This document shows, one piece after another, positions 1 through 64,000 of a stretch of DNA of 64,000 nucleotides; the stretch's first letter is position 1; each line of letters starts with the position of its first letter. The notes under the pieces were generated by a model. It saw only the letters and a program-made list of their open reading frames with translations. It made no database searches and had not been told where the DNA came from. The translations under genes and the position numbers were made by a program. Source of the DNA: Ignavibacteriaceae bacterium (GTDB lineage: Bacteria > Bacteroidota > Ignavibacteria > Ignavibacteriales > Ignavibacteriaceae); NCBI GenBank assembly GCA_008933765.1, contig WBUK01000002.1, positions 124,001-188,000 of the forward strand, read 5' to 3'.

Positions 1-2
1 AA

Positions 3-167
3 AAAAGTATGTTCGCCGCCCGGGCTATGCAACACATCTATTTCAGGGTTCTAAAAAACATCATTCGCGAGAAATACGATATTTACAATCGAAATGTTAA
101 TATCACAAAATTTGAAAAAGTTGGCATTTCGATCGGTGTCTGGGCAAAATATAGCTTAGTATATTGA
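3..167 (+). CDS. hpnD: C-terminal end of HpnD-like presqualene diphosphate synthase (partial)
   Basis: The frame is open from the left edge of the window and ends at a TGA that overlaps the TTG start of the next gene. About 54 residues remain, including MFAARAMQHIYFRVLKNII and a tail ending WAKYSLVY. This resembles the last helices of trans-isoprenyl (squalene/phytoene) synthases. The adjacent gene is a squalene-pathway FAD enzyme of the HpnE type, and hpnC-hpnD-hpnE is an established cluster making squalene from farnesyl diphosphate. The active-site aspartates lie outside the window, so the call rests on the tail and the neighbour. A phytoene synthase (crtB) cannot be excluded. Confidence 0.6.
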   Translation, partial: KSMFAARAMQHIYFRVLKNIIREKYDIYNRNVNITKFEKVGISIGVWAKYSLVY

Positions 168-1804
168 CCGAAAAGCACAAAATAGTTATTGCAGGTGCAG
201 GGTTAGCGGGTCTTGCAGCGGCAGTTAAGCTTTCTATAGCCGGGTTTCGGGTGGTTTTATTAGAAGCTTCACCCAAAGCCGGCGGCAGAGCACATTCTTT
301 CCCAATTACATTTCCAAATTTCCCCCAAAAAAAATTTATTGTTGATAACGGGCAGCATATTATGCTTTCGTGCTATGACCACACAATAGATTTTATTAAA
401 AGAATTGGTGCGTTTGATTTGCTTGATATTCAAAAGAAGATGTCGGTAATGTTGGTAGGGGCTGACAAAATAGCGTACGAATTAACCTCCCGTAATTTAC
501 CTTATCCTTTTGATAATTTAAGTGCAATCTTGGGCTATAAATACCTTTCGTTTTCTCAGCGGTTAAAGGCGATTAAATTTATTCAGCACTTAAAAAAAAC
601 GGATACAAATGCTTTGAGTGGGGGAAATATTAATGAACCTACCCTACAGCGCGATAGCGAGAGGCGAATCAGTAATTTTGGGAAAAACTTTAGCCCACAG
701 TACCCTTCGCTCTCTTCCCATAAAAGGGGCCAAATCAATAATTATGGGAAGAACCTTGCGCAAAAAAGCGTAAGAGAATGGTTGAACGAACATGCGCAAA
801 CCGAACAGCTTGCAAATGGGTTGTGGGACATCCTTTGTACCGGCGCAATGAACACGCCCGCAGAAAAAGCCTCGGCTTTTGTTTTTGCCCGGATTCTTAA
901 AGAGATTTTTCTTTCAGGGAAGGGGCGTTCAAATGTGGTTATTCCAAAAGTTGGGCTTTCACAACTTTTTGTTGAACCTGCTTTAGAATTTATACGGAAT
1001 AATGGGGGAGAAATTGTTTTCAGTTGCCCTGTAGAATCGGTTGAAATAGAAAATTCAACTCTAAAAAGAATATTCGCAAGGGGATTGAAAATTACGGATG
1101 CCTCTGCAGTAATTTTTGCCTTACCACACCACGCCCTAAAGAAGATTAAAGGAATGGAAAATATTTTGGATGGTAATGGCGCTGCGCCTTCTCCCTATGT
1201 TACCTTAGAACAAACGCTTAACGGCGTTTCAAAGAGTGGTGACGATTTGGCATGCAGTAGTGGCGTAACGCATTCGCCTGATGTTCTTGCTGAACAAGTG
1301 CTCAAGAGCGTGCCGGGCAGTGGGAATGTTGTGAGTGGGGAAATAACTGAGGAAATGGAGTATTCTTCCATAACAACTTTTCACATAAGATTGCGTGAAA
1401 ACCCTTTGAAGAGAGAGTTTGTTGCATTAATAAACTCGCCTGTGCAGTGGGTTTTTAATCATGGCGAATATATAACAACTGTAACCAGTACTTCTGACGA
1501 ATGGGACAGCCTTCCGGAAGAAAAAATCTTTGAAATTGTGGAGAAAGAATTAGAAAAGTTTCTGAGTATTACCGCAGAAAATATCATTTCCCATAGAATA
1601 ATTAAAGAAAAAAGAGCAACTTTTGTGTGCGGGGGGTCTAATTTAGCACTCAGGAGACCCTCAGAAACAGCCGTTAAAGGGGTTTATTTGGCAGGGGACT
1701 GGACAGAAACCGGCTTCCCCGGAACAATTGAAGGAGCCGTCAAAAGTGGGCACACAGCAGCCGGCTTGGTGATTTCTGAGATACAAGAAAGTTTTCCGGG
1801 TTAA
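164..1804 (+). CDS. hpnE: Hydroxysqualene dehydroxylase HpnE-like FAD amine oxidase
   Basis: 546-residue FAD-dependent oxidoreductase. In the HpnC/D/E route it would reduce hydroxysqualene to squalene, feeding hopanoid synthesis. The N-terminal dinucleotide-binding motif GAGLAG is at residues 11-16, followed by the LLEAS and GGRA motifs. The C-terminal FAD motif reads GVYLAGDWTETGFPGTIEGA. The TTG start overlaps the stop of the upstream synthase gene (translational coupling), and no earlier in-frame start exists. The usual family length is about 430-450 residues. The excess lies in two hydrophilic stretches at about residues 148-205 and 335-400, each an imperfect internal duplication (see repeats at 667-798 and 1190-1357). 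Both start and end in frame, so the protein is probably still made. A related carotenoid desaturase-type enzyme is the alternative. Confidence 0.8.
   Translation: MTEKHKIVIAGAGLAGLAAAVKLSIAGFRVVLLEASPKAGGRAHSFPITFPNFPQKKFIVDNGQHIMLSCYDHTIDFIKRIGAFDLLDIQKKMSVMLVGADKIAYELTSRNLPYPFDNLSAILGYKYLSFSQRLKAIKFIQHLKKTDTNALSGGNINEPTLQRDSERRISNFGKNFSPQYPSLSSHKRGQINNYGKNLAQKSVREWLNEHAQTEQLANGLWDILCTGAMNTPAEKASAFVFARILKEIFLSGKGRSNVVIPKVGLSQLFVEPALEFIRNNGGEIVFSCPVESVEIENSTLKRIFARGLKITDASAVIFALPHHALKKIKGMENILDGNGAAPSPYVTLEQTLNGVSKSGDDLACSSGVTHSPDVLAEQVLKSVPGSGNVVSGEITEEMEYSSITTFHIRLRENPLKREFVALINSPVQWVFNHGEYITTVTSTSDEWDSLPEEKIFEIVEKELEKFLSITAENIISHRIIKEKRATFVCGGSNLALRRPSETAVKGVYLAGDWTETGFPGTIEGAVKSGHTAAGLVISEIQESFPG
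667..798 (+). repeat. In-frame 66-bp imperfect duplication inside hpnE
   Basis: The stretch from 667 (aatcagtaattttgggaa) recurs at 733 (aatcaataattatgggaa), an offset of exactly 66 bp or 22 codons. In protein the pair reads ISNFGKNF and INNYGKNL. It makes up most of the first extra loop of HpnE, just before the conserved segment VREWLNEH. The right boundary is approximate because similarity fades. Confidence 0.6.
1190..1357 (+). repeat. In-frame 84-bp imperfect duplication inside hpnE
   Basis: Codons from 1190 encode SPYVTLEQTLNGVSKSG and codons from 1274 encode SPDVLAEQVLKSVPGSG. The offset is 84 bp (28 codons), with S, P, V, E, Q, L, V, S and G conserved in register. This forms the second extra loop of HpnE. 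The copies have diverged considerably, so the duplication is not recent. Confidence 0.6.
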
Positions 1805-1835
1805 GTAAAAATTAAACGGTTTCCGTTAATTTTAC
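1805..1835. terminator. Palindromic terminator between convergent hpnE and polA
   Basis: Begins directly after the hpnE stop. An AT-rich arm ending ACGG (1805-1819) is separated by TTT from the arm starting CCGT (1823-1835). The arms are complementary except for two one-base bulges, and both flanks are A/T rich. The hairpin could serve both convergent genes, which are only 40 bp apart. Confidence 0.55.
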
Positions 1836-1844
1836 CTGACTGTA

Positions 1845-4625
1845 TTAATGCGCTTCCAGCCAATTGGGCCCATAACCCGAATCAACCACCACGGGCACAT
1901 TCAACGGAAGAGCGGTTTCCATCAGGTTTTTAATTAACGGGGTAACCACTTCAAGTTCATTTTTAGGGGTATCAAACAGAAGCTCATCGTGAACCTGCAG
2001 AATCATTTTAGTTTTGTAGTTTCCGCTGTGCAGTGCTCTGTGCACATTAATCATCGCAATTTTAATCATATCGGCAGCAGTTCCCTGAATGGGCATGTTG
2101 ATCGCAACCCGCTCTTCAAACTGCTTAACCGCAAAATTTTTACTGTTAATATTCGGAAGGTATCTTCTTCTACCCATCAGCGTTTCAGCATAACCTTTTG
2201 TCCGTGCATTTTCTATTGAACCATCAACAAACTCTTTCACCCGTTTGAAAGTGTTGAAATAAGTTTCGATAATCTCTTTCGCGTGGTTTTGCGTAATTCC
2301 AAGCCGGTTCTTCAGTCCGAAAGCGCCAATTCCGTATAAAATTCCAAAATTTACTTCTTTAGCCTTACGGCGCATATCGGGTGTAACTTCACCGGGATCG
2401 ACCATGAAAACCAAAGCTGCGGTGCTCCGGTGAATATCCTCTCCATTCAGGAAAGCGCGTGTAAGAAATTCATCTCCGCAGATCGAAGCCATAATTCTAA
2501 GTTCAATTTGTGAGTAGTCAAGACTTAAAATCACATTTTCAGAAGTGGAGCCAACAAAGGCTTTTCTTATCTCTTTTCCCAGCTCCGTTCTTATCGGAAT
2601 GTTTTGCAGATTGGGGTCGTTGGAGGAAAGCCTGCCGGTTGAAACCACCGTTTGATTAAATGAAGTGTGAACCTTTCCGGTTGCCGGTTCGATAAGAGTG
2701 GGAAGTGCATCTGCATAAGTTGATTTCAGTTTTGAAAGCTGCCTGAAAGTGAGAATAAGTTCGATTATTTCGTGTTCCCCCCTCAGTGATTCAAGGGTCT
2801 GTGCATTAGTTGAAAACCCCGTTTTAGTTTTTTTCCCGGTTGTCAGGTTAAGTTTATCGAAAAGAATCCGTTGCATTTGTTGCGGTGAATTAATATTGAA
2901 CTCTTCACCGGCGACTTTATAAATTTCGCGGGCGGTTTCCATCATCATTAAGTCAAGGTCTTCCGAAAGTTGTTTCAGCATCATGCTGTCGATCTTCACA
3001 CCATTGCGTTCAATATCTTCCAACACTTCAACTAACGGAAACTCAACTTTGAAAGCAAGTTCTTCCAAATTTTCTTCGGCGATTTTCTTTTTTAATTTGT
3101 TATAAAGCCGGAAAGTAATATCGGAATCTTCGCAGGCGTAGTTTGTAAGAGCAGAAAGCTCAACATCAAATATGTGTGAAGGGTCTTTTTTCTCACCAAT
3201 AATCGAAGAAATGGGAATGGTTTTATATCCGAGCCATTTTTCTGCGAGATCATCCATACCATGCTTTTGGTCGGGGTCAATTAAGTAGGAAGCCACCATT
3301 GTGTCAAAATAAAAACCTTTAACCTCAATACCGGCAGAACGAAGTATTGCGATATCGTACTTACCGTTTTGGCAAATTTTCTTAATCCCGGTGTTGGCAA
3401 AAACCGGCGTAAAAATCCTTTTGAACTCCGCAAGCGGCAGCCTTTCCGATGGAGGTGGTGCAAACATATCCTGCTGAAGGTCTTCCGGTTCAATAGCAAC
3501 AAAAAACGCCTGTCGTTCCTTAACCGCAAAAGAAACGCCTGCAATTTTGGCTCTGAAGATGTTTAGTGAATCCGTTTCTGTATCGAAGACAAATTCACTG
3601 CTGCCGTTAAGTATCTCCGCAACCCTTTCCGCTTCTTTGGTAGTTGTTACTAAGATATAATCAACCTCAATGGGATCAAATTGCTTTTGAGTGTTAGTTT
3701 CATCCTCTTGTTTTGGCGCAGCTGCAAACTCACCCGGGTCATCCGGAGTATAGCCAAAGTAACGACAAACTTTCGCCCAAAGAGTCTTTTGTTCCAACTC
3801 CTTAAAAAGTGCCCGGAGCCGTTCGAAATCAACATCGCCTATTGTTGCCTTATCGGGATCGAATGTTAGATCAACGAATCTGTCGATCGTAGCTAACTCT
3901 TTAGATATAAAAGCGTTATCCTTGTTCTCTTCAAGTTTCGTACGCACAGAATTTGAGGCAACTTCCTCTAAGTTATCATAAAGGTTTTCTATAGTTGCAA
4001 ACTTCTGAATCAGTGGCACTGCGGTTTTTTCGCCAACCCCTTTCACACCGGGTATGTTATCGCTTGAATCACCAACAAGGGCAAGGTAATCGATCATCCT
4101 GTAGGGGGGGAAGCCCAGTCTTTCTTCAGCTTTTTCGGGATCGTAAACTTCGAAATCCTCACCTCGGTTGCCGGGTCTGACTAACAAAGATTTTTCAGTC
4201 ACTAACTGGAAATAGTCTTTATCCGGTGAAACCATATAGACCAAGTAATTGTCTTCTTCGGCAATCCTCGCAACAGTTCCGACAATATCATCTGCTTCAA
4301 TTTTTGGAATCATCAGTACAGGAATAGACAGAGCGTCAAGAATTTCCCGTATTCTGCTGATTTGCGGCACCAAATCTTCCGGCATTTCTTCACGGTGCGC
4401 TTTATATTGTTCAAATTTTTCGGCTCTTAAAGTTTTCTCTTTCGAATCATAAGCAACAATAATTGAATCGGGCTTAATCTCTTCCAAATACCTAAAAAGC
4501 TGATTGAAAAAGCCAAAAATTGCCGAAGTCGGTTCTCCGGATTTAGTTTTAAGGGGGCGGGCAATAAAGGCGAAATATGCTTTATATGCAATCGCCATTG
4601 CATCTATCAAAATAATTTTTTTCAT
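1845..4625 (-). CDS. polA: DNA polymerase I with intact proofreading domain
   Basis: 926 residues, normal for bacterial Pol I; fills gaps and removes RNA primers in replication and repair. The N-terminal 5' nuclease shows DAMAIAYKAYFAF at the start, DKDYFQLVT, and GDSSDNIPGVKGVGEKTA (helix-hairpin-helix). The central 3'-5' exonuclease keeps its DEDDy residues: FDTETDSL, QNGKYDIA and YACEDSDITFRL, so proofreading is expected, unlike Taq-type enzymes. The polymerase domain has motif A (DYSQIELRI), motif B (RRKAKEVNFGILYG, phenylalanine at the discriminator position) and motif C (QVHDELLFD). Its ATG overlaps the stop of the upstream APC permease gene as ATGA, so the two are probably cotranscribed. 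Confidence 0.97.
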   Translation of the reverse strand: MKKIILIDAMAIAYKAYFAFIARPLKTKSGEPTSAIFGFFNQLFRYLEEIKPDSIIVAYDSKEKTLRAEKFEQYKAHREEMPEDLVPQISRIREILDALSIPVLMIPKIEADDIVGTVARIAEEDNYLVYMVSPDKDYFQLVTEKSLLVRPGNRGEDFEVYDPEKAEERLGFPPYRMIDYLALVGDSSDNIPGVKGVGEKTAVPLIQKFATIENLYDNLEEVASNSVRTKLEENKDNAFISKELATIDRFVDLTFDPDKATIGDVDFERLRALFKELEQKTLWAKVCRYFGYTPDDPGEFAAAPKQEDETNTQKQFDPIEVDYILVTTTKEAERVAEILNGSSEFVFDTETDSLNIFRAKIAGVSFAVKERQAFFVAIEPEDLQQDMFAPPPSERLPLAEFKRIFTPVFANTGIKKICQNGKYDIAILRSAGIEVKGFYFDTMVASYLIDPDQKHGMDDLAEKWLGYKTIPISSIIGEKKDPSHIFDVELSALTNYACEDSDITFRLYNKLKKKIAEENLEELAFKVEFPLVEVLEDIERNGVKIDSMMLKQLSEDLDLMMMETAREIYKVAGEEFNINSPQQMQRILFDKLNLTTGKKTKTGFSTNAQTLESLRGEHEIIELILTFRQLSKLKSTYADALPTLIEPATGKVHTSFNQTVVSTGRLSSNDPNLQNIPIRTELGKEIRKAFVGSTSENVILSLDYSQIELRIMASICGDEFLTRAFLNGEDIHRSTAALVFMVDPGEVTPDMRRKAKEVNFGILYGIGAFGLKNRLGITQNHAKEIIETYFNTFKRVKEFVDGSIENARTKGYAETLMGRRRYLPNINSKNFAVKQFEERVAINMPIQGTAADMIKIAMINVHRALHSGNYKTKMILQVHDELLFDTPKNELEVVTPLIKNLMETALPLNVPVVVDSGYGPNWLEAH

Positions 4626-6055
4626 ATCTCTTCAGTGCTGCTACCTGCACTCTCTTTTTTCTTTTTATATTGAAAATAGTAATAAAACGGAATTCCCACT
4701 AAAATTAACATCAACCCCATCATCGCGTCTTGTGTGTCAGAAATTAAACTGTTTACTAAAAACAAAAAGGAAAAAATCACAAAAATTGCCGGCAGCCACG
4801 GGTAGCCCCATACTTTATAGGGGCGGTGAGTATCGGGCATTTTCTTCCTGAGGACAAAAACACCGGCAGCACCCAACATATAAAACAACCAAGCCGCAAA
4901 AATTACATAATCGCTGATAGTATCAAATGACCCCGAAAGAACAAGTATCGCAGACCAAATACCCTGAACCAACAACGAAACATGCGGTGTCGAAAATTTG
5001 GGATGAACCCGCCCTAAAATACCGAAAAACATCCCCTGACGCGACATTGCAAACTGCACCCGGGCTGTGGAAAGTATGCTCCCGTTAAGCGCACCAAAGG
5101 TTGAGATTATCACTGCAATCGATATAATTGAACCACCCTCGATACCAAAAATCTTTTCGGCTGCACTTCTTGCCACAAGATCAGAGTGCCGCATCTCTTC
5201 AACGGGGAGCACATACAGGAAAGCAAGGTTAATAAACACATAAACAGCGATAACTATCAAAGTGCCGTATATCAACGAAAGAGGGATGTTTCTTTTAGGG
5301 TTTTTAACTTCTCCGCTTACAAATGTAACATTGTTCCAGCCGTCGTATGCCCAAAAAGCTCCTGAGAGAGCCAAGCCAATTATCGCAACAACATTTGTAA
5401 CCCCATGGGTTTCTAAAGAAAATCCATTGGTGAAATTGGCACTTGTACCACTTCCCAAAATAAAAATCAGCGCTGAAAGCAACAAAATAGACCCAATTTT
5501 CACAAATGTAACAATCGTTTGAACGATACCGCCAAAGAAAACACCAATATAGTTCACACCCGTCAGAAAAAGAGTAACAAGAATTGCGATTGCTTTCGTA
5601 CCAAACTCTTCAAACGGATTTATCATCCCCACAAAGGGCATGTAAACCTGCAGGTGCGCCCACGACTCAGGCAAGCCCCCAATGTGTAAATATGAATTTA
5701 GGTATTCCGCAAAAACATAGGCAATTGCAGCCTGACTGCCCGTTTGGATAACGGAAAGAATCGACCAGCCGTACATGTAAGCGGTAAAATCGCCGTACAT
5801 TTCTTTGAAGTAGATATACTGCCCGCCTGTGGCGTCGATCATACCGGCAATCTCAGCGTTAACAAGCGCTCCGATCAGAGTTATTAAACCGGCAGCTATC
5901 CAGACAATTAGAAGAAGTTCCGGTGACATTAGCTGATCGGCCATTGTGGCAGGCTTGCGGAAAATGCCCGAGCCTATCATCGACCCTGCAACGATCATCG
6001 TAGCGCCGGTAAGTGTAAGTTTCCGTAAAAGTTCGCCTTTGTTGCTATTTTTCAT
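4622..6055 (-). CDS. APC-superfamily amino acid permease
   Basis: 477-residue, very hydrophobic protein with about 12 membrane segments. TM1 carries the broken-helix signature MIVAGSMIGSGIFRKPA typical of APC transporters of the LAT/serine-threonine exchanger type. SGAFWAYDGWNNVTFVSGE matches the conserved TM6 region of this subgroup. The C-terminus is a short charged tail. It probably moves amino acids across the inner membrane; the substrate cannot be read from sequence. It is the promoter-proximal gene of a two-gene unit with polA and is divergent from the DAACS symporter, sharing a 140-bp AT-rich promoter region. Confidence 0.88.
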   Translation of the reverse strand: MKNSNKGELLRKLTLTGATMIVAGSMIGSGIFRKPATMADQLMSPELLLIVWIAAGLITLIGALVNAEIAGMIDATGGQYIYFKEMYGDFTAYMYGWSILSVIQTGSQAAIAYVFAEYLNSYLHIGGLPESWAHLQVYMPFVGMINPFEEFGTKAIAILVTLFLTGVNYIGVFFGGIVQTIVTFVKIGSILLLSALIFILGSGTSANFTNGFSLETHGVTNVVAIIGLALSGAFWAYDGWNNVTFVSGEVKNPKRNIPLSLIYGTLIVIAVYVFINLAFLYVLPVEEMRHSDLVARSAAEKIFGIEGGSIISIAVIISTFGALNGSILSTARVQFAMSRQGMFFGILGRVHPKFSTPHVSLLVQGIWSAILVLSGSFDTISDYVIFAAWLFYMLGAAGVFVLRKKMPDTHRPYKVWGYPWLPAIFVIFSFLFLVNSLISDTQDAMMGLMLILVGIPFYYYFQYKKKKESAGSSTEEI

Positions 6056-6195
6056 CTGATTTTTGGGAGAATTGGTGAAAATTGTTCAAATTATCTCGCT
6101 AAAAGTTAATTTTCTTAAATTTAGTGGTTTTAAGTTTCAATAATAGTGATTATTTTTGTTTTTTAAAGAATTAACTCTGAAAAAAAATCGAAATA

Positions 6196-7725
6196 ATGAA
6201 GAAAAAACTACCGGCTCTCCACACACAAATCTTAATCGCTCTTCTGCTTGGTGCGCTCTTCGGGGCATTTTTTAATGTTGATGAAGACGCTTTCGTAGTC
6301 TCCTTTACCACAGGAAAAGAGAAAAATAAGGTCGAAATAACTGACTGGAAAGAAGCCATTCTGTTAAAATTTGCACCGGGTTCGGTTGCTGCTGATACAT
6401 CCAAATTTGCAATCCATGAAAAACCGAAGCTGATTAACAAATTTAAGCAGTTAAAAAAAGAAGGCAACAACCTAAATTTAGTTGTAATTAATAAAGGGGG
6501 AAAAAGCCAAAGTTTTGAATCGCTTAATTTTCTAAGAAACCCAATTACCCCTGCAACCTGGATAAAATGGTTAGGTGATATTTTTATCAGGTTGCTTAAT
6601 TTAGTGGCAATCCCTTTAGTTCTCGCCAGCTTAATTGCGGGTGCTGCAAGCTTGGGAGACATCAGAAAGTTCGCACGGATTGGCACAAAAACACTTTCGT
6701 ACTATATAGCTACCACCGCTTTTGCCGTTACAATCGGATTAGTTCTGGCGAACATTATCCGTCCCGGCGAACAAATGAACCCGGTAACCAAAGAAAACCT
6801 TCTGCAAACCTACGCAGGCGATACACAGGAGAAAATCAGTTCTGATGTTGAGTTTGACGGCATCAAAATGATTGTGGAAATGATCCCCCGAAATCCTTTT
6901 GCCGCAATGTCACAAGGGGAAATGTTGCAAATTGTCTTTTTCGCTGTATTTTTTGGAATGGTTCTTACATTTATCGATAAGGATAAGTCGAAGGTATTGC
7001 TGAATTTTTTCGATTCTATCAGCGACGCGATGATAAAAATGATAGATATTATCATGAAATTTGCTCCGGTCGGTGTTTTCGCACTTATTGCTGCAACCGT
7101 CGCTGAGTTTGGTTTCAGCATTTTAGAAACCTTGATTTGGTATGCCATAACAGTGCTGCTTGGTTTGTTTCTGCACACTGTGGGAACATATTCAATGCTG
7201 ATTAAAATCTTCACAAAGTTTAATATACGGAAGTTTTTCCGGGGCATACGGCCGGTTATGCTGGTTGGTTTCAGCACGAGTTCTTCTGCGGCGACACTTC
7301 CTGTTAATATGGAGTGTTGTCAGGAGAAACTTGGTGTTTCAAAATCGATTACAAGTTTTGTTCTGCCGCTTGGCGCAACAATAAATATGGACGGAACCGC
7401 ACTTTACCAGGGGGTTGCAACTGTTTTTATTGCACAGGTTTACGGGATGGATTTAACTATTGCGCAGCAAATTACTGTTGTTTTTATGGCAGTGCTTGCC
7501 TCAATCGGAACTGCACCGGTGCCTGGCGTGGGCATTATCATGCTGATTATAATTCTTAAATCAGTGGGGGTACCGGAGCAGGGAATTGCGCTTATCCTTG
7601 GTATTGACCGGATTTTGGATATGAGCAGAACAATCACCAATGTTACCGGCGACGCTTCAGCAGCGGTGATCATTGCTAATAGTGAAAAAGAATTAACCGA
7701 AACAAACTCAGGAGTTACAGAGTAG
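6196..7725 (+). CDS. Dicarboxylate/amino acid:cation symporter (DAACS/SLC1 family)
   Basis: 509-residue secondary transporter, importing glutamate, aspartate or C4-dicarboxylates with sodium or protons. Hallmarks are the serine-rich re-entrant loop STSSSAATLP, the NMDGTA motif of TM7 and the TM8 region DRILDMSRTITNVTGDASAA. A non-hydrophobic stretch at about residues 36-112 follows TM1 and is longer than in GltP/DctA, where the TM1-TM2 connection is short. It probably forms an extracytoplasmic loop. The gene is followed one base later by the NSS transporter gene, implying a shared transcript. Aspartate-versus-dicarboxylate preference is undetermined. Confidence 0.9.
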   Translation: MKKKLPALHTQILIALLLGALFGAFFNVDEDAFVVSFTTGKEKNKVEITDWKEAILLKFAPGSVAADTSKFAIHEKPKLINKFKQLKKEGNNLNLVVINKGGKSQSFESLNFLRNPITPATWIKWLGDIFIRLLNLVAIPLVLASLIAGAASLGDIRKFARIGTKTLSYYIATTAFAVTIGLVLANIIRPGEQMNPVTKENLLQTYAGDTQEKISSDVEFDGIKMIVEMIPRNPFAAMSQGEMLQIVFFAVFFGMVLTFIDKDKSKVLLNFFDSISDAMIKMIDIIMKFAPVGVFALIAATVAEFGFSILETLIWYAITVLLGLFLHTVGTYSMLIKIFTKFNIRKFFRGIRPVMLVGFSTSSSAATLPVNMECCQEKLGVSKSITSFVLPLGATINMDGTALYQGVATVFIAQVYGMDLTIAQQITVVFMAVLASIGTAPVPGVGIIMLIIILKSVGVPEQGIALILGIDRILDMSRTITNVTGDASAAVIIANSEKELTETNSGVTE

Positions 7726-7726
7726 A

Positions 7727-9355
7727 ATGAGTGGTACTGACGAAAGATGGGCATCGAGAATCGGCTTAATCCTTGCAGTTGCAGGGAACGCCGTGGGACT
7801 CGGCAATTTTTTAAGATTTCCGGCACAGGCAATCAATAACGGAGGTGGGGCGTTTATTATCCCTTACCTTGTTTCGCTTGTTGTGATGGGCATCCCGCTG
7901 CTGTGGGTTGAGTGGTCAATTGGCAGGCACGGCGGGCAATATGGGTATCACTCAACTCCGGGGCTGTTACAGGCGCTTGGAAAGGCGAAAATCCTGAAAT
8001 ATTTTGGTATCTTCGGTATTTTCACTAACTTGGTGGTGGCTGCTTATTATTGTTATATAGAATCGTGGACTTTGGCATATACATTTTTTTCATTGTTTGA
8101 TGTCTTCAACGGTATGCCAAAAGAGGAAGTAATTAACTATTTTAAATCATATTTAGGAAGTGGCAGCGGATTCTTTAACATTTCACCGATGGCTATTTTC
8201 TTCTTCTTAATTACTCTCGGGTTAAACCTATGGGTACTTTCAAGAGGAATCAGCGCAGGAATCGAAAAAGCGGGAAAAATTTTAATGCCGATGCTCATTT
8301 TATTCGGTATCTTTCTGGCGATAAGAACTTTAACTATCGATAAAGGGGAAGATGGTGCGATTGAAAACGCAATTGCGGGTTTGAATTTCCTCTGGACACC
8401 GCAGTTTGACTCCTTAGCCAATCCAAAGGTGTGGCTTGCAGCCGCCGGGCAGGTCTTTTTCACGCTTTCGGTGGGGATGGGGTCGATCCACTGTTATGCC
8501 GCATATTTGCGTAAGAACGACGATATTGCCCTTAATGCGGTTACCGCCGGCTTTATGAACGAGTTTGTTGAAGTGGTGCTCGGTGGCTCAATCGTGATAC
8601 CAATTGCGGTGGCTTATTTGGGGTTAGCTTCACTTTCTGCCTTTAGTGGTTTTGGGATGTCTTTTATGACACTTCCGGTCCTGTTTGAAAAGTGGGATCC
8701 TTTCCTTTCAGCGCTTGGTGGTGTAACCTGGTTTGGTTTGCTCTTCTTCGCCGGAATAACAAGCTCGATCGCCATGGGGCAGCCGGTAATGGCTTTCCTG
8801 CAGGATTCTTTCAAGTTTACGAGGAAAAAATCAACCATTGCGTTCGGGGTAGCTGTTTTTCTGTTGGCTTTACCCACAATTATTTTATATGATCACGGGG
8901 CTTTTGATGAATATGATTTCTGGGTGGGGACTTTCTCCCTTGTTGTTTTTGCTCTTGTTGAATCGGTTATCTTTTTGTGGATTTTTGGGATAGATAAAGC
9001 CTGGATTGAAATTAACAAGGGTGCGGATATCAAAATACCGATTGTTTTCAAGTATGTATTAAAATATATAACACCAACATTTATTATAGCGGTGTTTGTT
9101 GGTTCGCTGATTCAACCCACCGGGGGTGAGTGGTCAGCGGCATTTTCGAGCTTATTCAGCGGCGGAGGTTGGCCCCTTGATCCGAGTAGTGTGCTTGGCT
9201 CACTTCTCCATCTTGGGGAAACAAATCCGGATAAAATATTAGTTACCGACCTAACCCGGCTTCTCTTGTTGTCGGTTTTTGTTGTAATTGGATTATTTAT
9301 CCGGTATGCATGGAAGATAAAACTGAATAAAGAACCAAAAACCGAGGAGGCATAA
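7727..9355 (+). CDS. Sodium-dependent NSS/SNF-family amino acid transporter (MetP-like)
   Basis: 542-residue sodium symporter of the LeuT fold. TM1 contains the family signature GNAVGLGNFLRFP with the unwound glycine region, followed by GGGAFIIPYLV and WVEWSIGRHGG. About 12 hydrophobic segments can be counted. It starts one base after the stop of the DAACS gene. The gene immediately downstream encodes a 41-residue single-span protein of the methionine/alanine importer small-subunit type. That arrangement is characterised for Corynebacterium MetPS, so methionine or alanine uptake is a reasonable guess rather than a demonstrated substrate. Confidence 0.9.
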   Translation: MSGTDERWASRIGLILAVAGNAVGLGNFLRFPAQAINNGGGAFIIPYLVSLVVMGIPLLWVEWSIGRHGGQYGYHSTPGLLQALGKAKILKYFGIFGIFTNLVVAAYYCYIESWTLAYTFFSLFDVFNGMPKEEVINYFKSYLGSGSGFFNISPMAIFFFLITLGLNLWVLSRGISAGIEKAGKILMPMLILFGIFLAIRTLTIDKGEDGAIENAIAGLNFLWTPQFDSLANPKVWLAAAGQVFFTLSVGMGSIHCYAAYLRKNDDIALNAVTAGFMNEFVEVVLGGSIVIPIAVAYLGLASLSAFSGFGMSFMTLPVLFEKWDPFLSALGGVTWFGLLFFAGITSSIAMGQPVMAFLQDSFKFTRKKSTIAFGVAVFLLALPTIILYDHGAFDEYDFWVGTFSLVVFALVESVIFLWIFGIDKAWIEINKGADIKIPIVFKYVLKYITPTFIIAVFVGSLIQPTGGEWSAAFSSLFSGGGWPLDPSSVLGSLLHLGETNPDKILVTDLTRLLLLSVFVVIGLFIRYAWKIKLNKEPKTEEA

Positions 9356-9356
9356 A

Positions 9357-9482
9357 ATGACTGAGTTATCTTTAACTGCTTTGCTTCTCTCGTGGGGTGT
9401 AATCACTACTTTTACCGTCTATTTTGTAGTAAGAGCTATGAGAACACAACGCGATCATCCTTTTAACGAAGATGAAGAATAG
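9357..9482 (+). CDS. Small single-span subunit of the NSS transporter (MetS-like)
   Basis: 41-codon frame preceded by GAGG (AGGAGG-like) seven bases before the ATG and starting one base after the transporter stop. The product begins MTELSLTALLLSWGVITTF, one membrane helix, and ends in a charged tail RTQRDHPFNEDEE. This shape (acidic N-cap, one helix, Arg-rich junction, acidic tail) fits the putative methionine/alanine importer small-subunit family, which sits directly after SNF-type transporters and in Corynebacterium MetPS is needed for uptake. It is short enough to be missed by automatic calling. Confidence 0.8.
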   Translation: MTELSLTALLLSWGVITTFTVYFVVRAMRTQRDHPFNEDEE

Positions 9483-9647
9483 GATGATTTTCTGTCTAAA
9501 AAGATAAACCGATCGGTTTATAACCGGTTGGTTAACCTGATTTGCTTTTGCTGAATGAAGAAATTCTTTTCGGTTAAAGCCGAACCGGGAAATAATTTCA
9601 GAATAAAGCTGAACGGATTAAGTTTTCGACCCAAAGTCATTGTGCTT

Positions 9648-9764
9648 CGTTGGTTTGTAACCGGTGCATTGGTTTATAACTGATATTTTGGCTAATAATT
9701 GACCTATTGGTTTATAACTGATACATTGGTTTATAACCGGCGCATAGGTATGTAATTAACGCAT
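9648..9764. repeat. Degenerate ~20-bp tandem repeat upstream of hisC
   Basis: About six diverged units with period 19-20, built around TTGGTTTATAACTGATA. Clear copies start near 9648, 9668, 9708 and 9727, with more decayed ones between and after them. A related cggtttataaccgg occurs at 9515. The rest of the 9483-9840 spacer shows no further gene. The repeat lies between the MetS-like gene and the aminotransferase and has no obvious hairpin or T-run. Confidence 0.65.
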
Positions 9765-9840
9765 ACAAAAATGTGCAATTTCGATGCACAATCGGGGAGT
9801 AACTGAAAATGCCGGTCGGCATAAAACTGAGTATGAAAAG

Positions 9841-10953
9841 ATGATAAAACTACCTGAATATATTGAAAACCTTTCGCGTTATGTAGGTGGCAAACCCATT
9901 GAAGAGCTGGCGCGGGAAAAAGGTATATCTAAAATAGTTAAATTAGCTTCGAACGAAAACGCTTTGGGACCCTCGCCATTAGCGATGGAGGCGGTAAAGA
10001 ATAATCTGAATGAAATCTACCGTTACCCCGACCCAAAGTGCTATGAACTGACGAAAGTAATCGCCGGACGCTTCAATATCCCTCAGGAACGGATATTTGT
10101 TGCCGGTGGCTCAGACGCAATTCTGCAGTATATACTTACAACAGTATGTGAAAAAGATGATGAAGTACTGACATCTCAGGGTACTTTCATCGGATGGTAT
10201 GTTAACTCTGCAAAATACAATATCAAGTGCGTTAAAACTGTAATGGATGATTTTTCTTATGATTTGGAGGCGATTCTTGCCGCCATTTCGGATAAAACAA
10301 AAATCATTTATCTGGCTAATCCGAACAATCCTACAGGGACTATATTCACAAGAAAGCAATTTGAGAATTTCTTGGAACGGGTCCCTGAAAACATTCTGAT
10401 CGTTTTGGATGAAGCTTATACACTGTATGCGGGTGAAAATCCTGAGTATCCCGACGGGTTGGATTATACAAAAGATAACTTATTTGTATCCAGAACTTTT
10501 TCGAAAGATTATGGTTTAGCCGGGCTAAGAATTGGCGCCGGTTTCGGTGACCCTCAATTAGTAGAAGCTCTCTACAAAATGAAGCTTCCTTTTGAACCAA
10601 ACCTTCTTGCACAAGTGGGCGCTATTGCGGCACTTAACGACAAGGAACACATCGAAAAAACAATTGAGATGAACCGCCGGTCGCTGAATCGATTCAGAGA
10701 GGCATTTGATGAAATCGGCTTGGATTACACTAAGTCTTACGGTAATTTTTTGTTACTGACATTTCCCGAGAGCGAAACTGCGGCTAAATTCACTAACGAT
10801 TGCCTTGATCGCGGTTTAATACTAAGGCACACTGTGGCTTTTGGTGTTCCCAATGGTGTAAGAATTAATTCGGCTGCCGAAAGCGATACGGAATTTGCAA
10901 TTGAGGTAATCAGGGAAGTTATGAAGAAAATCGAGGTTATTATTGACGAATAA
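9841..10953 (+). CDS. hisC: Histidinol-phosphate aminotransferase family protein
   Basis: PLP-dependent class I/II aminotransferase; in histidine synthesis it would convert imidazole-acetol phosphate to histidinol phosphate. The start fits the family (PEYIENLSRYVGGKPIEEL). Substrate and cofactor motifs include KLASNENALGPSP, YLANPNNPTGTIF, LDEAYTLY and the PLP-lysine segment SRTFSKDYGLAGLRIG. I chose the ATG at 9841 (370 residues) because the family begins here. An in-frame ATG at 9784 adds 19 polar residues unlike the family and has no ribosome-binding site. No other his gene is nearby, so an aromatic or other HisC-like role is possible. The next gene follows after 11 bp. Confidence 0.85.
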   Translation: MIKLPEYIENLSRYVGGKPIEELAREKGISKIVKLASNENALGPSPLAMEAVKNNLNEIYRYPDPKCYELTKVIAGRFNIPQERIFVAGGSDAILQYILTTVCEKDDEVLTSQGTFIGWYVNSAKYNIKCVKTVMDDFSYDLEAILAAISDKTKIIYLANPNNPTGTIFTRKQFENFLERVPENILIVLDEAYTLYAGENPEYPDGLDYTKDNLFVSRTFSKDYGLAGLRIGAGFGDPQLVEALYKMKLPFEPNLLAQVGAIAALNDKEHIEKTIEMNRRSLNRFREAFDEIGLDYTKSYGNFLLLTFPESETAAKFTNDCLDRGLILRHTVAFGVPNGVRINSAAESDTEFAIEVIREVMKKIEVIIDE

Positions 10954-10964
10954 TGGAGAGTTAA

Positions 10965-12206
10965 ATGCTTAAAAAATCGGGCTTTATCGCGCTTTTTTTA
11001 ATTTTTCAGCTAAGCGCACAAACAATTCAGTTTGATTTTGCTTCTCTTTCAAGAAGAGACAGCTTTTACAATCAGTTGAAACTTAAAATGTCTGAAGCTA
11101 TGAAACCCGAAAATTTCCGCAACATTGCGATTATGGATAATGGTTTATGGGCTGCCGAATTGATGAAGGACAGAGATTCTTCCTATAAAGTTTATTTTTC
11201 TAAATTGATCGATTCGATTCAGACTTTTAAGTATGAAGTGCAGCGGCAGATTTTACAAACTGCGTTCGCACTTTGGAAAGGGGAGTTTTACGACCCCGTT
11301 TTCAATTTTGCGCATATAACAAACGATCCTAAGTTGTTTGCAATGTGCGTTAATTATATCAATCTTGACCCCGATAAAGCCCGTTATTTTATGAGTTTAA
11401 CTCTTGCAAAATTTCACGAAAAGCAGAACCATCCGATTATTGAAGCGCTTCTCGGGAATTTGAAAATTATAATGGATGGGCGCCCTGCACTTCCCCCACT
11501 GAAAGATTTGTTGGAATATCAGAAAGATTCCTCGGTATTCAGGATGTATATGTTAGCGCGGCACGACCGAAACTATAACGGAATGTTGGTTTTCCGGAAG
11601 GCTTCGGGCGAGTTTTTGCGTGACAGCTCCGGTGCAATTTTAACGCTGCCATATTTTGCGATGTCACTCCCTAACATGCCCGGATATATCACCAATGGAA
11701 ACTCTCCACAGGGCTGTTTTTCCGTTATGGGGGCGTATGGTTCATCTGCGAAATTGATTGGACCTACCTTTTCAATTCGGCTGTTTATGCCATCGGAAAC
11801 CAAAAACACTACTTTTTACAACAACTACAAAGTTAACGGAAAGGATGACCGATCTTTATATCTTTCGTTGTTTCCGGAGTCTTGGAGAGAGTATTTCCCG
11901 GTTATGGAAACTTATTTAGCAGGCAAAGCAGGAAGAAACGATATCGTTATGCACGGAAGCACCGCCGACCTTAGATACTACACCGACGAGCCTTTCTATC
12001 CTAATGTTCCTACGCATGGCTGTTTGAGCGGTCAGGAAGTGTGGGATGAAAATGGCTATCGTATTTTCAGCAATCAGCAGAAATTAATTAATATCTATAA
12101 ATCGCTCGGCAGCCCCAGAGGCTTTTTATATCTGATAGAAATTGACGATCAAAAATCAAATGTTACTCAGGAAGAAATCAATAAAATTTTTGCCGGTATT
12201 AAGTAA
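10965..12206 (+). CDS. Exported protein with probable L,D-transpeptidase (YkuD-like) active site
   Basis: 413 residues with an N-terminal signal sequence (KKSGFIALFLIFQLSAQ). The first half is charged and not recognised. In the second half HGSTADLRYY is followed about 19 residues later by PTHGCLSGQEVWD. That spacing matches the H-(X)14-17-[ST]HGC signature of L,D-transpeptidases, which crosslink peptidoglycan or attach proteins to it through the cysteine. The usual N or R after HGC-h is a serine here, so the fit is imperfect. It follows hisC by 11 bp, probably by cotranscription rather than function. Most of the length remains unexplained. Confidence 0.55.
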   Translation: MLKKSGFIALFLIFQLSAQTIQFDFASLSRRDSFYNQLKLKMSEAMKPENFRNIAIMDNGLWAAELMKDRDSSYKVYFSKLIDSIQTFKYEVQRQILQTAFALWKGEFYDPVFNFAHITNDPKLFAMCVNYINLDPDKARYFMSLTLAKFHEKQNHPIIEALLGNLKIIMDGRPALPPLKDLLEYQKDSSVFRMYMLARHDRNYNGMLVFRKASGEFLRDSSGAILTLPYFAMSLPNMPGYITNGNSPQGCFSVMGAYGSSAKLIGPTFSIRLFMPSETKNTTFYNNYKVNGKDDRSLYLSLFPESWREYFPVMETYLAGKAGRNDIVMHGSTADLRYYTDEPFYPNVPTHGCLSGQEVWDENGYRIFSNQQKLINIYKSLGSPRGFLYLIEIDDQKSNVTQEEINKIFAGIK

Positions 12207-12411
12207 TATAAAAGTCGAGAATTTCGACTTAAATCCGTAAGCAAAAAGAAAAGGCGCCGGTGAAATCAATAATACAACGGCAGATAACTTCGTTTGAAAT
12301 GCAGATTTTCATCTTTAATATGGGATTATGATTTTGGTTCATGTTGGGTTTTTAGTGATTGATGTTTAAGGCTAAATACTTAACTAAAAATCATCTTTTT
12401 AATATAAATAG

Positions 12412-12444
12412 GAGGCTACTCCGAACAGAGTAGCCTCTTTTTTT
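12412..12444 (+). terminator. Strong intrinsic terminator
   Basis: Perfect 10-bp stem GAGGCTACTC / GAGTAGCCTC with a six-base loop, followed by seven T. It lies about 200 bp past the stop at 12206, so the transcript carries a long 3' region. That region includes a smaller hairpin (AAGTCGA/TCGACTT at 12212-12230) without a T-run. Confidence 0.9.
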
Positions 12445-12725
12445 CAGTCTTTATAAAATTAACCCTCCATCGGACAATTTTGCCTGACGCTAAATTACTA
12501 AGAATGAAGGCGCAGGATTATGCCTGACTTTCTACATTATTTTCAACTGTTAAAATTCTGTTTTCCGCTGAACCAGTACAGACTTAGCCTCAGGGATCTA
12601 CTTCTACAACCTCACAGTTAGGGATGAAAACCTGAAACCTCTTTTCATCCGCTCTGAAAAGATGGTGTTTATGAAGTAGAAAGTAAAACAAGGTAATAAA
12701 ACGGGCAAGTGAATCTCTCATTGAA
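12445..12725. other. Spacer with no recognisable gene
   Basis: About 280 bp between the terminator and the 3' end of the GH94 gene. I see no conserved frame, RNA fold or tRNA. A short minus-strand frame (12590-12796) would overlap the end of the GH94 gene and resembles nothing I know, so it is not called. Confidence 0.5.
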
Positions 12726-15140
12726 TCACACGAAACAAGTAACCTGAAGGTTGCCTCCTTTGTGCAGTTGATTAAGTGGGATGAAGTTGTTTTCAAGCTT
12801 TGTTACGCCGTTCAAATAAAGTCCTGTGGTTGTTTTATCTGTAGCTTTTTTTACAATAAGTATAATGTTACAACCCCTAAACTTTCTTGAAGCAGAGAAA
12901 CCCTCCCAAAAAGAGGGGAGTGCAGGCTCAATTTTCATCCCATTTAGTTCCGGTTTAAACCCTGCGATGTTATCCATCCCGATTCTCAACATCCAGACGG
13001 CAGTTCCAGTCAGCCAGGAGTGACTGGCCTGCCCTTCGGTCGGGTGATCGGGGCTTGTAACATACTCGGCAAAAACATAAGGCTCCACTTCATAAGTATC
13101 AATTCTGCGTGATGAATTTGCGGGCAACATTCGTTGGTAAATATCAACTGCCAAATCTGTTTCACCGGCTAAAATTGCCGCAAGTACAAACCATGAAGAA
13201 GCGTGGTTGAAAATTGCACCGTTCTCTTTTTTACCGGGAACGCACCTGCTTATCAGTCCGGTGTTTTCCTCAACCATAGTATAAGAGGGAGAGCAAATTT
13301 GCACACCATTCGTTCGCAATAAATGCGTTTTAACCGATTCGATGCACTTTTTAGAGCGCTCTTCGTTTGTCATACCCGAAATAATCGCCCAGGATTGAGA
13401 ATTAATGAAAATCTTTCCCTGTTTGCTGTCGTGAGTGCCAAGAGGTTGCCCAAAATCGTTGAATGCTCTTATATACCATTCGCCATCCCATGCCACTTCA
13501 TTAACAGTTTTATCCAATTTGTACAGGAAGTTGTTCCAGTCTGCTATTCGTTTATCGTCATTTCTTAGTTGAAGCAGAGGCAGAGCTTTTTTGATAACAA
13601 ACCCAAGGAAGAATGCACCCCAAATAGTTTCGCCCTTACCCCGCGGTCCAACTTTATCGAGTGTATCGTTCCAGTCACCGTTCATTATTTTCGGCAGCCC
13701 TCTTTCGCTTACTGCAGAGATTGCAAAATCGATCGCCAAAACTGTGTGCTCATAAACAGTCGCAGACCCTTCATCATAAAAGGGGACGACTTCATCCAAA
13801 ATCGAAATATCGCCCGTTTCATTCAGGTATTCCGTAATGCCGAAAGGAATCCAAAGTGGCGTATCGGAGTGGTTGGTTCTTTCACCCCATTCCGATATTT
13901 TATAAAAATTGTGAAGTGTTGATCCGTTTATGAATTGGTACTTCAGGGCATTCAGCATCCTCGCTTTAACCCTGCCCGGCTCAGGGAGCAGCATCCCAAG
14001 AATATCCTGAAATTGATCTCTGATACCATTTCCGAACAACAAACCGCCATGATAGTAACCTGAATTTCGAGCCATGTCAAAGGTCACTGCCGCCTGATAT
14101 TGGTTCCATACATTCAACGAAGCATTAATTTTTTCATCCGGAGTGTTAATCGTGAAATGAGAGAGATAATCCGCCCAATATTTTTTCAGTTCATCAAAAC
14201 GAGAATCGATTATTTCAATTTTTTTAAGGTTTTCCCAGTCCAAATGCTTGAATTTAAATTCGTTATCTGTCTCATTTTTGGGTGCAACCCCCATCAAAAT
14301 TGCAAAATTAACAGTTTCGTCTTGAGCTAAAGTAATTTTATTTTGCAGCGCCACAACAGGATCACCAGCGGTAATTTCGGTGTTGAACATCTTACCATTT
14401 TCAACGGCTTCCGGGTTGGCTTCAGAACGCCATCTGCCGATAAATTTATCCAAGCTGCTGTCATAACCTTTTACCGGTTCGGTTGAAGTGAAAAGGAGGT
14501 GATATTTCCAGTCCAAATTTGGTTGCTCGACACTTACGCCTTTTTTGTTTAAAACCCAGTATCTGCGTGTTGCAACTAATGTATCATGTTTTTTATCAAA
14601 GTGAATGTCTGTAAAGTGCTTATCGTTAGGTTGATTTATGATATCGTTCAGGGCATTACCCATCATCAATTCAGCGAAAGAGTAAATTTCAAGTTCCCTT
14701 GTTTCGTCGGTCAGGTTTTTTATTGAAACTCTCCAGATTTCTGTGTTTGAGTTTCTCGGAACAAAGTAAGTAATTTTACCCTCTAAACCTAAGAAGCGTG
14801 TTATAATTGTAGTGTAGCCTTGCCCGTGTCTGCACTCGTAGCTGTCGTAATGCTTATCAATAGTCGGCGCCCAGCTTAGCGATCGGTATTCACCGGTTTT
14901 CGGGTCTTTAACCATTACATAACGCCCCGGTCTATCCCACGGCAGACAGTTGTAGCGCATTCTTGTCAGTCTGTTATCTCTTGGGGTTTCCAGGAAAGAA
15001 AAGCCTCCGCCGGTGTGTGAGATGAGACCGGCAAACTCATTATTCCATATATAGTTAAACCAAGGTCTTGGAGTTTTAGGATCGGTGATAATATATTCTC
15101 TGAAATCTTCTGAGTAGCGTCCGTATTTGTTTTCTGTCAT
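12726..15140 (-). CDS. GH94 glycoside phosphorylase (cellobiose/chitobiose phosphorylase-like)
   Basis: 804 residues, typical for GH94 (formerly glycosyltransferase family 36). The N-terminus has the family pattern TPRPWFNYIWNNEFAGLIS, then GGGFSFLETPRDNRLTRMRY. The catalytic domain contains NGIRDQFQDILGML, matching the segment with the proton-donor aspartate (FRDQLQD in cellobiose phosphorylase), and MNGDWNDTLDKVG. These enzymes cleave beta-linked disaccharides with phosphate, giving an alpha-hexose-1-phosphate. The upstream genes in the same orientation encode an alpha-mannosidase, a HAD enzyme and a phosphohexomutase that could process that product. The exact disaccharide cannot be told. 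The protein has no signal peptide and is expected in the cytoplasm. Confidence 0.85.
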   Translation of the reverse strand: MTENKYGRYSEDFREYIITDPKTPRPWFNYIWNNEFAGLISHTGGGFSFLETPRDNRLTRMRYNCLPWDRPGRYVMVKDPKTGEYRSLSWAPTIDKHYDSYECRHGQGYTTIITRFLGLEGKITYFVPRNSNTEIWRVSIKNLTDETRELEIYSFAELMMGNALNDIINQPNDKHFTDIHFDKKHDTLVATRRYWVLNKKGVSVEQPNLDWKYHLLFTSTEPVKGYDSSLDKFIGRWRSEANPEAVENGKMFNTEITAGDPVVALQNKITLAQDETVNFAILMGVAPKNETDNEFKFKHLDWENLKKIEIIDSRFDELKKYWADYLSHFTINTPDEKINASLNVWNQYQAAVTFDMARNSGYYHGGLLFGNGIRDQFQDILGMLLPEPGRVKARMLNALKYQFINGSTLHNFYKISEWGERTNHSDTPLWIPFGITEYLNETGDISILDEVVPFYDEGSATVYEHTVLAIDFAISAVSERGLPKIMNGDWNDTLDKVGPRGKGETIWGAFFLGFVIKKALPLLQLRNDDKRIADWNNFLYKLDKTVNEVAWDGEWYIRAFNDFGQPLGTHDSKQGKIFINSQSWAIISGMTNEERSKKCIESVKTHLLRTNGVQICSPSYTMVEENTGLISRCVPGKKENGAIFNHASSWFVLAAILAGETDLAVDIYQRMLPANSSRRIDTYEVEPYVFAEYVTSPDHPTEGQASHSWLTGTAVWMLRIGMDNIAGFKPELNGMKIEPALPSFWEGFSASRKFRGCNIILIVKKATDKTTTGLYLNGVTKLENNFIPLNQLHKGGNLQVTCFV

Positions 15141-15285
15141 TGCTCTTTGTTCTTCTGAATAAAAATTTTAAAAAAATGATTTTGTAAAAAATGATGTTGT
15201 AAAGTACTGATGAAAATCCCATTAAAATTGTTTTTAATCTAAAAAACCCCGAAAGGTAAAAGTGATAAACTGCCAAAGGCTTCAA

Positions 15286-18200
15286 TCAATATCGAATAAT
15301 GTAAGTTTTAAGTTTTTTAGCGCCAATTTTTACGATCAATTCGTTAGAACCTGAAAGATTTTTGTTTTCAATAATTTCTTCTTCCAAAGTAGCGCGTGAA
15401 ATGCTTTCAGGTTCGATGCCAAAGAGAACCTTGCCGGAAATTCCTTCATGAGTAGGGTTATAAACTCTTAAAACATACTCGCCGGGTGTCTCAGATTCCG
15501 CTTTTTTGAAGCAGCTAAAAATTAGGTTCTCCGGCATAATTTTTAAGAAAGAAAATGCGGGGGGCAACTTGCCCTCACCGTTGAGAAATTCACTGCGGGT
15601 GGCAGTAAAACCCTTGTTTCGATCTTCAAAGTCGTAATTATTCTCACCTGATTCTTCCGAACCCTTAGAAGTCATATAATTGCTCCCATCAGATTCGTTC
15701 TTTCTCGCTTGTGTTTCGTAATTGCCCATTGCTAATTCTTCTCTGTTTGCGGAAGAAATAACGGCAGAAAGTGGGAGATTATATTTCAAAGCCTCGGGAT
15801 AAACACTTCCTTCACTCCAGTCACCTTTAAATGGATAGAAAGCAAGTTCAAAAGTTTGCTTACCCAAACATTGCGAACCCTTCATAAACGAGTAATCTTC
15901 AACAGCACTGGGCGAAATAACATAGTTAAAAGACCTAAAAAGTGTAATTGCAATTGTGTTATGCGTATCGGGCAAAACTTCGTACTCTTTTAGCCCTTTT
16001 GAAAAAATTGCCGCACCATTCATGCCGTCTGAAACCGCCATGAATTGATGCATGGGGAAATCGTACATAGGCTGTTCGATCCAGTCGGAAGTGTCGGGTC
16101 TTTCAACAGATCTTTCCACCACATCGAATTGCCCTTCACCGTAGTGATATTTAATCTTTAAGCCTGTAGGAAAAAGCAGCCTTAATCTGTGGCTTTCGGC
16201 TTTGTTGTTCACTACAACTTTAATTTCCACTTTTTTTGAACCTTTTTGCAAGGTTATAAAAATCTTAACCGGCAGCAGAGTAAACTCAGGATTTCTGCTG
16301 TGCCTTTGCGCCAAATTATACGGGAGTGAAATTGACTGCCGGACTAAGACAGTGGCTGAATGATGAGAGTTTTCTATCAGACGAACCCTTGCCGAAGAAC
16401 CATCAGTGGAAACAAAAGGCGGAAGTGGTTTATTTACCCACGCATGACCTCCTTCACCTTCATCATAAAGCACCCCAAGGTTGTTATAGTAAAAACCCGT
16501 TTCTTTGTGGAAAACATTGAATGTGCCGTTATCGTTAAAAGTAACCTGTAAAAACTCGTTGTTAAGTTTTGTCTTCTTTTTCTTTCCGGTTGCTATAAAT
16601 TCCGCTTCGATTGGAGCGAAAGAGTCGGGCAAAACGGCAAAAGAAGTGTAGCCAAGTGGTGCGATACCTTTGAGTGAAACCAACACTTCGTATCTTTTGG
16701 TTTTAAGGTACATCGGTCGGTTTATCATCTGTTCGAGGACAGGCTCAACATCCGAACTTTCTAAGATTGAAAGCGGGAGGCCGGCACCTGTTTCATCTAT
16801 AATTTTCAACGAACCTGAATCTGCCCTTTCGGGAATATCAATCATAAGGCGCATCGTTTCGTTTCGTTCATAAGAAGTGGGGTTGAAAACAGTTAAAAAC
16901 TGCGGAAAATCGGGGTGCGCATCTTTTCCGAGCTTTCCGGTATGATCAATTTTTGTAATCAGATATTTGCATGCTCTTTCAAACACGCCGGTTGAAATCT
17001 CCTCAGTTTGTTTGTAACGCCACATCATATCTTCGTGAATTGCATCAAGTGAGCAACCGCCGATTGAATCATGAGCTGAATTTTGAACCAAATAATCCCA
17101 CGCCAAATCGAGAAATTTATCATTAATATCCCGCCCGACAATTCCTGAAAAAGCGTTGAAAGGTTCGGCATAAAATTGCAGCAGATTTTCAACCTCAAAA
17201 TTTCGCTGTTTCAGGTACATTCGTGCGCTTGTTGTGTAGCCGTACATATTTCCGCTTCGTGCGTCAAACTGCGAACTTCTTCTTTCTCCCGTTACGAATG
17301 AAGCTTTTTCTTCATCAAAAGACTCAGCCAACAAATTTGCATAATCTTCCAAAGTTGAGTGAACAACCTTGATTCCGGGAAAATCTTCCTTAATATCTTT
17401 AATTATCTGAACGGTTTTCTCGTTAGGGCCGGAGGAATCGTGCCCTTCCATCCAGATTACATGAGGTGTTGTGAAGTCATCGGCTTGCTTGCCAATAATA
17501 TCCTCAACCGCCGGTTTAATGTTTTCGCGGAAATAAAGATCAGGATACTCTGCCATGAAGAAATCTTCCCGGTAAAGTCTTTCATCTGCAAAATGGAATA
17601 AAACACCCCCCTTGTTCCAAGGGTGCTCAACATCGTAAGGGGTCTCGTCGTGCACTACAGGTCGATAAATGTAAAAATAGAAATTGTAACGCGGCATGGT
17701 TGAAAACCGGGAAGCGAGGGCGGTTGTACCGTCAGCACCCTCCCAGAGGAATTCAGCCTTGGGTGACTCCAAAGAGTTAACACCGCGATAGAACATTATT
17801 AACTCAATTCCAAATTCTTTGTAAATTTGCGGAAGTTGTGAAATTTGCCCCCATGAAAAAGGGGAGTATCCGATTTTTGAAACCCCGCCGTGCGCTTTTG
17901 AAACTTTGTGCCCAATTAACAAATTACGAATTAAATTTTCGCCGCCAACCTGAAACTGCTCGGGCAATATATACCATGGCCCGATGAAAATCCGCTTTTC
18001 TTTAACTAATTTAACGAACCGCTCTTTATTCTGTGGTTTTACTTCTAAGTAGTCTTTTACAACAATAGACTGGCTGTCTAAATGAAATGCCCGGTATTCG
18101 GGGTTGTTTTCGAGAATATCAATCACTTTATCGATCATATCGACGAGCATTTGTCTGTTTCTTTGGAAGGGGAATCTCCACTCCCGGTCCCAGTGCGTGT

Positions 18201-18288
18201 TGGAAATTACATGGAAAATCTTGTTGTCTATCTGTTTGTTAAAATTTGCGTTTTCTTTGGGGTTATAATTTTCGTTAAGTTTCGGCAT
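15286..18288 (-). CDS. GH38 family alpha-mannosidase
   Basis: 1000 residues. The N-terminal catalytic domain starts with ISNTHWDREWRFPFQ, the zinc-binding HWDREW motif of GH38, followed by FHLDSQSIVVKDYL (nucleophile-region DSQ) and IFIGPWYILPEQF. The C-terminal two-thirds is the expected all-beta mannosidase region. It removes alpha-mannosyl residues from glycans or, as in MngB-type relatives, mannosylglycerate. No signal peptide is present, so it is probably cytoplasmic. Around residues 855-905 a polar stretch rich in N, S, G and E (including TSKGSEESGENNYD) interrupts the beta domain and looks like an extra loop. The gene lies between the HAD gene (108 bp upstream) and the GH94 gene (145 bp downstream), all on the minus strand. 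Confidence 0.9.
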   Translation of the reverse strand: MPKLNENYNPKENANFNKQIDNKIFHVISNTHWDREWRFPFQRNRQMLVDMIDKVIDILENNPEYRAFHLDSQSIVVKDYLEVKPQNKERFVKLVKEKRIFIGPWYILPEQFQVGGENLIRNLLIGHKVSKAHGGVSKIGYSPFSWGQISQLPQIYKEFGIELIMFYRGVNSLESPKAEFLWEGADGTTALASRFSTMPRYNFYFYIYRPVVHDETPYDVEHPWNKGGVLFHFADERLYREDFFMAEYPDLYFRENIKPAVEDIIGKQADDFTTPHVIWMEGHDSSGPNEKTVQIIKDIKEDFPGIKVVHSTLEDYANLLAESFDEEKASFVTGERRSSQFDARSGNMYGYTTSARMYLKQRNFEVENLLQFYAEPFNAFSGIVGRDINDKFLDLAWDYLVQNSAHDSIGGCSLDAIHEDMMWRYKQTEEISTGVFERACKYLITKIDHTGKLGKDAHPDFPQFLTVFNPTSYERNETMRLMIDIPERADSGSLKIIDETGAGLPLSILESSDVEPVLEQMINRPMYLKTKRYEVLVSLKGIAPLGYTSFAVLPDSFAPIEAEFIATGKKKKTKLNNEFLQVTFNDNGTFNVFHKETGFYYNNLGVLYDEGEGGHAWVNKPLPPFVSTDGSSARVRLIENSHHSATVLVRQSISLPYNLAQRHSRNPEFTLLPVKIFITLQKGSKKVEIKVVVNNKAESHRLRLLFPTGLKIKYHYGEGQFDVVERSVERPDTSDWIEQPMYDFPMHQFMAVSDGMNGAAIFSKGLKEYEVLPDTHNTIAITLFRSFNYVISPSAVEDYSFMKGSQCLGKQTFELAFYPFKGDWSEGSVYPEALKYNLPLSAVISSANREELAMGNYETQARKNESDGSNYMTSKGSEESGENNYDFEDRNKGFTATRSEFLNGEGKLPPAFSFLKIMPENLIFSCFKKAESETPGEYVLRVYNPTHEGISGKVLFGIEPESISRATLEEEIIENKNLSGSNELIVKIGAKKLKTYIIRY

Positions 18289-18349
18289 AAAAGTGTTTGA
18301 TGAGGTTTATGGTTTTAAGTGATATTGAATCTGTAAAGTGTAATGAGTT

Positions 18350-18412
18350 TTACAAGGTTTAACAAAGTTTACGAAGTTTAATGGTACTCACAAAGTTTAA
18401 TGAAGTTTAAGA
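18350..18412. repeat. ~10-bp degenerate tandem repeat at the 3' end of the HAD gene
   Basis: Runs of AAAGTTTA-like units (aaggttta, aaagttta, gaagttta, aaagttta, gaagttta) with period about 10, interrupted once. The stop codon of the HAD gene (18397-18399) and its last codons, encoding FLKLH, lie inside the repeat, so the protein's tail is written by repeat units. Confidence 0.6.
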
Positions 18413-19758
18413 AAGAGTTGCTTTTTGAAAATAACTTCGGGCAACCCATCGTGTGCGATATATGCTGCAGCATTCAGGTTATGCCCCGCAGTTTGCGCGA
18501 AAGGCACGGCTACTGCAAGCCCAATTCCCGCAGCCCTGATGGCTACATTTCCGCTTTCTGAATCTTCAAAACCAATTACCCTGTTGAAGCGCTCAACCGG
18601 TACGGCAAGTTTATGCAGTGCTATTGAATAAAGGTCACGAAAAGGTTTCAGCCTGATTTCACTTGAATCGGAGGCAGTTACAACCGCATCATAAAAAGAG
18701 TTATGATTTCTAAAGAGTGCGGTTAGTTCGGCAGTTTCTTCTTCCGGCAACTTTAACCCCGAAATTACACTTCTGAAAATGTTAAACACCTGTGCGAGCA
18801 CAATATCCGCTTCGTACTTAATGGATGAAGTAACAACTGCAATTTTCACCGGTTTCCGGTCAAATTTTGCCGAAAGATGTTGCAAAGCCGCCATTTTGGT
18901 TTCCGGATCGTCAATTTCTTTTTCTAAAAGTTGGAGGTGTTGCTTAATGAAATTCTCAAATTTTCCGAAAGATTTGTGCAGCTTGCCTTTAAGCAAAAGC
19001 AAAAGAAGCAACGCCCCGCTCATAGGTTCAATGAGATGGCGATCCGGAGGCAACCCCAATTCACGCACTATTTTTTCACCGTTTCCGGTTGAAATTAGCG
19101 CCAGGATTTCGTGATATCTTGCGTAATAAATGTCAATAGCTGCCCTTACCGCGTCATTTTCGGTATCGATTTTGCAATCGTTGAAATTTTTTTCTATGAG
19201 TTCGTGTACTGCAGAACATTGTTCAAAATTTCCAATTCCCGTTTCAATTACGGTATCAAGTTCAGAAGCAAACTGAAGTTTATTAACACCAAAAGAAAGG
19301 AGATTGTTTTTAACCTCTGCAATTCTTGATGGGTCTTTCCCAAAACAGAGAGTTCTGACGGCAGCTTTGATAAAGAACCGTTTAAGTGCCTCTGTTTTAA
19401 TTTCTTTTTTGTATGTTTTAACTAAGTATTCAACATGTTTAGTTGTACTGTTACCGATGATATGGGGGTAGTCGTTGGTTTCATCCAGCCCATGCCACTC
19501 ATCGCAGGTCAGCCTCCCGGTGATACAACGAACCATATATTCAAGTGAATGAATGCAAAGCACTTCTGTGGTTGTTGTTGTACCATCCATATCCATCACG
19601 ACTGCGTCAAGTTCATCCAACTCGCGGAATTTTTTTGCAAGCGGCACCACTTCGTGCTTCGGAAAGATATAGCCGGGGTTTTCGATTAAAGCGAAATCAT
19701 CACCAAGCCCGTTCTGCCAAAAGGGGAGTTCGGCTTTTGAAAAATATTTGAGTGACAT
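18397..19758 (-). CDS. HAD-superfamily phosphatase/phosphomutase with large cap
   Basis: 453-residue HAD hydrolase. Motif I is VVMDMDGTTTTTE (Asp56 nucleophile, Asp58 acid/base), motif II is in VVTSS, motif III the lysine in RLKPFRDLY, and motif IV VIGFEDSESG. The order and the FEDSESG form resemble the beta-phosphoglucomutase/sugar-phosphatase branch. About 250 residues separate motifs I and II, far more than the usual cap. They include a run of seven leucines near residue 250. It starts one base after the phosphohexomutase stop and precedes the GH38 gene, so it probably acts on a sugar phosphate in the same pathway. The exact reaction is unknown. Confidence 0.7.
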   Translation of the reverse strand: MSLKYFSKAELPFWQNGLGDDFALIENPGYIFPKHEVVPLAKKFRELDELDAVVMDMDGTTTTTEVLCIHSLEYMVRCITGRLTCDEWHGLDETNDYPHIIGNSTTKHVEYLVKTYKKEIKTEALKRFFIKAAVRTLCFGKDPSRIAEVKNNLLSFGVNKLQFASELDTVIETGIGNFEQCSAVHELIEKNFNDCKIDTENDAVRAAIDIYYARYHEILALISTGNGEKIVRELGLPPDRHLIEPMSGALLLLLLLKGKLHKSFGKFENFIKQHLQLLEKEIDDPETKMAALQHLSAKFDRKPVKIAVVTSSIKYEADIVLAQVFNIFRSVISGLKLPEEETAELTALFRNHNSFYDAVVTASDSSEIRLKPFRDLYSIALHKLAVPVERFNRVIGFEDSESGNVAIRAAGIGLAVAVPFAQTAGHNLNAAAYIAHDGLPEVIFKKQLFLKLH

Positions 19759-19759
19759 T

Positions 19760-21196
19760 TTAACTGCCGCGGTATTTCATCAATAGCTTAAAACCTGCCT
19801 TTAACAACTGTTCAGGCTCTTCAGCCGAATCTCCCTCTGCATAAAAGCGCAATAAAGGTTCCGTTTCAGACCCTCTGATGAGCAACCAGCGACTGTTCCC
19901 CTCGAAAGTCATTTTTATTCCGTTTGTGCCGCCTTTTGCGTTCATAAATCCAAATGATTTATCAACTTTAAACCCCGACATTTTTTTCGGAAGTTTTGTA
20001 AAAAGCTTTGAAATTAGCTTCATTCTGTCGGGTTGGTCGTAATGGTGGTCGATTCTGTCATAAAAAACCTTTCCCCATTTTTTCCTTTTCTCGGCAACCA
20101 ACTCGCTTAACTTAGTATAGGGAGATTCAGAAAGCATTTCAAGCATAATCAGGGCAAAAAGAAGTCCGTCACGCTCCGGGATGTGCTCTGCAATTCCAAA
20201 ACCACCGCTTTCTTCAAAACCCATTGCTACACCTCCGGAGAGCATCTCCTCGGTGATATATTTGAAACCAACCTGAGTTTCACGAACTTTTCGATTGGGG
20301 CTTACAACGCTGTAGATTTTGTTGGTAACGGAAACTGTTTTAACTACATCTCCCTCGAGCAATTCAGAAGAAGAGAGATAATCGGTAAACAACAGAATTG
20401 TCTCCTGAGCACTGAGCCATTCGCCGTTATCCAAAACGAAGGCTACGCGGTCTGCATCACCGTCAGTAGCAATCCCAAAAGCGTAGTCACCTTTTAATAT
20501 CTCTTCTTTTAGAGGTTTTAAGTTTTTATCGATCGGTTCGGGGCTTCTTCCGTTAAATTGCGGATCGGGTGCCCCAAAAATAGTTTTGGATTCAATTTTT
20601 TGGCGCGAAAGAAGCTCTTCAAGCACTGTTCCGCCGGCACCTCCCATGGAGTCAATTAACAGTTTCAGCCCTTTTTTTCGCGCTGACTTGAAATTTAATC
20701 TTTCTAAAATCTCGGTGAAATAATCCTCCAGTAAATTTTCGGTTTTGTAATTATCGGATATTTGCACCAGATTATAGTTCAACAATGCTTCAACCGCAGC
20801 GGTATCTTTGGTTAAGAAAGGCCCGCCGTAGCTTCCCTTAAATTTAACGCCGTTATAAACCGCAGGGTTATGACTGGCTGTAATCATCACACCGGCGGCG
20901 TAACCACCATGTTTCACTGCAAAAGAGAGAACAGGCGTAGGGGTTACTCTGTCACTTACAATTGCTGTAATACCGTTCCCGGCAAGGACACGGGCAAAAA
21001 GAACAGCAAATTCTTTCGAGTTTTTTCTTCCGTCGAAACCAATTACAACCGAGGGGGCAAGCAGTTTGTGAACCGACCCCAGCAGATAGTCAGCAAAAGC
21101 CTGCGCTATGCACGCAATTGATTTGTTCGTAACCTCTTCATCAAGAATACCACGCCATCCATCGGTTCCAAAAACAATATTCTTCGTGTCCGTCAT
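19760..21196 (-). CDS. Alpha-D-phosphohexomutase (phosphoglucomutase/phosphomannomutase family)
   Basis: 478 residues. It interconverts hexose-1-phosphate and hexose-6-phosphate through a phosphoserine. The active-site loop is MITASHNPAVYNG (serine of TASHNP), the metal loop ATDGDADRVA, the sugar-binding loop GFEESGGFG, and the C-terminal phosphate-binding loop RGSETEPLLR. All four landmarks are present, so it should be active. The N-terminal segment FGTDGWRGIL is also typical. It is the first gene of a minus-strand series with a HAD enzyme (1-bp gap), GH38 mannosidase and GH94 phosphorylase, and it could channel the phosphorylase product into glycolysis. Glucose-versus-mannose preference is not readable. 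Confidence 0.9.
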   Translation of the reverse strand: MTDTKNIVFGTDGWRGILDEEVTNKSIACIAQAFADYLLGSVHKLLAPSVVIGFDGRKNSKEFAVLFARVLAGNGITAIVSDRVTPTPVLSFAVKHGGYAAGVMITASHNPAVYNGVKFKGSYGGPFLTKDTAAVEALLNYNLVQISDNYKTENLLEDYFTEILERLNFKSARKKGLKLLIDSMGGAGGTVLEELLSRQKIESKTIFGAPDPQFNGRSPEPIDKNLKPLKEEILKGDYAFGIATDGDADRVAFVLDNGEWLSAQETILLFTDYLSSSELLEGDVVKTVSVTNKIYSVVSPNRKVRETQVGFKYITEEMLSGGVAMGFEESGGFGIAEHIPERDGLLFALIMLEMLSESPYTKLSELVAEKRKKWGKVFYDRIDHHYDQPDRMKLISKLFTKLPKKMSGFKVDKSFGFMNAKGGTNGIKMTFEGNSRWLLIRGSETEPLLRFYAEGDSAEEPEQLLKAGFKLLMKYRGS

Positions 21197-21244
21197 AAAT
21201 TTTTCCGTGTTATTTGATTATGATCTATTAATTTCAATCATTGC

Positions 21245-21375
21245 GTAACAATCATTTGTTCGTTCAGTTAGTTCATTCATTTAGTTACGATTATTTGGTT
21301 CTTTCGTTTAGTAACAATCATTTGTTCGTTCAGTTAGTTCAATCACTTCGTTACGATTATTTAGTTACAATCATT
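21245..21375. repeat. 66-bp tandem duplication reaching into the amidase 3' end
   Basis: The 30 bases starting gtaacaatcatttgttcgtt at 21245 recur identically at 21311, an offset of 66 bp. The remainder of the unit is conserved with a few changes. Each unit also contains a second, weaker gttacgattattt motif. A further gttacaatcatttt copy at 21364-21377 is the reverse complement of the last codons of the amidase gene (MIVT), whose stop is at 21357-21359. The spacer thus appears to be made of copies of the gene's 3' end. Confidence 0.75.
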
Positions 21376-23849
21376 TTAATAGCAGCACTGTTATTGCCGG
21401 CGTTTAAGCGAAATAAATAAACACCGGAAGCCAACGAAGAAGCATCGAAAACCAGAGAATGCTGCCCGGCTTGAAACTCACCGTTAACCGGAACCGCCAC
21501 TTCCTTACCCATTATATCGTAAACCACACCGCTGACGAAACCACCGATTGGCAGATTGAACCTAATAACCGTCTCGGGGTTAAATGGGTTCGGGTAGTTT
21601 TGAAACAGTGCAAACTGCTCCGGGTTCAGTTCCTCTTCAACGCCGGTGAATGTGCCGTTGAACTGCAGATTATCCAAATAGAGATACCCTTTATCATCGC
21701 CTCCGGAAATCTGCTTAACAACTAAACCCTTGAAAAGTTTGTTGCCGGCTGTGTTATCAACGGTTACATTCAAGAACTTCCACCCGTAATGGGTCAGAGT
21801 ACCCATGTTAACTAACTCTTCAGAGTCGCCTTGAATAACTAAGGAGATGTTTTGGTCGTTCAAATCAGTAAACACCCAAACTCCCACCGATGAAATCCCT
21901 TGCGGAAGCGGCTGCCCGGTTGATTTTGTAAGGTAAATTTTGCCGTTTTCGTTCCCGGTAAACCCAAAGGAAAGTTTACCCGAGAACAAGCCTCCTATTT
22001 TTCTGTCGCCGGTTATTGTGAAGCCGGTTGTTGTGGTATCAGCACCTACAGTGTTGGAATTGGCAAGGGGTTGAACCCAAGAGCCGTAGCCTTCGAATCT
22101 GTCTATTACTGTGCCTTCCGTGTAGGAAGTTATCGGCACATGAAAGTCTAATATTATCGGGGCGGAAAGTTTATTCCCGATTTTATCTTTTATTGCCTCG
22201 CCAATAGTAAGCGTGTAAAATTTGCCTTCTGTGAAAACATTTGTCGTTTTGAATGTGAGAACGCACTTTTCACCGTTCCAGTTGTAGTTAATGGGTGAAA
22301 AATTAAGGGAAGTGTTGCCTTCTTTAATTGTCAGATTTTGTTCGTAGTTTACAATTTCTTCGTCAAAAACCAACATCACTTCAGCCAAAGAGCTTACATC
22401 CGAACCGGTCGGATAAGCCTTTAACAACTGTGGCGGGTTATTGTCGGGTGGTGTTGTGGTAAACACGAGAAAGTAAGGGTCGCCGGGGGTTCCGTCGCCA
22501 TTGCCGTCGATTGGAGTTCCGTGAATATTTTTTGCGATGGTATCAATTTTAAGTGTGAATTGTGTTGAAAACTCCCAAAGCCCCACGGGTGAAATAACCA
22601 CTTCAGAAATCGAGGGAAAAGAAACAGAAAAAGAATCTGCAGGCGAAATGGAAATGGCCTTTCTCACCGAAGTTGTATCCATCTGAAGACTAAACCCGAT
22701 GTTAATCTGTTGATACGCCTTTACATTATTTGCCCCTGAAGCAGGAAAAGCGGAAACAACTTTCGGAGCGATGGAAGTAATAAGCGCAAGAACATCAGTT
22801 CTTACATTTGGCAAATTGTTGTTATAAAAAGCAGTTCCCGGGCACTCGGTTGAGCAACCATCCCTATGCCCGCTGATATGATGGATTGTTCTGCCCGAAG
22901 TGGGATGATAAGAAATACCAAGCGGATCGATCCCTTTTTGGTCAGCTTTCCACGCCAAAATTTTAGCCAAAGAGGAAAGGGTAGCCTGCTTCGGCGAAAC
23001 AGTGGTGTAGGTACCCAGAAGGCAAACACCCATAGTACCGCTGTTATAACCACAAAAGTGGGCGCCAATAACATTATCACCACCACCTCTGCCTTCATAA
23101 ATAACCCCGTTGGGGTCGATCAGGTAGTTGTAGCCGACATCGCACCAACCGTTAGTAACAGTGTGCAACTGGTAAATCGAGCGAAGGATAGCAGGCCAAT
23201 CAGATACATTGTTTGCTCCGGCTGAGTGATGTACTATCAGGTGAGTTACATTTGTTGAACTGGGACCACAATTGGTTGACTGACCAATCGGGCAGCCCCA
23301 ACCGGTTCTGGAAACTACCGGTGGTTTTGGGTATGTATCTTCTGTGTTTAAAGACGATGTTGGTTCAACGGGAACCGATTTCCCCGGGTTTATCATTACC
23401 ACTTCAATACTTCGTATTACTACACCGGCTCTTTTAGCCCTAACTGTAACTGAATATTTTTTAGCATCTGCTTCTGCTATGAAAAGCGGAGTAACAAGAT
23501 GGTAGCGGGTTTCGACAGGGTCTTGGTCATCATCGATTTCAAGTTTTTCGGATTTACCGTCAACAGTGAGCGTAAAAATAAGGTCTTCTGCGTCGTGAAA
23601 AGAACCTTTAACGCTGATTGCCATCGCAATGAATGGAGCATTTTCAACTTTTGGAAAATTAAACACAGGGGTTTTAAACAATGCGTTTTCGCGTTCAGAG
23701 GTCAGAAAGCTCTCCGGGCTTAAACTAAAGCCTTCAGAAATTTCTGATCCCTGCAACGAAACGGAATTTCGGTATTCTTTAATTTCCGGTTGTAAATTTT
23801 GTGCACCAATAGTGAGCATCAGCAAAACAACAAAAGAAAGTATGCGCAT
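21357..23849 (-). CDS. Secreted N-acetylmuramoyl-L-alanine amidase with T9SS sorting domain
   Basis: 830 residues in modules: signal peptide (residues 1-16), an unassigned beta-rich N-domain, a PGRP/amidase_2 catalytic domain at about 185-350, two Ig-like (Big_5-type) domains starting [15 protein letters not shown] and [15 protein letters not shown], a jelly-roll-like region, and a C-terminal type-A T9SS sorting domain ([19 protein letters not shown], then [10 protein letters not shown] and ASGVYLFRL). Zinc ligands are plausible in [11 protein letters not shown] and [14 protein letters not shown]. It would cut the amide bond between muramic acid and the stem peptide, and be exported by the type IX system, so it more likely attacks other cells' peptidoglycan than remodels its own. 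Its stop lies in a tandem repeat. Confidence 0.9.
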
Positions 23850-24012
23850 AGTAAGTCTTAAATCTGTTTAATATTTATAAAAATCAAATAATTCAATCTC
23901 AAAGTTACAACGATTTTGTGATTGAATGTGTGTTGATTGTTAGAACTAAGTGCAAAAGAATGTTTTTGTTTAAATTTGGATAATTTATTACAAAATTATT
24001 GGAAAAACAGAG

Positions 24013-25077
24013 ATGAAAAAATCGCTTCTGCTATTTTTGGTTTTGTTGGTTTTTGCCCCTTTCACGCATCACACTACTTTCAAGAACATTGCTTCATCTA
24101 ACCATATTGCTCCTTCCAAGCGTTTCTCCGTGCAACAGTACTATAATTTGGGTGAGCTTACATTGGTTTCAGGTGAAATTTTGAAAGATACAAAAGTTGG
24201 ATTTAGAACTTTTGGAAAAATGAATGCCGAAAAATCAAATGTGGTCGCTTACTTAAGTTGGTATGAAGGTTCATCCCAGGAGATGATTGGGTTGTTAGGC
24301 AGCAATAAATTTATAGATACCAACAAATATTTCACAATTTTGGTGGATGCACTCGGGAATGGGGTTTCAACCTCACCTTCAAACTATGTGGATAAGCAGC
24401 ACTTCCCCGATATATCTATTGAAGATATGGTTAACAGCCAGTATCAACTTTTAACGAAGCATTTTAAACTTGAAAAAATTCACGCAATAGTTGGGGGTTC
24501 GATGGGAGGAATGCAGGTTTTTCAATGGATGGTTTCTTATCCGGGGTTTTCTAAGAAATATCTCCCGTATGTGGGCACACCCGTTCTTAGCAGCGTAAAC
24601 AAAGTGATGATGGAAAGCTCGAAAGATATTTTGGGAGCGGTTGCGAAATATGGGCTTCCGGATAGTGTAGCGACAAAAATTTACGGTATGAATTTTTATC
24701 TCTGGTCAAGGACTCCTCACCAATATGACTCTCTTTACACTCCATGGAAATATCAATCTTTGTTAGGTTTTGTTTCCGGAAGAACATCTGACAGAATGAC
24801 AACCGGTAACCGCATTGCACAGCTTAACGCAATGTCTCATCATGACATCACACGAAAATTTAACGGAAATTTGGAAGCTGCCGCAAAATCCGTGGTGGGG
24901 GAAGTGTTTATAATTGTTTCAGAAACTGATCATTTGGTGTTACCGTACCAGTCAATTCAGTTTGCTAAATATCTGAAGTGTGGCTTGCTTGTGCTTCAGA
25001 ACGACTGCGGGCACTTGGGGCCCAACTGCGAGATGGAGAGAGTATCAAGAGCGATTTCAGAATTTTTGGCGGAGTGA
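24013..25077 (+). CDS. Exported MetX-like alpha/beta hydrolase
   Basis: 354 residues with a clear signal sequence (KKSLLLFLVLLVFAPF). The body resembles homoserine O-acetyltransferase-type alpha/beta hydrolases: the N-terminal LGELTLVSGEILKDTKVGFR, the nucleophile elbow VGGSMGGMQVFQW, an aspartate in VSETDHLVLP, and a histidine in NDCGHLGPNCE. True MetX enzymes are cytoplasmic, so the signal peptide argues for an extracytoplasmic esterase or acyltransferase of this fold rather than methionine synthesis. It is divergent from the amidase gene across a 163-bp spacer. A degenerate repeat begins in its last codons. Confidence 0.75.
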   Translation: MKKSLLLFLVLLVFAPFTHHTTFKNIASSNHIAPSKRFSVQQYYNLGELTLVSGEILKDTKVGFRTFGKMNAEKSNVVAYLSWYEGSSQEMIGLLGSNKFIDTNKYFTILVDALGNGVSTSPSNYVDKQHFPDISIEDMVNSQYQLLTKHFKLEKIHAIVGGSMGGMQVFQWMVSYPGFSKKYLPYVGTPVLSSVNKVMMESSKDILGAVAKYGLPDSVATKIYGMNFYLWSRTPHQYDSLYTPWKYQSLLGFVSGRTSDRMTTGNRIAQLNAMSHHDITRKFNGNLEAAAKSVVGEVFIIVSETDHLVLPYQSIQFAKYLKCGLLVLQNDCGHLGPNCEMERVSRAISEFLAE

Positions 25078-25123
25078 CGATCTTTGGCGAAGTGGTAATT
25101 TTTGCGAAATGGCATTTTTAGCG
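25063..25123. repeat. ~19-bp tandem repeat starting in the last codons of the MetX-like gene
   Basis: Three units of 19-20 bp (starting 25063, 25083 and 25102) share TTTGGCGAAGTGG-like cores. The first contains the gene's final codons and stop (25075-25077); the others follow it. Because 19 is not a multiple of three, the copies are in different frames and are not coding. Confidence 0.6.
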
Positions 25124-25172
25124 TACCGGCAGGAAGAGGGGAGTAAACGGAAATATGTTCTTACTAAAAAAA

Positions 25173-25248
25173 GGTTTGCCTATTTTCTGAAGGTTTGTCG
25201 AATCTCTCAAGATTTGCTTTTTCCCTCCAGATTTACTTATTTTCTGAG
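25173..25248. repeat. Four-unit 19-bp tandem repeat at the pcm 3' end
   Basis: Units begin at 25173, 25192, 25211 and 25230, each exactly 19 bp: ggtttgcctattttctgaa, ggtttgtcgaatctctcaa, gatttgctttttccctcca, gatttacttattttctgag. The first and last are most alike. The last unit contains the stop and final codons (FLRK) of the minus-strand methyltransferase gene ending at 25237. With the preceding repeat it fills most of the spacer between the two convergent genes. Confidence 0.75.
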
Positions 25249-26055
25249 GAAAGGAACGAATTTAACCTTCATAGCTTCCTGGCGTTCTATTTTGCCGCCG
25301 GTTTTCTTTAGAATCACTAACGACTGAATATTTCCCTCACCGCCAAGCGGAATAATCATTCTTCCGCCTTCCCGAAGTTGGTCAATTAAAGGTTGCGGCA
25401 CATCTTCAGGCGAAGCCGTTACAATAATTGCGTCGAAAGGTGCATATTCTTTCCAGCCGAAAAAACCATCGCCGGTTTTAATCTTAATATTTTTATAACC
25501 AAGTGATTTCAACAAATTTGAAGCGTTTTTGGCAAGTTCTTCAAAATATTCAATGGTATAAACTTCACCGACAATTTCTGCCAACACGGCAGACTGGTAG
25601 CCTGAACCGGTGCCTACCTCCAACACTTTCATGCCCGGTTTTGGATCGACAGTTTCAGTCATATATGCCACAATATAGGGTTGTGAAATAGTCTGATCTA
25701 ACCCTATTGGCAACGGACCGTCGTCGTAGGCATATTGCCTGTATCTTTCAGGAACAAAGAGGTGTCGCTTCACTCTTCCCATCGCCTTAAGCACTAATGG
25801 GTTAGTAATTCCTCGCGCGCGGAGTTGTTCCTCCACCATAGCATTCCGTTTGCTTGAATACTCATCGTCCATTTGTTCATCGGTCATAACTTCCGTTTTT
25901 TCAGGAAGTTCCTTAGCTTGTTGGATAGAATCTTGCCCTTTAGCAGCTGAATCGTGGTTGCTGTTGCCGGTATTGTTGCATCGAAACACTAAAAAAGTGA
26001 GACCGGCAAGAATAAGAGGGGCAAGAATAAAATATGCAGTTCTTTTACTTTTCAT
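25237..26055 (-). CDS. pcm: Exported or membrane-anchored protein-L-isoaspartate O-methyltransferase
   Basis: 272 residues. The C-terminal 200 are a full PCMT: REEQLRARGI-like start (VEEQLRARGITNP), RHLFVPERYRQYAYDD, QTISQPYIVAYM, and the SAM-binding motif VLEVGTGSGYQSAVLAE. It methylates isoaspartyl residues in aged proteins so that they can be repaired. Ahead of this lies an atypical 75-residue extension: a positively charged start, one hydrophobic segment (FILAPLILAGLTFLVF) and then Cys26, followed by a polar linker. That predicts anchoring outside the cytoplasm as a lipoprotein or single-span protein, where SAM supply is unclear. The 3' end is embedded in a 19-bp repeat. Confidence 0.88.
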   Translation of the reverse strand: MKSKRTAYFILAPLILAGLTFLVFRCNNTGNSNHDSAAKGQDSIQQAKELPEKTEVMTDEQMDDEYSSKRNAMVEEQLRARGITNPLVLKAMGRVKRHLFVPERYRQYAYDDGPLPIGLDQTISQPYIVAYMTETVDPKPGMKVLEVGTGSGYQSAVLAEIVGEVYTIEYFEELAKNASNLLKSLGYKNIKIKTGDGFFGWKEYAPFDAIIVTASPEDVPQPLIDQLREGGRMIIPLGGEGNIQSLVILKKTGGKIERQEAMKVKFVPFLRK

Positions 26056-26152
26056 AGAAATTTAATTATTACGGGTAAAAATAAAAAAGTTTCTTGAATT
26101 TTTGCCTATCTTTTCCATTTTTTGGGTGTAATTAATTTGTTTTTTCAGAAAC

Positions 26153-26189
26153 TATAATTATTTTTACATTGTCATTGTAAGCGTTTACA
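26153..26189 (+). promoter_or_regulatory. Possible promoter and LacI-type operator before the MalK-like gene
   Basis: TGTAAGCGTTTACA at 26176-26189 is a near-perfect inverted repeat (6 of 7 base pairs) centred on CG, the form bound by LacI/GalR-family sugar repressors and CcpA-like proteins. It lies 17 bp before the ATG at 26207. A TATAAT hexamer at 26153-26158 would place the operator just downstream of a transcription start, a classic repression position. No regulator gene is in the window. The TATAAT may be chance in AT-rich DNA. Confidence 0.55.
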
Positions 26190-26206
26190 TTAAAGATGAG
26201 GATTAA

Positions 26207-27490
26207 ATGGCTGAGGTAAGGCTCAATAATATTTCTAAAGTTTACGACGGCGGCAATAAGGTCGTTCATTCCGTATCAATTGACATTCACGACAGAGAGT
26301 TTGTTGTGTTGGTGGGGCCCTCCGGTTGCGGAAAAACAACCACTCTTCGAATGATTGCAGGTTTGGAAGAGATTTCCGACGGCGATCTTTTCATCGACGG
26401 TCAAAAGGTGAACAACCTTCCGCCGAAAGACCGGGATATTGCGATGGTTTTTCAAAACTATGCGCTTTATCCTCATTTAAGTGTTCGGGAGAACATGGCG
26501 TTCGGCTTGAAACTCAGAAAAATGAAAAAAGAAAAAATTGAAGAAAGAGTTAATGAAGCCGCAAAAATTTTAGAACTTGAAGATTATTTAGACCGGAAGC
26601 CTAAGGCACTCTCAGGCGGGCAAAGGCAGCGGGTCGCTGTTGGAAGAGCTATTGTAAGAAAGCCTAAAGTATTTCTGTTTGATGAACCATTAAGCAATTT
26701 AGACGCAAAACTTAGGGTTCAGATGAGAGCGGAAATTTCACGCCTGCACAAACAACTGGAAGCAACCATGATTTATGTAACTCACGACCAAGTGGAGGCA
26801 ATGACGATGGGGGATAGAATCTGTGTGCTGAACGGGGGGTATGTTCAGCAATTTGATGAACCGATGAATCTTTACGAAAAACCGGCTAACAAATTTGTTG
26901 CGGGGTTTATTGGGTCGCCGGCGATGAATTTTATTGAAGGCAGGTTATTGCGCAACGATGGGCTTCTGTTTGAAAGTAGAGGTGGTGCATTAAAAATTGA
27001 TTTATCAGACTTAGGTATTGAAGATAAACTGAAAAATTGCGAAACCGTTTTTGCTGGCATCAGACCGGAACATTTTAAGGTTTCAACAACGACAGAAACT
27101 GCAGCTGATATTATTTCAAATAGTGATAATTTGGCTGATGGTGTTACTGATAAAGGTTCTGTGCCAAGTCCAATCTCTGAAACAGGATCATCGACTTACA
27201 AAACCGGTACAAAAGAAATTTCTGAAAGCGACACTTCACGCAAAAACATCGTTGAAAACGAACCGGAAACCAAAACTCCACGCAAAAACAAAATTGAAAT
27301 TGAACCCGAAATCGTAGAACTGATGGGGAACGAAGAATACCTTCACTTCTTTATCGAGGGAGTTAAATTTATCGCGAGGGTTTCAACCGGGAGAAGGTTT
27401 AAAACCGGCGAAAAGGTTAATTTGGAATTTGACCCATCCAATGTTCATCTTTTCGACTCTAAGAGTGAGCGCAATCTTTTACTGAATTAG
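26207..27490 (+). CDS. MalK/UgpC-type sugar ABC transporter ATPase
   Basis: 427-residue ABC ATPase. Walker A is GPSGCGKTT, the Q-loop [12 protein letters not shown], the signature [14 protein letters not shown], Walker [13 protein letters not shown], and the H-loop [12 protein letters not shown] MalK-type regulatory/OB domain follows ([19 protein letters not shown]). MalK-type ATPases serve several carbohydrate importers as a shared subunit. No permease or binding-protein gene adjoins this one, which fits a free-standing, shared energiser. About 70 extra polar residues (roughly 300-370) interrupt the OB domain, including an in-frame duplication. The LacI-type operator upstream suggests sugar control. 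It is convergent with the DUF3298 gene. Confidence 0.9.
27237..27320 (+). repeat. In-frame 42-bp duplication in the MalK-like gene
   Basis: The bases cacgcaaaaac start at 27237 and again at 27279, an offset of 42 bp (14 codons). The protein reads [13 protein letters not shown] and then [13 protein letters not shown]. It lies in the polar insertion of the regulatory domain. Confidence 0.65.
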
Positions 27491-27585
27491 GCGCAAAAAT
27501 ATTCCAATGGTAGGTTAAATTAAATCGCAATATTTACCGGCTGCAGTATCAAATGCACTGTATGTAATCAGGCTTCTCTATTTGT

Positions 27586-28341
27586 TTAGTTAAGCGCAAA
27601 ACCAATCGGTCCCTCTTTTTTGATTAGCTTTTGCATTTTTATGTAAGGCATTTCCAATTGAGTCGGACCCATAACATACGGGCCAATTTCATACAGGTTA
27701 TAGTGAAAAAGAAGCCCGCTCTCGGTTATCTTGAAATTTTCATTTAAGACAAACTTTCCGTCGGTGAAAAAATATCCTTCCTCATTCAAATCTTTTCCGG
27801 TTAAATCATTGTTGATCCTAAAAGCATTCTCTGCCAATTCGGTTAATTGTTCGATACCACCGGTAACCAATAAATCACTAAGGCTAATTTTTTTACCCGT
27901 TTTAATCAGGTAGTTTTCATAGTAAGTCAGCCCTGAACCATGAGCACCACCGGAAAATTCCTCCATTTCGTTGGTTAATGTGATTACACTGTTATTAGTA
28001 ATGGTGAGGGTTGTAGAATTATTGTACCATAATTCAGCGAAATAATCAACATTCTCCAAAAAAGTTTCATAATCAATCAGCATGTTATTAACACGCTCTT
28101 CAACGCTTTGGTCTTCTGTTTCTAAAAGTTTATTTATCGAAGAATTGAGAGTTTTTGCAAGTTCCGGGTTTTGACCGCTTTCGTTAAATAAAGGATAAGA
28201 GATTGAAACGGTGAATGATCCGCCAATTTCTTTGTTTTCGTTATATTTTACCTTGTCAATTTGTACTATAGTGTACTCAGGCACTTGTGCATAAACGCTG
28301 ATAAATAGAGAGAAAAACAAATACAGTGATAATTTTGGCAT
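27586..28341 (-). CDS. Exported DUF3298 (RsiV/PdaC C-domain-like) protein, paralogue 3
   Basis: 251 residues with a signal peptide (LSLYLFFSLFISVYA). The body follows the DUF4163-DUF3298 pattern: an N-terminal beta segment, then EFSGGAHGSGLTYYENYLI, ISLSDLL, and the C-terminal run FKITESGLLFHYNLYEIGPY. Proteins with this domain include RsiV, which binds lysozyme, and the non-catalytic part of PdaC; the function of stand-alone exported copies is unknown. It is the last of three tandem paralogues on the minus strand, sharing SGGAH or LGGAH and the EIGPY/SIAPY/EIASY segment. No lipobox cysteine, so it is expected to be soluble in the periplasm. Confidence 0.75.
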   Translation of the reverse strand: MPKLSLYLFFSLFISVYAQVPEYTIVQIDKVKYNENKEIGGSFTVSISYPLFNESGQNPELAKTLNSSINKLLETEDQSVEERVNNMLIDYETFLENVDYFAELWYNNSTTLTITNNSVITLTNEMEEFSGGAHGSGLTYYENYLIKTGKKISLSDLLVTGGIEQLTELAENAFRINNDLTGKDLNEEGYFFTDGKFVLNENFKITESGLLFHYNLYEIGPYVMGPTQLEMPYIKMQKLIKKEGPIGFALN

Positions 28342-28360
28342 AACCTATACAGAAAAGTTA

Positions 28361-28398
28361 CTGAGGCTGCACCGATAAAGGATATCTTACAGCCTCAG
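28361..28398 (-). terminator. Hairpin between DUF3298 paralogues
   Basis: A perfect 9-bp stem CTGAGGCTG / CAGCCTCAG with a 20-base loop, just after the stop of the paralogue at 28429 when read on the minus strand. Only a broken T-run (TAACTTTTC) follows, so it may be a weak terminator or an mRNA-stabilising hairpin. Confidence 0.5.
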
Positions 28399-28428
28399 AA
28401 AAAGAGAGAATATTTTTTAATTAGTTGT

Positions 28429-29175
28429 TTATTGAACTAAAATTGCCAGAGGGCTTTTTTTGGAAATCGAAGTTTGAATTTTTGTATAAGGTATCTCCAC
28501 TTCAAAAGTTCCGGCAGAATAGGGTGCAATTGAATAAGTATTATAGAAGAAGTAAAGCCCTTTTTCAGTAACCTTGAAATTATCAGTCAATACAAAATTT
28601 CCATCTTCAAAATCAAATCCTTCATAGGATAAATCTTTGCCGACTAAATCATAATTCTTTCTGAAAATTTCTTCTCCGGCAGAATTAACTTTCAAAAATT
28701 GTTCTCCGCTAAAAAGATCTTCAATATTTAATCTTTCCCCGGTGCTGATCAGATAATTATCAAAAATTGCGACCGCATTTGGGTGAGCTCCGCCGAGAAA
28801 CTCATCCTGGTTGGTTTCCAGCGAAAGAATATGATTTTTTACCACTTCAACAGAAATGGTAATATTCTGATACCAGTCCCCGGCTATCTCATCTTCTTCA
28901 CTTAATCCCACAAAAGAGCCAATAGCTTCATCAACAGCTTCTTCTATTGTTTGATTTTCAATGCCTAAAATTTCTTCAACTTTTTTGTTTAAAGTTTTTG
29001 CGAGATTGGGGTTTGGTCCATTTTCGTTAAATACCGGAAATGAATAAGCTAAAGCCAATTCTGAACCGGCTTTATTTTTTTCTGTTCTGTTCACCTTTTT
29101 AGTGGTGTATTCAGGTACCTGTGAGTATGATATCGTAAAAGCAAAAATTGCAATTAAAAAAAGGAATTTTTTCAT
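28429..29175 (-). CDS. Exported DUF3298 (RsiV/PdaC C-domain-like) protein, paralogue 2
   Basis: 248 residues with a signal peptide (KKFLFLIAIFAFTISYS). Family landmarks are EFLGGAHPNAVAIFDNYLI, LNIEDLFSG and NFKVTEKGLYFFYNTYSIAPY. It is the closest of the three to the copy at 27586-28341: both begin VPEYT after the signal peptide and carry the phrase FPVFNENGPNPNLAKTLN or its counterpart. The 87-bp gap with a hairpin suggests partial separation of the transcripts. Function unknown; the conserved domain suggests binding of a protein or glycan outside the membrane. Confidence 0.75.
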   Translation of the reverse strand: MKKFLFLIAIFAFTISYSQVPEYTTKKVNRTEKNKAGSELALAYSFPVFNENGPNPNLAKTLNKKVEEILGIENQTIEEAVDEAIGSFVGLSEEDEIAGDWYQNITISVEVVKNHILSLETNQDEFLGGAHPNAVAIFDNYLISTGERLNIEDLFSGEQFLKVNSAGEEIFRKNYDLVGKDLSYEGFDFEDGNFVLTDNFKVTEKGLYFFYNTYSIAPYSAGTFEVEIPYTKIQTSISKKSPLAILVQ

Positions 29176-29266
29176 TAGTAATCTTTCTTTTTTAAATTGT
29201 TAACTTAATTAAAAATAATTAGAAATAATTAACCCGTAATGCATGATATCAAAGCCCTTTCCGGAA

Positions 29267-30034
29267 TTATTTAGCAAATTTTGCTAATGGACCGTCTTTC
29301 TTAATCAAGTCTTTAATAGCCGAATAGGGGATTTCAAACTCAGTTATTCCCTCTGCGTATGAAGCAATTTCATATTCATTGTAGAGGAACGAAATACCGG
29401 TTTTGGTGAAGATATAGTTATCGTTAAGATGGAACTTATCGTCTTTAAACCAGTAGCTTCCCTCCAAACTAAAATCAGCCGTAAGCCCTTTTAGGTCTCT
29501 GAAGATTTTTTCACCGAGTTTGGTCAATTTCTCAGAATAACCGGCAACCAAAACATCATCTAAGTGTATTGGTTTTAAGTCAGGGAAGCTGAAATTAGAA
29601 TATCCAATGATAAATCCACCATGCGCACCACCTAAGTAAGTTGCAACTGAATAGGTAAAGTTACCAATACCTTCAGTGGGTGTTGAGTATTCAAGTTGTT
29701 TATTTACATAAAAACCACCGCCCCAATCATCATCGCCAATATCATTAAGAAATTCTTTATAGGAGGCAACCAAGCTGTCAAAATTATTCATAACCGGTGA
29801 CTCTTCATCAGTGGTAATCTCGGTAACCATTGTGTTTAATTTATCAGCAATCTTACTATCGGTACCACTTCCTTCAAATTTGGGGTATTTCAAGTAAAAA
29901 GTAACAACTGTATCAGCGTTATTTTTAGGGCTCGTGTATCCCTTATCTATCGTAACTGTTGAGTATTTTAAGCCTGATTGGGCATGGCTAAAGGTTATTA
30001 ACAAAGGCAGAAGTAGTATTAAAATCCTTTTCAT
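29267..30034 (-). CDS. Exported DUF3298 (RsiV/PdaC C-domain-like) protein, paralogue 1
   Basis: 255 residues with a signal peptide (ILILLLPLLITFSHAQ). It shows the same layout as its neighbours: YLGGAHGGFIIGYSNF, IHLDDVLVAG and the end pattern YIFTKTGISFLYNEYEIAS. It is the most diverged of the three tandem copies and the first transcribed. Separate signal peptides and spacers of 87-91 bp indicate gene-scale duplication. No anti-sigma transmembrane segment or sigma-factor gene is nearby, so an RsiV-like sensing role is not supported by context. Confidence 0.72.
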   Translation of the reverse strand: MKRILILLLPLLITFSHAQSGLKYSTVTIDKGYTSPKNNADTVVTFYLKYPKFEGSGTDSKIADKLNTMVTEITTDEESPVMNNFDSLVASYKEFLNDIGDDDWGGGFYVNKQLEYSTPTEGIGNFTYSVATYLGGAHGGFIIGYSNFSFPDLKPIHLDDVLVAGYSEKLTKLGEKIFRDLKGLTADFSLEGSYWFKDDKFHLNDNYIFTKTGISFLYNEYEIASYAEGITEFEIPYSAIKDLIKKDGPLAKFAK

Positions 30035-30113
30035 TATTTTTATCTTTCTTTTATCTTGTAGTAAGTTAGAGTGTTAAACTAAGATATTTTTAATAAGGTT
30101 CCCGGGCAAGTAT

Positions 30114-32117
30114 TTACTCTTCCAAGAGATAGCCTTCGGCGATGTCGGGAGAAATATTGGAAAGAAATCTCGAGGGTTTCGAAAAAGTAACACCCATTTC
30201 GCGGTCAAACACTTTCATCGGGTATGAAATGAACAAATTTTGCTTTGCCCTGGTAGCTGCAACATACATCAGTCTCCTTTCTTCTTCTAATCCCTCAGCA
30301 GTTTCTATTGAACGAATTGAAGGGAAAAACCCGTCAATAGCATGCATAATAAAAACTGAGTGCCACTCAAGTCCTTTAGCAGAATGAATTGTGCTGAGTG
30401 TAAGTTTCTCATCTTCTTTATCGGGGTTCTCAAGATCGGAAATTGAATCCAACGGTGGTTCAATTGCCATATCGGAGAGAAATTCTTCCAATTTGGTGTA
30501 TTTTTCCGTAATGTTCAGCAAAGTGTCAATATCTTTTGATCTTTTGTTAAAGTCGTCGTATAAGTCTCTGAAAAGAGGCATGTAATAGTTAACCACAAGC
30601 TGCGCTTTTTCCGTAGGAGTGCCTTCTTTAACGAAGATTTTCCGCATTGCTGTAAGCAGTTTAAGGCACTTAGTGGCAAAAATTGAGTTTGCACACTCAG
30701 AGGTTTCTTTTGTAATAGTAGCTTTACCGGATGATATTTCATCCAATATTTTTCGTGCAGTTTTGGGTCCTATTCCCGGGTGCATCATCAGAATGCGGTA
30801 CCAACTAACCAAATCCAACGGGTTTAGCAACACCCTAAGAAAAGCGAGAATATCTTTAATATGCGCAGCTTCAACAAATTTAATTCCGCCAATTTTAACA
30901 AAGGGAATGTTAGCTTTAGTAAGTTCAATTTCCAGATCGAATGAAAAGAACGATGATCTAAAAAGGACAGCGATGTCGGTAAGCGGCACCCCTTCTTCCC
31001 TTAGTTCGAGTATTTTCTGAACGATGAATCTGCTCTGCATATTTTCGTTCTCGGAAGCGATAATGTAAGGAAGCTCACCATCCGGGCGGAAAGAATAGAG
31101 TGATTTCTCATATTTCCAGATAGCCGCATCCTGAACCTTGTTTGCAAAAGTTAAAATTTGTGGTGTGCTGCGGTAATTTTCTTCCAATTTAATCAAAGTT
31201 GTGCCGGGGAAAAGTTCAGGGAATTGCATTATGTTTTTGAAACTTGCACCACGGAATGAATAAATCGACTGTAAATCGTCCCCGACAACCATGATGTTTT
31301 TATTGGTCTGTGTAAGAGCTTCAACCAACTCTGCCTGCAGGCGATTCGTATCCTGATACTCATCAACCATGATGAAGTTTATTGAATCTAAAATTCGCTT
31401 GGCAGTGGGTGAGTATTCGAAGAAGAAATCACGCAGAGTTATCAACAGGTCGTCAAAATCTAAAAGATTGTTTATCTTTTTGTAAATTGTGTATTCCGAT
31501 TGAATTTGCACAATTCTATCCAACAACTTAGAAAAATGCGGATATTCTTCGTCAACAATTTCATCAACAGGTCTGCCGGTGTTTGCACTTAAACTGAAGA
31601 TTTTAAATAGAGTTTGTTTGTTCGGGAACCTTGTTTTTTCTTCAACAGCGGGGGATTCGGAACGAATCAAATTAACCACATCTTCGGAATCACCCTGATC
31701 CAGAATTGTAAAGTTTGGTTCTAAGTGTGCAGCGACGGCATATCGCCGGAGGATAGCGTTTGCGTAAGAATGAAAAGTTCCCCCTTGGATTTTTGAACAC
31801 CTTTTATCGAGCAGAATTTCCGCACGGTGCATCATCTCGTTTGCAGCTTTTCGAGTGAAGGTGAGCAATAATATGGAAGTGGGATCGTACCCAATCTCAA
31901 TTAACCGGGCGACACGATAAACCAAAGTGCGGGTTTTCCCTGAACCCGCACCTGCAATAATTAAATAACTTCCGTCTTCAGCCCGTGCCGCTTCATATTG
32001 AGCAGGGTTAAGAGAATTAACATAATCTATCGCAAATTTCGATTCGTCATAATCTTTGATCAACCGATCCCGATTAGTAACGCTCCGTAATTTAATTACT
32101 TTCAGACTCTTATCCAC
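30114..32117 (-). CDS. UvrD/Rep/PcrA-type superfamily I DNA helicase
   Basis: 667-residue SF1A helicase. Motif I is AGAGSGKTRTLVYRVARL, motif Ia LLTFTRKAANEM, motif II MVDEYQDTN, motif III VVGDDLQSIYSFRGA, motif IV region LEENYRSTPQIL, motif V TIHSAKGLEWHSVF and motif VI EERRLMYVAATRAK. It unwinds DNA 3'-5' and acts in repair or replication restart. Slightly shorter than UvrD/PcrA (about 720) because the C-terminal extension is reduced, closer to Rep-like proteins of this phylum. Its start overlaps the end of the upstream membrane-protein gene by 16 bp, placing it in a floA operon. Confidence 0.93.
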   Translation of the reverse strand: MDKSLKVIKLRSVTNRDRLIKDYDESKFAIDYVNSLNPAQYEAARAEDGSYLIIAGAGSGKTRTLVYRVARLIEIGYDPTSILLLTFTRKAANEMMHRAEILLDKRCSKIQGGTFHSYANAILRRYAVAAHLEPNFTILDQGDSEDVVNLIRSESPAVEEKTRFPNKQTLFKIFSLSANTGRPVDEIVDEEYPHFSKLLDRIVQIQSEYTIYKKINNLLDFDDLLITLRDFFFEYSPTAKRILDSINFIMVDEYQDTNRLQAELVEALTQTNKNIMVVGDDLQSIYSFRGASFKNIMQFPELFPGTTLIKLEENYRSTPQILTFANKVQDAAIWKYEKSLYSFRPDGELPYIIASENENMQSRFIVQKILELREEGVPLTDIAVLFRSSFFSFDLEIELTKANIPFVKIGGIKFVEAAHIKDILAFLRVLLNPLDLVSWYRILMMHPGIGPKTARKILDEISSGKATITKETSECANSIFATKCLKLLTAMRKIFVKEGTPTEKAQLVVNYYMPLFRDLYDDFNKRSKDIDTLLNITEKYTKLEEFLSDMAIEPPLDSISDLENPDKEDEKLTLSTIHSAKGLEWHSVFIMHAIDGFFPSIRSIETAEGLEEERRLMYVAATRAKQNLFISYPMKVFDREMGVTFSKPSRFLSNISPDIAEGYLLEE

Positions 32118-32776
32118 TTAGCCCGGCGTCTGTTAAGAATTTCACTAAGAATAACTGCGTCTTTGAATTGTTGCTTGTCTCTCAACTTTTCAATAAAATG
32201 ACGGCTTCTGCTGTAAGTTGAAACCTCACCACCACCAATATGTTCAGGGGTACGGGCTATGCCGGTCCCTTCCAACTCTCGCGCTAATTCTTCAATTGAA
32301 AGTGGTTCCTGAAATTCAGTGGCGTATAACTGCGCTTCAGCTGAAAGACTATAGTCATCAAAGGTAATCAACGACTCTTTTTTTCTAAATTCCTGAGGAT
32401 TCAGTTCTTTCTTTTTATATTCCTGATACTGTGGTTTCTTCACAGTTTCTTCAAAAGGTTGATAATTCGATTCCTTACCGGGTTCACTACCCCTTGAAGT
32501 ATAGGAAGAGCGTTCTTTTTCTTTTCTCAGGACATTTCCTCTCCCAAAAAGAGCCTCTAACTCGGCAAAAGCATCGCTGGAGCTTTGTTCAGAGCTGTAG
32601 GGTTTATAGGTTGTCGTTGTAGTCGTAGTTGTATTTTTATAAACCGGCGGTTGCGGCTTAGTTCCTTTTCTTCGTGGTGGAGGGGCCGGTGGAGTTTGAG
32701 GCTTCTTTTTCAGCCCACCGATGATTGAAAAGAGAAAGAAAATTACGAATACAATAATCTCAACTAAGTTATCCAT
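32102..32776 (-). CDS. Membrane-anchored low-complexity protein next to flotillin
   Basis: 224 residues, not recognised. One N-terminal membrane helix (LVEIIVFVIFFLFSIIGGL) is followed by a proline-rich segment (PQTPPAPPPRRKGTKPQPP), a run of eight threonines, a long charged and probably disordered middle, and a short conserved-looking C-terminus (KDAVILSEILNRRRAKWIRV). It is translated between FloA (2-bp gap) and the helicase (16-bp overlap). The tail pattern and position resemble small proteins following flotillin genes in related bacteria, so a partner or regulator of FloA is a fair guess, unproven. Confidence 0.65.
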   Translation of the reverse strand: MDNLVEIIVFVIFFLFSIIGGLKKKPQTPPAPPPRRKGTKPQPPVYKNTTTTTTTTYKPYSSEQSSSDAFAELEALFGRGNVLRKEKERSSYTSRGSEPGKESNYQPFEETVKKPQYQEYKKKELNPQEFRKKESLITFDDYSLSAEAQLYATEFQEPLSIEELARELEGTGIARTPEHIGGGEVSTYSRSRHFIEKLRDKQQFKDAVILSEILNRRRAKWIRV

Positions 32777-32778
32777 AA

Positions 32779-33777
32779 CTAACTTTGGGGTTTACCTTTT
32801 GTATCATCAGGTTTAGCGATGGCATCGCGCATGTTTGTATCAGCCTGAACATTTTTTATGTTGTAATAGTCCATTATCCCAAGGTTACCCGTTCTGAAAG
32901 CTTCAGCAATAGCGAGGGGAACTTCAGCTTCAGCTTCAATAACCTTAGCCTTTTGTTTAGCCACTTCGGCGTTCATTTCCTGTTCAAGAGCAACAGCTGC
33001 GGCTCTTCTTTCCTCGGCTCTTGCACGGGCGATTTGCAGATCAGCCTGAGCCTGGTCAGCCTGAAGTTTTGCTCCTATATTTGCACCCACATCAACATCA
33101 GCGATATCAATGGAGAGAATTTCAAACGCTGTGCCGCTATCCAACCCTTTGCTGAGCACTACTTTGGAGATTGAATCCGGGTTTTCTAACACTAATTTGT
33201 GGCTTTCGGAAGAACCGATTGTCGATACAATTCCTTCACCAACTCTTGCAAGAATTGTTGCCTCACCGGCACCACCGACTAATCGGTCGATGTTTGTTCT
33301 GACGGTAATTCTTGCGACTGCTTTAAGCTGGATACCATCTTTAGCCATTGCCGCAACTAAAGGAGTTTCAATAACTTTAGGGTTAACCGACATTTTAACG
33401 GCTTCAAGAACATCCCTTCCGGCAAGGTCTATTGCAGTTGCACGGGCGAAAGTTAAATCAAGTTGTGCTTTATCCGCAGAAATCAGTGCATTAACTACTT
33501 TGTCAACATTTCCACCGGCAAGAAGGTGGGCTTCAAGTTTTGGGATTTCCACTTCAATACCCGCTTTTGTTGCTGTGATTTTTGCCCTTACAATTACATG
33601 CGGGTTAATCTTTCTCAGCCTCATTCCGACAAGGTCTTTGAAGATTTTGACCTTCACGCCCGATGAAAGAGCAGTGATCCACAGACCAACGGGAACAAAA
33701 TAGAGAAAGAACATTAAAAATATTAGTGCCGCAACAATTACAAAAATTGAGACACCGGTTAACATATCAGGTGACAT
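32779..33777 (-). CDS. floA: Flotillin-like membrane microdomain protein FloA
   Basis: 332 residues, the normal length. An N-terminal hydrophobic hairpin (about residues 8-38) is followed by an SPFH/PHB domain with [36 protein letters not shown] and [18 protein letters not shown]. Then comes a coiled-coil rich in Ala and Glu (about 235-290; [20 protein letters not shown]). FloA forms membrane assemblies that affect fluidity and signalling; here it heads a minus-strand operon with a membrane-anchored unknown and a helicase. No NfeD gene adjoins. Confidence 0.94.
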
Positions 33778-34017
33778 CGTTTTAACTCCAATAAAGATTT
33801 ATTATAAGACTTAGAAAGATAATGAAATTTTCGCAAATATTAACAGACAATTTCTCTTTGCGAACAAAATAGAACCCTGTTTTGTTTAAATAATAAAAGA
33901 CAAAGTTGTGTGCGTTTGGTCAAAGTTAAATTGTGGATTTTGGTTTGAATTGCATATTTTTGTAAGAATTTACTATATTTGGTTTAATTAAATAATTAAA
34001 AATTTAGGATTCAGAAA

Positions 34018-36516
34018 ATGGATGGAAGTTTTTCGGACAGGCTGCAGGATGTGATCCGGCTTAGCCGCGAAGAGGCAGTGAGACTTGGGCATGACTATAT
34101 TGGTACGGAGCACTTGTTGCTTGGTATCGTAAGAGAAGGTCAGGGAGTGGCTGTCCGGATTTTAAAGAATCTTGATGTTGACCTCCTTGAACTTAAAAAG
34201 GTAATTGAAGATTCACTTCGTTCAAGTGGCGGAACACTTACAATAGGTAACCTGCCATTGACGAAACAGGCTGAAAAAATATTAAAGATCACTCAGATCG
34301 AAGCTAAAATTTATAAAGCTGATGTTATCGGCACGGAGCACCTTTTGCTTTCATTACTGAGAGATGAAGATACGCTTGCCACACAAATATTGATTCAATT
34401 TGGGCTATCTTATGAAAGCGCAAAAAACGAACTGAACAGTTTGCTTTCTGCGCGGGAAAGTTACGGCGACGCCGGCAGCCAGCCACAGGGAAGTGTACCC
34501 CCGCCACAAACAAGAAAAGCGGAAAAAACAAAAACACCCGTGCTGGATAATTTTGGGCGCGACCTGACAAAACTGGCGCAGGAAGATAAACTTGACCCCG
34601 TAATCGGCAGAGAAACAGAAATTGAGCGCGTTGCACAGATTCTTAGCCGCAGAAAAAAGAATAACCCGGTGTTGATAGGTGAGCCGGGAGTGGGTAAAAC
34701 CGCAATTGCTGAGGGTTTGGCAATAAGAATTATCGAAAAACAAGTTCCGAGGATTTTGCAGGATAAAAGGGTAGTTACCCTTGACCTTGCGGGTTTAGTT
34801 GCCGGTACAAAATACCGCGGTCAGTTTGAAGAGAGAATGAAAGCCCTGCTTGCTGAACTTGAAAAGGCTAAGGAAGTAATCATTTTTATAGATGAGCTGC
34901 ACACTATCGTTGGTGCCGGAGGTGCTTCAGGCTCGTTGGATGCTTCGAACATGTTTAAACCTGCACTTGCTAGAGGCGACTTCCAGTGTATTGGCGCCAC
35001 AACTCTTGATGAATACAGAAAATACATCGAGACAGACGGTGCTTTGGACAGAAGATTCCAGAAAGTGATGGTTGAACCGCCAAGTTATGAAGATACAATT
35101 CAGATACTTGAGAAATTAAAGGTTAAATACGAAGAACATCATCGGGTACGCTATTCCGATGAAGCCATCGAATCCGCAGTGAAAATGAGCATCAGGTATA
35201 TAACCGACCGACACCTCCCTGATAAAGCTATAGATGTGATCGATGAAGCCGGCAGCCGTGTGCACATGAGAAATTATGAGGTACCTGAAAACATCCTTAA
35301 GTTAGAGGAACAGGCTGAAGAGATAAGAAAACAGAAAGTGGCAGTTGTTAAACAACAAGACTATGAGGAAGCTGCCCGCCTCCGAGATGCAGAGCGAACA
35401 CTGCTTGCAAAACTGGAAACCGCTAAAAATGAGTGGGAACAGAAATCGAAGGAAGATGTTTTCGATGTAACGGAAGAGGATATTGCTACGGTTGTTGCAA
35501 TGATGACCGGCATTCCCGTTACAAGGGTTGCGCAAACCGAGTCTGAAAAATTGCTGAATATGGAAGAAGCGCTTTCTTCTGTTATTATCGGGCAGGATGA
35601 ACCGATTAAAAAGCTGACGCGTGCCATTAGAAGAGCAAGAGCAGGGCTGAAAAACCCGAACAGACCGATCGGAAGTTTTATTTTCTTAGGTCCTACCGGT
35701 GTAGGAAAAACCGAACTTTGCAAAGTGCTGGCAAAATATCTTTTTGATACTGAAGATGCGTTGATTAAAATCGATATGAGCGAATATATGGAGAAATTCG
35801 CCGTTTCAAGATTGGTTGGTGCACCTCCGGGATATGTCGGCTATGAAGAAGGCGGGCAGTTAACTGAAAAAGTAAGAAGAAAACCTTATTCGGTTGTACT
35901 TTTTGATGAAATTGAAAAAGCTCATCCTGATATTTTTTCTCTCTTGCTTCAGGTGCTCGATGAAGGCAGGCTGACAGACAGCCTCGGCAGAAAAGTCGAT
36001 TTCAAAAACACTATTATAATTATGACATCTAATATTGGTATTAGGGACATAAAAACAACCGGAGGCTTTGGTTTTAACACCGGAGACCATAACGATCAAC
36101 ACGCAAATATGAAAAGCGTGATTGACGACGCCGTGAAGAAACTTTTCAGCCCAGAGTTCCTGAATCGTTTGGATGATCAGATTGTGTTCAGAAGTTTAGA
36201 CAGGGAAGACATTCTGAAGATTATTGATGTTGAACTGCGCGACTTAATGAAAAATATTCACGAGAACAAATTAGAGCTTGTGGTTGAAGATTCAGCTAAA
36301 AACTTCCTGGCTGATAAAGGCTTCGAGCCGAAATTTGGTGCGAGACCACTGAAGCGCGCTATTCAGAGCTATGTTGAAGACCCGCTATCGGAAGAGATTC
36401 TGCGCGGTTCTTTCAAAGAAGGCACCACTATTGTTGCCAGACATTTGGACGAAAACGATTTCTTAGTGTTCACGGATGAGAAATCGGCTGAAGTCGGTTC
36501 TGACTTAAGCGTGTAA
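34018..36516 (+). CDS. clpC: ClpC-type AAA+ unfoldase (Clp protease ATPase subunit)
   Basis: 832 residues: N-terminal Clp-N double repeat (YIGTEHLLLGIV and VIGTEHLLLSLL), AAA1 with Walker A GEPGVGKTA and Walker B IIFIDELHT, a UVR-type middle segment (KQQDYEEAARLRDAE), AAA2 with GPTGVGKTE and VVLFDEIEKAHPD, and a C-terminal D2-small domain (EPKFGARPLKRAIQ). The UVR segment distinguishes ClpC from ClpA and ClpB. It unfolds substrates for ClpP; the ClpP-docking loop could not be placed with certainty. It stands alone, with a 240-bp AT-rich upstream region that contains TATATTTG at 33974, a possible -7 element without a well-spaced -33 partner. Confidence 0.95.
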   Translation: MDGSFSDRLQDVIRLSREEAVRLGHDYIGTEHLLLGIVREGQGVAVRILKNLDVDLLELKKVIEDSLRSSGGTLTIGNLPLTKQAEKILKITQIEAKIYKADVIGTEHLLLSLLRDEDTLATQILIQFGLSYESAKNELNSLLSARESYGDAGSQPQGSVPPPQTRKAEKTKTPVLDNFGRDLTKLAQEDKLDPVIGRETEIERVAQILSRRKKNNPVLIGEPGVGKTAIAEGLAIRIIEKQVPRILQDKRVVTLDLAGLVAGTKYRGQFEERMKALLAELEKAKEVIIFIDELHTIVGAGGASGSLDASNMFKPALARGDFQCIGATTLDEYRKYIETDGALDRRFQKVMVEPPSYEDTIQILEKLKVKYEEHHRVRYSDEAIESAVKMSIRYITDRHLPDKAIDVIDEAGSRVHMRNYEVPENILKLEEQAEEIRKQKVAVVKQQDYEEAARLRDAERTLLAKLETAKNEWEQKSKEDVFDVTEEDIATVVAMMTGIPVTRVAQTESEKLLNMEEALSSVIIGQDEPIKKLTRAIRRARAGLKNPNRPIGSFIFLGPTGVGKTELCKVLAKYLFDTEDALIKIDMSEYMEKFAVSRLVGAPPGYVGYEEGGQLTEKVRRKPYSVVLFDEIEKAHPDIFSLLLQVLDEGRLTDSLGRKVDFKNTIIIMTSNIGIRDIKTTGGFGFNTGDHNDQHANMKSVIDDAVKKLFSPEFLNRLDDQIVFRSLDREDILKIIDVELRDLMKNIHENKLELVVEDSAKNFLADKGFEPKFGARPLKRAIQSYVEDPLSEEILRGSFKEGTTIVARHLDENDFLVFTDEKSAEVGSDLSV

Positions 36517-36533
36517 AAATCTTTTAGTTTAAT

Positions 36534-36566
36534 GAGGCTGTTCTTTATTTGGGCAGCCTCTTTTTT
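36534..36566 (+). terminator. Intrinsic terminator after clpC
   Basis: Stem GAGGCTG / CAGCCTC (7 bp) with a 13-base loop, followed by six T, 17 bp after the clpC stop. The stem sequence GAGGCTG resembles those of the hairpins at 12412 and 28361, suggesting a favoured terminator stem in this genome. Confidence 0.85.
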
Positions 36567-36756
36567 ACAGTTTATTGGATGTTTTAAACTAAACAGGCCC
36601 ACCGTTCTCTTTTCAATTGATTGGGCTTTATTAAATTAAAATGGCGGGCGGTTCTTTTTACCGTACAGTTAAAAAGTTTTAACTTTCACTGCTTCAAGGG
36701 TTAGAAGATAGTTAGCGTGTATGACTTTTTAAAAGTTTAACAAACAGGAGTAAAAA

Positions 36757-37050
36757 ATGTTAAAATTAACCGATGTTATGGTTGCTGACGAACTAAAAGG
36801 CTTGGAGGGATGGGTTAAAGAAGGTGATTCAATTACTAAAAATTACCAATTCAAAGATTTTTCCGAGGTTCTTTCTGCGGTTAATGTAATTGGTGAATTG
36901 GCTGAAGATCAGAACCATCACCCTGATATTCTTATGTACGGTTGGAACAAATTGCGCATTACCACTTCCACACACGATGCAAACGGAATAACAGGCAGAG
37001 ATTTTAAACTTGCCGCTGCAATCGACAAAAAGATAGGAAAAACTGAATGA
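36757..37050 (+). CDS. Pterin-4a-carbinolamine dehydratase
   Basis: 97 residues, the usual length. The active-site motif reads AEDQNHHPDIL, with the histidine pair of the [E]-x-x-H-H-P family, followed by the strand and TTHDANGITG-like segment (TSTHDANGITGRDF). It dehydrates 4a-hydroxytetrahydrobiopterin, recycling the cofactor of aromatic amino acid hydroxylases; bacterial homologues may also serve molybdopterin metabolism. No hydroxylase gene is in the window. A good AGGAG ribosome-binding site precedes the ATG. It is a stand-alone gene after the clpC terminator. Confidence 0.93.
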   Translation: MLKLTDVMVADELKGLEGWVKEGDSITKNYQFKDFSEVLSAVNVIGELAEDQNHHPDILMYGWNKLRITTSTHDANGITGRDFKLAAAIDKKIGKTE

Positions 37051-37122
37051 CAGTTAACTTTTAACCCCAATTAAAAGGGAAAAATTTTTTAATTTAGCAT
37101 ATTATAAACTATTGGGTTATCT

Positions 37123-38400
37123 ATGCGACCGTTAAAAATTCTTTTTCTTTTCCTCTTTTTTACTTCAATTTATGCTCAAAGTGAGTTCGATAACCATTTT
37201 GTGAAGAAAACTCTTAGAGTCAACTACATACACGCAGGCGATAAAGACAACGATTTTTACTATTTCAAAGAACTGATCGAAGAACCTTTCTGGGGCGGAC
37301 CGGTTAAGCACTTGATCGATCCGTTTAATTACGGTAAATATAAATTAGAGGTTTTTGATAAAACTTCAGGTAAACTGATTTATACAAAGCACTATTCAAC
37401 ACTCTTTTCAGAATGGCAAACCACTGATGAAGCTGCAAAGGGTGAAAAGGCTTTCGAAGAAAGTGTGGTTATGCCTTTTCCTAAAGCACCAATTAAGATC
37501 ACTCTTTCCACCCGACAGCCTGACCACTCGTTCGTGAAAAAATTTGAAAAAGAGATTGATCCGAAAAACTATTTCATTAGGAGAGACAGGGATAATGTTT
37601 ACCCCTCGTTTCCTGTTGTGAATAACGGCGACCCTGCTGAAAAGGTGGATATTGTAATTATTCCGGATGGCTACACTTCGAAAGAGATGGATCAATTCAA
37701 GAAAGACTGTAACCGCTTTGCGCAATATCTTTTTAACGCTTCACCCTATAAAGAGAACGCCACTTCTTTTAATATTTGGGGAATTGAAGCCCCCTCGAAA
37801 GAGTCGGGAACAGATATTCCGGCGGAAAAAATTTACAAGACTACAGTTGCAGGTTCCACCTTTTACACTTTTGACGAGGAACGCTACCTGATGACGGAAG
37901 AATATGACGCCGTGCGCGACCTCGCCGCAAATGCGCCATACGACCATATTTTCATTCTGGTTAACACCGATAAATATGGAGGTGGTGCCATTTATAACTA
38001 CTATGCAACCTGTGTAAATTTTAACATCTACTCAGAATATGTTTTTGTGCATGAGTTTGGTCACGCATTTGCCTTTCTGGCTGATGAGTATTATACAAGC
38101 TCCACTGCTTACAACGACTTTTACCCGCTTCAATATGAACCTTTAGAGCCAAATATCACTACCTTAGTGGATTTCGAATCAAAGTGGAAAGATTTGGTTA
38201 AGGAAGATACTCCAATTCCCACCCCTGCAACCAAAGAGTACGAGAAAAAACTGGGTGCCTTCGAGGGGGGCGGTTATGTTGCTAAAGGTGTTTATCGCCC
38301 TAAACAGGACTGTTCGATGAAATCAATTTCAGTTGATAATTTCTGCACCGTTTGTAAGCGAGCGATTCAACGAATGATCGATTTTTACACGGATAAATAA
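37123..38400 (+). CDS. Secreted M64-family (IgA peptidase-type) metallopeptidase
   Basis: 425 residues with a signal peptide (LKILFLFLFFTSIYAQ). The zinc motif is VFVHEFGHAFAFLADEYY: HEFGH with a downstream Asp/Glu pair, the form seen in peptidase family M64. The upstream phrase VDIVIIPDGYTSKEMDQFKKD is also characteristic. An N-terminal domain of about 150 residues precedes the catalytic part. No T9SS tail is present, so it may stay in the periplasm or leave by another route. The spacer after its stop consists of degenerate repeats that run into the start of the next gene. Confidence 0.88.
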   Translation: MRPLKILFLFLFFTSIYAQSEFDNHFVKKTLRVNYIHAGDKDNDFYYFKELIEEPFWGGPVKHLIDPFNYGKYKLEVFDKTSGKLIYTKHYSTLFSEWQTTDEAAKGEKAFEESVVMPFPKAPIKITLSTRQPDHSFVKKFEKEIDPKNYFIRRDRDNVYPSFPVVNNGDPAEKVDIVIIPDGYTSKEMDQFKKDCNRFAQYLFNASPYKENATSFNIWGIEAPSKESGTDIPAEKIYKTTVAGSTFYTFDEERYLMTEEYDAVRDLAANAPYDHIFILVNTDKYGGGAIYNYYATCVNFNIYSEYVFVHEFGHAFAFLADEYYTSSTAYNDFYPLQYEPLEPNITTLVDFESKWKDLVKEDTPIPTPATKEYEKKLGAFEGGGYVAKGVYRPKQDCSMKSISVDNFCTVCKRAIQRMIDFYTDK

Positions 38401-38460
38401 TGTTTCACTCCGGATTAATTGAATTTAGATGGTATGGAGAGAGTTTCAAACCGTTAACCC

Positions 38461-38528
38461 GTAGGTGAGTAAGTGATGTTTCAGACCGTTAACCGTAGGT
38501 GAGTAAGTGATGTTTCAGACCATTAATC
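38461..38528. repeat. 34-bp tandem duplication of the aldehyde dehydrogenase translation start
   Basis: Two 34-bp copies (38461-38494 and 38495-38528) begin gtaggtgagtaagtgatgtt and differ at only about two positions. Each carries AGGTGA seven bases before an ATG followed by TTTCAGACC. The second ATG (38510) starts the real gene. The first (38476) opens an eight-codon frame ending at the TGA within the second copy's AGGTGA. Weaker TTTCA-centred copies at about 38403 and 38444 extend the series back to the stop of the M64 gene. Confidence 0.85.
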
Positions 38529-39874
38529 CGCACACTGGTGAAGAAGTTGCGCGTTATGAAGAAATGCAGCCCAAAAAAGTTGAAAATATAATAAACGATG
38601 TTCATGCTGCATGGGGTAATTTTCGTTTGACTTCCTTTTCCGAAAGAGGGGCAACACTTCAAAAAATTGCTGCTATTTTGCGTGCGAGGAAAAGAGAGCT
38701 CGCCACTTTAATGGCAACAGAAATGGGCAAACCATTTCAACAGGGAATTGCTGAGGCGGAAAAATGTGCCTGGGTTTGCGAATATTATGCTGAAAACGGT
38801 GAAAAATTTCTTGCTGACGAAATTATCCCCTCAGATGCAAAAAAGAGCTATGTCTCTTATCAACCCCTTGGTGTAGTTTTAGCAATAATGCCCTGGAATT
38901 TTCCGTTCTGGCAGGTTTTTAGGTTTGCAGCACCCGCTATTATGGCGGGTAACTGCGTTCTGCTGAAACATGCGCCAAATGTTACGGGCTGCGCTTTAGA
39001 AATTGAAAAAATTGTAAATGAAGCCGGCTTGCCGGGAAATGCCTTCAGAACCATAATAGCGGATATCCCTCAGGTTGAAAATATAATCCGTAATAAAAAA
39101 ATTGCGGCGGTTACACTTACAGGAAGCACCGGAGCGGGAAGATCAGTTGCTGCTATTGCAGGAAGTGAGATTAAAAAATGCGTGCTCGAGCTCGGCGGAA
39201 GCGATCCATATATTGTAAGCGACACTGCGGATATCGATCTTGCTGTTAAAGCGTGCATAACAGGCAGATTTTTAAACGGTGGGCAAAGTTGCATAGCAGC
39301 CAAACGATTGCTAATATTTTCAGGAATTTATGATGCGTTCAAAACCCGCTTTTTGGACGCTGCAGTTGCTCTGAAATCGGGCGATCCAATGGATGAAAAC
39401 TCGTTTATTGGTCCTATGGCACGGGCTGATTTAAGGGAGGCGCTTCATAAACAGGTAGTGGAAACTATAGCTAAAGGTGCGAAATTATTAACCGGCGGAT
39501 ACATACCGGAAGAAGTGGGTTTTCATTATCCGGTAACCGTTTTGGAAGAACCCACACTTGACTCACCGGCTTGCACGGAAGAAGTGTTCGGTCCTGTTGC
39601 CATTCTGATAAAAGTAAACGGTTTAGAAGATGCGCTGAGAATTGCCAATTCAACAGATTACGGGCTTGGGGCCGCCGTGTTCACTGCCGACACTTCATTT
39701 GGCGAAGATATTGCAAAAAATAAATTAGAAACCGGTTCCTGCTTCCTCAATACTTTCGTTAAAAGTGACCCAAGATTGCCTTTCGGCGGAATAAAAACCT
39801 CGGGTTTCGGCAGGGAACTATCACTTCTCGGCATTCGGGAATTTGTTAACGCAAAAACTGTTTACATTGCGTAA
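38510..39874 (+). CDS. NAD(P)-dependent succinate-semialdehyde dehydrogenase-like aldehyde dehydrogenase
   Basis: About 454 residues. Start NPHTGEEVARYEEM; cofactor-binding and substrate motifs include VLAIMPWNFPFWQVFRFAAP, TGSTGAGRSVA, the catalytic glutamate in LELGGSDPYIV and the catalytic cysteine in NGGQSCIAAKRL. The short length (455 rather than about 480) and these phrases match the GabD/Sad type that oxidises succinate semialdehyde to succinate. I start at the ATG at 38510 because AGGTGA sits seven bases before it; an adjacent GTG at 38507 would add one residue. The ribosome-binding region is a tandem copy of the sequence just upstream. Confidence 0.88.
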   Translation: MFQTINPHTGEEVARYEEMQPKKVENIINDVHAAWGNFRLTSFSERGATLQKIAAILRARKRELATLMATEMGKPFQQGIAEAEKCAWVCEYYAENGEKFLADEIIPSDAKKSYVSYQPLGVVLAIMPWNFPFWQVFRFAAPAIMAGNCVLLKHAPNVTGCALEIEKIVNEAGLPGNAFRTIIADIPQVENIIRNKKIAAVTLTGSTGAGRSVAAIAGSEIKKCVLELGGSDPYIVSDTADIDLAVKACITGRFLNGGQSCIAAKRLLIFSGIYDAFKTRFLDAAVALKSGDPMDENSFIGPMARADLREALHKQVVETIAKGAKLLTGGYIPEEVGFHYPVTVLEEPTLDSPACTEEVFGPVAILIKVNGLEDALRIANSTDYGLGAAVFTADTSFGEDIAKNKLETGSCFLNTFVKSDPRLPFGGIKTSGFGRELSLLGIREFVNAKTVYIA

Positions 39875-39984
39875 CGATTCTGTTTGCTCACATCTCTCTT
39901 AAATCTTACCTTTAAAGTCATTATTTTTAAAAAATTGCAGTTCGAATAAGTTAAAAATCGTAAACCAAACAACCAGGAGACTAA

Positions 39985-41154
39985 ATGTCGAAATTTACAG
40001 GCGTTGACTATTTCAATATGGATTCCCTTCTCTCGGAAGAAGAGAAAATGGTTAGAGATACCGTGCGTGAATTTGTGGATGATAATGTAATTCCGGTAAT
40101 CGAAAAACACTATCGGGAAGGCACATTCCCGATGGAGCTAATTTCAAAAATGGGTGAATTGGGGCTGTTTGGAGCAAATTTACCCTCCCAATATGGCGGT
40201 TCCGATATGAACAATGTAGCTTATGGCTTAGTGATGCAGGAGTTAGAGCGGGGTGATAGTGGCGTCCGGAGTTTTGTTTCCGTGCAAAGTGCGTTGGTTA
40301 TGTATCCAATTTTCACTTTTGGAAGTGAAGAACAAAAAATGAAGTGGCTGCCAAAATTAGCTACCGGTGAAAAAATCGGATGCTTCGGACTTACAGAACC
40401 GGATTTCGGTTCAAATCCCGGCGGAATGGTAACCAAAGCCGAAAAAACCGAAGGCGGCTACATCTTAAACGGTGCCAAAATGTGGATAACCAACGGAACC
40501 TTAGCAGATGTAGCTGTAGTGTGGGCAAAACTTGAAGGCAAAGTCGCCGGCTTTTTGGTTGAAAAGGGGATGCAGGGGTTCACAGCACCGGAAATGAAGG
40601 GTAAACACTCGTTGCGTGCATCTGTTACCTCCGAGTTGGTGTTTGATTCAGTATTTGTTCCTGAAGAAAACCGTCTGCCCGGAGCCTCAGGGTTAAAGGC
40701 ACCGTTAATGTGCTTGAATCAGGCGCGCTATGGTATTGCCTGGGGTGTGGTTGGCTCGATGATGGCTTCTTATGATTCTTCGCTCGATTATGCAAAATCG
40801 CGTGTTCAGTTTTCCAGACCGATTGCCGGCTATCAAATGACGCAGGAAAAATTAGTGTTCATGCTAACCGAGATCACAAAAGCACAACTTCTTAACCTGC
40901 AATTAGGCAGAATGAAAGACTCGGGCGACCTCCGTTATCAGCATGTTTCGATGGCAAAAAGAAATAATTGTGAAATGGCGCTCACGATTGCCAGAGTGGC
41001 AAGGGAAATTCACGGTGCCAACGGCATTTTGGATGAATACCCGATTATGCGTCACGCAAACAATTTGGAATCGGTAAAAACTTATGAGGGCACGCACGAA
41101 ATGCACACACTCATTATTGGCGAAGACATAACAGGGCTTCCGGCATTTGATTAA
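39985..41154 (+). CDS. Glutaryl-CoA dehydrogenase-like acyl-CoA dehydrogenase
   Basis: 389 residues, standard for this FAD family. Motifs: [19 protein letters not shown] (flavin and substrate contacts), [30 protein letters not shown], and the catalytic glutamate in [20 protein letters not shown]. The phrases SNPGGM and [14 protein letters not shown] are closest to glutaryl-CoA dehydrogenases, which both oxidise and decarboxylate. The Arg that binds the glutaryl carboxylate could not be confirmed by eye. AGGAG precedes the ATG. The electron acceptor would be an ETF, not encoded here. It precedes guaB by 11 bp. Confidence 0.85.
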
Positions 41155-41165
41155 AAACCACTGAA

Positions 41166-42275
41166 ATGAGCGAAAATAAAATTGCTTACGAGGGGTTTAC
41201 CTTCGATGATGTTCTAATTCTTCCTGCTCGGTCATCCGTGTTGCCGAAAGAGGTTAGTCTAAAAACCAAATTAACGAGAAAAATTGAACTTAGCATCCCC
41301 TTAGTTTCTGCCGCTATGGATACAGTAACGGAAAGTGAATTGGCAATCGCAATGGCACAAGCCGGCGGAATTGGCGTTATTCACAAAAATGGCTCAATAG
41401 AATGGCAGGCGGATGAAGTTCGTAAAGTTAAATCGTTTACAGACGAAAGCGGAACAAATACACTACTTGTTGGTGCGGCAGTTGGTGTTAATGCTGAAAC
41501 TTTTTCACGAACTGAGGCACTAATAAAAGCGGGTGCTGATGTTATTGTTGTTGATACGGCTCATGGGCATTCACTCGGCGTGATTGAAACCATAAAAAAA
41601 CTGCGAAAAGAATTTCCTGAGGTTCAACTGATAGCCGGTAATATCGCAACATACGATGCCGCGAAAGAGCTTGCCGAAGCAGATGTTGATGCAGTTAAAG
41701 TAGGGATTGGTCCCGGTTCAATCTGTACGACGCGCATTGTAACCGGTGTTGGCGTTCCTCAAATAAGCGCAATAATGGAGGTGGCAAAAGCTCTGAAAGA
41801 AAGTGAAGTACCGATAATTGCTGATGGCGGCATTAAGTACTCGGGCGATATTGCTAAAGCAATAGTTGCCGGTGCGGATTCAGTTATGCTCGGCAGTTTG
41901 TTTGCTGCAACAGATGAAAGCCCGGGTTCAGTTGTTGAAATCAATGGTAAAAATTATAAATCTTACAGAGGGATGGGCTCTCTTTCAGCAATGAAACAGG
42001 GAAGTGGCGACCGTTACTTCCAGGATTCAAAAAGTGAAACAAAAAAGCTTGTACCCGAAGGGGTTGAAGGGGTAGTACCTGTTAAAGGCTCACTTGCCGA
42101 TGTGGTATATCAATTGACAGGGGGTCTGCGAGCAGCAATGGGTTACACAGGTTCGGCGACAATTCCGGAGCTTAAAACTAAGGGTAAATTTGTTAAAATA
42201 ACTGCCGCTTCTTTTACCGAAAGCCATCCGCACGACATTTCTATCACCAAAGAATCGCCCAACTACCCCAATTAA
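41166..42275 (+). CDS. guaB: IMP dehydrogenase lacking the CBS domain pair
   Basis: 369 residues instead of the usual 485-500. It converts IMP to XMP with NAD+, the committed step to GMP. The barrel begins [18 protein letters not shown]; the catalytic loop is [20 protein letters not shown] (Cys near residue 188); the phosphate and flap region reads GMGSLSAM and later GDRYFQ, an IMPDH rather than GMP reductase feature. Between [18 protein letters not shown] and LLVGAAVGV, where two CBS motifs normally sit, only about 15 residues ([11 protein letters not shown]) remain. It should be active but without CBS-mediated ATP/GTP control. Confidence 0.92.
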
Positions 42276-42307
42276 CAGAGGTTAAATTAAATATTATAAA
42301 TTATCAG

Positions 42308-43591
42308 ATGTTCAAAGTTTTAATTTTCGCATATTATTTTCCGCCGAAGGGTTTAAGCGGTGTGCAACGCACAACAAAATTTGTGAAATATCTGCCCGGG
42401 CTAAACTGGGCACCCACCGTAATTACCACGGGGGATATCGCATATTTTGCACATGATAACTCGTTACTTAATGATCTGAAAAACGAAAACATCAGGGTGA
42501 TAAGGGTAAGCGGTAAAGAAATCAACTCGATCCTTAAGAAAAAAGGAACGATGCAAATGCCCAGGGAGATTTTCAGAAAAATGTATGCCTATCTGAGCGC
42601 CTGGTTGAACATCACAGACAATAAACGATCGTGGGCGCGTAAAGCTTACAAAGAGGCTCAAAAACTTTGCTCTGAAGAGAAATTTGATGTTATTTTTGTT
42701 TCAGGTCCTCCTTTCACCTCATTTAGCGCTGCAATCAGAATCAGCGAAGAGTTTAAAATTCCGGTTTTTGTTGATTATCGTGATCTTTGGTACGGCAACC
42801 AGTTCGCAATTTATCCAACCCTGTGGCACAAAATTAAAGTTAAACAGGAAGAGTACCGGGCGCTCCATCGGGTTGATAAAATAGTAGTAACCAACCGGCG
42901 GATCAAAGAAAGAATGATGAAAACATATCCTTTCTTAACTCACGATAAAATGTTAATAATTCCGCACGGCTTTGACCCACAAGATATTGCCGTGGCACAA
43001 CCTGAGGCTAAAAAACTTACAAAAAAAATGGTGATCACTTACTCGGGAATATTTTACGAGTTTATTACACCCAAATATTTTTTACGCGCTTTCAGACAAA
43101 TATTAAAAGAAAACCCGGAAGTGGCGGTTAATATCGAACTTCACTTTATCGGCTTCCTTAGAATTGAAAACAGAAAACTGATTAAAAAATATAATCTCCA
43201 AAATTTTGTGGTCGAGCACAGCTACATGGAGCACCTTGAAGCACTGAAGAAAGTAATAGCCAGCGATTTGCTTTGGTTTATGGTTGGCAAAGGGAGAAAC
43301 GCCGACACCATTTCGAGCAGTAAAATGTATGAATATTTCGGCACAAAAAAACCGATTCTTGCCTGTCTGCCCGATGGTGCACTGAAAGACCACCTTAAAA
43401 AGTATGAGGCTGCTTATCTTTCAGACCCATACGATGTTAAAACCATTAAGGAAAATATACTTAAAGCTTACAGCGATTTTGAGAATAACAAACAACCGAT
43501 CCCTGACGAAGATTTCGTTGCTAAGTTCGACCGGACATTATTGACCAAGCAACTGGCTACAGAGTTTCAATTTTTTATTAAAGTGAGATGA
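42308..43591 (+). CDS. GT4-type (GT-B fold) glycosyltransferase
   Basis: 427 residues. The N-terminal AYYFPPKGLSGVQRTTKFVKYL is the acceptor-side loop typical of GT4 enzymes. FDVIFVSGPPFTSFSAA, VDYRDLWYG and IIPHGFDPQDI mark the inter-domain region, and SSKMYEYFGTKKPILACLP with a conserved glutamate is the donor-binding site. It probably transfers an activated sugar onto a cell-surface polysaccharide or lipid. Donor and acceptor are unknown, and no other polysaccharide gene is in the window. It starts 33 bp after guaB and could be cotranscribed. Confidence 0.85.
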   Translation: MFKVLIFAYYFPPKGLSGVQRTTKFVKYLPGLNWAPTVITTGDIAYFAHDNSLLNDLKNENIRVIRVSGKEINSILKKKGTMQMPREIFRKMYAYLSAWLNITDNKRSWARKAYKEAQKLCSEEKFDVIFVSGPPFTSFSAAIRISEEFKIPVFVDYRDLWYGNQFAIYPTLWHKIKVKQEEYRALHRVDKIVVTNRRIKERMMKTYPFLTHDKMLIIPHGFDPQDIAVAQPEAKKLTKKMVITYSGIFYEFITPKYFLRAFRQILKENPEVAVNIELHFIGFLRIENRKLIKKYNLQNFVVEHSYMEHLEALKKVIASDLLWFMVGKGRNADTISSSKMYEYFGTKKPILACLPDGALKDHLKKYEAAYLSDPYDVKTIKENILKAYSDFENNKQPIPDEDFVAKFDRTLLTKQLATEFQFFIKVR

Positions 43592-43851
43592 TATTCGGGG
43601 TGCTTTCATGTCATTTTAATTCTTTGTTTTACGCATTTTTCAATTCTTCTTAAAGTTATATAAGACCACTTGTTAGCACCTCGCTAATACTATTTGCATA
43701 CCGGGGGGAATATCCCTTGCTACAATTCAGAAATTCTTTGATTATTGGCTGAATATTAGTTAATTTAATATCCCTAATAATTATTTTTTTGGGGAAAGTA
43801 ATTAACCACAAAAACGGATACAAATCTAACTTAGATTATGGAGGCATAAAT

Positions 43852-45138
43852 ATGGCGGATCCTGGCTTTAATGCATTTGCGATGGCACAGGCACAATTTG
43901 ATAAAGTTGCGGACCTTCTTGAACTCGATGAATCGACCCGCGAACTGTTAAGAAACCCTTTAAGAGAATATCATTTCAGCATTCCAATTACAATGGATGA
44001 CGGATCACACAAAGTCTTCCGCGGATTCAGAAGTCAGCATAACGATGCTCGGGGACCCGGAAAAGGCGGTATCCGTTTCCACCCACAGGAAACAGCCGAC
44101 ACCGTTCGTGCTCTTTCGATGTGGATGACCTGGAAGTGCGCTGTGGTGGATATTCCTCTCGGTGGTGCTAAGGGGGGTGTTATTTGTAACCCTCATAACC
44201 TTAGCATGAGAGAACAAGAAGCGATTTGCCGCGGATGGGTCAGGCAGATTGCAAAAAATATCGGACCGATTCAAGATGTGCCGGCGCCGGATGTTATGAC
44301 AAACCCACAACATATGCTTTGGATGCTCGATGAATACGAAGCTATTCATGGGGCTAAATATCCGGGTTTTATTACCGGTAAACCGGTAGGGATGGGTGGC
44401 TCTCTCGGCAGAACCGAAGCCACAGGCTACGGAGTGATTTTCACTCTGCGCGAAGCACTGAAAGTTAAGGGAATTGACCCCAAAGATACCACTGCCAGCG
44501 TTCAGGGATTTGGTAATGTTGCCAGACACGCTATCCAGCTTTACACTAAACTTGGCGGAAAAGTTATCTGTGTTTCAAGTTGGGACGAAGCAGACCAGGC
44601 TTCTTATTCATTCAGAAGAATTTCAGGTATTAATCTTGATGAACTGATGACAATTACTGATAAGTTTGGCGGAATCGATAAAGAAAAAGCCAAAGGGCTT
44701 GGATACGAAGTTCTTAGCGGCGGCGAATGGATCGAACAGGAAGTTGATATCCTGATTCCTGCGGCTCTTGAAAACCAGGTAAGAGAAGACAATGTTGTTA
44801 AGATTAGCCCCAAAGTTAAATTCTTAGTTGAGGGCGCTAATGGGCCAACTACTCCGGCGGCTGACAAAGTTCTTATCGAAAAAAATATCTTTGTTGTCCC
44901 TGATTTCCTTGCGAATGCCGGTGGCGTTACCTGCAGTTATTTCGAGCAGGTACAGGGTAATATGAACTATTTCTGGGATAAAGAAGAAGTACTTACCAAA
45001 CTTGACTCAAAGATGACCTCTGCTTTCCATGCAGTGTACGACACTTCTGTTAAGAAAAAACTTTATATGCGCGATGCCGCTTATGTAATCTCGATTATGA
45101 GAGTTGCGCAAGCCTGCCACGACAGAGGCTGGTGCTGA
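43852..45138 (+). CDS. gdhA: Glutamate dehydrogenase (Glu/Leu/Phe/Val dehydrogenase family)
   Basis: 428 residues. It interconverts glutamate and 2-oxoglutarate plus ammonia. The catalytic region reads ARGPGKGGIRFHP, then MTWKCAVVDIPLGGAKGGV with the active lysines, and PAPDVMTNPQHMLWMLDEYE. The dinucleotide fold has SVQGFGNVARHA. I start at ATG 43852 because GGAGG lies seven bases upstream and the family begins nearby; a TTG at 43789 would prepend 21 residues without support. The family also includes leucine and phenylalanine dehydrogenases, but sequence texture and length favour glutamate. A strong terminator follows. Confidence 0.93.
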   Translation: MADPGFNAFAMAQAQFDKVADLLELDESTRELLRNPLREYHFSIPITMDDGSHKVFRGFRSQHNDARGPGKGGIRFHPQETADTVRALSMWMTWKCAVVDIPLGGAKGGVICNPHNLSMREQEAICRGWVRQIAKNIGPIQDVPAPDVMTNPQHMLWMLDEYEAIHGAKYPGFITGKPVGMGGSLGRTEATGYGVIFTLREALKVKGIDPKDTTASVQGFGNVARHAIQLYTKLGGKVICVSSWDEADQASYSFRRISGINLDELMTITDKFGGIDKEKAKGLGYEVLSGGEWIEQEVDILIPAALENQVREDNVVKISPKVKFLVEGANGPTTPAADKVLIEKNIFVVPDFLANAGGVTCSYFEQVQGNMNYFWDKEEVLTKLDSKMTSAFHAVYDTSVKKKLYMRDAAYVISIMRVAQACHDRGWC

Positions 45139-45160
45139 TAAGAGTTCTTTATCACACGAC

Positions 45161-45196
45161 GGCTGCCCTGATTAGTCTAATTGGGGCAGCCTTTTT
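45161..45196 (+). terminator. Intrinsic terminator after the glutamate dehydrogenase gene
   Basis: Stem GGCTGCCC / GGGCAGCC (8 bp, perfect) with inner pairing ATTAG/CTAAT in the loop, followed by five T. It begins 22 bp past the stop at 45138. Confidence 0.92.
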
Positions 45197-45229
45197 ATTT
45201 TTAAAGAGTTAAAAACTAATTTTTGGAAT

Positions 45230-48200
45230 ATGATGTCCTCAGCCGATCAACAATCGAGATTCTCTGCTACTCTTGAAGAACGCAACAAAGAAATTAATTT
45301 TCTGCACGAACTTGAAGAACTTCTGCACGACCCAACCCTTCCGAAAGAAGATATTTTTCAGATTGTAATAACTAAAATGAAAGATGCCTGGCAGTTTGGC
45401 ACTATTTGCGAAGTGAGACTGCGCTACCGCGACAAAACATTTGACACAGGTGGTTACATAGAAGATATGCCTTATTTGAGCGCTGACCTTATTGCAGGCG
45501 AAAAGATAGTGGGTGATATTCAGGTTACCTACACTGCTGAGGCTCCTGAAGCGGAGATCGGTCCTTTCCTTAAGCAGGAAAAAAGGTTGCTGGATACCAT
45601 TGCGTTCCGGCTTAGTGATTACATCTACAACCAACGGCTAAAGAAAAAATTAGCAAGTAAAAAAGTAACCGAATCACTTCCCGATAAAACCGAATGGCGG
45701 ATTGTGATCGATATGATCAGAAAAACCGACCCTCCGCTTTTTATGCGCCTTCTAAGAAAGATGCTACACCAACTCAACTGGAAAGGCGTCGAGGAAGCCG
45801 AAATGCTGCTTGCAGAATTAAGCATTGACCTGAAAGGCGTTGAAGAAAGGGGAACAGAAGATGAAAACCGACCCCTTCAAAAAAGAATTATCAGCAATTA
45901 CGACGATTACATCTCAGCAATTCTAAAGTTGACGAGCGAAAATTTCACCGAAGAAGAGATTCTTTGGAGGGTTCAAAAATGGATTCAGAATGATAACACC
46001 AGCGCACTCATTAAAGTGCTGGAGTCGCAAGGCTCGTCTTTGGCTGAAATTTCAGATGCGATAAGAAGGTTTTATCACCTTTCACCCGAAAAAATTGAAC
46101 TTTCGCCCTCTACGGTTAAAGGGCTGCGCGTTTCGCTGCTTCGTCGGTTTATGACTGATGACCTCGAGTTTATACAAATTGCGAAAGATTATGTTAAACT
46201 TACCGATTTCTATAAGCTTATTGACAAGATGATTTTTCTGCCCGGCAGCCACGGTAAGTTAGGGGGCAAAAGTTCAGGGGTATTCCTTGCACATAATATA
46301 TTAAAATCGAGCGTTAACAACGCCGAACTTCCGTTTGAGGTGAAAATACCCAAAACATGGTATCTTACTTCCGACTGCATTTTACACTATATTCAGTTCA
46401 ATAATCTGGAAGAAATTTACGAACAAAAATACCGTGATTTGGAAGAAATCAGGTTAGAGTATCCGCAGGTGATGCAACTTTTCAAAGAAGGGCAGTTTCA
46501 GCCTGATATAATAAAAGGGCTTTCTCTTGCACTTGATGATTTTGGCGATACACCGATAATAGTCAGAAGTTCCAGCCTTTTGGAAGATCAATTAGGCGCT
46601 GCTTTTTCGGGGAAATATAAAAGTTTGTTCCTTGCCAATCAGGGGACGAAAGCTGAAAAACTGAACGCTTTGATGGATGCAGTTGCGGAAGTTTATGCCT
46701 CGACATTTGGACCCGACCCGATAGAATACCGCACAGAGAGGGGATTGGTCGATTTTCACGAAGAAATGGGCATTATGATAATGGAAGTGGTGGGTACCCG
46801 TGTGGGTGACTATTACTTCCCCGCATTTGCCGGTGTGGCTTTCAGCAATAACGAGTTCCGGTGGTCACCCAGAATTAACAGAGAAGACGGTCTGCTTAGA
46901 ATTGTACCGGGTTTGGGTACCCGGGCAGTTGACCGTGTGAGCGACGATTACCCGATTCTGATTGCACCGGGGCAACCACAACTTAGGGTAAATGTAACAA
47001 TGCAGGAATCGGTGAAATATTCCCCGAAAAAAATGGATGTGATTAACCTGAAAACTAATCAGTTCCAAACCGTAGATGTTGATGCATTAATTAAAGAAGT
47101 TGGGATTGAGTATCCGCAAATTAACAATATCGTATCTGTTATCTCAAATAACATGTTAAGGCCGCCAAACCCGATACAGGTAGATTATCAGGAGGATGAA
47201 TTTGTTGTTACATTCGACGGGATGCTGAATAAAACGCATTTCCTGCAGAAAATGCACACTATTTTGCAGATACTGCAGAACAAATTCAGGGTTCCTGTTG
47301 ATGTAGAGTTTGCAAGCGACGGTAAAGATTTCTATCTTCTTCAATGCCGCCCTCAAAGTTTTACAAAACAGAACACTGCCGATGTTATTCCGACAAACGC
47401 ACCGGCAGACCGTATTTTCTTTTCCGCCTCAAAACACATTTCAAACGGAAGAGTACCGAAGCTGCGGTTTATCGTTTATGTTGATCCTGACGCATACACT
47501 TCACTTGGAACCAAAGAAGAGATGCTGGAAGTGGCATCTGTTGTCGGAAAGTTGAATAAAATGCTCCCACGGCGGAAGTTTGTGCTTATGGGTCCCGGGC
47601 GGTGGGGTAGCCGGGGGGATATTAAGCTGGGCGTCAGCGTTACTTATTCACAGATTAATAACTGCGCAATGTTGATTGAAATAGCCAAACAAAAAGGGAA
47701 TTATAAGCCCGATCTTAGCTTTGGAACCCACTTTTTTCAGGATTTGGTTGAATCTTCAATCCGTTATCTGCCCTTGTTTTTGGACGAAACAGAGTCTTCA
47801 CTTAATGAATCGTTTATAAAAAAATCGCACAACTTATTGACAGATATGCTGCCTGAATTTACCCATCTCTCCAATGTTGTTTTTGTTACTGATATTTCTG
47901 AAGAATTTGACGGTGGTTCACTGAAAGTTTTTGTAAATGCTGAGCAGGAAAAAGCTCTGGCGATTATAATGCCGGAAAGCTATACTGAAATCGACGACAT
48001 CTACGATGAGCCTTCGCCCGCGTTCAAAGAATTGGGTACAAATATTAAATACAACAGAACTGCAAAGTTTATTGAACGGTTTGTGGCTAAAATGGATGTC
48101 GATAAATTTAAAATTGATTCTGTTCTTTATCTTATACCGGCTCATGCGATGGAATCCGACAGAATGCTGCCTGCACTTCTGGTGATTTCTTCGGCTGAAG

Positions 48201-48412
48201 GTGCTTTGCTGGAAGAGTTGAACTCGTATCTGAATGTTTGGAACGACTGCCTGAATGTTGTTGAGTCAAGAGTGGAGGATAACGACTCCGAAAGAGCCTT
48301 TGAATATGTTATTGGCACGGATGCAGATTCAGAATTGACTAAATTTGAAGTAGCGGGTACATACTTGATAAATCAACTGTACCCGCCTGAAAAGAATGAA
48401 TTTTTAAGTTGA
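45230..48412 (+). CDS. GAF-like/PPDK-N (PEP- and pyruvate-binding) domain protein without swivelling His domain
   Basis: 1060 residues. About 1-150 resembles a GAF-type domain (EINFLHELEELLHDP, then FGTICEVRLRYRD). About 340-740 is the ATP-grasp domain of PEP synthase/PPDK: PGSHGKLGGKSSGVFLAHN, IIVRSSSLLEDQLGAAFSG, and DVEFASDGKDFYLLQCRPQS. The C-terminal third has its own conserved block (VLMGPGRWGSRGDIKLGVSV, later LSFGTHFFQDLVESS). I find no TGGxTSHAA-type phosphohistidine motif and no PEP-binding barrel, so it cannot be a complete PEP synthase or PPDK. It may phosphorylate or bind something else with ATP, possibly controlled by the GAF domain. It has its own promoter region after a terminator. 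Confidence 0.75.
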   Translation: MMSSADQQSRFSATLEERNKEINFLHELEELLHDPTLPKEDIFQIVITKMKDAWQFGTICEVRLRYRDKTFDTGGYIEDMPYLSADLIAGEKIVGDIQVTYTAEAPEAEIGPFLKQEKRLLDTIAFRLSDYIYNQRLKKKLASKKVTESLPDKTEWRIVIDMIRKTDPPLFMRLLRKMLHQLNWKGVEEAEMLLAELSIDLKGVEERGTEDENRPLQKRIISNYDDYISAILKLTSENFTEEEILWRVQKWIQNDNTSALIKVLESQGSSLAEISDAIRRFYHLSPEKIELSPSTVKGLRVSLLRRFMTDDLEFIQIAKDYVKLTDFYKLIDKMIFLPGSHGKLGGKSSGVFLAHNILKSSVNNAELPFEVKIPKTWYLTSDCILHYIQFNNLEEIYEQKYRDLEEIRLEYPQVMQLFKEGQFQPDIIKGLSLALDDFGDTPIIVRSSSLLEDQLGAAFSGKYKSLFLANQGTKAEKLNALMDAVAEVYASTFGPDPIEYRTERGLVDFHEEMGIMIMEVVGTRVGDYYFPAFAGVAFSNNEFRWSPRINREDGLLRIVPGLGTRAVDRVSDDYPILIAPGQPQLRVNVTMQESVKYSPKKMDVINLKTNQFQTVDVDALIKEVGIEYPQINNIVSVISNNMLRPPNPIQVDYQEDEFVVTFDGMLNKTHFLQKMHTILQILQNKFRVPVDVEFASDGKDFYLLQCRPQSFTKQNTADVIPTNAPADRIFFSASKHISNGRVPKLRFIVYVDPDAYTSLGTKEEMLEVASVVGKLNKMLPRRKFVLMGPGRWGSRGDIKLGVSVTYSQINNCAMLIEIAKQKGNYKPDLSFGTHFFQDLVESSIRYLPLFLDETESSLNESFIKKSHNLLTDMLPEFTHLSNVVFVTDISEEFDGGSLKVFVNAEQEKALAIIMPESYTEIDDIYDEPSPAFKELGTNIKYNRTAKFIERFVAKMDVDKFKIDSVLYLIPAHAMESDRMLPALLVISSAEGALLEELNSYLNVWNDCLNVVESRVEDNDSERAFEYVIGTDADSELTKFEVAGTYLINQLYPPEKNEFLS

Positions 48413-48449
48413 AACCTAAATTTTTAAGCTAATAACCAAACCCCAAAGG

Positions 48450-49826
48450 TTAAAGCCCTTTAATAAATCTGACTACCGACTCCATAATTTCGGGTTCAAC
48501 CGTTATTTCATTTTGGTAAAACTCATGCAGCGCGCCGGTTGACGATTTCTGAAACATGTGATTTATTGAAGCCAGAATTTCCAATCTGTAGTAAACGCCT
48601 GCTTTTTCCAAAGCTGTAATAATTGGCGGAACATGCACCCATGGTGGAACCTCTAAGTCTTTCCCTCCCCAGATACCAAGAGCAGGTACTTTTAACTTCT
48701 CATAATAGGGTGCAGGGTCTAATGTTAAGAATTTTATCCACCACTTCGAAGTTAACTGCATAAATTGACTTTTATGGAACTGAGGGTACTTAAGCAGCCT
48801 TTCTTTTTCAGCCGGGGTAAAATCCTTGAAAAAAGCGTTATAAGTTGAATCAACCTGCTTTGCTGCAAGATCAGGATTAGCCAAAATTGCAGTGAAGCAA
48901 GCTTCGTATAAATTCCATAAAGTTTGTGCATCTTCGGGCGATTTTCCTTCAGCAACTGCAACCAAAGTTATTTCTTCGTGCATCTGTTTCCGACCATCAA
49001 CCCCTGTGCCCGCAAGTGAGATAATAAACTTAATCTGATCGCTTAAACTTGCGGCAATCGGAACAATTAACCCGCCTTCGCTGTGCCCAATAACCCCTAA
49101 TTTTTTAGTATCGATAAAAGGATATGTAGCCAGCGCTTTAACGCCTGCAGCGGCGTCGGAAGCAAAGTCGAGCGAGGTTGCTGAAGCGAAATCACCCTCA
49201 GATTTAGCGACACCTCTGTCGTCGAACCTTAATGAGGCAATTCCGTGCCTCGCTAAATAATCCGCAATAACCCTGAAAGGTTTATGACCCACAATTAACT
49301 CATCCCTGTCCTGAGGTCCCGAGCCTGTAATGAAAACAACAGCGGGATATTTCCCTTTTGTATCCGGAGCGGTGATCGTGCCGGCGAGTTTAATCCCCGC
49401 TTTTTCGTTAACAAAGGTAATATCTTCAGTGTAATAAGGGTAGGGGGGTTCCAATAGCTGAGATCTTTTTGGCGGCTGGTAATTTTCATCCGGATTGAGA
49501 GTTAATGGGAAATTCATGCCATACTGGTGAAAAGTGCCGGAAATTGAATCAACATTTCCGAAAATTTTTCCGTCAAACGACGCCCTGATTCCGTCAATAG
49601 AAATTTTGATGTTGTCGTTTGATCTCACCAATGAAGAAAGGTCCATCCAAAACGCATATTGCGCCGGGACATCCAAAGTGCCCGTATTTTTTTGGAAGTT
49701 AAGCATAAAAATAAGCTTAAGTTCCTGCCCCCCAAGATCAATATTCCCCGAAAATGTTTGCGCATAATTTGAAGAAGTGCATAAAATAATGCCTGCCATC
49801 AACACGGTTTTTAAGTAGTTGATCAT
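48450..49826 (-). CDS. Exported alpha/beta-hydrolase (serine hydrolase)
   Basis: 458 residues with a signal sequence (LKTVLMAGIILCTSSNYAQ). The first 130 residues form a beta-rich domain (GNIDLGGQELKLIFMLNF). The alpha/beta-hydrolase part has VFITGSGPQDRDE (oxyanion hole), SLRFDDRGVAKSEGDF, the nucleophile elbow VIGHSEGGLIVP, an aspartate in IWGGKDLEVPP and the histidine in SINHMFQKS. All triad elements are visible. It likely hydrolyses an ester or peptide in the periplasm; the substrate is unknown. Its start overlaps the end of the dehydrogenase-like gene by four bases (ATGA), indicating coupling. Confidence 0.85.
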   Translation of the reverse strand: MINYLKTVLMAGIILCTSSNYAQTFSGNIDLGGQELKLIFMLNFQKNTGTLDVPAQYAFWMDLSSLVRSNDNIKISIDGIRASFDGKIFGNVDSISGTFHQYGMNFPLTLNPDENYQPPKRSQLLEPPYPYYTEDITFVNEKAGIKLAGTITAPDTKGKYPAVVFITGSGPQDRDELIVGHKPFRVIADYLARHGIASLRFDDRGVAKSEGDFASATSLDFASDAAAGVKALATYPFIDTKKLGVIGHSEGGLIVPIAASLSDQIKFIISLAGTGVDGRKQMHEEITLVAVAEGKSPEDAQTLWNLYEACFTAILANPDLAAKQVDSTYNAFFKDFTPAEKERLLKYPQFHKSQFMQLTSKWWIKFLTLDPAPYYEKLKVPALGIWGGKDLEVPPWVHVPPIITALEKAGVYYRLEILASINHMFQKSSTGALHEFYQNEITVEPEIMESVVRFIKGL

Positions 49827-50725
49827 TTTTTGTTCCTTTTTACTTCTATATTTGCCGTTGCCTCAAAAGCTTTGATAACGGCGGAATAATCCTCCTGCCC
49901 ATAACCAAGGGCGATTGCTTCATTAATAATCTCCGCAAGGGTTGCAGAAACATCTCCTTTGCACCCGTTTGCTCTGCATGATTTAGCCATATAGTTTACA
50001 TCTTTCAGTAAATTTTCGAGAGTGAACCGCGCCTGAAAATTTCTGTCAAGTATATTGTTTCCTTTAAATTGAATTGTCGATGAGTTAAGTGTTGATTCTG
50101 CAAGAACATCAAGAAAAACCTCGTTATCAACACCCGTTTTTTGCAGGAAAACCATCGCCTGCGACAGCATTCCTATCGTGCCCGAAATTATCGAGTTAAG
50201 TGCAATTTTAATGTTGGAGGCTTTCGAAGGGTGGTCGAAGGTGCGAACTGATTTTGAAAATCGCGAAAGTAGTGGCTTAATTTTCTCAATTATTTCCTTA
50301 TCACCACCGGCAAATATCAATAAAACCCCATCAGTTGCCTGGGTTGTGCTTCCCAGAACGGGTGCGTGAATAAAATTTTTCCCTTCCTTTTTATACTTTT
50401 CGTAAAGTTTTGAAGTGGTTGTTGCCAAAACAGTGCTGCAATCGATATGAATGCCACCCTGATGCAGACCTTTAAGAACTCCATTTTCAGACAGAGCCAC
50501 TTCTTCAAGGGCTTCAGAATTGGTCAGCATTGTGAAAACAACATCGGAGTTTTTCGCAACCTCAAAAGGTGAATTTCGCAGAGTTGCCCCTTTGTTTTTA
50601 AGCTCTTCTCCTTTTCCCGGTGTTCGGTTGTAGATATTAAGGCTATAACCGGCGTTCAGAAACCTTTCAGCCATTGGTTTACCCATCAGACCTAAACCAA
50701 TGAACCCGATCTTTTCTTCATTCAT
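49823..50725 (-). CDS. 3-hydroxyisobutyrate dehydrogenase-family NAD(P) oxidoreductase
   Basis: 300 residues. The Rossmann motif is IGFIGLGLMGKPMAERFLNA, the substrate loop HAPVLGSTTQATDG (equivalent to the DAPVSGG loop), and the catalytic lysine lies in ASNIKIALNS. The family reduces or oxidises beta-hydroxyacids and semialdehydes; GLYR-type members reduce succinic or glyoxylic semialdehyde. The change from the usual DAPVSGG to HAPVLGS suggests the less typical GLYR1-like branch. It leads a two-gene unit with an exported hydrolase. A succinate-semialdehyde dehydrogenase gene lies 10 kb away but there is no direct link. Confidence 0.85.
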   Translation of the reverse strand: MNEEKIGFIGLGLMGKPMAERFLNAGYSLNIYNRTPGKGEELKNKGATLRNSPFEVAKNSDVVFTMLTNSEALEEVALSENGVLKGLHQGGIHIDCSTVLATTTSKLYEKYKKEGKNFIHAPVLGSTTQATDGVLLIFAGGDKEIIEKIKPLLSRFSKSVRTFDHPSKASNIKIALNSIISGTIGMLSQAMVFLQKTGVDNEVFLDVLAESTLNSSTIQFKGNNILDRNFQARFTLENLLKDVNYMAKSCRANGCKGDVSATLAEIINEAIALGYGQEDYSAVIKAFEATANIEVKRNKK

Positions 50726-50932
50726 TGTAACTCCTTTTTATTTTCTTTCGGTGGGAATGTAAGATATGCAAGAACGAAAAAAAACTTTTTAAAAAGTATT
50801 AAATTAGAGGCGAGAATTTAATTGAAAAATTTTTGACCTATTATGAAAATTATTGAAGATTTTTTTTGTAGTTTACGAAGAGCGTATTCAATAATTTCTA
50901 AAAATATTATACATACAAAAAGGAGTGTCTTT

Positions 50933-51364
50933 ATGAGATCAAAATTGTTACCCTTGATTTTTGCGGGCGTTATTTTCAGTTTTTTCAGTTTTAACGCAAA
51001 TGCCCAAGTATCAGAAATTGTATTTGATTTTCTAAGTAGATACAGCAACTCTCTGCTCTATGGCAATTATCAAAGCCATGCTGCACTGTTTTCGGATCCT
51101 ACCTATTTTGAAGGAAGGTATTATACGAAACAACAGATTACAAATGTTGCTAAGAATTTCTACAGCAAAAACATTACACTGTCTCATTCCTGGAAGGTTT
51201 TGGATTACCATGTGAACAGTAAAGGGATGATTTTGATAGAGGCAATCGAATATCAAACTATAAGACCAAGAAATGGGGGTCGAGCTAATTCAACTGCTCA
51301 AAAAAAATTAATTTTTTTAGGCTATGAAAATGGTTACAAATGTTTTTCTAAAACAACAGAGTAA
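50933..51364 (+). CDS. Small exported protein, NTF2/SnoaL-like
   Basis: 143 residues. I choose the ATG at 50933 because AAAAAGGAG lies at the right distance (AGGAG, then 7 bases) and the product then begins with a proper signal peptide (KLLPLIFAGVIFSFFSFNANAQ). An upstream in-frame ATG at 50843 would bury it. The mature part (FLSRYSNSLLYGNYQSHAALFSD-like helix, FEGRYYTKQQITN, then beta strands with WKVLDYHV and GMILIEAIEYQ) has the one-helix-plus-curved-sheet texture of NTF2-like proteins. Function unknown. It resembles in outline the lipoprotein at 52538. Confidence 0.6.
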   Translation: MRSKLLPLIFAGVIFSFFSFNANAQVSEIVFDFLSRYSNSLLYGNYQSHAALFSDPTYFEGRYYTKQQITNVAKNFYSKNITLSHSWKVLDYHVNSKGMILIEAIEYQTIRPRNGGRANSTAQKKLIFLGYENGYKCFSKTTE

Positions 51365-51703
51365 ATCGAGGAACCTTTTCCAAACAAGGATAGCATTCCT
51401 AACAGTTTTTAAATACTAATAAGTCAAGCCGACTGAAAAACCTTCCGGTATCTGAACTTTTGCTTTGTGCGGAAATGATAAGCGTATCCTAATAGGATTT
51501 AACGCATTCAATTTATCCGAACTTAAACTTTAACGGGCTGATTTTAATATTTTTGGTAAAAATTTCTGCCGGCTTGAACTTAAATTGGCATTATTTCTAA
51601 AATTTGTGAAATTTTCAAACTTAGCAAGGTTTCAAGAGATTTGTAAATAGAAAAAATTCCTAAGGTTTCTGAAAATCTATGCTATTTAAGTATGAGGCAA
51701 TAA
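51365..51703. other. Spacer without recognised features
   Basis: About 340 bp of AT-rich sequence between convergent small genes. No frame with coding character, no tRNA and no strong hairpin with a T-run were found. Short AAGGTTTC-like words recur at about 51630 and 51663, perhaps remnants of a tandem repeat. Confidence 0.4.
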
Positions 51704-51901
51704 CTATTTTTTCTCTTCTTTAACCTTGCAGGTGTTCACCCCAAAAAGGCTGTAGAATAGGCACATGCCACTTGCTGCCGTAGCTATTGGGATTAGCCCG
51801 AGTAAACCCCACCACGATTGATAATAAATACCGGCAACACCAATGGCTGCGCCGATTATCACCCTGGCTATTCTGTCACCGTTTCCAATATTTGTTTTCA
51901 T
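51704..51901 (-). CDS. DUF2892 (YgaP-like) small inner-membrane protein
   Basis: 65 residues. It opens with the family phrase MKTNIGNGDRIARVIIGA and continues with two hydrophobic segments separated by a short turn (VAGIYYQSWWGLLGLIPI, then ATAASGMCLFYSLFGV). CxxY/F and the final NTC motif, CPLY...GINTC in relatives, are present as CLFYSLFGVNTC. In YgaP this module anchors a rhodanese domain; free-standing copies are common and of unknown function. AGGAG-like sequence (ATAAGGAG) precedes the start on the minus strand. Confidence 0.85.
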   Translation of the reverse strand: MKTNIGNGDRIARVIIGAAIGVAGIYYQSWWGLLGLIPIATAASGMCLFYSLFGVNTCKVKEEKK

Positions 51902-52116
51902 TTTAAAACTCCTTATTGCTGAAAAATCGTTGGTATGATGAAAATAATCAGAAAAAGATTCAAACTAAGTTTACCTCAGTAATTATTTATCTTAACAGGC
52001 GGAAGTGATTTTCAGTTTCATAAAATATTTTGTGGTGTCAATAAAAAGGCGAGTAGCATAGAGAAAAAAATGGTAAGGTGTAAAATAAGGGGAGTGGGAA
52101 TCAAAAAATAAAGAAC

Positions 52117-52237
52117 TGCATCTTAAGAGTTATAATCAGCGAATTTAAAGAGATAGTTGGATATTGTGAGTTATATTCAGTTAAGTAAAGGTGAGGATTG
52201 CATCTGAAGAGTTATAATCAGTGAGTTTAATGAGAGA
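52117..52237. repeat. Three degenerate 41-bp repeats in the spacer
   Basis: AAGAGTTATAATCAG starts at 52125 and 52207, with a middle copy GTGAGTTATATTCAG at 52166. The spacing is 41 bp each time. The outer copies agree over about 39 bp beginning TGCATCTTAAGAGT. The rest of the 51902-52335 spacer, 434 bp in all, is purine-rich and otherwise featureless. Confidence 0.6.
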
Positions 52238-52335
52238 ACCACAAACTGAGCGCTAAGAAGAGAAAAAGAAAAGAAAAATAAAACAGTAATTGTTAGAAAA
52301 AAGAGTAGCTCGAAAAGGGAAGAAGTTAAACAGTG

Positions 52336-52409
52336 TGGACCCTCCAGGACTTGAACCTGGGACCTACTGATTATGAGTCAGTTGCTCTAACCAACTGAGC
52401 TAAGGGTCC
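52336..52409 (-). tRNA. tRNA with CAU anticodon (Ile2 or elongator Met)
   Basis: On the minus strand it folds into a full cloverleaf: acceptor GGACCCT/AGGGTCC, D-arm GCTC-AGTTGGTTA-GAGC, anticodon stem ACTGA/TCAGT with loop CTCATAA (anticodon CAT), and T-arm CCAGG/CCTGG with TTCAAGT. CCA is not encoded. The GGACC- acceptor and loop resemble tRNA-Ile2 genes, whose CAU becomes lysidine-modified, but elongator Met cannot be excluded without comparison. Confidence 0.9.
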
Positions 52410-52537
52410 TCTGAAAATTTGATAATTCAGACTTCAAATATAGTTATATTAGCAATTCATTCAAAACAAAATTTGAGCGAAAACCCAATTCAATAAGTTT
52501 AAAACTTCCAAATTAAAACTTTATCGAAATATCTTTT

Positions 52538-53071
52538 ATGAAACAGAATCTTAGGATAATTGTATCGCTGTTTGTTTTAACAATCGCATTTTATGGGTGT
52601 GATTCAACTAATAAAGAACCCTCAAAAAAAAGCGATGCTGCTTCTGAGGAAAAAGGCAAAGCATTGGTTGATATGAGCGACAGTACCGACGCAGAATTTA
52701 AAGCTGTGTTTAACAAACAGATTCAATCTCTTCTTGCTAAAGACCCTGCCGGTTATATGACTACAATAGCAAAATCGGGGAGAGATTCAATCGATGAATT
52801 TCATAATGTTGAAACACATGTGAACCTTTACGACCTTGATTACAAAATATTAAACTTTGTAGTCATAAGAAAAGACGACCGCACCGCTGAGGTTGAAGTT
52901 GAAATGCAGGTTACAAAACGAAATGGTCCCGATTTTGAAGATAACATCTCGGTTACAAGACATATTCTGGGTAATTCTGATGGGAAGTGGAAAATCCTTG
53001 AGTCACGCATGATTAAATACACTCCACTAAAAGATATTAAAGAAGGGGAAAAGAGGAATGAACAAAACTAA
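52538..53071 (+). CDS. Small lipoprotein of unknown function
   Basis: 177 residues with a lipoprotein signal: hydrophobic segment IIVSLFVLTIAFYG and lipobox FYGC (Cys21). A Ser/Lys/Glu-rich linker follows to about residue 50. The rest (VFNKQIQSLLAKDPAGYMTT, then VEVEMQVTKRNG and GKWKILESRMI) has an NTF2/SnoaL-like outline similar to the exported protein at 50933. It is expected to be membrane-anchored. It stands alone between two tRNA loci. No stronger assignment can be made. Confidence 0.7.
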   Translation: MKQNLRIIVSLFVLTIAFYGCDSTNKEPSKKSDAASEEKGKALVDMSDSTDAEFKAVFNKQIQSLLAKDPAGYMTTIAKSGRDSIDEFHNVETHVNLYDLDYKILNFVVIRKDDRTAEVEVEMQVTKRNGPDFEDNISVTRHILGNSDGKWKILESRMIKYTPLKDIKEGEKRNEQN

Positions 53072-53223
53072 TTTTTCGGAATAATTCAGAATGCAAAAAA
53101 CAATTATTTGGTTAGGTAAAGAAAGCCCAATTAAAAGGTAAGGCTAATTTCAGGGCAATATTAATGATGTTAAAAAGAAAATCACTGAAACAAAAGAAAT
53201 TGCACTAACCTGAATAAAAAAGA

Positions 53224-53258
53224 TTTTTTGGATATTTTTTCAAAAGAAAGTATATTTG
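53224..53258 (+). promoter_or_regulatory. Bacteroidota-type promoter for the tRNA-Leu/tRNA-Val unit
   Basis: A -33-like element TTTTTTG (53224-53230) and a -7 element TATATTTG (53251-53258) are separated by 20 bp. This matches the TTTG-N(19-21)-TAnnTTTG consensus described for the Bacteroidota primary sigma factor. Transcription would start about 10 bp before tRNA-Leu at 53277. Confidence 0.7.
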
Positions 53259-53276
53259 TAGTCTAAATTTTTCTGT

Positions 53277-53364
53277 GCCGGGATGGCGGAATTGGTAGAC
53301 GCACGGGACTTAAAATCCCGTGGGAGATTCTCCCGTGCCGGTTCGACCCCGGCTCTCGGTACCA
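53277..53364 (+). tRNA. tRNA-Leu (UAA)
   Basis: Class II tRNA with long variable arm. Acceptor GCCGGGA pairs with TCTCGGT (two G-U), D-arm region GGCGGAATTGGTAGACGC, anticodon stem CGGGA/TCCCG with loop CTTAAAA (anticodon TAA), variable arm GGGAGATTCTCCC, and T-arm with GGTTCGACCCC. CCA is encoded (53362-53364), unlike the other two tRNA genes here. Confidence 0.95.
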
Positions 53365-53389
53365 TAAATTTAACAAGAGGGAGTTTAGG

Positions 53390-53463
53390 GGGTTCTTAGC
53401 TCAGTTGGCTAGAGCGTCTGTTTGACGTACAGAAGGTCACAGGTTCGACTCCTGTAGAACCCA
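53390..53463 (+). tRNA. tRNA-Val (GAC)
   Basis: Cloverleaf with acceptor GGGTTCT/AGAACCC, D-arm GCTC/GAGC, anticodon stem TCTGT/ACAGA with loop TTGACGT (anticodon GAC), T-arm ACAGG/CCTGT with TTCGACT, and discriminator A. CCA is not encoded. It lies 25 bp after tRNA-Leu and is probably on the same transcript. Confidence 0.95.
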
Positions 53464-53469
53464 CTGCTA

Positions 53470-53494
53470 CCGGATACACATCCGGTTTTATTTT
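53470..53494 (+). terminator. Hairpin with T-rich tail after tRNA-Val
   Basis: CCGGAT / ATCCGG stem (6 bp) with a four-base loop, followed by TTTTATTTT. It is placed seven bases after the tRNA and ahead of the infC leader. It may end the tRNA transcript or attenuate read-through into infC. Confidence 0.7.
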
Positions 53495-53605
53495 GAAAAA
53501 AATTTTGAAAGCTACTAAACAACCTATAAGGAAACTGAAACAAGCAGACACAGAAAACAACCAGATGACTAATTTTACAAACAAAGTAAAGGCAAAAACC
53601 GGAAT

Positions 53606-54166
53606 TTGATACAAGACAATAATGCAAGTTCAAAAGATCCAAAAGATTCCACCAGGATCAACGAGGACATTACAGTTCCTCAAGTTCGCGTAATCGACAC
53701 AGATGGTTCCCAACTTGGAGTGATGAGAACCAAGGAAGCCATTCAAATTGCAAGGGGAAGAGAGTTGGATCTCGTGGAAATTGCGCCGAAAGCCGATCCG
53801 CCTGTTTGTAAAATTATAAACTACGGTAAGTTTAAGTACGAAAAACAAAAGCGGGAGAAAACCCAAAGAAAAAATCAAGTGGTACAGATACTCAAAGAGA
53901 TAAGGTTCCATCCGAATACCGATACTCACGATTTCGAGTTCAAGACCAAACATGCGATTAACTTCCTTGAAGAAGGAAATAAAGTTAAGGCGTCTGTAAT
54001 GTTCAAAGGGCGCGAGATGGCTTACACCCAACTCGGTGAAACGCTGTTGAACAAGTTTGTCGAGAAAATTTCAGAAATCGCAAAAGTTGAGTCGCCTATT
54101 AAATTAGAAGGACGAAACATGAATGTCATCGTTGTACCGCTAAAAAGCAAACATAAAAAGAAATAA
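53606..54166 (+). CDS. infC: Translation initiation factor IF-3
   Basis: 186 residues. The N-domain begins [20 protein letters not shown] with [27 protein letters not shown]; the C-domain has [20 protein letters not shown] and ends in a lysine tail. IF-3 prevents premature subunit joining and checks start codons. No ATG or GTG exists between the preceding in-frame stop (53570) and the conserved region; the best start is TTG at 53606, and ATA at 53609 is also possible. Rare start codons are the basis of IF-3 autoregulation in other bacteria. The next genes rpmI and rplT follow the classic order; thrS is absent upstream and replaced by the tRNA unit. Confidence 0.95.
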
Positions 54167-54180
54167 ATTCGGGATACAAA

Positions 54181-54372
54181 ATGCCAAAAATGAAATCTAA
54201 CCGCGGAGCGCGGAAGACCTTCAAAGAGACCGCTTCGGGCGGTTACAAGCGTAAGAAGGCTTACAGAGCCCATATTCTTACCTCCAAGACAACAAAAAGA
54301 AAAAGGAAACTGAGAAAAGGTACAATGGTAACCGATCAGGACATCCCAAAAATCAAACGAATGTTGCAATAG
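54181..54372 (+). CDS. rpmI: Large ribosomal subunit protein bL35
   Basis: 63 residues, very basic, with the family pattern [20 protein letters not shown] and [20 protein letters not shown]. Component of the 50S subunit. It lies 14 bp after infC and 15 bp before rplT in the conserved infC-rpmI-rplT operon, in which L20 usually represses translation of its own message. No specific L20-binding leader was identified by eye. Confidence 0.97.
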
Positions 54373-54387
54373 GAAGGAGGATAAGAA

Positions 54388-54735
54388 ATGCCAAGAGCTA
54401 AAAATAATGTAGCTGCACACCACAGACGCAAAAAGATCCTTAAATTAGCAAAAGGCTATTGGGGTTCCAGAAAAAATGTTTATACAATTGCCAAAAACCA
54501 TGTTGAAAAAGGGTTAACCCACGCATACATTGGCAGGAAACTGAAGAAAAGGGAATACAGAAGGCTTTGGATCGCAAGAATCAACGCCGCTGCCCGTTTA
54601 CACGGCTTGAATTACTCTTCTTTTATTTCCGGGTTGAGTAAAAAAGGTGTATCGATCAACCGCAAAGTACTTGCTAACTTAGCGGCTGAAAATCCTCAGG
54701 TTTTCGCTGAACTTGCGAATCTGGTAAAAAGCTGA
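54388..54735 (+). CDS. rplT: Large ribosomal subunit protein bL20
   Basis: 115 residues with MPRAKNNVAAHHRRKKILK, KGYWGSRKNVYTIAKNHVE and KLKKREYRRLWIARINAA. It is an early 50S assembly protein and operon autoregulator in known systems. A near-ideal ribosome-binding site (GGAAGGAGG) stands before the ATG. A terminator-like hairpin follows, before pheS. Confidence 0.97.
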   Translation: MPRAKNNVAAHHRRKKILKLAKGYWGSRKNVYTIAKNHVEKGLTHAYIGRKLKKREYRRLWIARINAAARLHGLNYSSFISGLSKKGVSINRKVLANLAAENPQVFAELANLVKS

Positions 54736-54755
54736 CTTATTTTATAAGTTTTACA

Positions 54756-54796
54756 CCCTCTTTCTCGGAAATCAATCCGATTAAGAGGGTTTTTTT
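54756..54796 (+). terminator. Intrinsic terminator or attenuator between rplT and pheS
   Basis: CCCTCTT (54756-54762) pairs with AAGAGGG (54783-54789), with an inner TCGG/CCGA extension, and is followed by seven T. It lies 25 bp before pheS, so part of the transcription must read through or start anew. No T-box or short Phe-rich leader peptide was seen. Confidence 0.85.
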
Positions 54797-54820
54797 ATTT
54801 AAAACGACAAATTATTTGAT

Positions 54821-55831
54821 ATGCTGAATAAGATCAACGACGCTAAAGAAAAATTCTTACAAAATATTGAAAAGGTTGACTCTGCAAAGCTGCTTGAAGA
54901 ACTCAGAATTAAATTCTTAAGCCGAAACGGTATAGTTTCGATGTTATTCGAAGAATTTAAATCGGTACCTTCTCAGGAAAAAAGAGCAATTGGACAGGGG
55001 TTAAACGCACTGAGGCAAGAACTTCAGGCTAAATATGAGGCATTAAAAACCAGAATTGAATCTAAAGGAAAGGCTTCTGCTCCCGAGATCGATCTGACCC
55101 TGCCGGGAAGGGCCCCCGCACAAGGCACAGCGCATTTAATCACCCAGACAATGAACGAAATCATTTCGATTTTCAAAAAAATTGGGTTTTCGGTGATAAC
55201 GGGACCGGAGATTGAATCGGATCGCAACAATTTTGGTGCGCTTAACTTCCCTGAAGATCACCCTGCAAGGGATATGCAGGATACCTTCTTCATCAACAGA
55301 GATTTCCTTCTGCGAACCCACACTTCGCCTGTTCAGGTGAGAATAATGGAAAGCCAAGAACCGCCTGTGCGCGCTATAATGCCCGGCAGGGTTTACAGAA
55401 ACGAAGCGATTAACTCAAGAAGTTACTGCATGTTTCATCAGATTGAAGGGCTTTTTGTCGATGAAAATGTAACTTTTGCCGAACTCAAAGGAACTTTGGT
55501 GCACTTTGCAAAAGAGTTTTACGGCAACAATGTTAAGTACAAATTTCGTCCGAGTTATTTCCCTTTTACTGAGCCAAGCGCTGAGATGGATATAACCTGT
55601 TTCATTTGCGGCGGCAAGGGTTGCAGAGTCTGCAAGCACTCAGGTTGGCTTGAGATACTCGGCTGCGGCATGGTTGATCCGAATGTATTTACTTCCGTAG
55701 GGTACGACCCTGAAGAAATAACGGGCTACGCCTTCGGAATGGGAATCGAGCGAATAGCAATGCTAAAACACGACATCAAAGATATACGGCTTCTTTTTGA
55801 AAACGATGTCAGGTTTCTGAAACAATTTTGA
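54821..55831 (+). CDS. pheS: Phenylalanyl-tRNA synthetase alpha subunit
   Basis: 336 residues, standard length. The N-terminal coiled coil is followed by the class II core: FSVITGPEIESDRNNFGALN, HPARDMQDTFFI, LLRTHTSPVQVRIM (motif 2 region), IMPGRVYRNEAI, FRPSYFPFTEPSAEMDI, and motif 3 FGMGIERIAMLKH. It also has the CFICGGKGCRVCKHSGW cysteine segment found in many PheS proteins. With PheT it charges tRNA-Phe. It follows the rplT terminator and precedes pheT by 11 bp. Confidence 0.97.
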   Translation: MLNKINDAKEKFLQNIEKVDSAKLLEELRIKFLSRNGIVSMLFEEFKSVPSQEKRAIGQGLNALRQELQAKYEALKTRIESKGKASAPEIDLTLPGRAPAQGTAHLITQTMNEIISIFKKIGFSVITGPEIESDRNNFGALNFPEDHPARDMQDTFFINRDFLLRTHTSPVQVRIMESQEPPVRAIMPGRVYRNEAINSRSYCMFHQIEGLFVDENVTFAELKGTLVHFAKEFYGNNVKYKFRPSYFPFTEPSAEMDITCFICGGKGCRVCKHSGWLEILGCGMVDPNVFTSVGYDPEEITGYAFGMGIERIAMLKHDIKDIRLLFENDVRFLKQF

Positions 55832-55842
55832 AATAGCGAAAA

Positions 55843-58248
55843 ATGAAAATAGTTCTTAGTTGGTTAAATGAATTTATAGACCTCTCGGATATAAGTGTCG
55901 AGACGATAACGAACGACCTCACAATGGCGGGGTTAGAGGTGGAATCTGTTACTGATTACCGGAAAATGTTCGAAAATTTTATCGCTGCGGAAGTGGTGCA
56001 GAAAGAAAAACATCCGAATGCAGATAAACTTTCTGTGTGCAAAGTGAACACCGGCTCCGAAATACTTCAGATTGTGTGTGGCGCGCCGAATGTGGCAGCG
56101 GGGCAAAAGGTTGCATTAGCCTGTGAAGGCGCCACAGTGCCGGATACTGATTTTGTAATCAAAAAAACTAAACTACGCGGCGAGCTTTCTCAGGGAATGA
56201 TCTGCTCTGAAGCAGAGCTTGGTTTATCCAACGATCACAGTGGTATAATGGTTCTGCCGGAGGGCACAGTAGCCGGTAAGCCTTTAGCAGAGGTGATTGG
56301 CTATAATGATGTTGTGTTTGAAATCGGTATAACACCAAACCGCCCGGATGCGCTAAGCCATATCGGTGTTGCGCGGGACCTTTCCGCTTTGTATTCCCGC
56401 CCATTGAAAAAGAAAGAGATAACAGTTGCACGATCACCGGAAAAAATTGAAGATGTTGCCGCTGTTGAGATAATTGATAAAGATAATTGCCCGAGGTATT
56501 CTGCCGTTGTGGTGCGCAATGTAACCATCGGGGAATCGCCGGTTTGGATGAAAAACCGCCTTAAAATGGCAGGAATGCGCCCAATTAACAACATAGTTGA
56601 CATCACAAACTACATAATGTTAGAGTTGGGGCAGCCGCTTCACGCTTTCGATTTGGATAATTTAGCCGGGAAAAAAATAATTGTTGACCGAGCTACGGAA
56701 GGCTTAAAATTTACCACTTTGGATTCAGTTGAAAGAAAATTGAAAAGTTCCGTTCTTATGATTAAAGACGGCGAAAAGGATGTGGCAATAGCCGGCGTGA
56801 TGGGTGGTGAAAACTCTGAAGTTGTGCCGGCAACAAAAAATATTCTTATTGAAAGTGCCTATTTCAACGCAACAAGCGTAAGGCGTTCTGCTCGTTATTT
56901 TGGGCTTTCCACGGAAGCTTCTTATCGGTTTGAGAGGGGTACTAACCATGAAGGCACACTGTATGCCGCACTTCGAGCGGCTGAACTAATGGCTGAATAC
57001 GCCGGTGGTGAAGTTCTCTCCGGAGAGCTGGATATTGTTTCTCCGAAATTAGAGTTAAAAACCACAGAACTTCGTTTTTCCAGGATTGCCAGGATACTTG
57101 GATATGAGATAAAAAGTGAGTGGGTGCTGACCATCCTTAAAAACTTAGGAATGAATATTAAGTCTGCTGATGAAGAAAAGGCTCTTGTTGAAATTCCCGG
57201 TTTCCGCCCTGACATTGAGCGAGAAATAGATTTAATTGAAGAAGTAGCGCGCATCAACGGCTACAATTCTATTCCTTCGGTTGACAGGGTAACTTCGCCT
57301 CTGAAATCAGCCGTTGATGAGATGGAGCTTCAAAATAAAATAAGAAATACTCTTATAGGTTACGGGTTCAACGAAATTATGAATAATTCACTGCAGGCTG
57401 AAGATGTTTCCCGTGTTTTTGCTGAACCTGTTGCAGTTATGAACCCTTTGAATGCTGAAATGTCGGTTTTGCGCACTTCTTTAATCCCTGGCGGATTAGC
57501 AACGGTGGCACATAACCTGCACAACGGTGAAAAGAACCTAAGAATCTTTGAAACCGGGCACATTATTTCAAAAGTAGGAGATCAGATCAAATCGTTTGAT
57601 AATATTTCAGAGCAGATTGCTGCTTGTTTAACCATTTCAGGCAAAGTTTCTGAGAAAACCTGGAGCAGTGAGGAGCGGGAATTTGACTTTCACGACCTAA
57701 AGGGTTACTTGAACTCTCTGTTTGAAAGCACTATGGATATTAATGTGTTAAGATACTCTTACCACAACGAAGAGAGGGGTATTTGGCAATATTCAGGTGA
57801 GATTTTCGCCGGTGACCACCTACTTTGTACCTTCGGACAGGTAAAAGATTCATATTTACAAAAATTTGATATAAAACAGGTTGTGTTTTCTGCTGAAATA
57901 TTCGTAAATTGCATTAAACGAAATTTGGATAAGGTGAAAAAGTATTCGCCGGTTCTGAAATATCCGAAAATCGTTAGGGATATGGCATTCGTTTTTGACT
58001 CGGGCGTCAAATACGGTGACATTGCCGATTATATACGGAAAAATTCTTCACCGCTTCTGAAGAGTGTTTCGCTTTTTGACAGATACGAGAACCCTAAGAC
58101 ATTGGGAGACGGCAAGATAAGCCTTGCTTTCACTCTCGAGTTCTACGATAACGAAAGAACACTCACCGAAGAAGAAGTTGAAAGAGAGTTTTCCGGTTTA
58201 ATTAACAAAATAACGAAAAATTTCAACGCAGTTTTACGAGGAAACTGA
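55843..58248 (+). CDS. pheT: Phenylalanyl-tRNA synthetase beta subunit
   Basis: 801 residues. N-terminal tRNA-binding (EMAP-like) domain (VQKEKHPNADKLSVCKVNTG, IVCGAPNVAAGQKVALA), B3/B4 editing domain (ITPNRPDALSHIGVARDL, MRPINNIVDITNYIMLELGQ, LHAFDLDNL), B5 domain and the C-terminal ferredoxin-fold anticodon-binding domain (KYPKIVRDMAFVFD). All typical modules are present, so editing of mischarged Tyr should be retained. Its TGA is followed immediately by the TTG of the next gene. Confidence 0.97.
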   Translation: MKIVLSWLNEFIDLSDISVETITNDLTMAGLEVESVTDYRKMFENFIAAEVVQKEKHPNADKLSVCKVNTGSEILQIVCGAPNVAAGQKVALACEGATVPDTDFVIKKTKLRGELSQGMICSEAELGLSNDHSGIMVLPEGTVAGKPLAEVIGYNDVVFEIGITPNRPDALSHIGVARDLSALYSRPLKKKEITVARSPEKIEDVAAVEIIDKDNCPRYSAVVVRNVTIGESPVWMKNRLKMAGMRPINNIVDITNYIMLELGQPLHAFDLDNLAGKKIIVDRATEGLKFTTLDSVERKLKSSVLMIKDGEKDVAIAGVMGGENSEVVPATKNILIESAYFNATSVRRSARYFGLSTEASYRFERGTNHEGTLYAALRAAELMAEYAGGEVLSGELDIVSPKLELKTTELRFSRIARILGYEIKSEWVLTILKNLGMNIKSADEEKALVEIPGFRPDIEREIDLIEEVARINGYNSIPSVDRVTSPLKSAVDEMELQNKIRNTLIGYGFNEIMNNSLQAEDVSRVFAEPVAVMNPLNAEMSVLRTSLIPGGLATVAHNLHNGEKNLRIFETGHIISKVGDQIKSFDNISEQIAACLTISGKVSEKTWSSEEREFDFHDLKGYLNSLFESTMDINVLRYSYHNEERGIWQYSGEIFAGDHLLCTFGQVKDSYLQKFDIKQVVFSAEIFVNCIKRNLDKVKKYSPVLKYPKIVRDMAFVFDSGVKYGDIADYIRKNSSPLLKSVSLFDRYENPKTLGDGKISLAFTLEFYDNERTLTEEEVEREFSGLINKITKNFNAVLRGN

Positions 58249-58572
58249 TTGAGCGACCTGACGAAAGTTGATGTTCTGTTCAACGATCTCGATTATATCG
58301 AAAAATCGTTAAAGAGCCTGATCTTAGACCACTCCCGGGTTTCTGAGGAGAGAAGCGCCCTCGAGGCGCGGCTCACCCGTATTCTCGAGGAGAATAAAAC
58401 TCTAAGGCAGAAAGTGAGTGAACTGGAAGCCGAGAATGAATCGCTGAAAAGTGGTTCTATGGGTTTGAATACGGCACTTTTTGAAAAACTCAGTGAACAT
58501 GAAAAAGAACTTATGATTCAGAAGATCAACGAAATCATCGTGAAGATCAACAGGCACCTGATCAATCTTTAA
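58249..58572 (+). CDS. ZapB-like coiled-coil protein
   Basis: 107 residues beginning at a TTG directly after the pheT stop. The middle (about 28-70) is a continuous heptad coiled coil (RILEENKTLRQKVSELEAEN). The C-terminal helix (FEKLSEHEKELMIQKINEII) is amphipathic. It has no recognised catalytic domain. It lies 21 bp upstream of zapA, so a cell-division partner comparable to ZapB is likely by position and shape, though similarity to ZapB itself was not tested. Confidence 0.65.
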   Translation: MSDLTKVDVLFNDLDYIEKSLKSLILDHSRVSEERSALEARLTRILEENKTLRQKVSELEAENESLKSGSMGLNTALFEKLSEHEKELMIQKINEIIVKINRHLINL

Positions 58573-58593
58573 ATCAATCAGTGGACTATTGAG

Positions 58594-58890
58594 ATGAGTG
58601 AAAAGAAGAAGCTTAAAATCAAAATATTCGACAAAGAATATTCTCTTTTAGTAGATAATGAAGAATTAGCTATCGAGTTGGCGCAGTATGTGGATAAGGT
58701 GATGGATGAAACCCGAACGGAGTTACCCAACCAACCTGTTCAAACAGTTGCGGTTATTGCTGCTCTGAATATCGCTTACGATTATTTCTCTGAAAGAGAC
58801 CGAAATAAATCTTTCACAGCTAAAGCCTCTGAGAAGATTAACGGGTTAAAGATGCTTCTCGATTCCCGCTCTCCCAACAGTCCTTCTTAG
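58594..58890 (+). CDS. zapA: Cell division protein ZapA
   Basis: 98 residues. The N-terminal IKIFDKEYSLLVDNEELAI beta segment and the helix LAQYVDKVMDETRTELPN, then VQTVAVIAALNIAYDYFSE, follow the ZapA pattern: a small domain plus a coiled coil. It binds FtsZ and crosslinks protofilaments at the division site. The link to a 6S-type RNA and rny downstream matches the zapA-ssrS arrangement known from other bacteria. Confidence 0.9.
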   Translation: MSEKKKLKIKIFDKEYSLLVDNEELAIELAQYVDKVMDETRTELPNQPVQTVAVIAALNIAYDYFSERDRNKSFTAKASEKINGLKMLLDSRSPNSPS

Positions 58891-58910
58891 TTTTCCCGTT
58901 CGGTCGGTTG

Positions 58911-59075
58911 ATGACATATATAAAAGAACCATATGTAAATTCAATGGGACTTGGACTCCAACGGCGTATTGCAGGCCTCACCCTATTCGTAGGTTCACTT
59001 CGTGTGACGGTGGAAGCAAAAAGCTTAGGGCCATTACCCAAGATGTCATTAAAGGGTTCTTTCTTTAACTGACAT
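58911..59075 (+). ncRNA. ssrS: Probable 6S RNA
   Basis: Gene-free 227-bp interval between zapA and rny. Nested stems can be drawn: AAAGAACC (58923-58930) with GGTTCTTT (59055-59062), AATG/CATT (58943/59047) and CTTGG/CCAAG (58950/59038), then a large bubble. Inside are GGCC/GGCC, a CCTA-TTCG-TAGG hairpin (58982-58993) and a TCAC/GTGA hairpin. A long rod with a central bubble, next to zapA, fits 6S RNA, which holds RNA polymerase. Boundaries are estimates, and I did not run a covariance model. A different structured RNA is possible. Confidence 0.55.
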
Positions 59076-59117
59076 TACCGACCGATACGGTTTAAACAAT
59101 ACGGAGGAAAATTACCA

Positions 59118-60752
59118 ATGACCGATGATTTACTCATCATCATCCCTATGTTTCTGGTTGCAGCAGTTATTTTCTTTTATTTCGGATGGGCTATTAACAA
59201 CCGTTTCGGAAAGAAAAGTATTTCTGCCGCTGAGGATAAAAGTAAAGAAATTACACAAGCTGCAGAACAGAAAAGCAAAGAGGTGATTTCCAATACTGAA
59301 GAAAGAGTGGCTCAACTCCTGAAAGATGCCGAAAAAGAGGCGAATAACCTGAAAAGGGAAAAACTTTTAGAAGTTAAAGAAGAGTGGCTTAAGAAAAAAC
59401 ACGATTTCGATAATGAAGCCAACTTAAAAAAACAGAACATCCAGAATATGGAAAAATCTCTTTCTTCGCGTGAGGAACAGATTGACCGCAAAATTGAAAC
59501 TGTGCGGCAAAAAGAGAACGAATTCAGGCGGCTTGAACAATCGATTAGTGAAAAGCAAAAGTCTATCTCACAAAAAGAAGCCGAACTTGAAGCTTTGGAA
59601 CAGGAACAGAACAAGCGTTTAGAGAAAATAGCCAATCTTACCGCTGAAGAGGCGAAAACCATGCTTATGGAAAACATGGTTCAGGACGCCAAACTTGAAT
59701 CTCAAAAACTTATTAAAGATATTTACGAGAAAGCCAAAGATGAAGCGAAGAAAGACGCTCAGAAAGTGGTAATTCAGGCTATTCAGCGTACTGCTGCAGA
59801 CTATGCAGTTGAATCGACCGTTTCGGTGCTTAACATTCAAAGTGATGAGATTAAGGGACGAATTATCGGTAAAGAGGGGAGAAACATCCGGGCATTTGAG
59901 GGTGCAACCGGAGTTGATGTTATTGTTGATGATACACCCGAAGCGGTTATTCTTTCATCTTTTGACCCTTTCCGCAGGGAAGTGGCGCGTGTCGCATTGG
60001 AAAAACTTATTGCTGACGGCAGAATTCAACCCGCAAGAATTGAAGAAGTGGTTGAAAAAACCCGGTTGGAGTTAGAAGAAGAGATTTTCAAAATAGGTGA
60101 AACCACCGTTTTACAGCTCGGCTTGATGGGTATGCACAACGAACTTATAAAACTTATCGGGAAAATGAAATATCGCTCTTCGTATGGGCAGAATATTTTG
60201 GAGCACAGCGTTGAAGTGGCATATTTAACCGGAATTATGGCGGCTGAACTGGGGTTGGATACAATGCTTGCAAAGCGCTCCGGTTTGTTGCACGATATTG
60301 GCAAAGTGATGGATAAAGAGATCGAGGGGCCCCACGCATTGATCGGTTACGAGCTTGCGAAAAAATACCGTGAAAACCCCATCGTTTGTAACGCGGTGGG
60401 TGCTCACCACGATGATATAGAGATGGAGCACCCAATAGCGGCGCTTGTTCAGTCAGCAGATGCAATTTCCGGAGCACGCCCGGGGGCGCGTCGCGAGCCG
60501 ATTGAAGGCTATGCAAAAAGGTTAGAAACTTTGGAAACCATTGCTAAATCGTTTGAAGGCGTTGCAAAAACTTACGCTATTCAAGCCGGCAGAGAAATCA
60601 GAGTGGTTGTTGAACATGAGAAAATTGACGATATTTATGCCGATAAACTCGCCTTCGACATTGCTCAAAAAATTGAATCTGACATGGAATATCCCGGTCA
60701 GATTAAGGTAACAGTGATCCGTGAAGTCAGAAAATTCGCGATCGCAAAATAA
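59118..60752 (+). CDS. rny: Ribonuclease Y
   Basis: 544 residues. One N-terminal membrane helix (FLVAAVIFFYFGWAI) is followed by a long coiled coil (about 40-215), a KH domain (GRIIGKEGRNIRAFEGATG) and an HD domain (RSGLLHDIGKVMDKEIEG with HD, then HHDDIEMEHPIAALVQSADAISGARPG). This is the standard rny layout. It is an endonuclease initiating mRNA decay at the membrane. GGAGG precedes the ATG by nine bases. The 3' end overlaps the coaE start by 32 bp. Confidence 0.97.
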   Translation: MTDDLLIIIPMFLVAAVIFFYFGWAINNRFGKKSISAAEDKSKEITQAAEQKSKEVISNTEERVAQLLKDAEKEANNLKREKLLEVKEEWLKKKHDFDNEANLKKQNIQNMEKSLSSREEQIDRKIETVRQKENEFRRLEQSISEKQKSISQKEAELEALEQEQNKRLEKIANLTAEEAKTMLMENMVQDAKLESQKLIKDIYEKAKDEAKKDAQKVVIQAIQRTAADYAVESTVSVLNIQSDEIKGRIIGKEGRNIRAFEGATGVDVIVDDTPEAVILSSFDPFRREVARVALEKLIADGRIQPARIEEVVEKTRLELEEEIFKIGETTVLQLGLMGMHNELIKLIGKMKYRSSYGQNILEHSVEVAYLTGIMAAELGLDTMLAKRSGLLHDIGKVMDKEIEGPHALIGYELAKKYRENPIVCNAVGAHHDDIEMEHPIAALVQSADAISGARPGARREPIEGYAKRLETLETIAKSFEGVAKTYAIQAGREIRVVVEHEKIDDIYADKLAFDIAQKIESDMEYPGQIKVTVIREVRKFAIAK

Positions 60753-61383
60753 AAAATACAGAATTGGAATTACCGGGGGTATAGCCTCCGGCAAGACCTT
60801 TGCAACAACCTATTTTAAGAACAGGGGGTTCACCGTCTTTTTTGCCGACCAACTGGCGGCAGAAATAATGAACAACGATCCTGAAATAATTTCATCTATC
60901 GTCAGCGAGTTTGGGAAAGATTCCTATCTCGATGGCAGACTCAACCGCGCCTACCTCGCAGCAGCCGTTTTTGGTTCGCCCGAAAAAGTGCAAAAACTTA
61001 ACGCAATCGTTCATCCCGCAGTTGTAAAGCAATCCGATCTTCTTCTGAAAAAAGAATTGGAAAGGAATGATCTTGTGTTTTACGAAGCCGCTTTAATTTT
61101 TGAGGCGGGGATGACGGAACGGTTCGATTATATTTTGCTGATTACTGCAGATGTAAAGGTTAGGGTTTCGCGTGCACTTGCTCGTGGAGGAATTTCTGAA
61201 GACGAAATCCGGAAAAGAATTTCAAGCCAGATTTCCGAGGAGGAAAAAATTAACAGGTCACATTTTGTGATAATTAATAATGGAACTCAGGAAGAGTTAA
61301 GGGAAAAATTAAATAATTTTCTGCAATTCCTCCTGAAAGGCGAAGCTGAAAAATTGCACCAATTCCCTCATTTTTTTAAGTGA
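60721..61383 (+). CDS. coaE: Dephospho-CoA kinase
   Basis: 220 residues from a GTG start inside the rny coding region; the kinase P-loop GITGGIASGKT begins at residue 16. FFADQLAAEIM and AIVHPAVVKQS are family segments, and ALARGGISEDEIRKRISSQ is the lid region with QIS. It phosphorylates dephospho-CoA to CoA, the last step of CoA synthesis. The 32-bp overlap suggests translational coupling to rny. In the P-loop the family's usual G-x-GSGKS is GGIASGKT. Confidence 0.93.
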   Translation: MKSENSRSQNKKYRIGITGGIASGKTFATTYFKNRGFTVFFADQLAAEIMNNDPEIISSIVSEFGKDSYLDGRLNRAYLAAAVFGSPEKVQKLNAIVHPAVVKQSDLLLKKELERNDLVFYEAALIFEAGMTERFDYILLITADVKVRVSRALARGGISEDEIRKRISSQISEEEKINRSHFVIINNGTQEELREKLNNFLQFLLKGEAEKLHQFPHFFK

Positions 61384-61428
61384 GGTTTTGCCGTTTTTGG
61401 TTTCGTTTTCCATTCTTCCTAATTTACG

Positions 61429-62358
61429 ATGTTAAATCAGGAGATTTTTGCTGTGTTGTTGTTACTGAATAAAATTATTGTTTCAATAGTTAAAATAATG
61501 CCGAAACGCATTGTTTATTTTTTTGCAAAAAGATACATCGCCGGAGAGAGATTAGAAGACGGCATCAATTTAGTTAAAGTATTAAATCAAAAGGGTATTC
61601 TTGCCACAATGGATGTTTTGGGGGAATCCATCACCACCAAAGAGGAAGTGCTGGCAACCAAAAAAGAGTGCTTAGTTGTATTAAATGCAATCGAAGAGCA
61701 TGGGTTAAAGGCGAACCTTTCCATAAAACCCACTTCACTTGGGTTGAACATTTCCGCAGAGTTTGCTTATGAGCAAATTTCCGAGCTTGCTACTCGTGCG
61801 AAAGAACTGAACAATTTTGTCCGTATGGATATGGAAGACTCACCGGTCACACAAAGAACAATCGATGTGTTTAAAAGCTTACAAAAAGAGTTCAACAGCA
61901 TCGGCATTGTGTTGCAGGCGTATCTGAAAAGAACTTTTAATGATGTGGTTGACCTTAATAAAACAAATACTAACTACAGACTTTGTAAGGGGATTTACAT
62001 CGAACCTGCTGAAATTGCATACAAAGATAAACAAGCTGTTCGGGATAACTATGTGAAATGCTTAGAAGAGATTTTTAAGAACGGGAGTTATGTAGGCATT
62101 GCCACACATGATGATTATTTGGTGAATGAAGCACTTCGTCTGAAAAAAGAATTGAATGTGCCTGATGAAAAGATGGAGTTCCAAATGCTCTATGGTATTA
62201 AGGAGGATTTGCGGGATAAGTTGGTGAAAGATGGTCATAAAGTCCGTGTATATGTTCCGTTTGGAAAAGATTGGTATAAATACTCGATAAGAAGACTTCA
62301 GGAGAACCCCAACTTCGCCGGGCAGGTGTTTGCTAACATTTTCAAATTCGGTAAATGA
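61429..62358 (+). CDS. Proline dehydrogenase
   Basis: 309-residue FAD-dependent enzyme of the single-domain PRODH type. Motifs include LSIKPTSLGLN, NNFVRMDMEDSPVTQRT, LQAYLKRTF, RLCKGIYIEPAEIAY, YVGIATHDDYLV, EFQMLYGIKEDLRDKLV and the ending VRVYVPFGKDWYKYSIRRLQEN. It oxidises proline to pyrroline-5-carboxylate. The glutamate-semialdehyde dehydrogenase partner is not here. Its TGA overlaps the ATG of tsaD (ATGA), so the two are coupled. Confidence 0.93.
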   Translation: MLNQEIFAVLLLLNKIIVSIVKIMPKRIVYFFAKRYIAGERLEDGINLVKVLNQKGILATMDVLGESITTKEEVLATKKECLVVLNAIEEHGLKANLSIKPTSLGLNISAEFAYEQISELATRAKELNNFVRMDMEDSPVTQRTIDVFKSLQKEFNSIGIVLQAYLKRTFNDVVDLNKTNTNYRLCKGIYIEPAEIAYKDKQAVRDNYVKCLEEIFKNGSYVGIATHDDYLVNEALRLKKELNVPDEKMEFQMLYGIKEDLRDKLVKDGHKVRVYVPFGKDWYKYSIRRLQENPNFAGQVFANIFKFGK

Positions 62359-63410
62359 CGATATTAGGCATTGAAACATCATGCGATGAGACTTCTGTTT
62401 CAATTTTAAAAAACGATGAGGTGAGAGTGAACCTCATCTCATCGCAACATTTTCATAAACTATATGGTGGGGTGGTACCTGAACTTTCGAGCCGGGCACA
62501 CTTGGAACAAATTGTACCCCTAACACGGGAAGCGCTCAATAAAGCAGGGATTGGTTTGGATGAGATCGATCTGATTGCGGCAACTGCCGGACCCGGTTTG
62601 ATCGGGGCTTTATTGGTAGGGTTCACATTTGCGAAACACTTAGCATGGTCGGTTAATAAACCATTTATCCCTGTTAATCATATTGAGGGGCACATTTTTT
62701 CAGGCTTTTTAATGGAGACTAAACCAATTTTTCCCGTTTTGGTTCTTACTGTATCGGGCGGACACACGCTTCTGACAATTGTTGAAAGTGAAACAAAAAT
62801 CCGATTTCTTGGCTCAACAATTGATGATGCCGCCGGTGAAGCCTTTGATAAAGTATCAAAACTGATTGGCTTAGGTTATCCCGGGGGGCCTAAAATTGAA
62901 CAGGCGGCACTGTTGGCAAAGCGAAAAGATACATCCTTTCCTATTGCAAACCTCAAACAAGCTTACCATTTTTCTTTCTCCGGCGTGAAAACTTCGGTGC
63001 TTAGGTATGTGCAAAAAAATTTCCCCTCGGATGCAGATTCAAATTCAAATTCAGTTTCAGGTAAAACCGGGATTATTCCTGAGGAGGAAATCAACGAAAT
63101 AGCCTTTGGCTTTCAGGAAAGCGTTGTTACGGCTCTGATGAAAAATGTCGAAAAGGCTATTGTTAAGTTTAAGCCTGCTTCACTAAGTTTGAACGGTGGC
63201 GTGGCGGCTAACTCAGCAATCAGAAACGGGATTGAAAGACTTGGGACGAAATACGGGATTCCTGCAGTTATTCCTTCATTTGAGTACTGTGGTGATAACG
63301 CCGCAATGATTGCGCTCCGTGGGAAACAACTATTTGAATCGGGCGAGAAGTTTTCTATTGATTCGGAGCCTTTCCCGGCATTTAATTCACGATATATTTA
63401 TAACCGGTAA
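62355..63410 (+). CDS. tsaD: tRNA N6-threonylcarbamoyltransferase TsaD
   Basis: 351 residues. The ASKHA start ILGIETSCDETSVSIL, the metal-binding histidines in VNHIEGHIFSGF, the phosphate loop VSGGHT and LNGGVAANSAIR, and SYCGDNAAM-like FEYCGDNAAMIALRG define TsaD. It transfers threonylcarbamoyl to A37 of ANN-decoding tRNAs. A short polar insertion at about residues 224-242 (DADSNSNSVSGKTG), coded by the repeated bases attcaaattcaaattcagttt, widens a surface loop. The gene is coupled to proline dehydrogenase upstream by a 4-bp overlap. Confidence 0.95.
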   Translation: MTILGIETSCDETSVSILKNDEVRVNLISSQHFHKLYGGVVPELSSRAHLEQIVPLTREALNKAGIGLDEIDLIAATAGPGLIGALLVGFTFAKHLAWSVNKPFIPVNHIEGHIFSGFLMETKPIFPVLVLTVSGGHTLLTIVESETKIRFLGSTIDDAAGEAFDKVSKLIGLGYPGGPKIEQAALLAKRKDTSFPIANLKQAYHFSFSGVKTSVLRYVQKNFPSDADSNSNSVSGKTGIIPEEEINEIAFGFQESVVTALMKNVEKAIVKFKPASLSLNGGVAANSAIRNGIERLGTKYGIPAVIPSFEYCGDNAAMIALRGKQLFESGEKFSIDSEPFPAFNSRYIYNR

Positions 63411-63421
63411 CGGAACTCGCT

Positions 63422-64000
63422 TTGAAAAAAACAGAGACACCTGAAAACCCTGCAAACGAACTCGGTCAGCCGTTGGAAAATTCTGAAAATTCAGGAATTG
63501 GAGCCAACGAGCCTGTTTCCGATAATGTTGAAAAAAGCCCTGATATCTCTGCGCCTGCTGTTTCCGATGAAACCGAGCAGAGTGATGGCGCAATTGCGGG
63601 AGCTGCTTCCGTTGAAACTAGGGAAACCGAAAAAACTGAAAATCAAAGCGAAATAGTGCCCACTTCAGATGCTGAACCGGCTGTTGAAGAAGCAAAAAAG
63701 AAACCACATAAAGATAAAGTAGCTCCCTCTAAATTACTTTCCAAAAAACAGTGGCAGATTGTTGCATTATCATTCATCGTTTTATTCATATTTTTTATAT
63801 ATCTTTTCTTTTTTCCGTTTGTCTCCGGAGGTGAACGAATACTCTATGAAATTAAACCCGGAACGCCCTATTCAGTCGTAATTAGCGATTTGACTAATAA
63901 AGGGATAATTAAATCACCAGCTTTGGCAAAAATAGCCGGGTTTTTATTGGGGGCGGATAAAAAACTGAAATCGGGTGCATACGAAATACCAAAAGAGATA
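63422..64000 (+). CDS. mltG: MltG-like endolytic transglycosylase, N-terminal part (cut by window end)
   Basis: 193 codons visible from a TTG. The first about 108 residues are a hydrophilic tail rich in E, S, N and A (SDETEQSDGAIAGAASVETR), then KKPHKDK, and one membrane helix (FIVLFIFFIYLFFFPFV). The periplasmic part begins EIKPGTPYSVVISDLTNKG and GADKKLKSGAYEIPKEI, the LysM-like start of MltG/YceG. It cuts nascent glycan strands. The cytoplasmic tail is much longer than in E. coli and is low complexity. Start uncertain: no strong ribosome-binding site was seen. The catalytic part is beyond the window. Confidence 0.85.
   Translation, partial: MKKTETPENPANELGQPLENSENSGIGANEPVSDNVEKSPDISAPAVSDETEQSDGAIAGAASVETRETEKTENQSEIVPTSDAEPAVEEAKKKPHKDKVAPSKLLSKKQWQIVALSFIVLFIFFIYLFFFPFVSGGERILYEIKPGTPYSVVISDLTNKGIIKSPALAKIAGFLLGADKKLKSGAYEIPKEI

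Follow-up and report, generated by a model that had tools for sequence, protein, structure and literature searches.

The window, a 64,000-nucleotide stretch of contig WBUK01000002.1 from an Ignavibacteriaceae bacterium, contains a gene for an ATP-grasp protein that lies directly downstream of a glutamate dehydrogenase (GDH) gene (Table 1). The latter is assigned by Pfam matches to ELFV_dehydrog (E = 3.3e-69) and ELFV_dehydrog_N (E = 1.9e-53), its length being counted from an internal ATG within an open frame that begins at position 43789 with TTG. A pattern scan of the 91 bp gap between the two genes revealed a predicted hairpin of 14 pairs followed by a T run, and this terminator-like element implies that the pair is not simply expressed as one transcript here.

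Table 1. Features of the GDH-linked ATP-grasp gene and its surroundings, numbered from the first nucleotide of the window.
Feature	Position	Strand	Basis
Glutamate dehydrogenase (GDH), ELFV type, 428 aa	43852-45138	+	Pfam
Terminator-like hairpin between GDH and the ATP-grasp gene (predicted)	45161-45191	+	Pattern scan
Full gene, type A of the family	45230-48412	+	ORF call, 1060 aa, ATG start; orthologues found
GAF-fold sensor domain, residues 10-145	45257-45664	+	3cit structural match
ATP-grasp (PPDK_N) region, residues 304-722	46139-47395	+	Pfam, 5hv6 match, conservation in 93 members
C-terminal conserved block (residues 723-921), interpreted as a diverged swivelling domain	47396-47992	+	AF2 model, VIA matches
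GPGRWGSRGD motif, residues 788-797	47591-47620	+	Conservation across family members
SFGTHFF motif with candidate phospho-acceptor His834, residues 830-836	47717-47737	+	H834 in 93/93 members
Degenerate nucleotidyltransferase-like C-terminal tail, residues 936-1052	48035-48385	+	NTP_transf_2 in orthologues

The window protein displays a single confident Pfam domain, PPDK_N (residues 344-722, E = 7.5e-57), the weak scores obtained for eIF3h_C and DUF5638 being taken as chance matches, and NCBIfam models place it near PEP synthase over the ATP-grasp half only, far under their cut-offs. In the full-length AlphaFold2 model (mean pLDDT 82), the N-terminal region adopts a GAF fold (3cit, Z 13.0, r.m.s.d. 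2.3, 126 aligned residues), no Pfam GAF model firing on the protein, and the ATP-grasp region superposes on 5hv6 with a Z of 23.5 and an r.m.s.d. of 3.2 over 288 aligned residues. The preliminary description, which was exact in the coordinates of the open reading frame, had proposed a GAF-PPDK_N layout lacking the PEP barrel; the layout was borne out by fold and by Pfam, respectively, and no Pfam match to a PEP/pyruvate-binding barrel was obtained anywhere in the full-length protein. The window protein thus possesses the PPDK_N ATP-grasp domain with catalytic lysine and arginine by which PEP synthase and PPDK are recognized. Across 93 family members, K347, R446, E693, Q705 and R707 are conserved, the first four being invariant wherever aligned. 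In RPH, Lys22 and Arg117 are important for catalysis, the key positions being Lys22, Arg117 and His825 (PMC4844700), and in our reading of the motifs Lys22 and Arg117 may be equivalent in position to the family ATP-grasp residues.

The region following the ATP-grasp domain had been singled out for its apparent conservation around GPGRWGSRGD, which is real and includes the FGTHFF block. Among 91 aligned members, G788, G790, R791, W792, G793, D797, L800, G801, E817, S830, G832, H834, F835 and F836 are invariant. In the 93-member alignment, D797, E817, S830, G832, H834, F835, F836 and the GRWG motif are invariant, which for GRWG is in part a product of the G.GRWG filter used to collect the members and for H834 and the other residues is not. 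The sole member failing this filter (L138:7908-10868) carries APGRWGTRD and SLGSHFF; it is a type B protein (described below) encoded away from GDH, and still keeps the latter motif.

The same region had been described as devoid of a phosphohistidine (swivelling) domain, a statement with which profile methods agree and which the predicted fold calls into question. No Pfam family, PF00391 included, matched the block even at an E-value of 10, and profile-profile comparison (hhalign) with 31 canonical swivelling domains gave a probability of 0.4%, a forced global alignment faring no better and leaving the histidines unpaired. The canonical GGxTSH loop is absent from the block of the family, with S.G[ST]HFF in its stead. 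By contrast, the isolated block yielded a confident AlphaFold2 (AF2) model (pLDDT 91, pTM 0.90) that appears swivel-like, with the invariant histidine at the expected place. Foldseek retrieved nothing significant for this model (best E 0.084), and VIA-align gave weak matches with a best Z of 5.4, the range of 4-5.4 being under the level that is safe alone. They include the C-domain of LD-carboxypeptidase (6uuk, Z 5.4, r.m.s.d. 4.1, 127 aligned) and RraA (1j3l, Z 4.6, r.m.s.d. 4.0, 126 aligned), together with, as a whole-domain match, the additional domain at the C-terminus of Staphylococcus aureus pyruvate kinase (3t05, Z 5.0, r.m.s.d. 3.4, 106 aligned), as well as, over the whole length of the block, the swivelling domain of RPH (5fbu 756-867, Z 4.5, r.m.s.d. 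4.0, 110 aligned) and the phosphohistidine domain of PPDK (5jvl 375-510, Z 4.0, r.m.s.d. 3.8, 119 aligned). Most of the top two dozen matches are swivelling beta/beta/alpha domains or folds classed with them.

Compared by eye, the order of elements in the block (strand-strand-helix-strand-strand-loop-[ST]H-helix-strand...strand-strand) is that of PEP synthase, and H834, located in the first turn of helix 833-841 of the window model, starts the same helix as the PEP synthase phosphohistidine. The full-length model could be aligned with RPH (5hv3, Z 26.6, r.m.s.d. 4.2) and PEPS (2ols, Z 26.1, r.m.s.d. 3.4) over 368 and 339 residues, respectively; since both values exceed the 288 residues aligned for the ATP-grasp region alone, part of the block sits at the place of the swivelling domain in these enzymes. 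Judging from these models, the C-terminal block is likely to be a cryptic and strongly diverged phosphohistidine domain. When the block was sought outside the family, all strong matches in Acidobacteriota proved to be located in ATP-grasp-sized frames or fragments. Weak partial matches in two frames of 570-590 residues (G391:C120:19041-19313 and G420:C55:19072-19329) are possibly remote relatives.

Proteins of this family, annotated in sequence records only as 'PEP/pyruvate-binding domain-containing protein', were found in 57 of the 59 genomes related to the window and in 79 of 199 sampled Acidobacteriota genomes, full-length members also occurring in several Bacteroidota classes and in Parabacteroides. 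Three architectures share a common core composed of the ATP-grasp domain and the C-terminal block. In type A, to which the window protein belongs, the core is preceded by a GAF domain and usually followed by a nucleotidyltransferase at the C-terminus. Type B carries two N-terminal receiver-like domains, with Response_reg matches in this region at E-values of 1e-6 to 1e-7, the second domain retaining the acidic pair (ED), the D and the K. Type C, absent from the lineage of the window, consists of the core only (~580 residues) and is often encoded in one operon with type A, overlapping its start by a few bases. A type C paralogue lies between the GDH and type A genes in L038-L043, L110, L112, L141 and L149. 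Among open-licence papers, none was found that describes the function of the family or links it to GDH.

The receiver-domain and core-only relatives, the nucleotidyltransferase tail and the linkage to GDH had not figured in the preliminary description. Within the 59 genomes nearest to the window, which are not independent of each other, a GDH gene was located no more than 5 kb away for 80 of 97 members of the family, as compared with about 0.8-1% expected under random placement. Conversely, 92 of 122 GDH genes are accompanied by a member at this range. This association, the strongest result of the analysis, was also seen in Acidobacteriota and in Parabacteroides, with variable order and orientation and involving two distinct GDH families. 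Repeated one-to-one clusters, for example GDHA-B-GDHA-B-GDHB, provide each GDH with its own partner (L046, L133). Same-strand upstream pairs (n = 69) mostly combine type B with GDHA (37), type A with GDHB (18) or type C with GDHB (11), and for 35 of 38 type B proteins the GDH partner belongs to the same subtype as that of the nearest relative. For some members (L143, L144, L126 and L146, among others), no GDH was found within the stretch examined around the gene. Taken at the level of the family, a partnership with GDH is highly probable. The position of the gene beside GDH across two phyla, far above chance, makes a dedicated on/off regulator of GDH the probable function, and the window protein itself is likely to act in this way; gene neighbourhood indicates the partnership and not which reaction occurs.

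Other genes were observed in these clusters. Genes for a PAS histidine kinase and for a LuxR-type response regulator occur inside GDH-B clusters (L045:10722-12825, L051:6322-8394 and L054:9117-10337), and that of L054 also contains an ammonium transporter gene (PF00909). The Parabacteroides record NZ_OY725790.1 (L058), labelled as a plasmid, holds two gdhA genes, ruvC and a type B gene, and may on account of this content be chromosomal sequence. BT1971 was set aside as a candidate, being a catalase.

Genes of neighbouring metabolic steps are commonly linked, and the ATP-grasp family serves small molecules in PEPS, RPH, PigC and HpeHI (PMC12167813). The window protein could accordingly be conceived as a small-molecule dikinase or ligase of glutamate/2-oxoglutarate metabolism, phosphorylating a metabolite that GDH makes or uses and binding its substrate through the C-terminal block. 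However, a dedicated copy for each GDH isoform, the sensor domains and the matching of subtypes would be unusual for a metabolic step, and no known acceptor domain was detected by profile, which renders this explanation unlikely.

The C-terminal tail of type A proteins suggests a different activity. NTP_transf_2 scores above its cut-off in the tails of orthologues L009, L020 and L022, and the GS..SDID motif is present in most type A proteins of both phyla. GlnE and GlnD are nucleotidyltransferases in nitrogen metabolism, and the orthologue tail (GS..DID) might modify GDH as these enzymes modify their targets; alternatively, GDH might be regulated by binding, the ATP-grasp domain serving in either case as an ATP/ADP sensor rather than as a phosphotransferase. 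The GDH linkage is equally compatible with such a regulator, and the reading of the block as a swivelling domain lacks profile support. In the window genus and in L008, however, the tail keeps its secondary structure and has lost the GS..SDID active site; in the window protein itself, Pfam detected no NTP_transf_2 and no GS..DxD active site was found in the tail. Types B and C, which are equally linked to GDH, have no nucleotidyltransferase tail. Nucleotidyl transfer is therefore not the common activity of the family, and the invariance of K347, R446, E693 and Q705 suggests catalysis rather than mere sensing by the ATP-grasp domain. Regulation by binding or nucleotidylation is, on this evidence, a rather improbable account of the family.

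The preliminary description had also considered a dikinase half-reaction with a separate carrier. Such a half of a two-component dikinase, similar to HpeHI or phenylphosphate synthase, would be in keeping with the structural match between the ATP-grasp region and stand-alone HpeI (9goj, Z 19.0, r.m.s.d. 6.0, 289 aligned), but would depend on a histidine carrier encoded elsewhere. The genome of the window, about 90% complete, encodes only two PF00391 proteins, PPDK (924 residues) and a PtsI-sized protein (590 residues), and no histidine-carrier gene adjoins the window gene, the conserved neighbour of which is GDH. A separate carrier is thus disfavoured, and this arrangement is very improbable.

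From the computed domain layout, the intact ATP-grasp residues, the invariant histidine and the subtype-matched linkage to GDH, we infer a regulatory partnership in which H834 would be phosphorylated and GDH would be the acceptor. The ATP-grasp domain would bind ATP and phosphorylate His834 on the diverged swivelling domain formed by the GRWG/GTHFF block, which would then pass the phosphate on to the GDH of the adjacent gene, GDH thereby taking the place of the acceptor domain that the protein lacks. Gating by the N-terminal GAF domain, or by the receiver domains in the sister proteins, would make GDH activity track nitrogen or energy status. GDH as the acceptor is the simplest reading of an ATP-grasp domain with its residues kept, an invariant histidine in a swivel-like block and a missing acceptor domain. 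The chances that a phosphorelay proceeds through H834 appear evenly balanced, and the complete proposal, a sensor-gated and ATP-driven regulator that passes phosphate via H834 to GDH, is put forward as tentative, its chances falling slightly short of even. Against it stand the lack of profile and Foldseek support for the swivelling domain, the terminator-like hairpin between the two genes of the window and the members with no GDH in the stretch examined. 'Sensor' and 'kinase', initially offered as separate readings, are compatible with each other.

GDH catalyses a step of ammonia fixation or release in cells and is a main point of ammonia entry and exit in the Bacteroidota of the gut and in many bacteria of soil and sediment. 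Among open-licence papers, none was found that names a dedicated GDH regulator in these groups. Yamamoto and colleagues reportedly described in 1987 a reversible inactivation of GDH by ammonia in vivo in Bacteroides fragilis, the enzyme responsible not being identified; if the proposal is correct, the family could contain this missing enzyme, which is offered as a lead only. The linkage to GDH makes GDH control testable by a single deletion. Should the chemistry hold, swivelling-histidine dikinases would act on proteins and not on small molecules only. It is conceivable, if somewhat doubtful, that these proteins represent widespread protein-directed dikinases, combining an ATP-grasp domain and a cryptic swivelling histidine with GDH as acceptor and GAF or receiver domains as input.

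Among known systems, GlnE and GlnD resemble the family in the nitrogen setting and in the NTP_transf_2 tail of the type A orthologues, whereas the tail is degenerate in the window protein and the main body is unrelated. GarA/OdhI-PknG of Actinobacteria likewise provides post-translational control of GDH by phosphorylation (PMC2881912, PMC5448819), a likeness in function only, as it consists of an FHA adaptor and a Ser/Thr kinase unrelated to the window family. In HpeHI, the ATP-grasp and swivelling parts are split over two proteins (PMC12167813); two-component kinases such as HpeHI and phenylphosphate synthase share with the window family an ATP-grasp domain unfused to an acceptor domain, but their swivelling domain resides on a partner that also carries the acceptor site, while in the window family the swivel-like block is fused to the ATP-grasp domain and the neighbour is GDH.

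In PEPS, PPDK and RPH, phosphate is transferred from ATP bound to the ATP-grasp domain to the swivelling histidine and from there to the acceptor domain (PMC4844700). RPH, the best overall structural match (5hv3), has an ATP-grasp domain followed by a C-terminal swivelling domain, an order that the window protein would share if its block is such a domain; in the window protein, however, no rifampin-binding acceptor domain intervenes and the block directly follows the ATP-grasp domain, the NCBIfam RPH model reaching 28.5 bits against a cut-off of 999. With PEP synthase and PPDK (PF01326-PF00391-PF02896), the family shares PPDK_N with its conserved catalytic positions and, perhaps, a swivelling domain at the corresponding position; it differs in having no PEP/pyruvate barrel, in the replacement of GGxTSH by S.G[ST]HFF, in its sensor domains and in its location beside GDH. 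A plain PEP synthase or PPDK was rejected, as the barrel and the canonical swivelling domain are absent and NCBIfam scores are far under cut-off; the lack of these two domains places the window protein outside PEPS/PPDK as defined. The window protein may nevertheless work like the first half of these enzymes.
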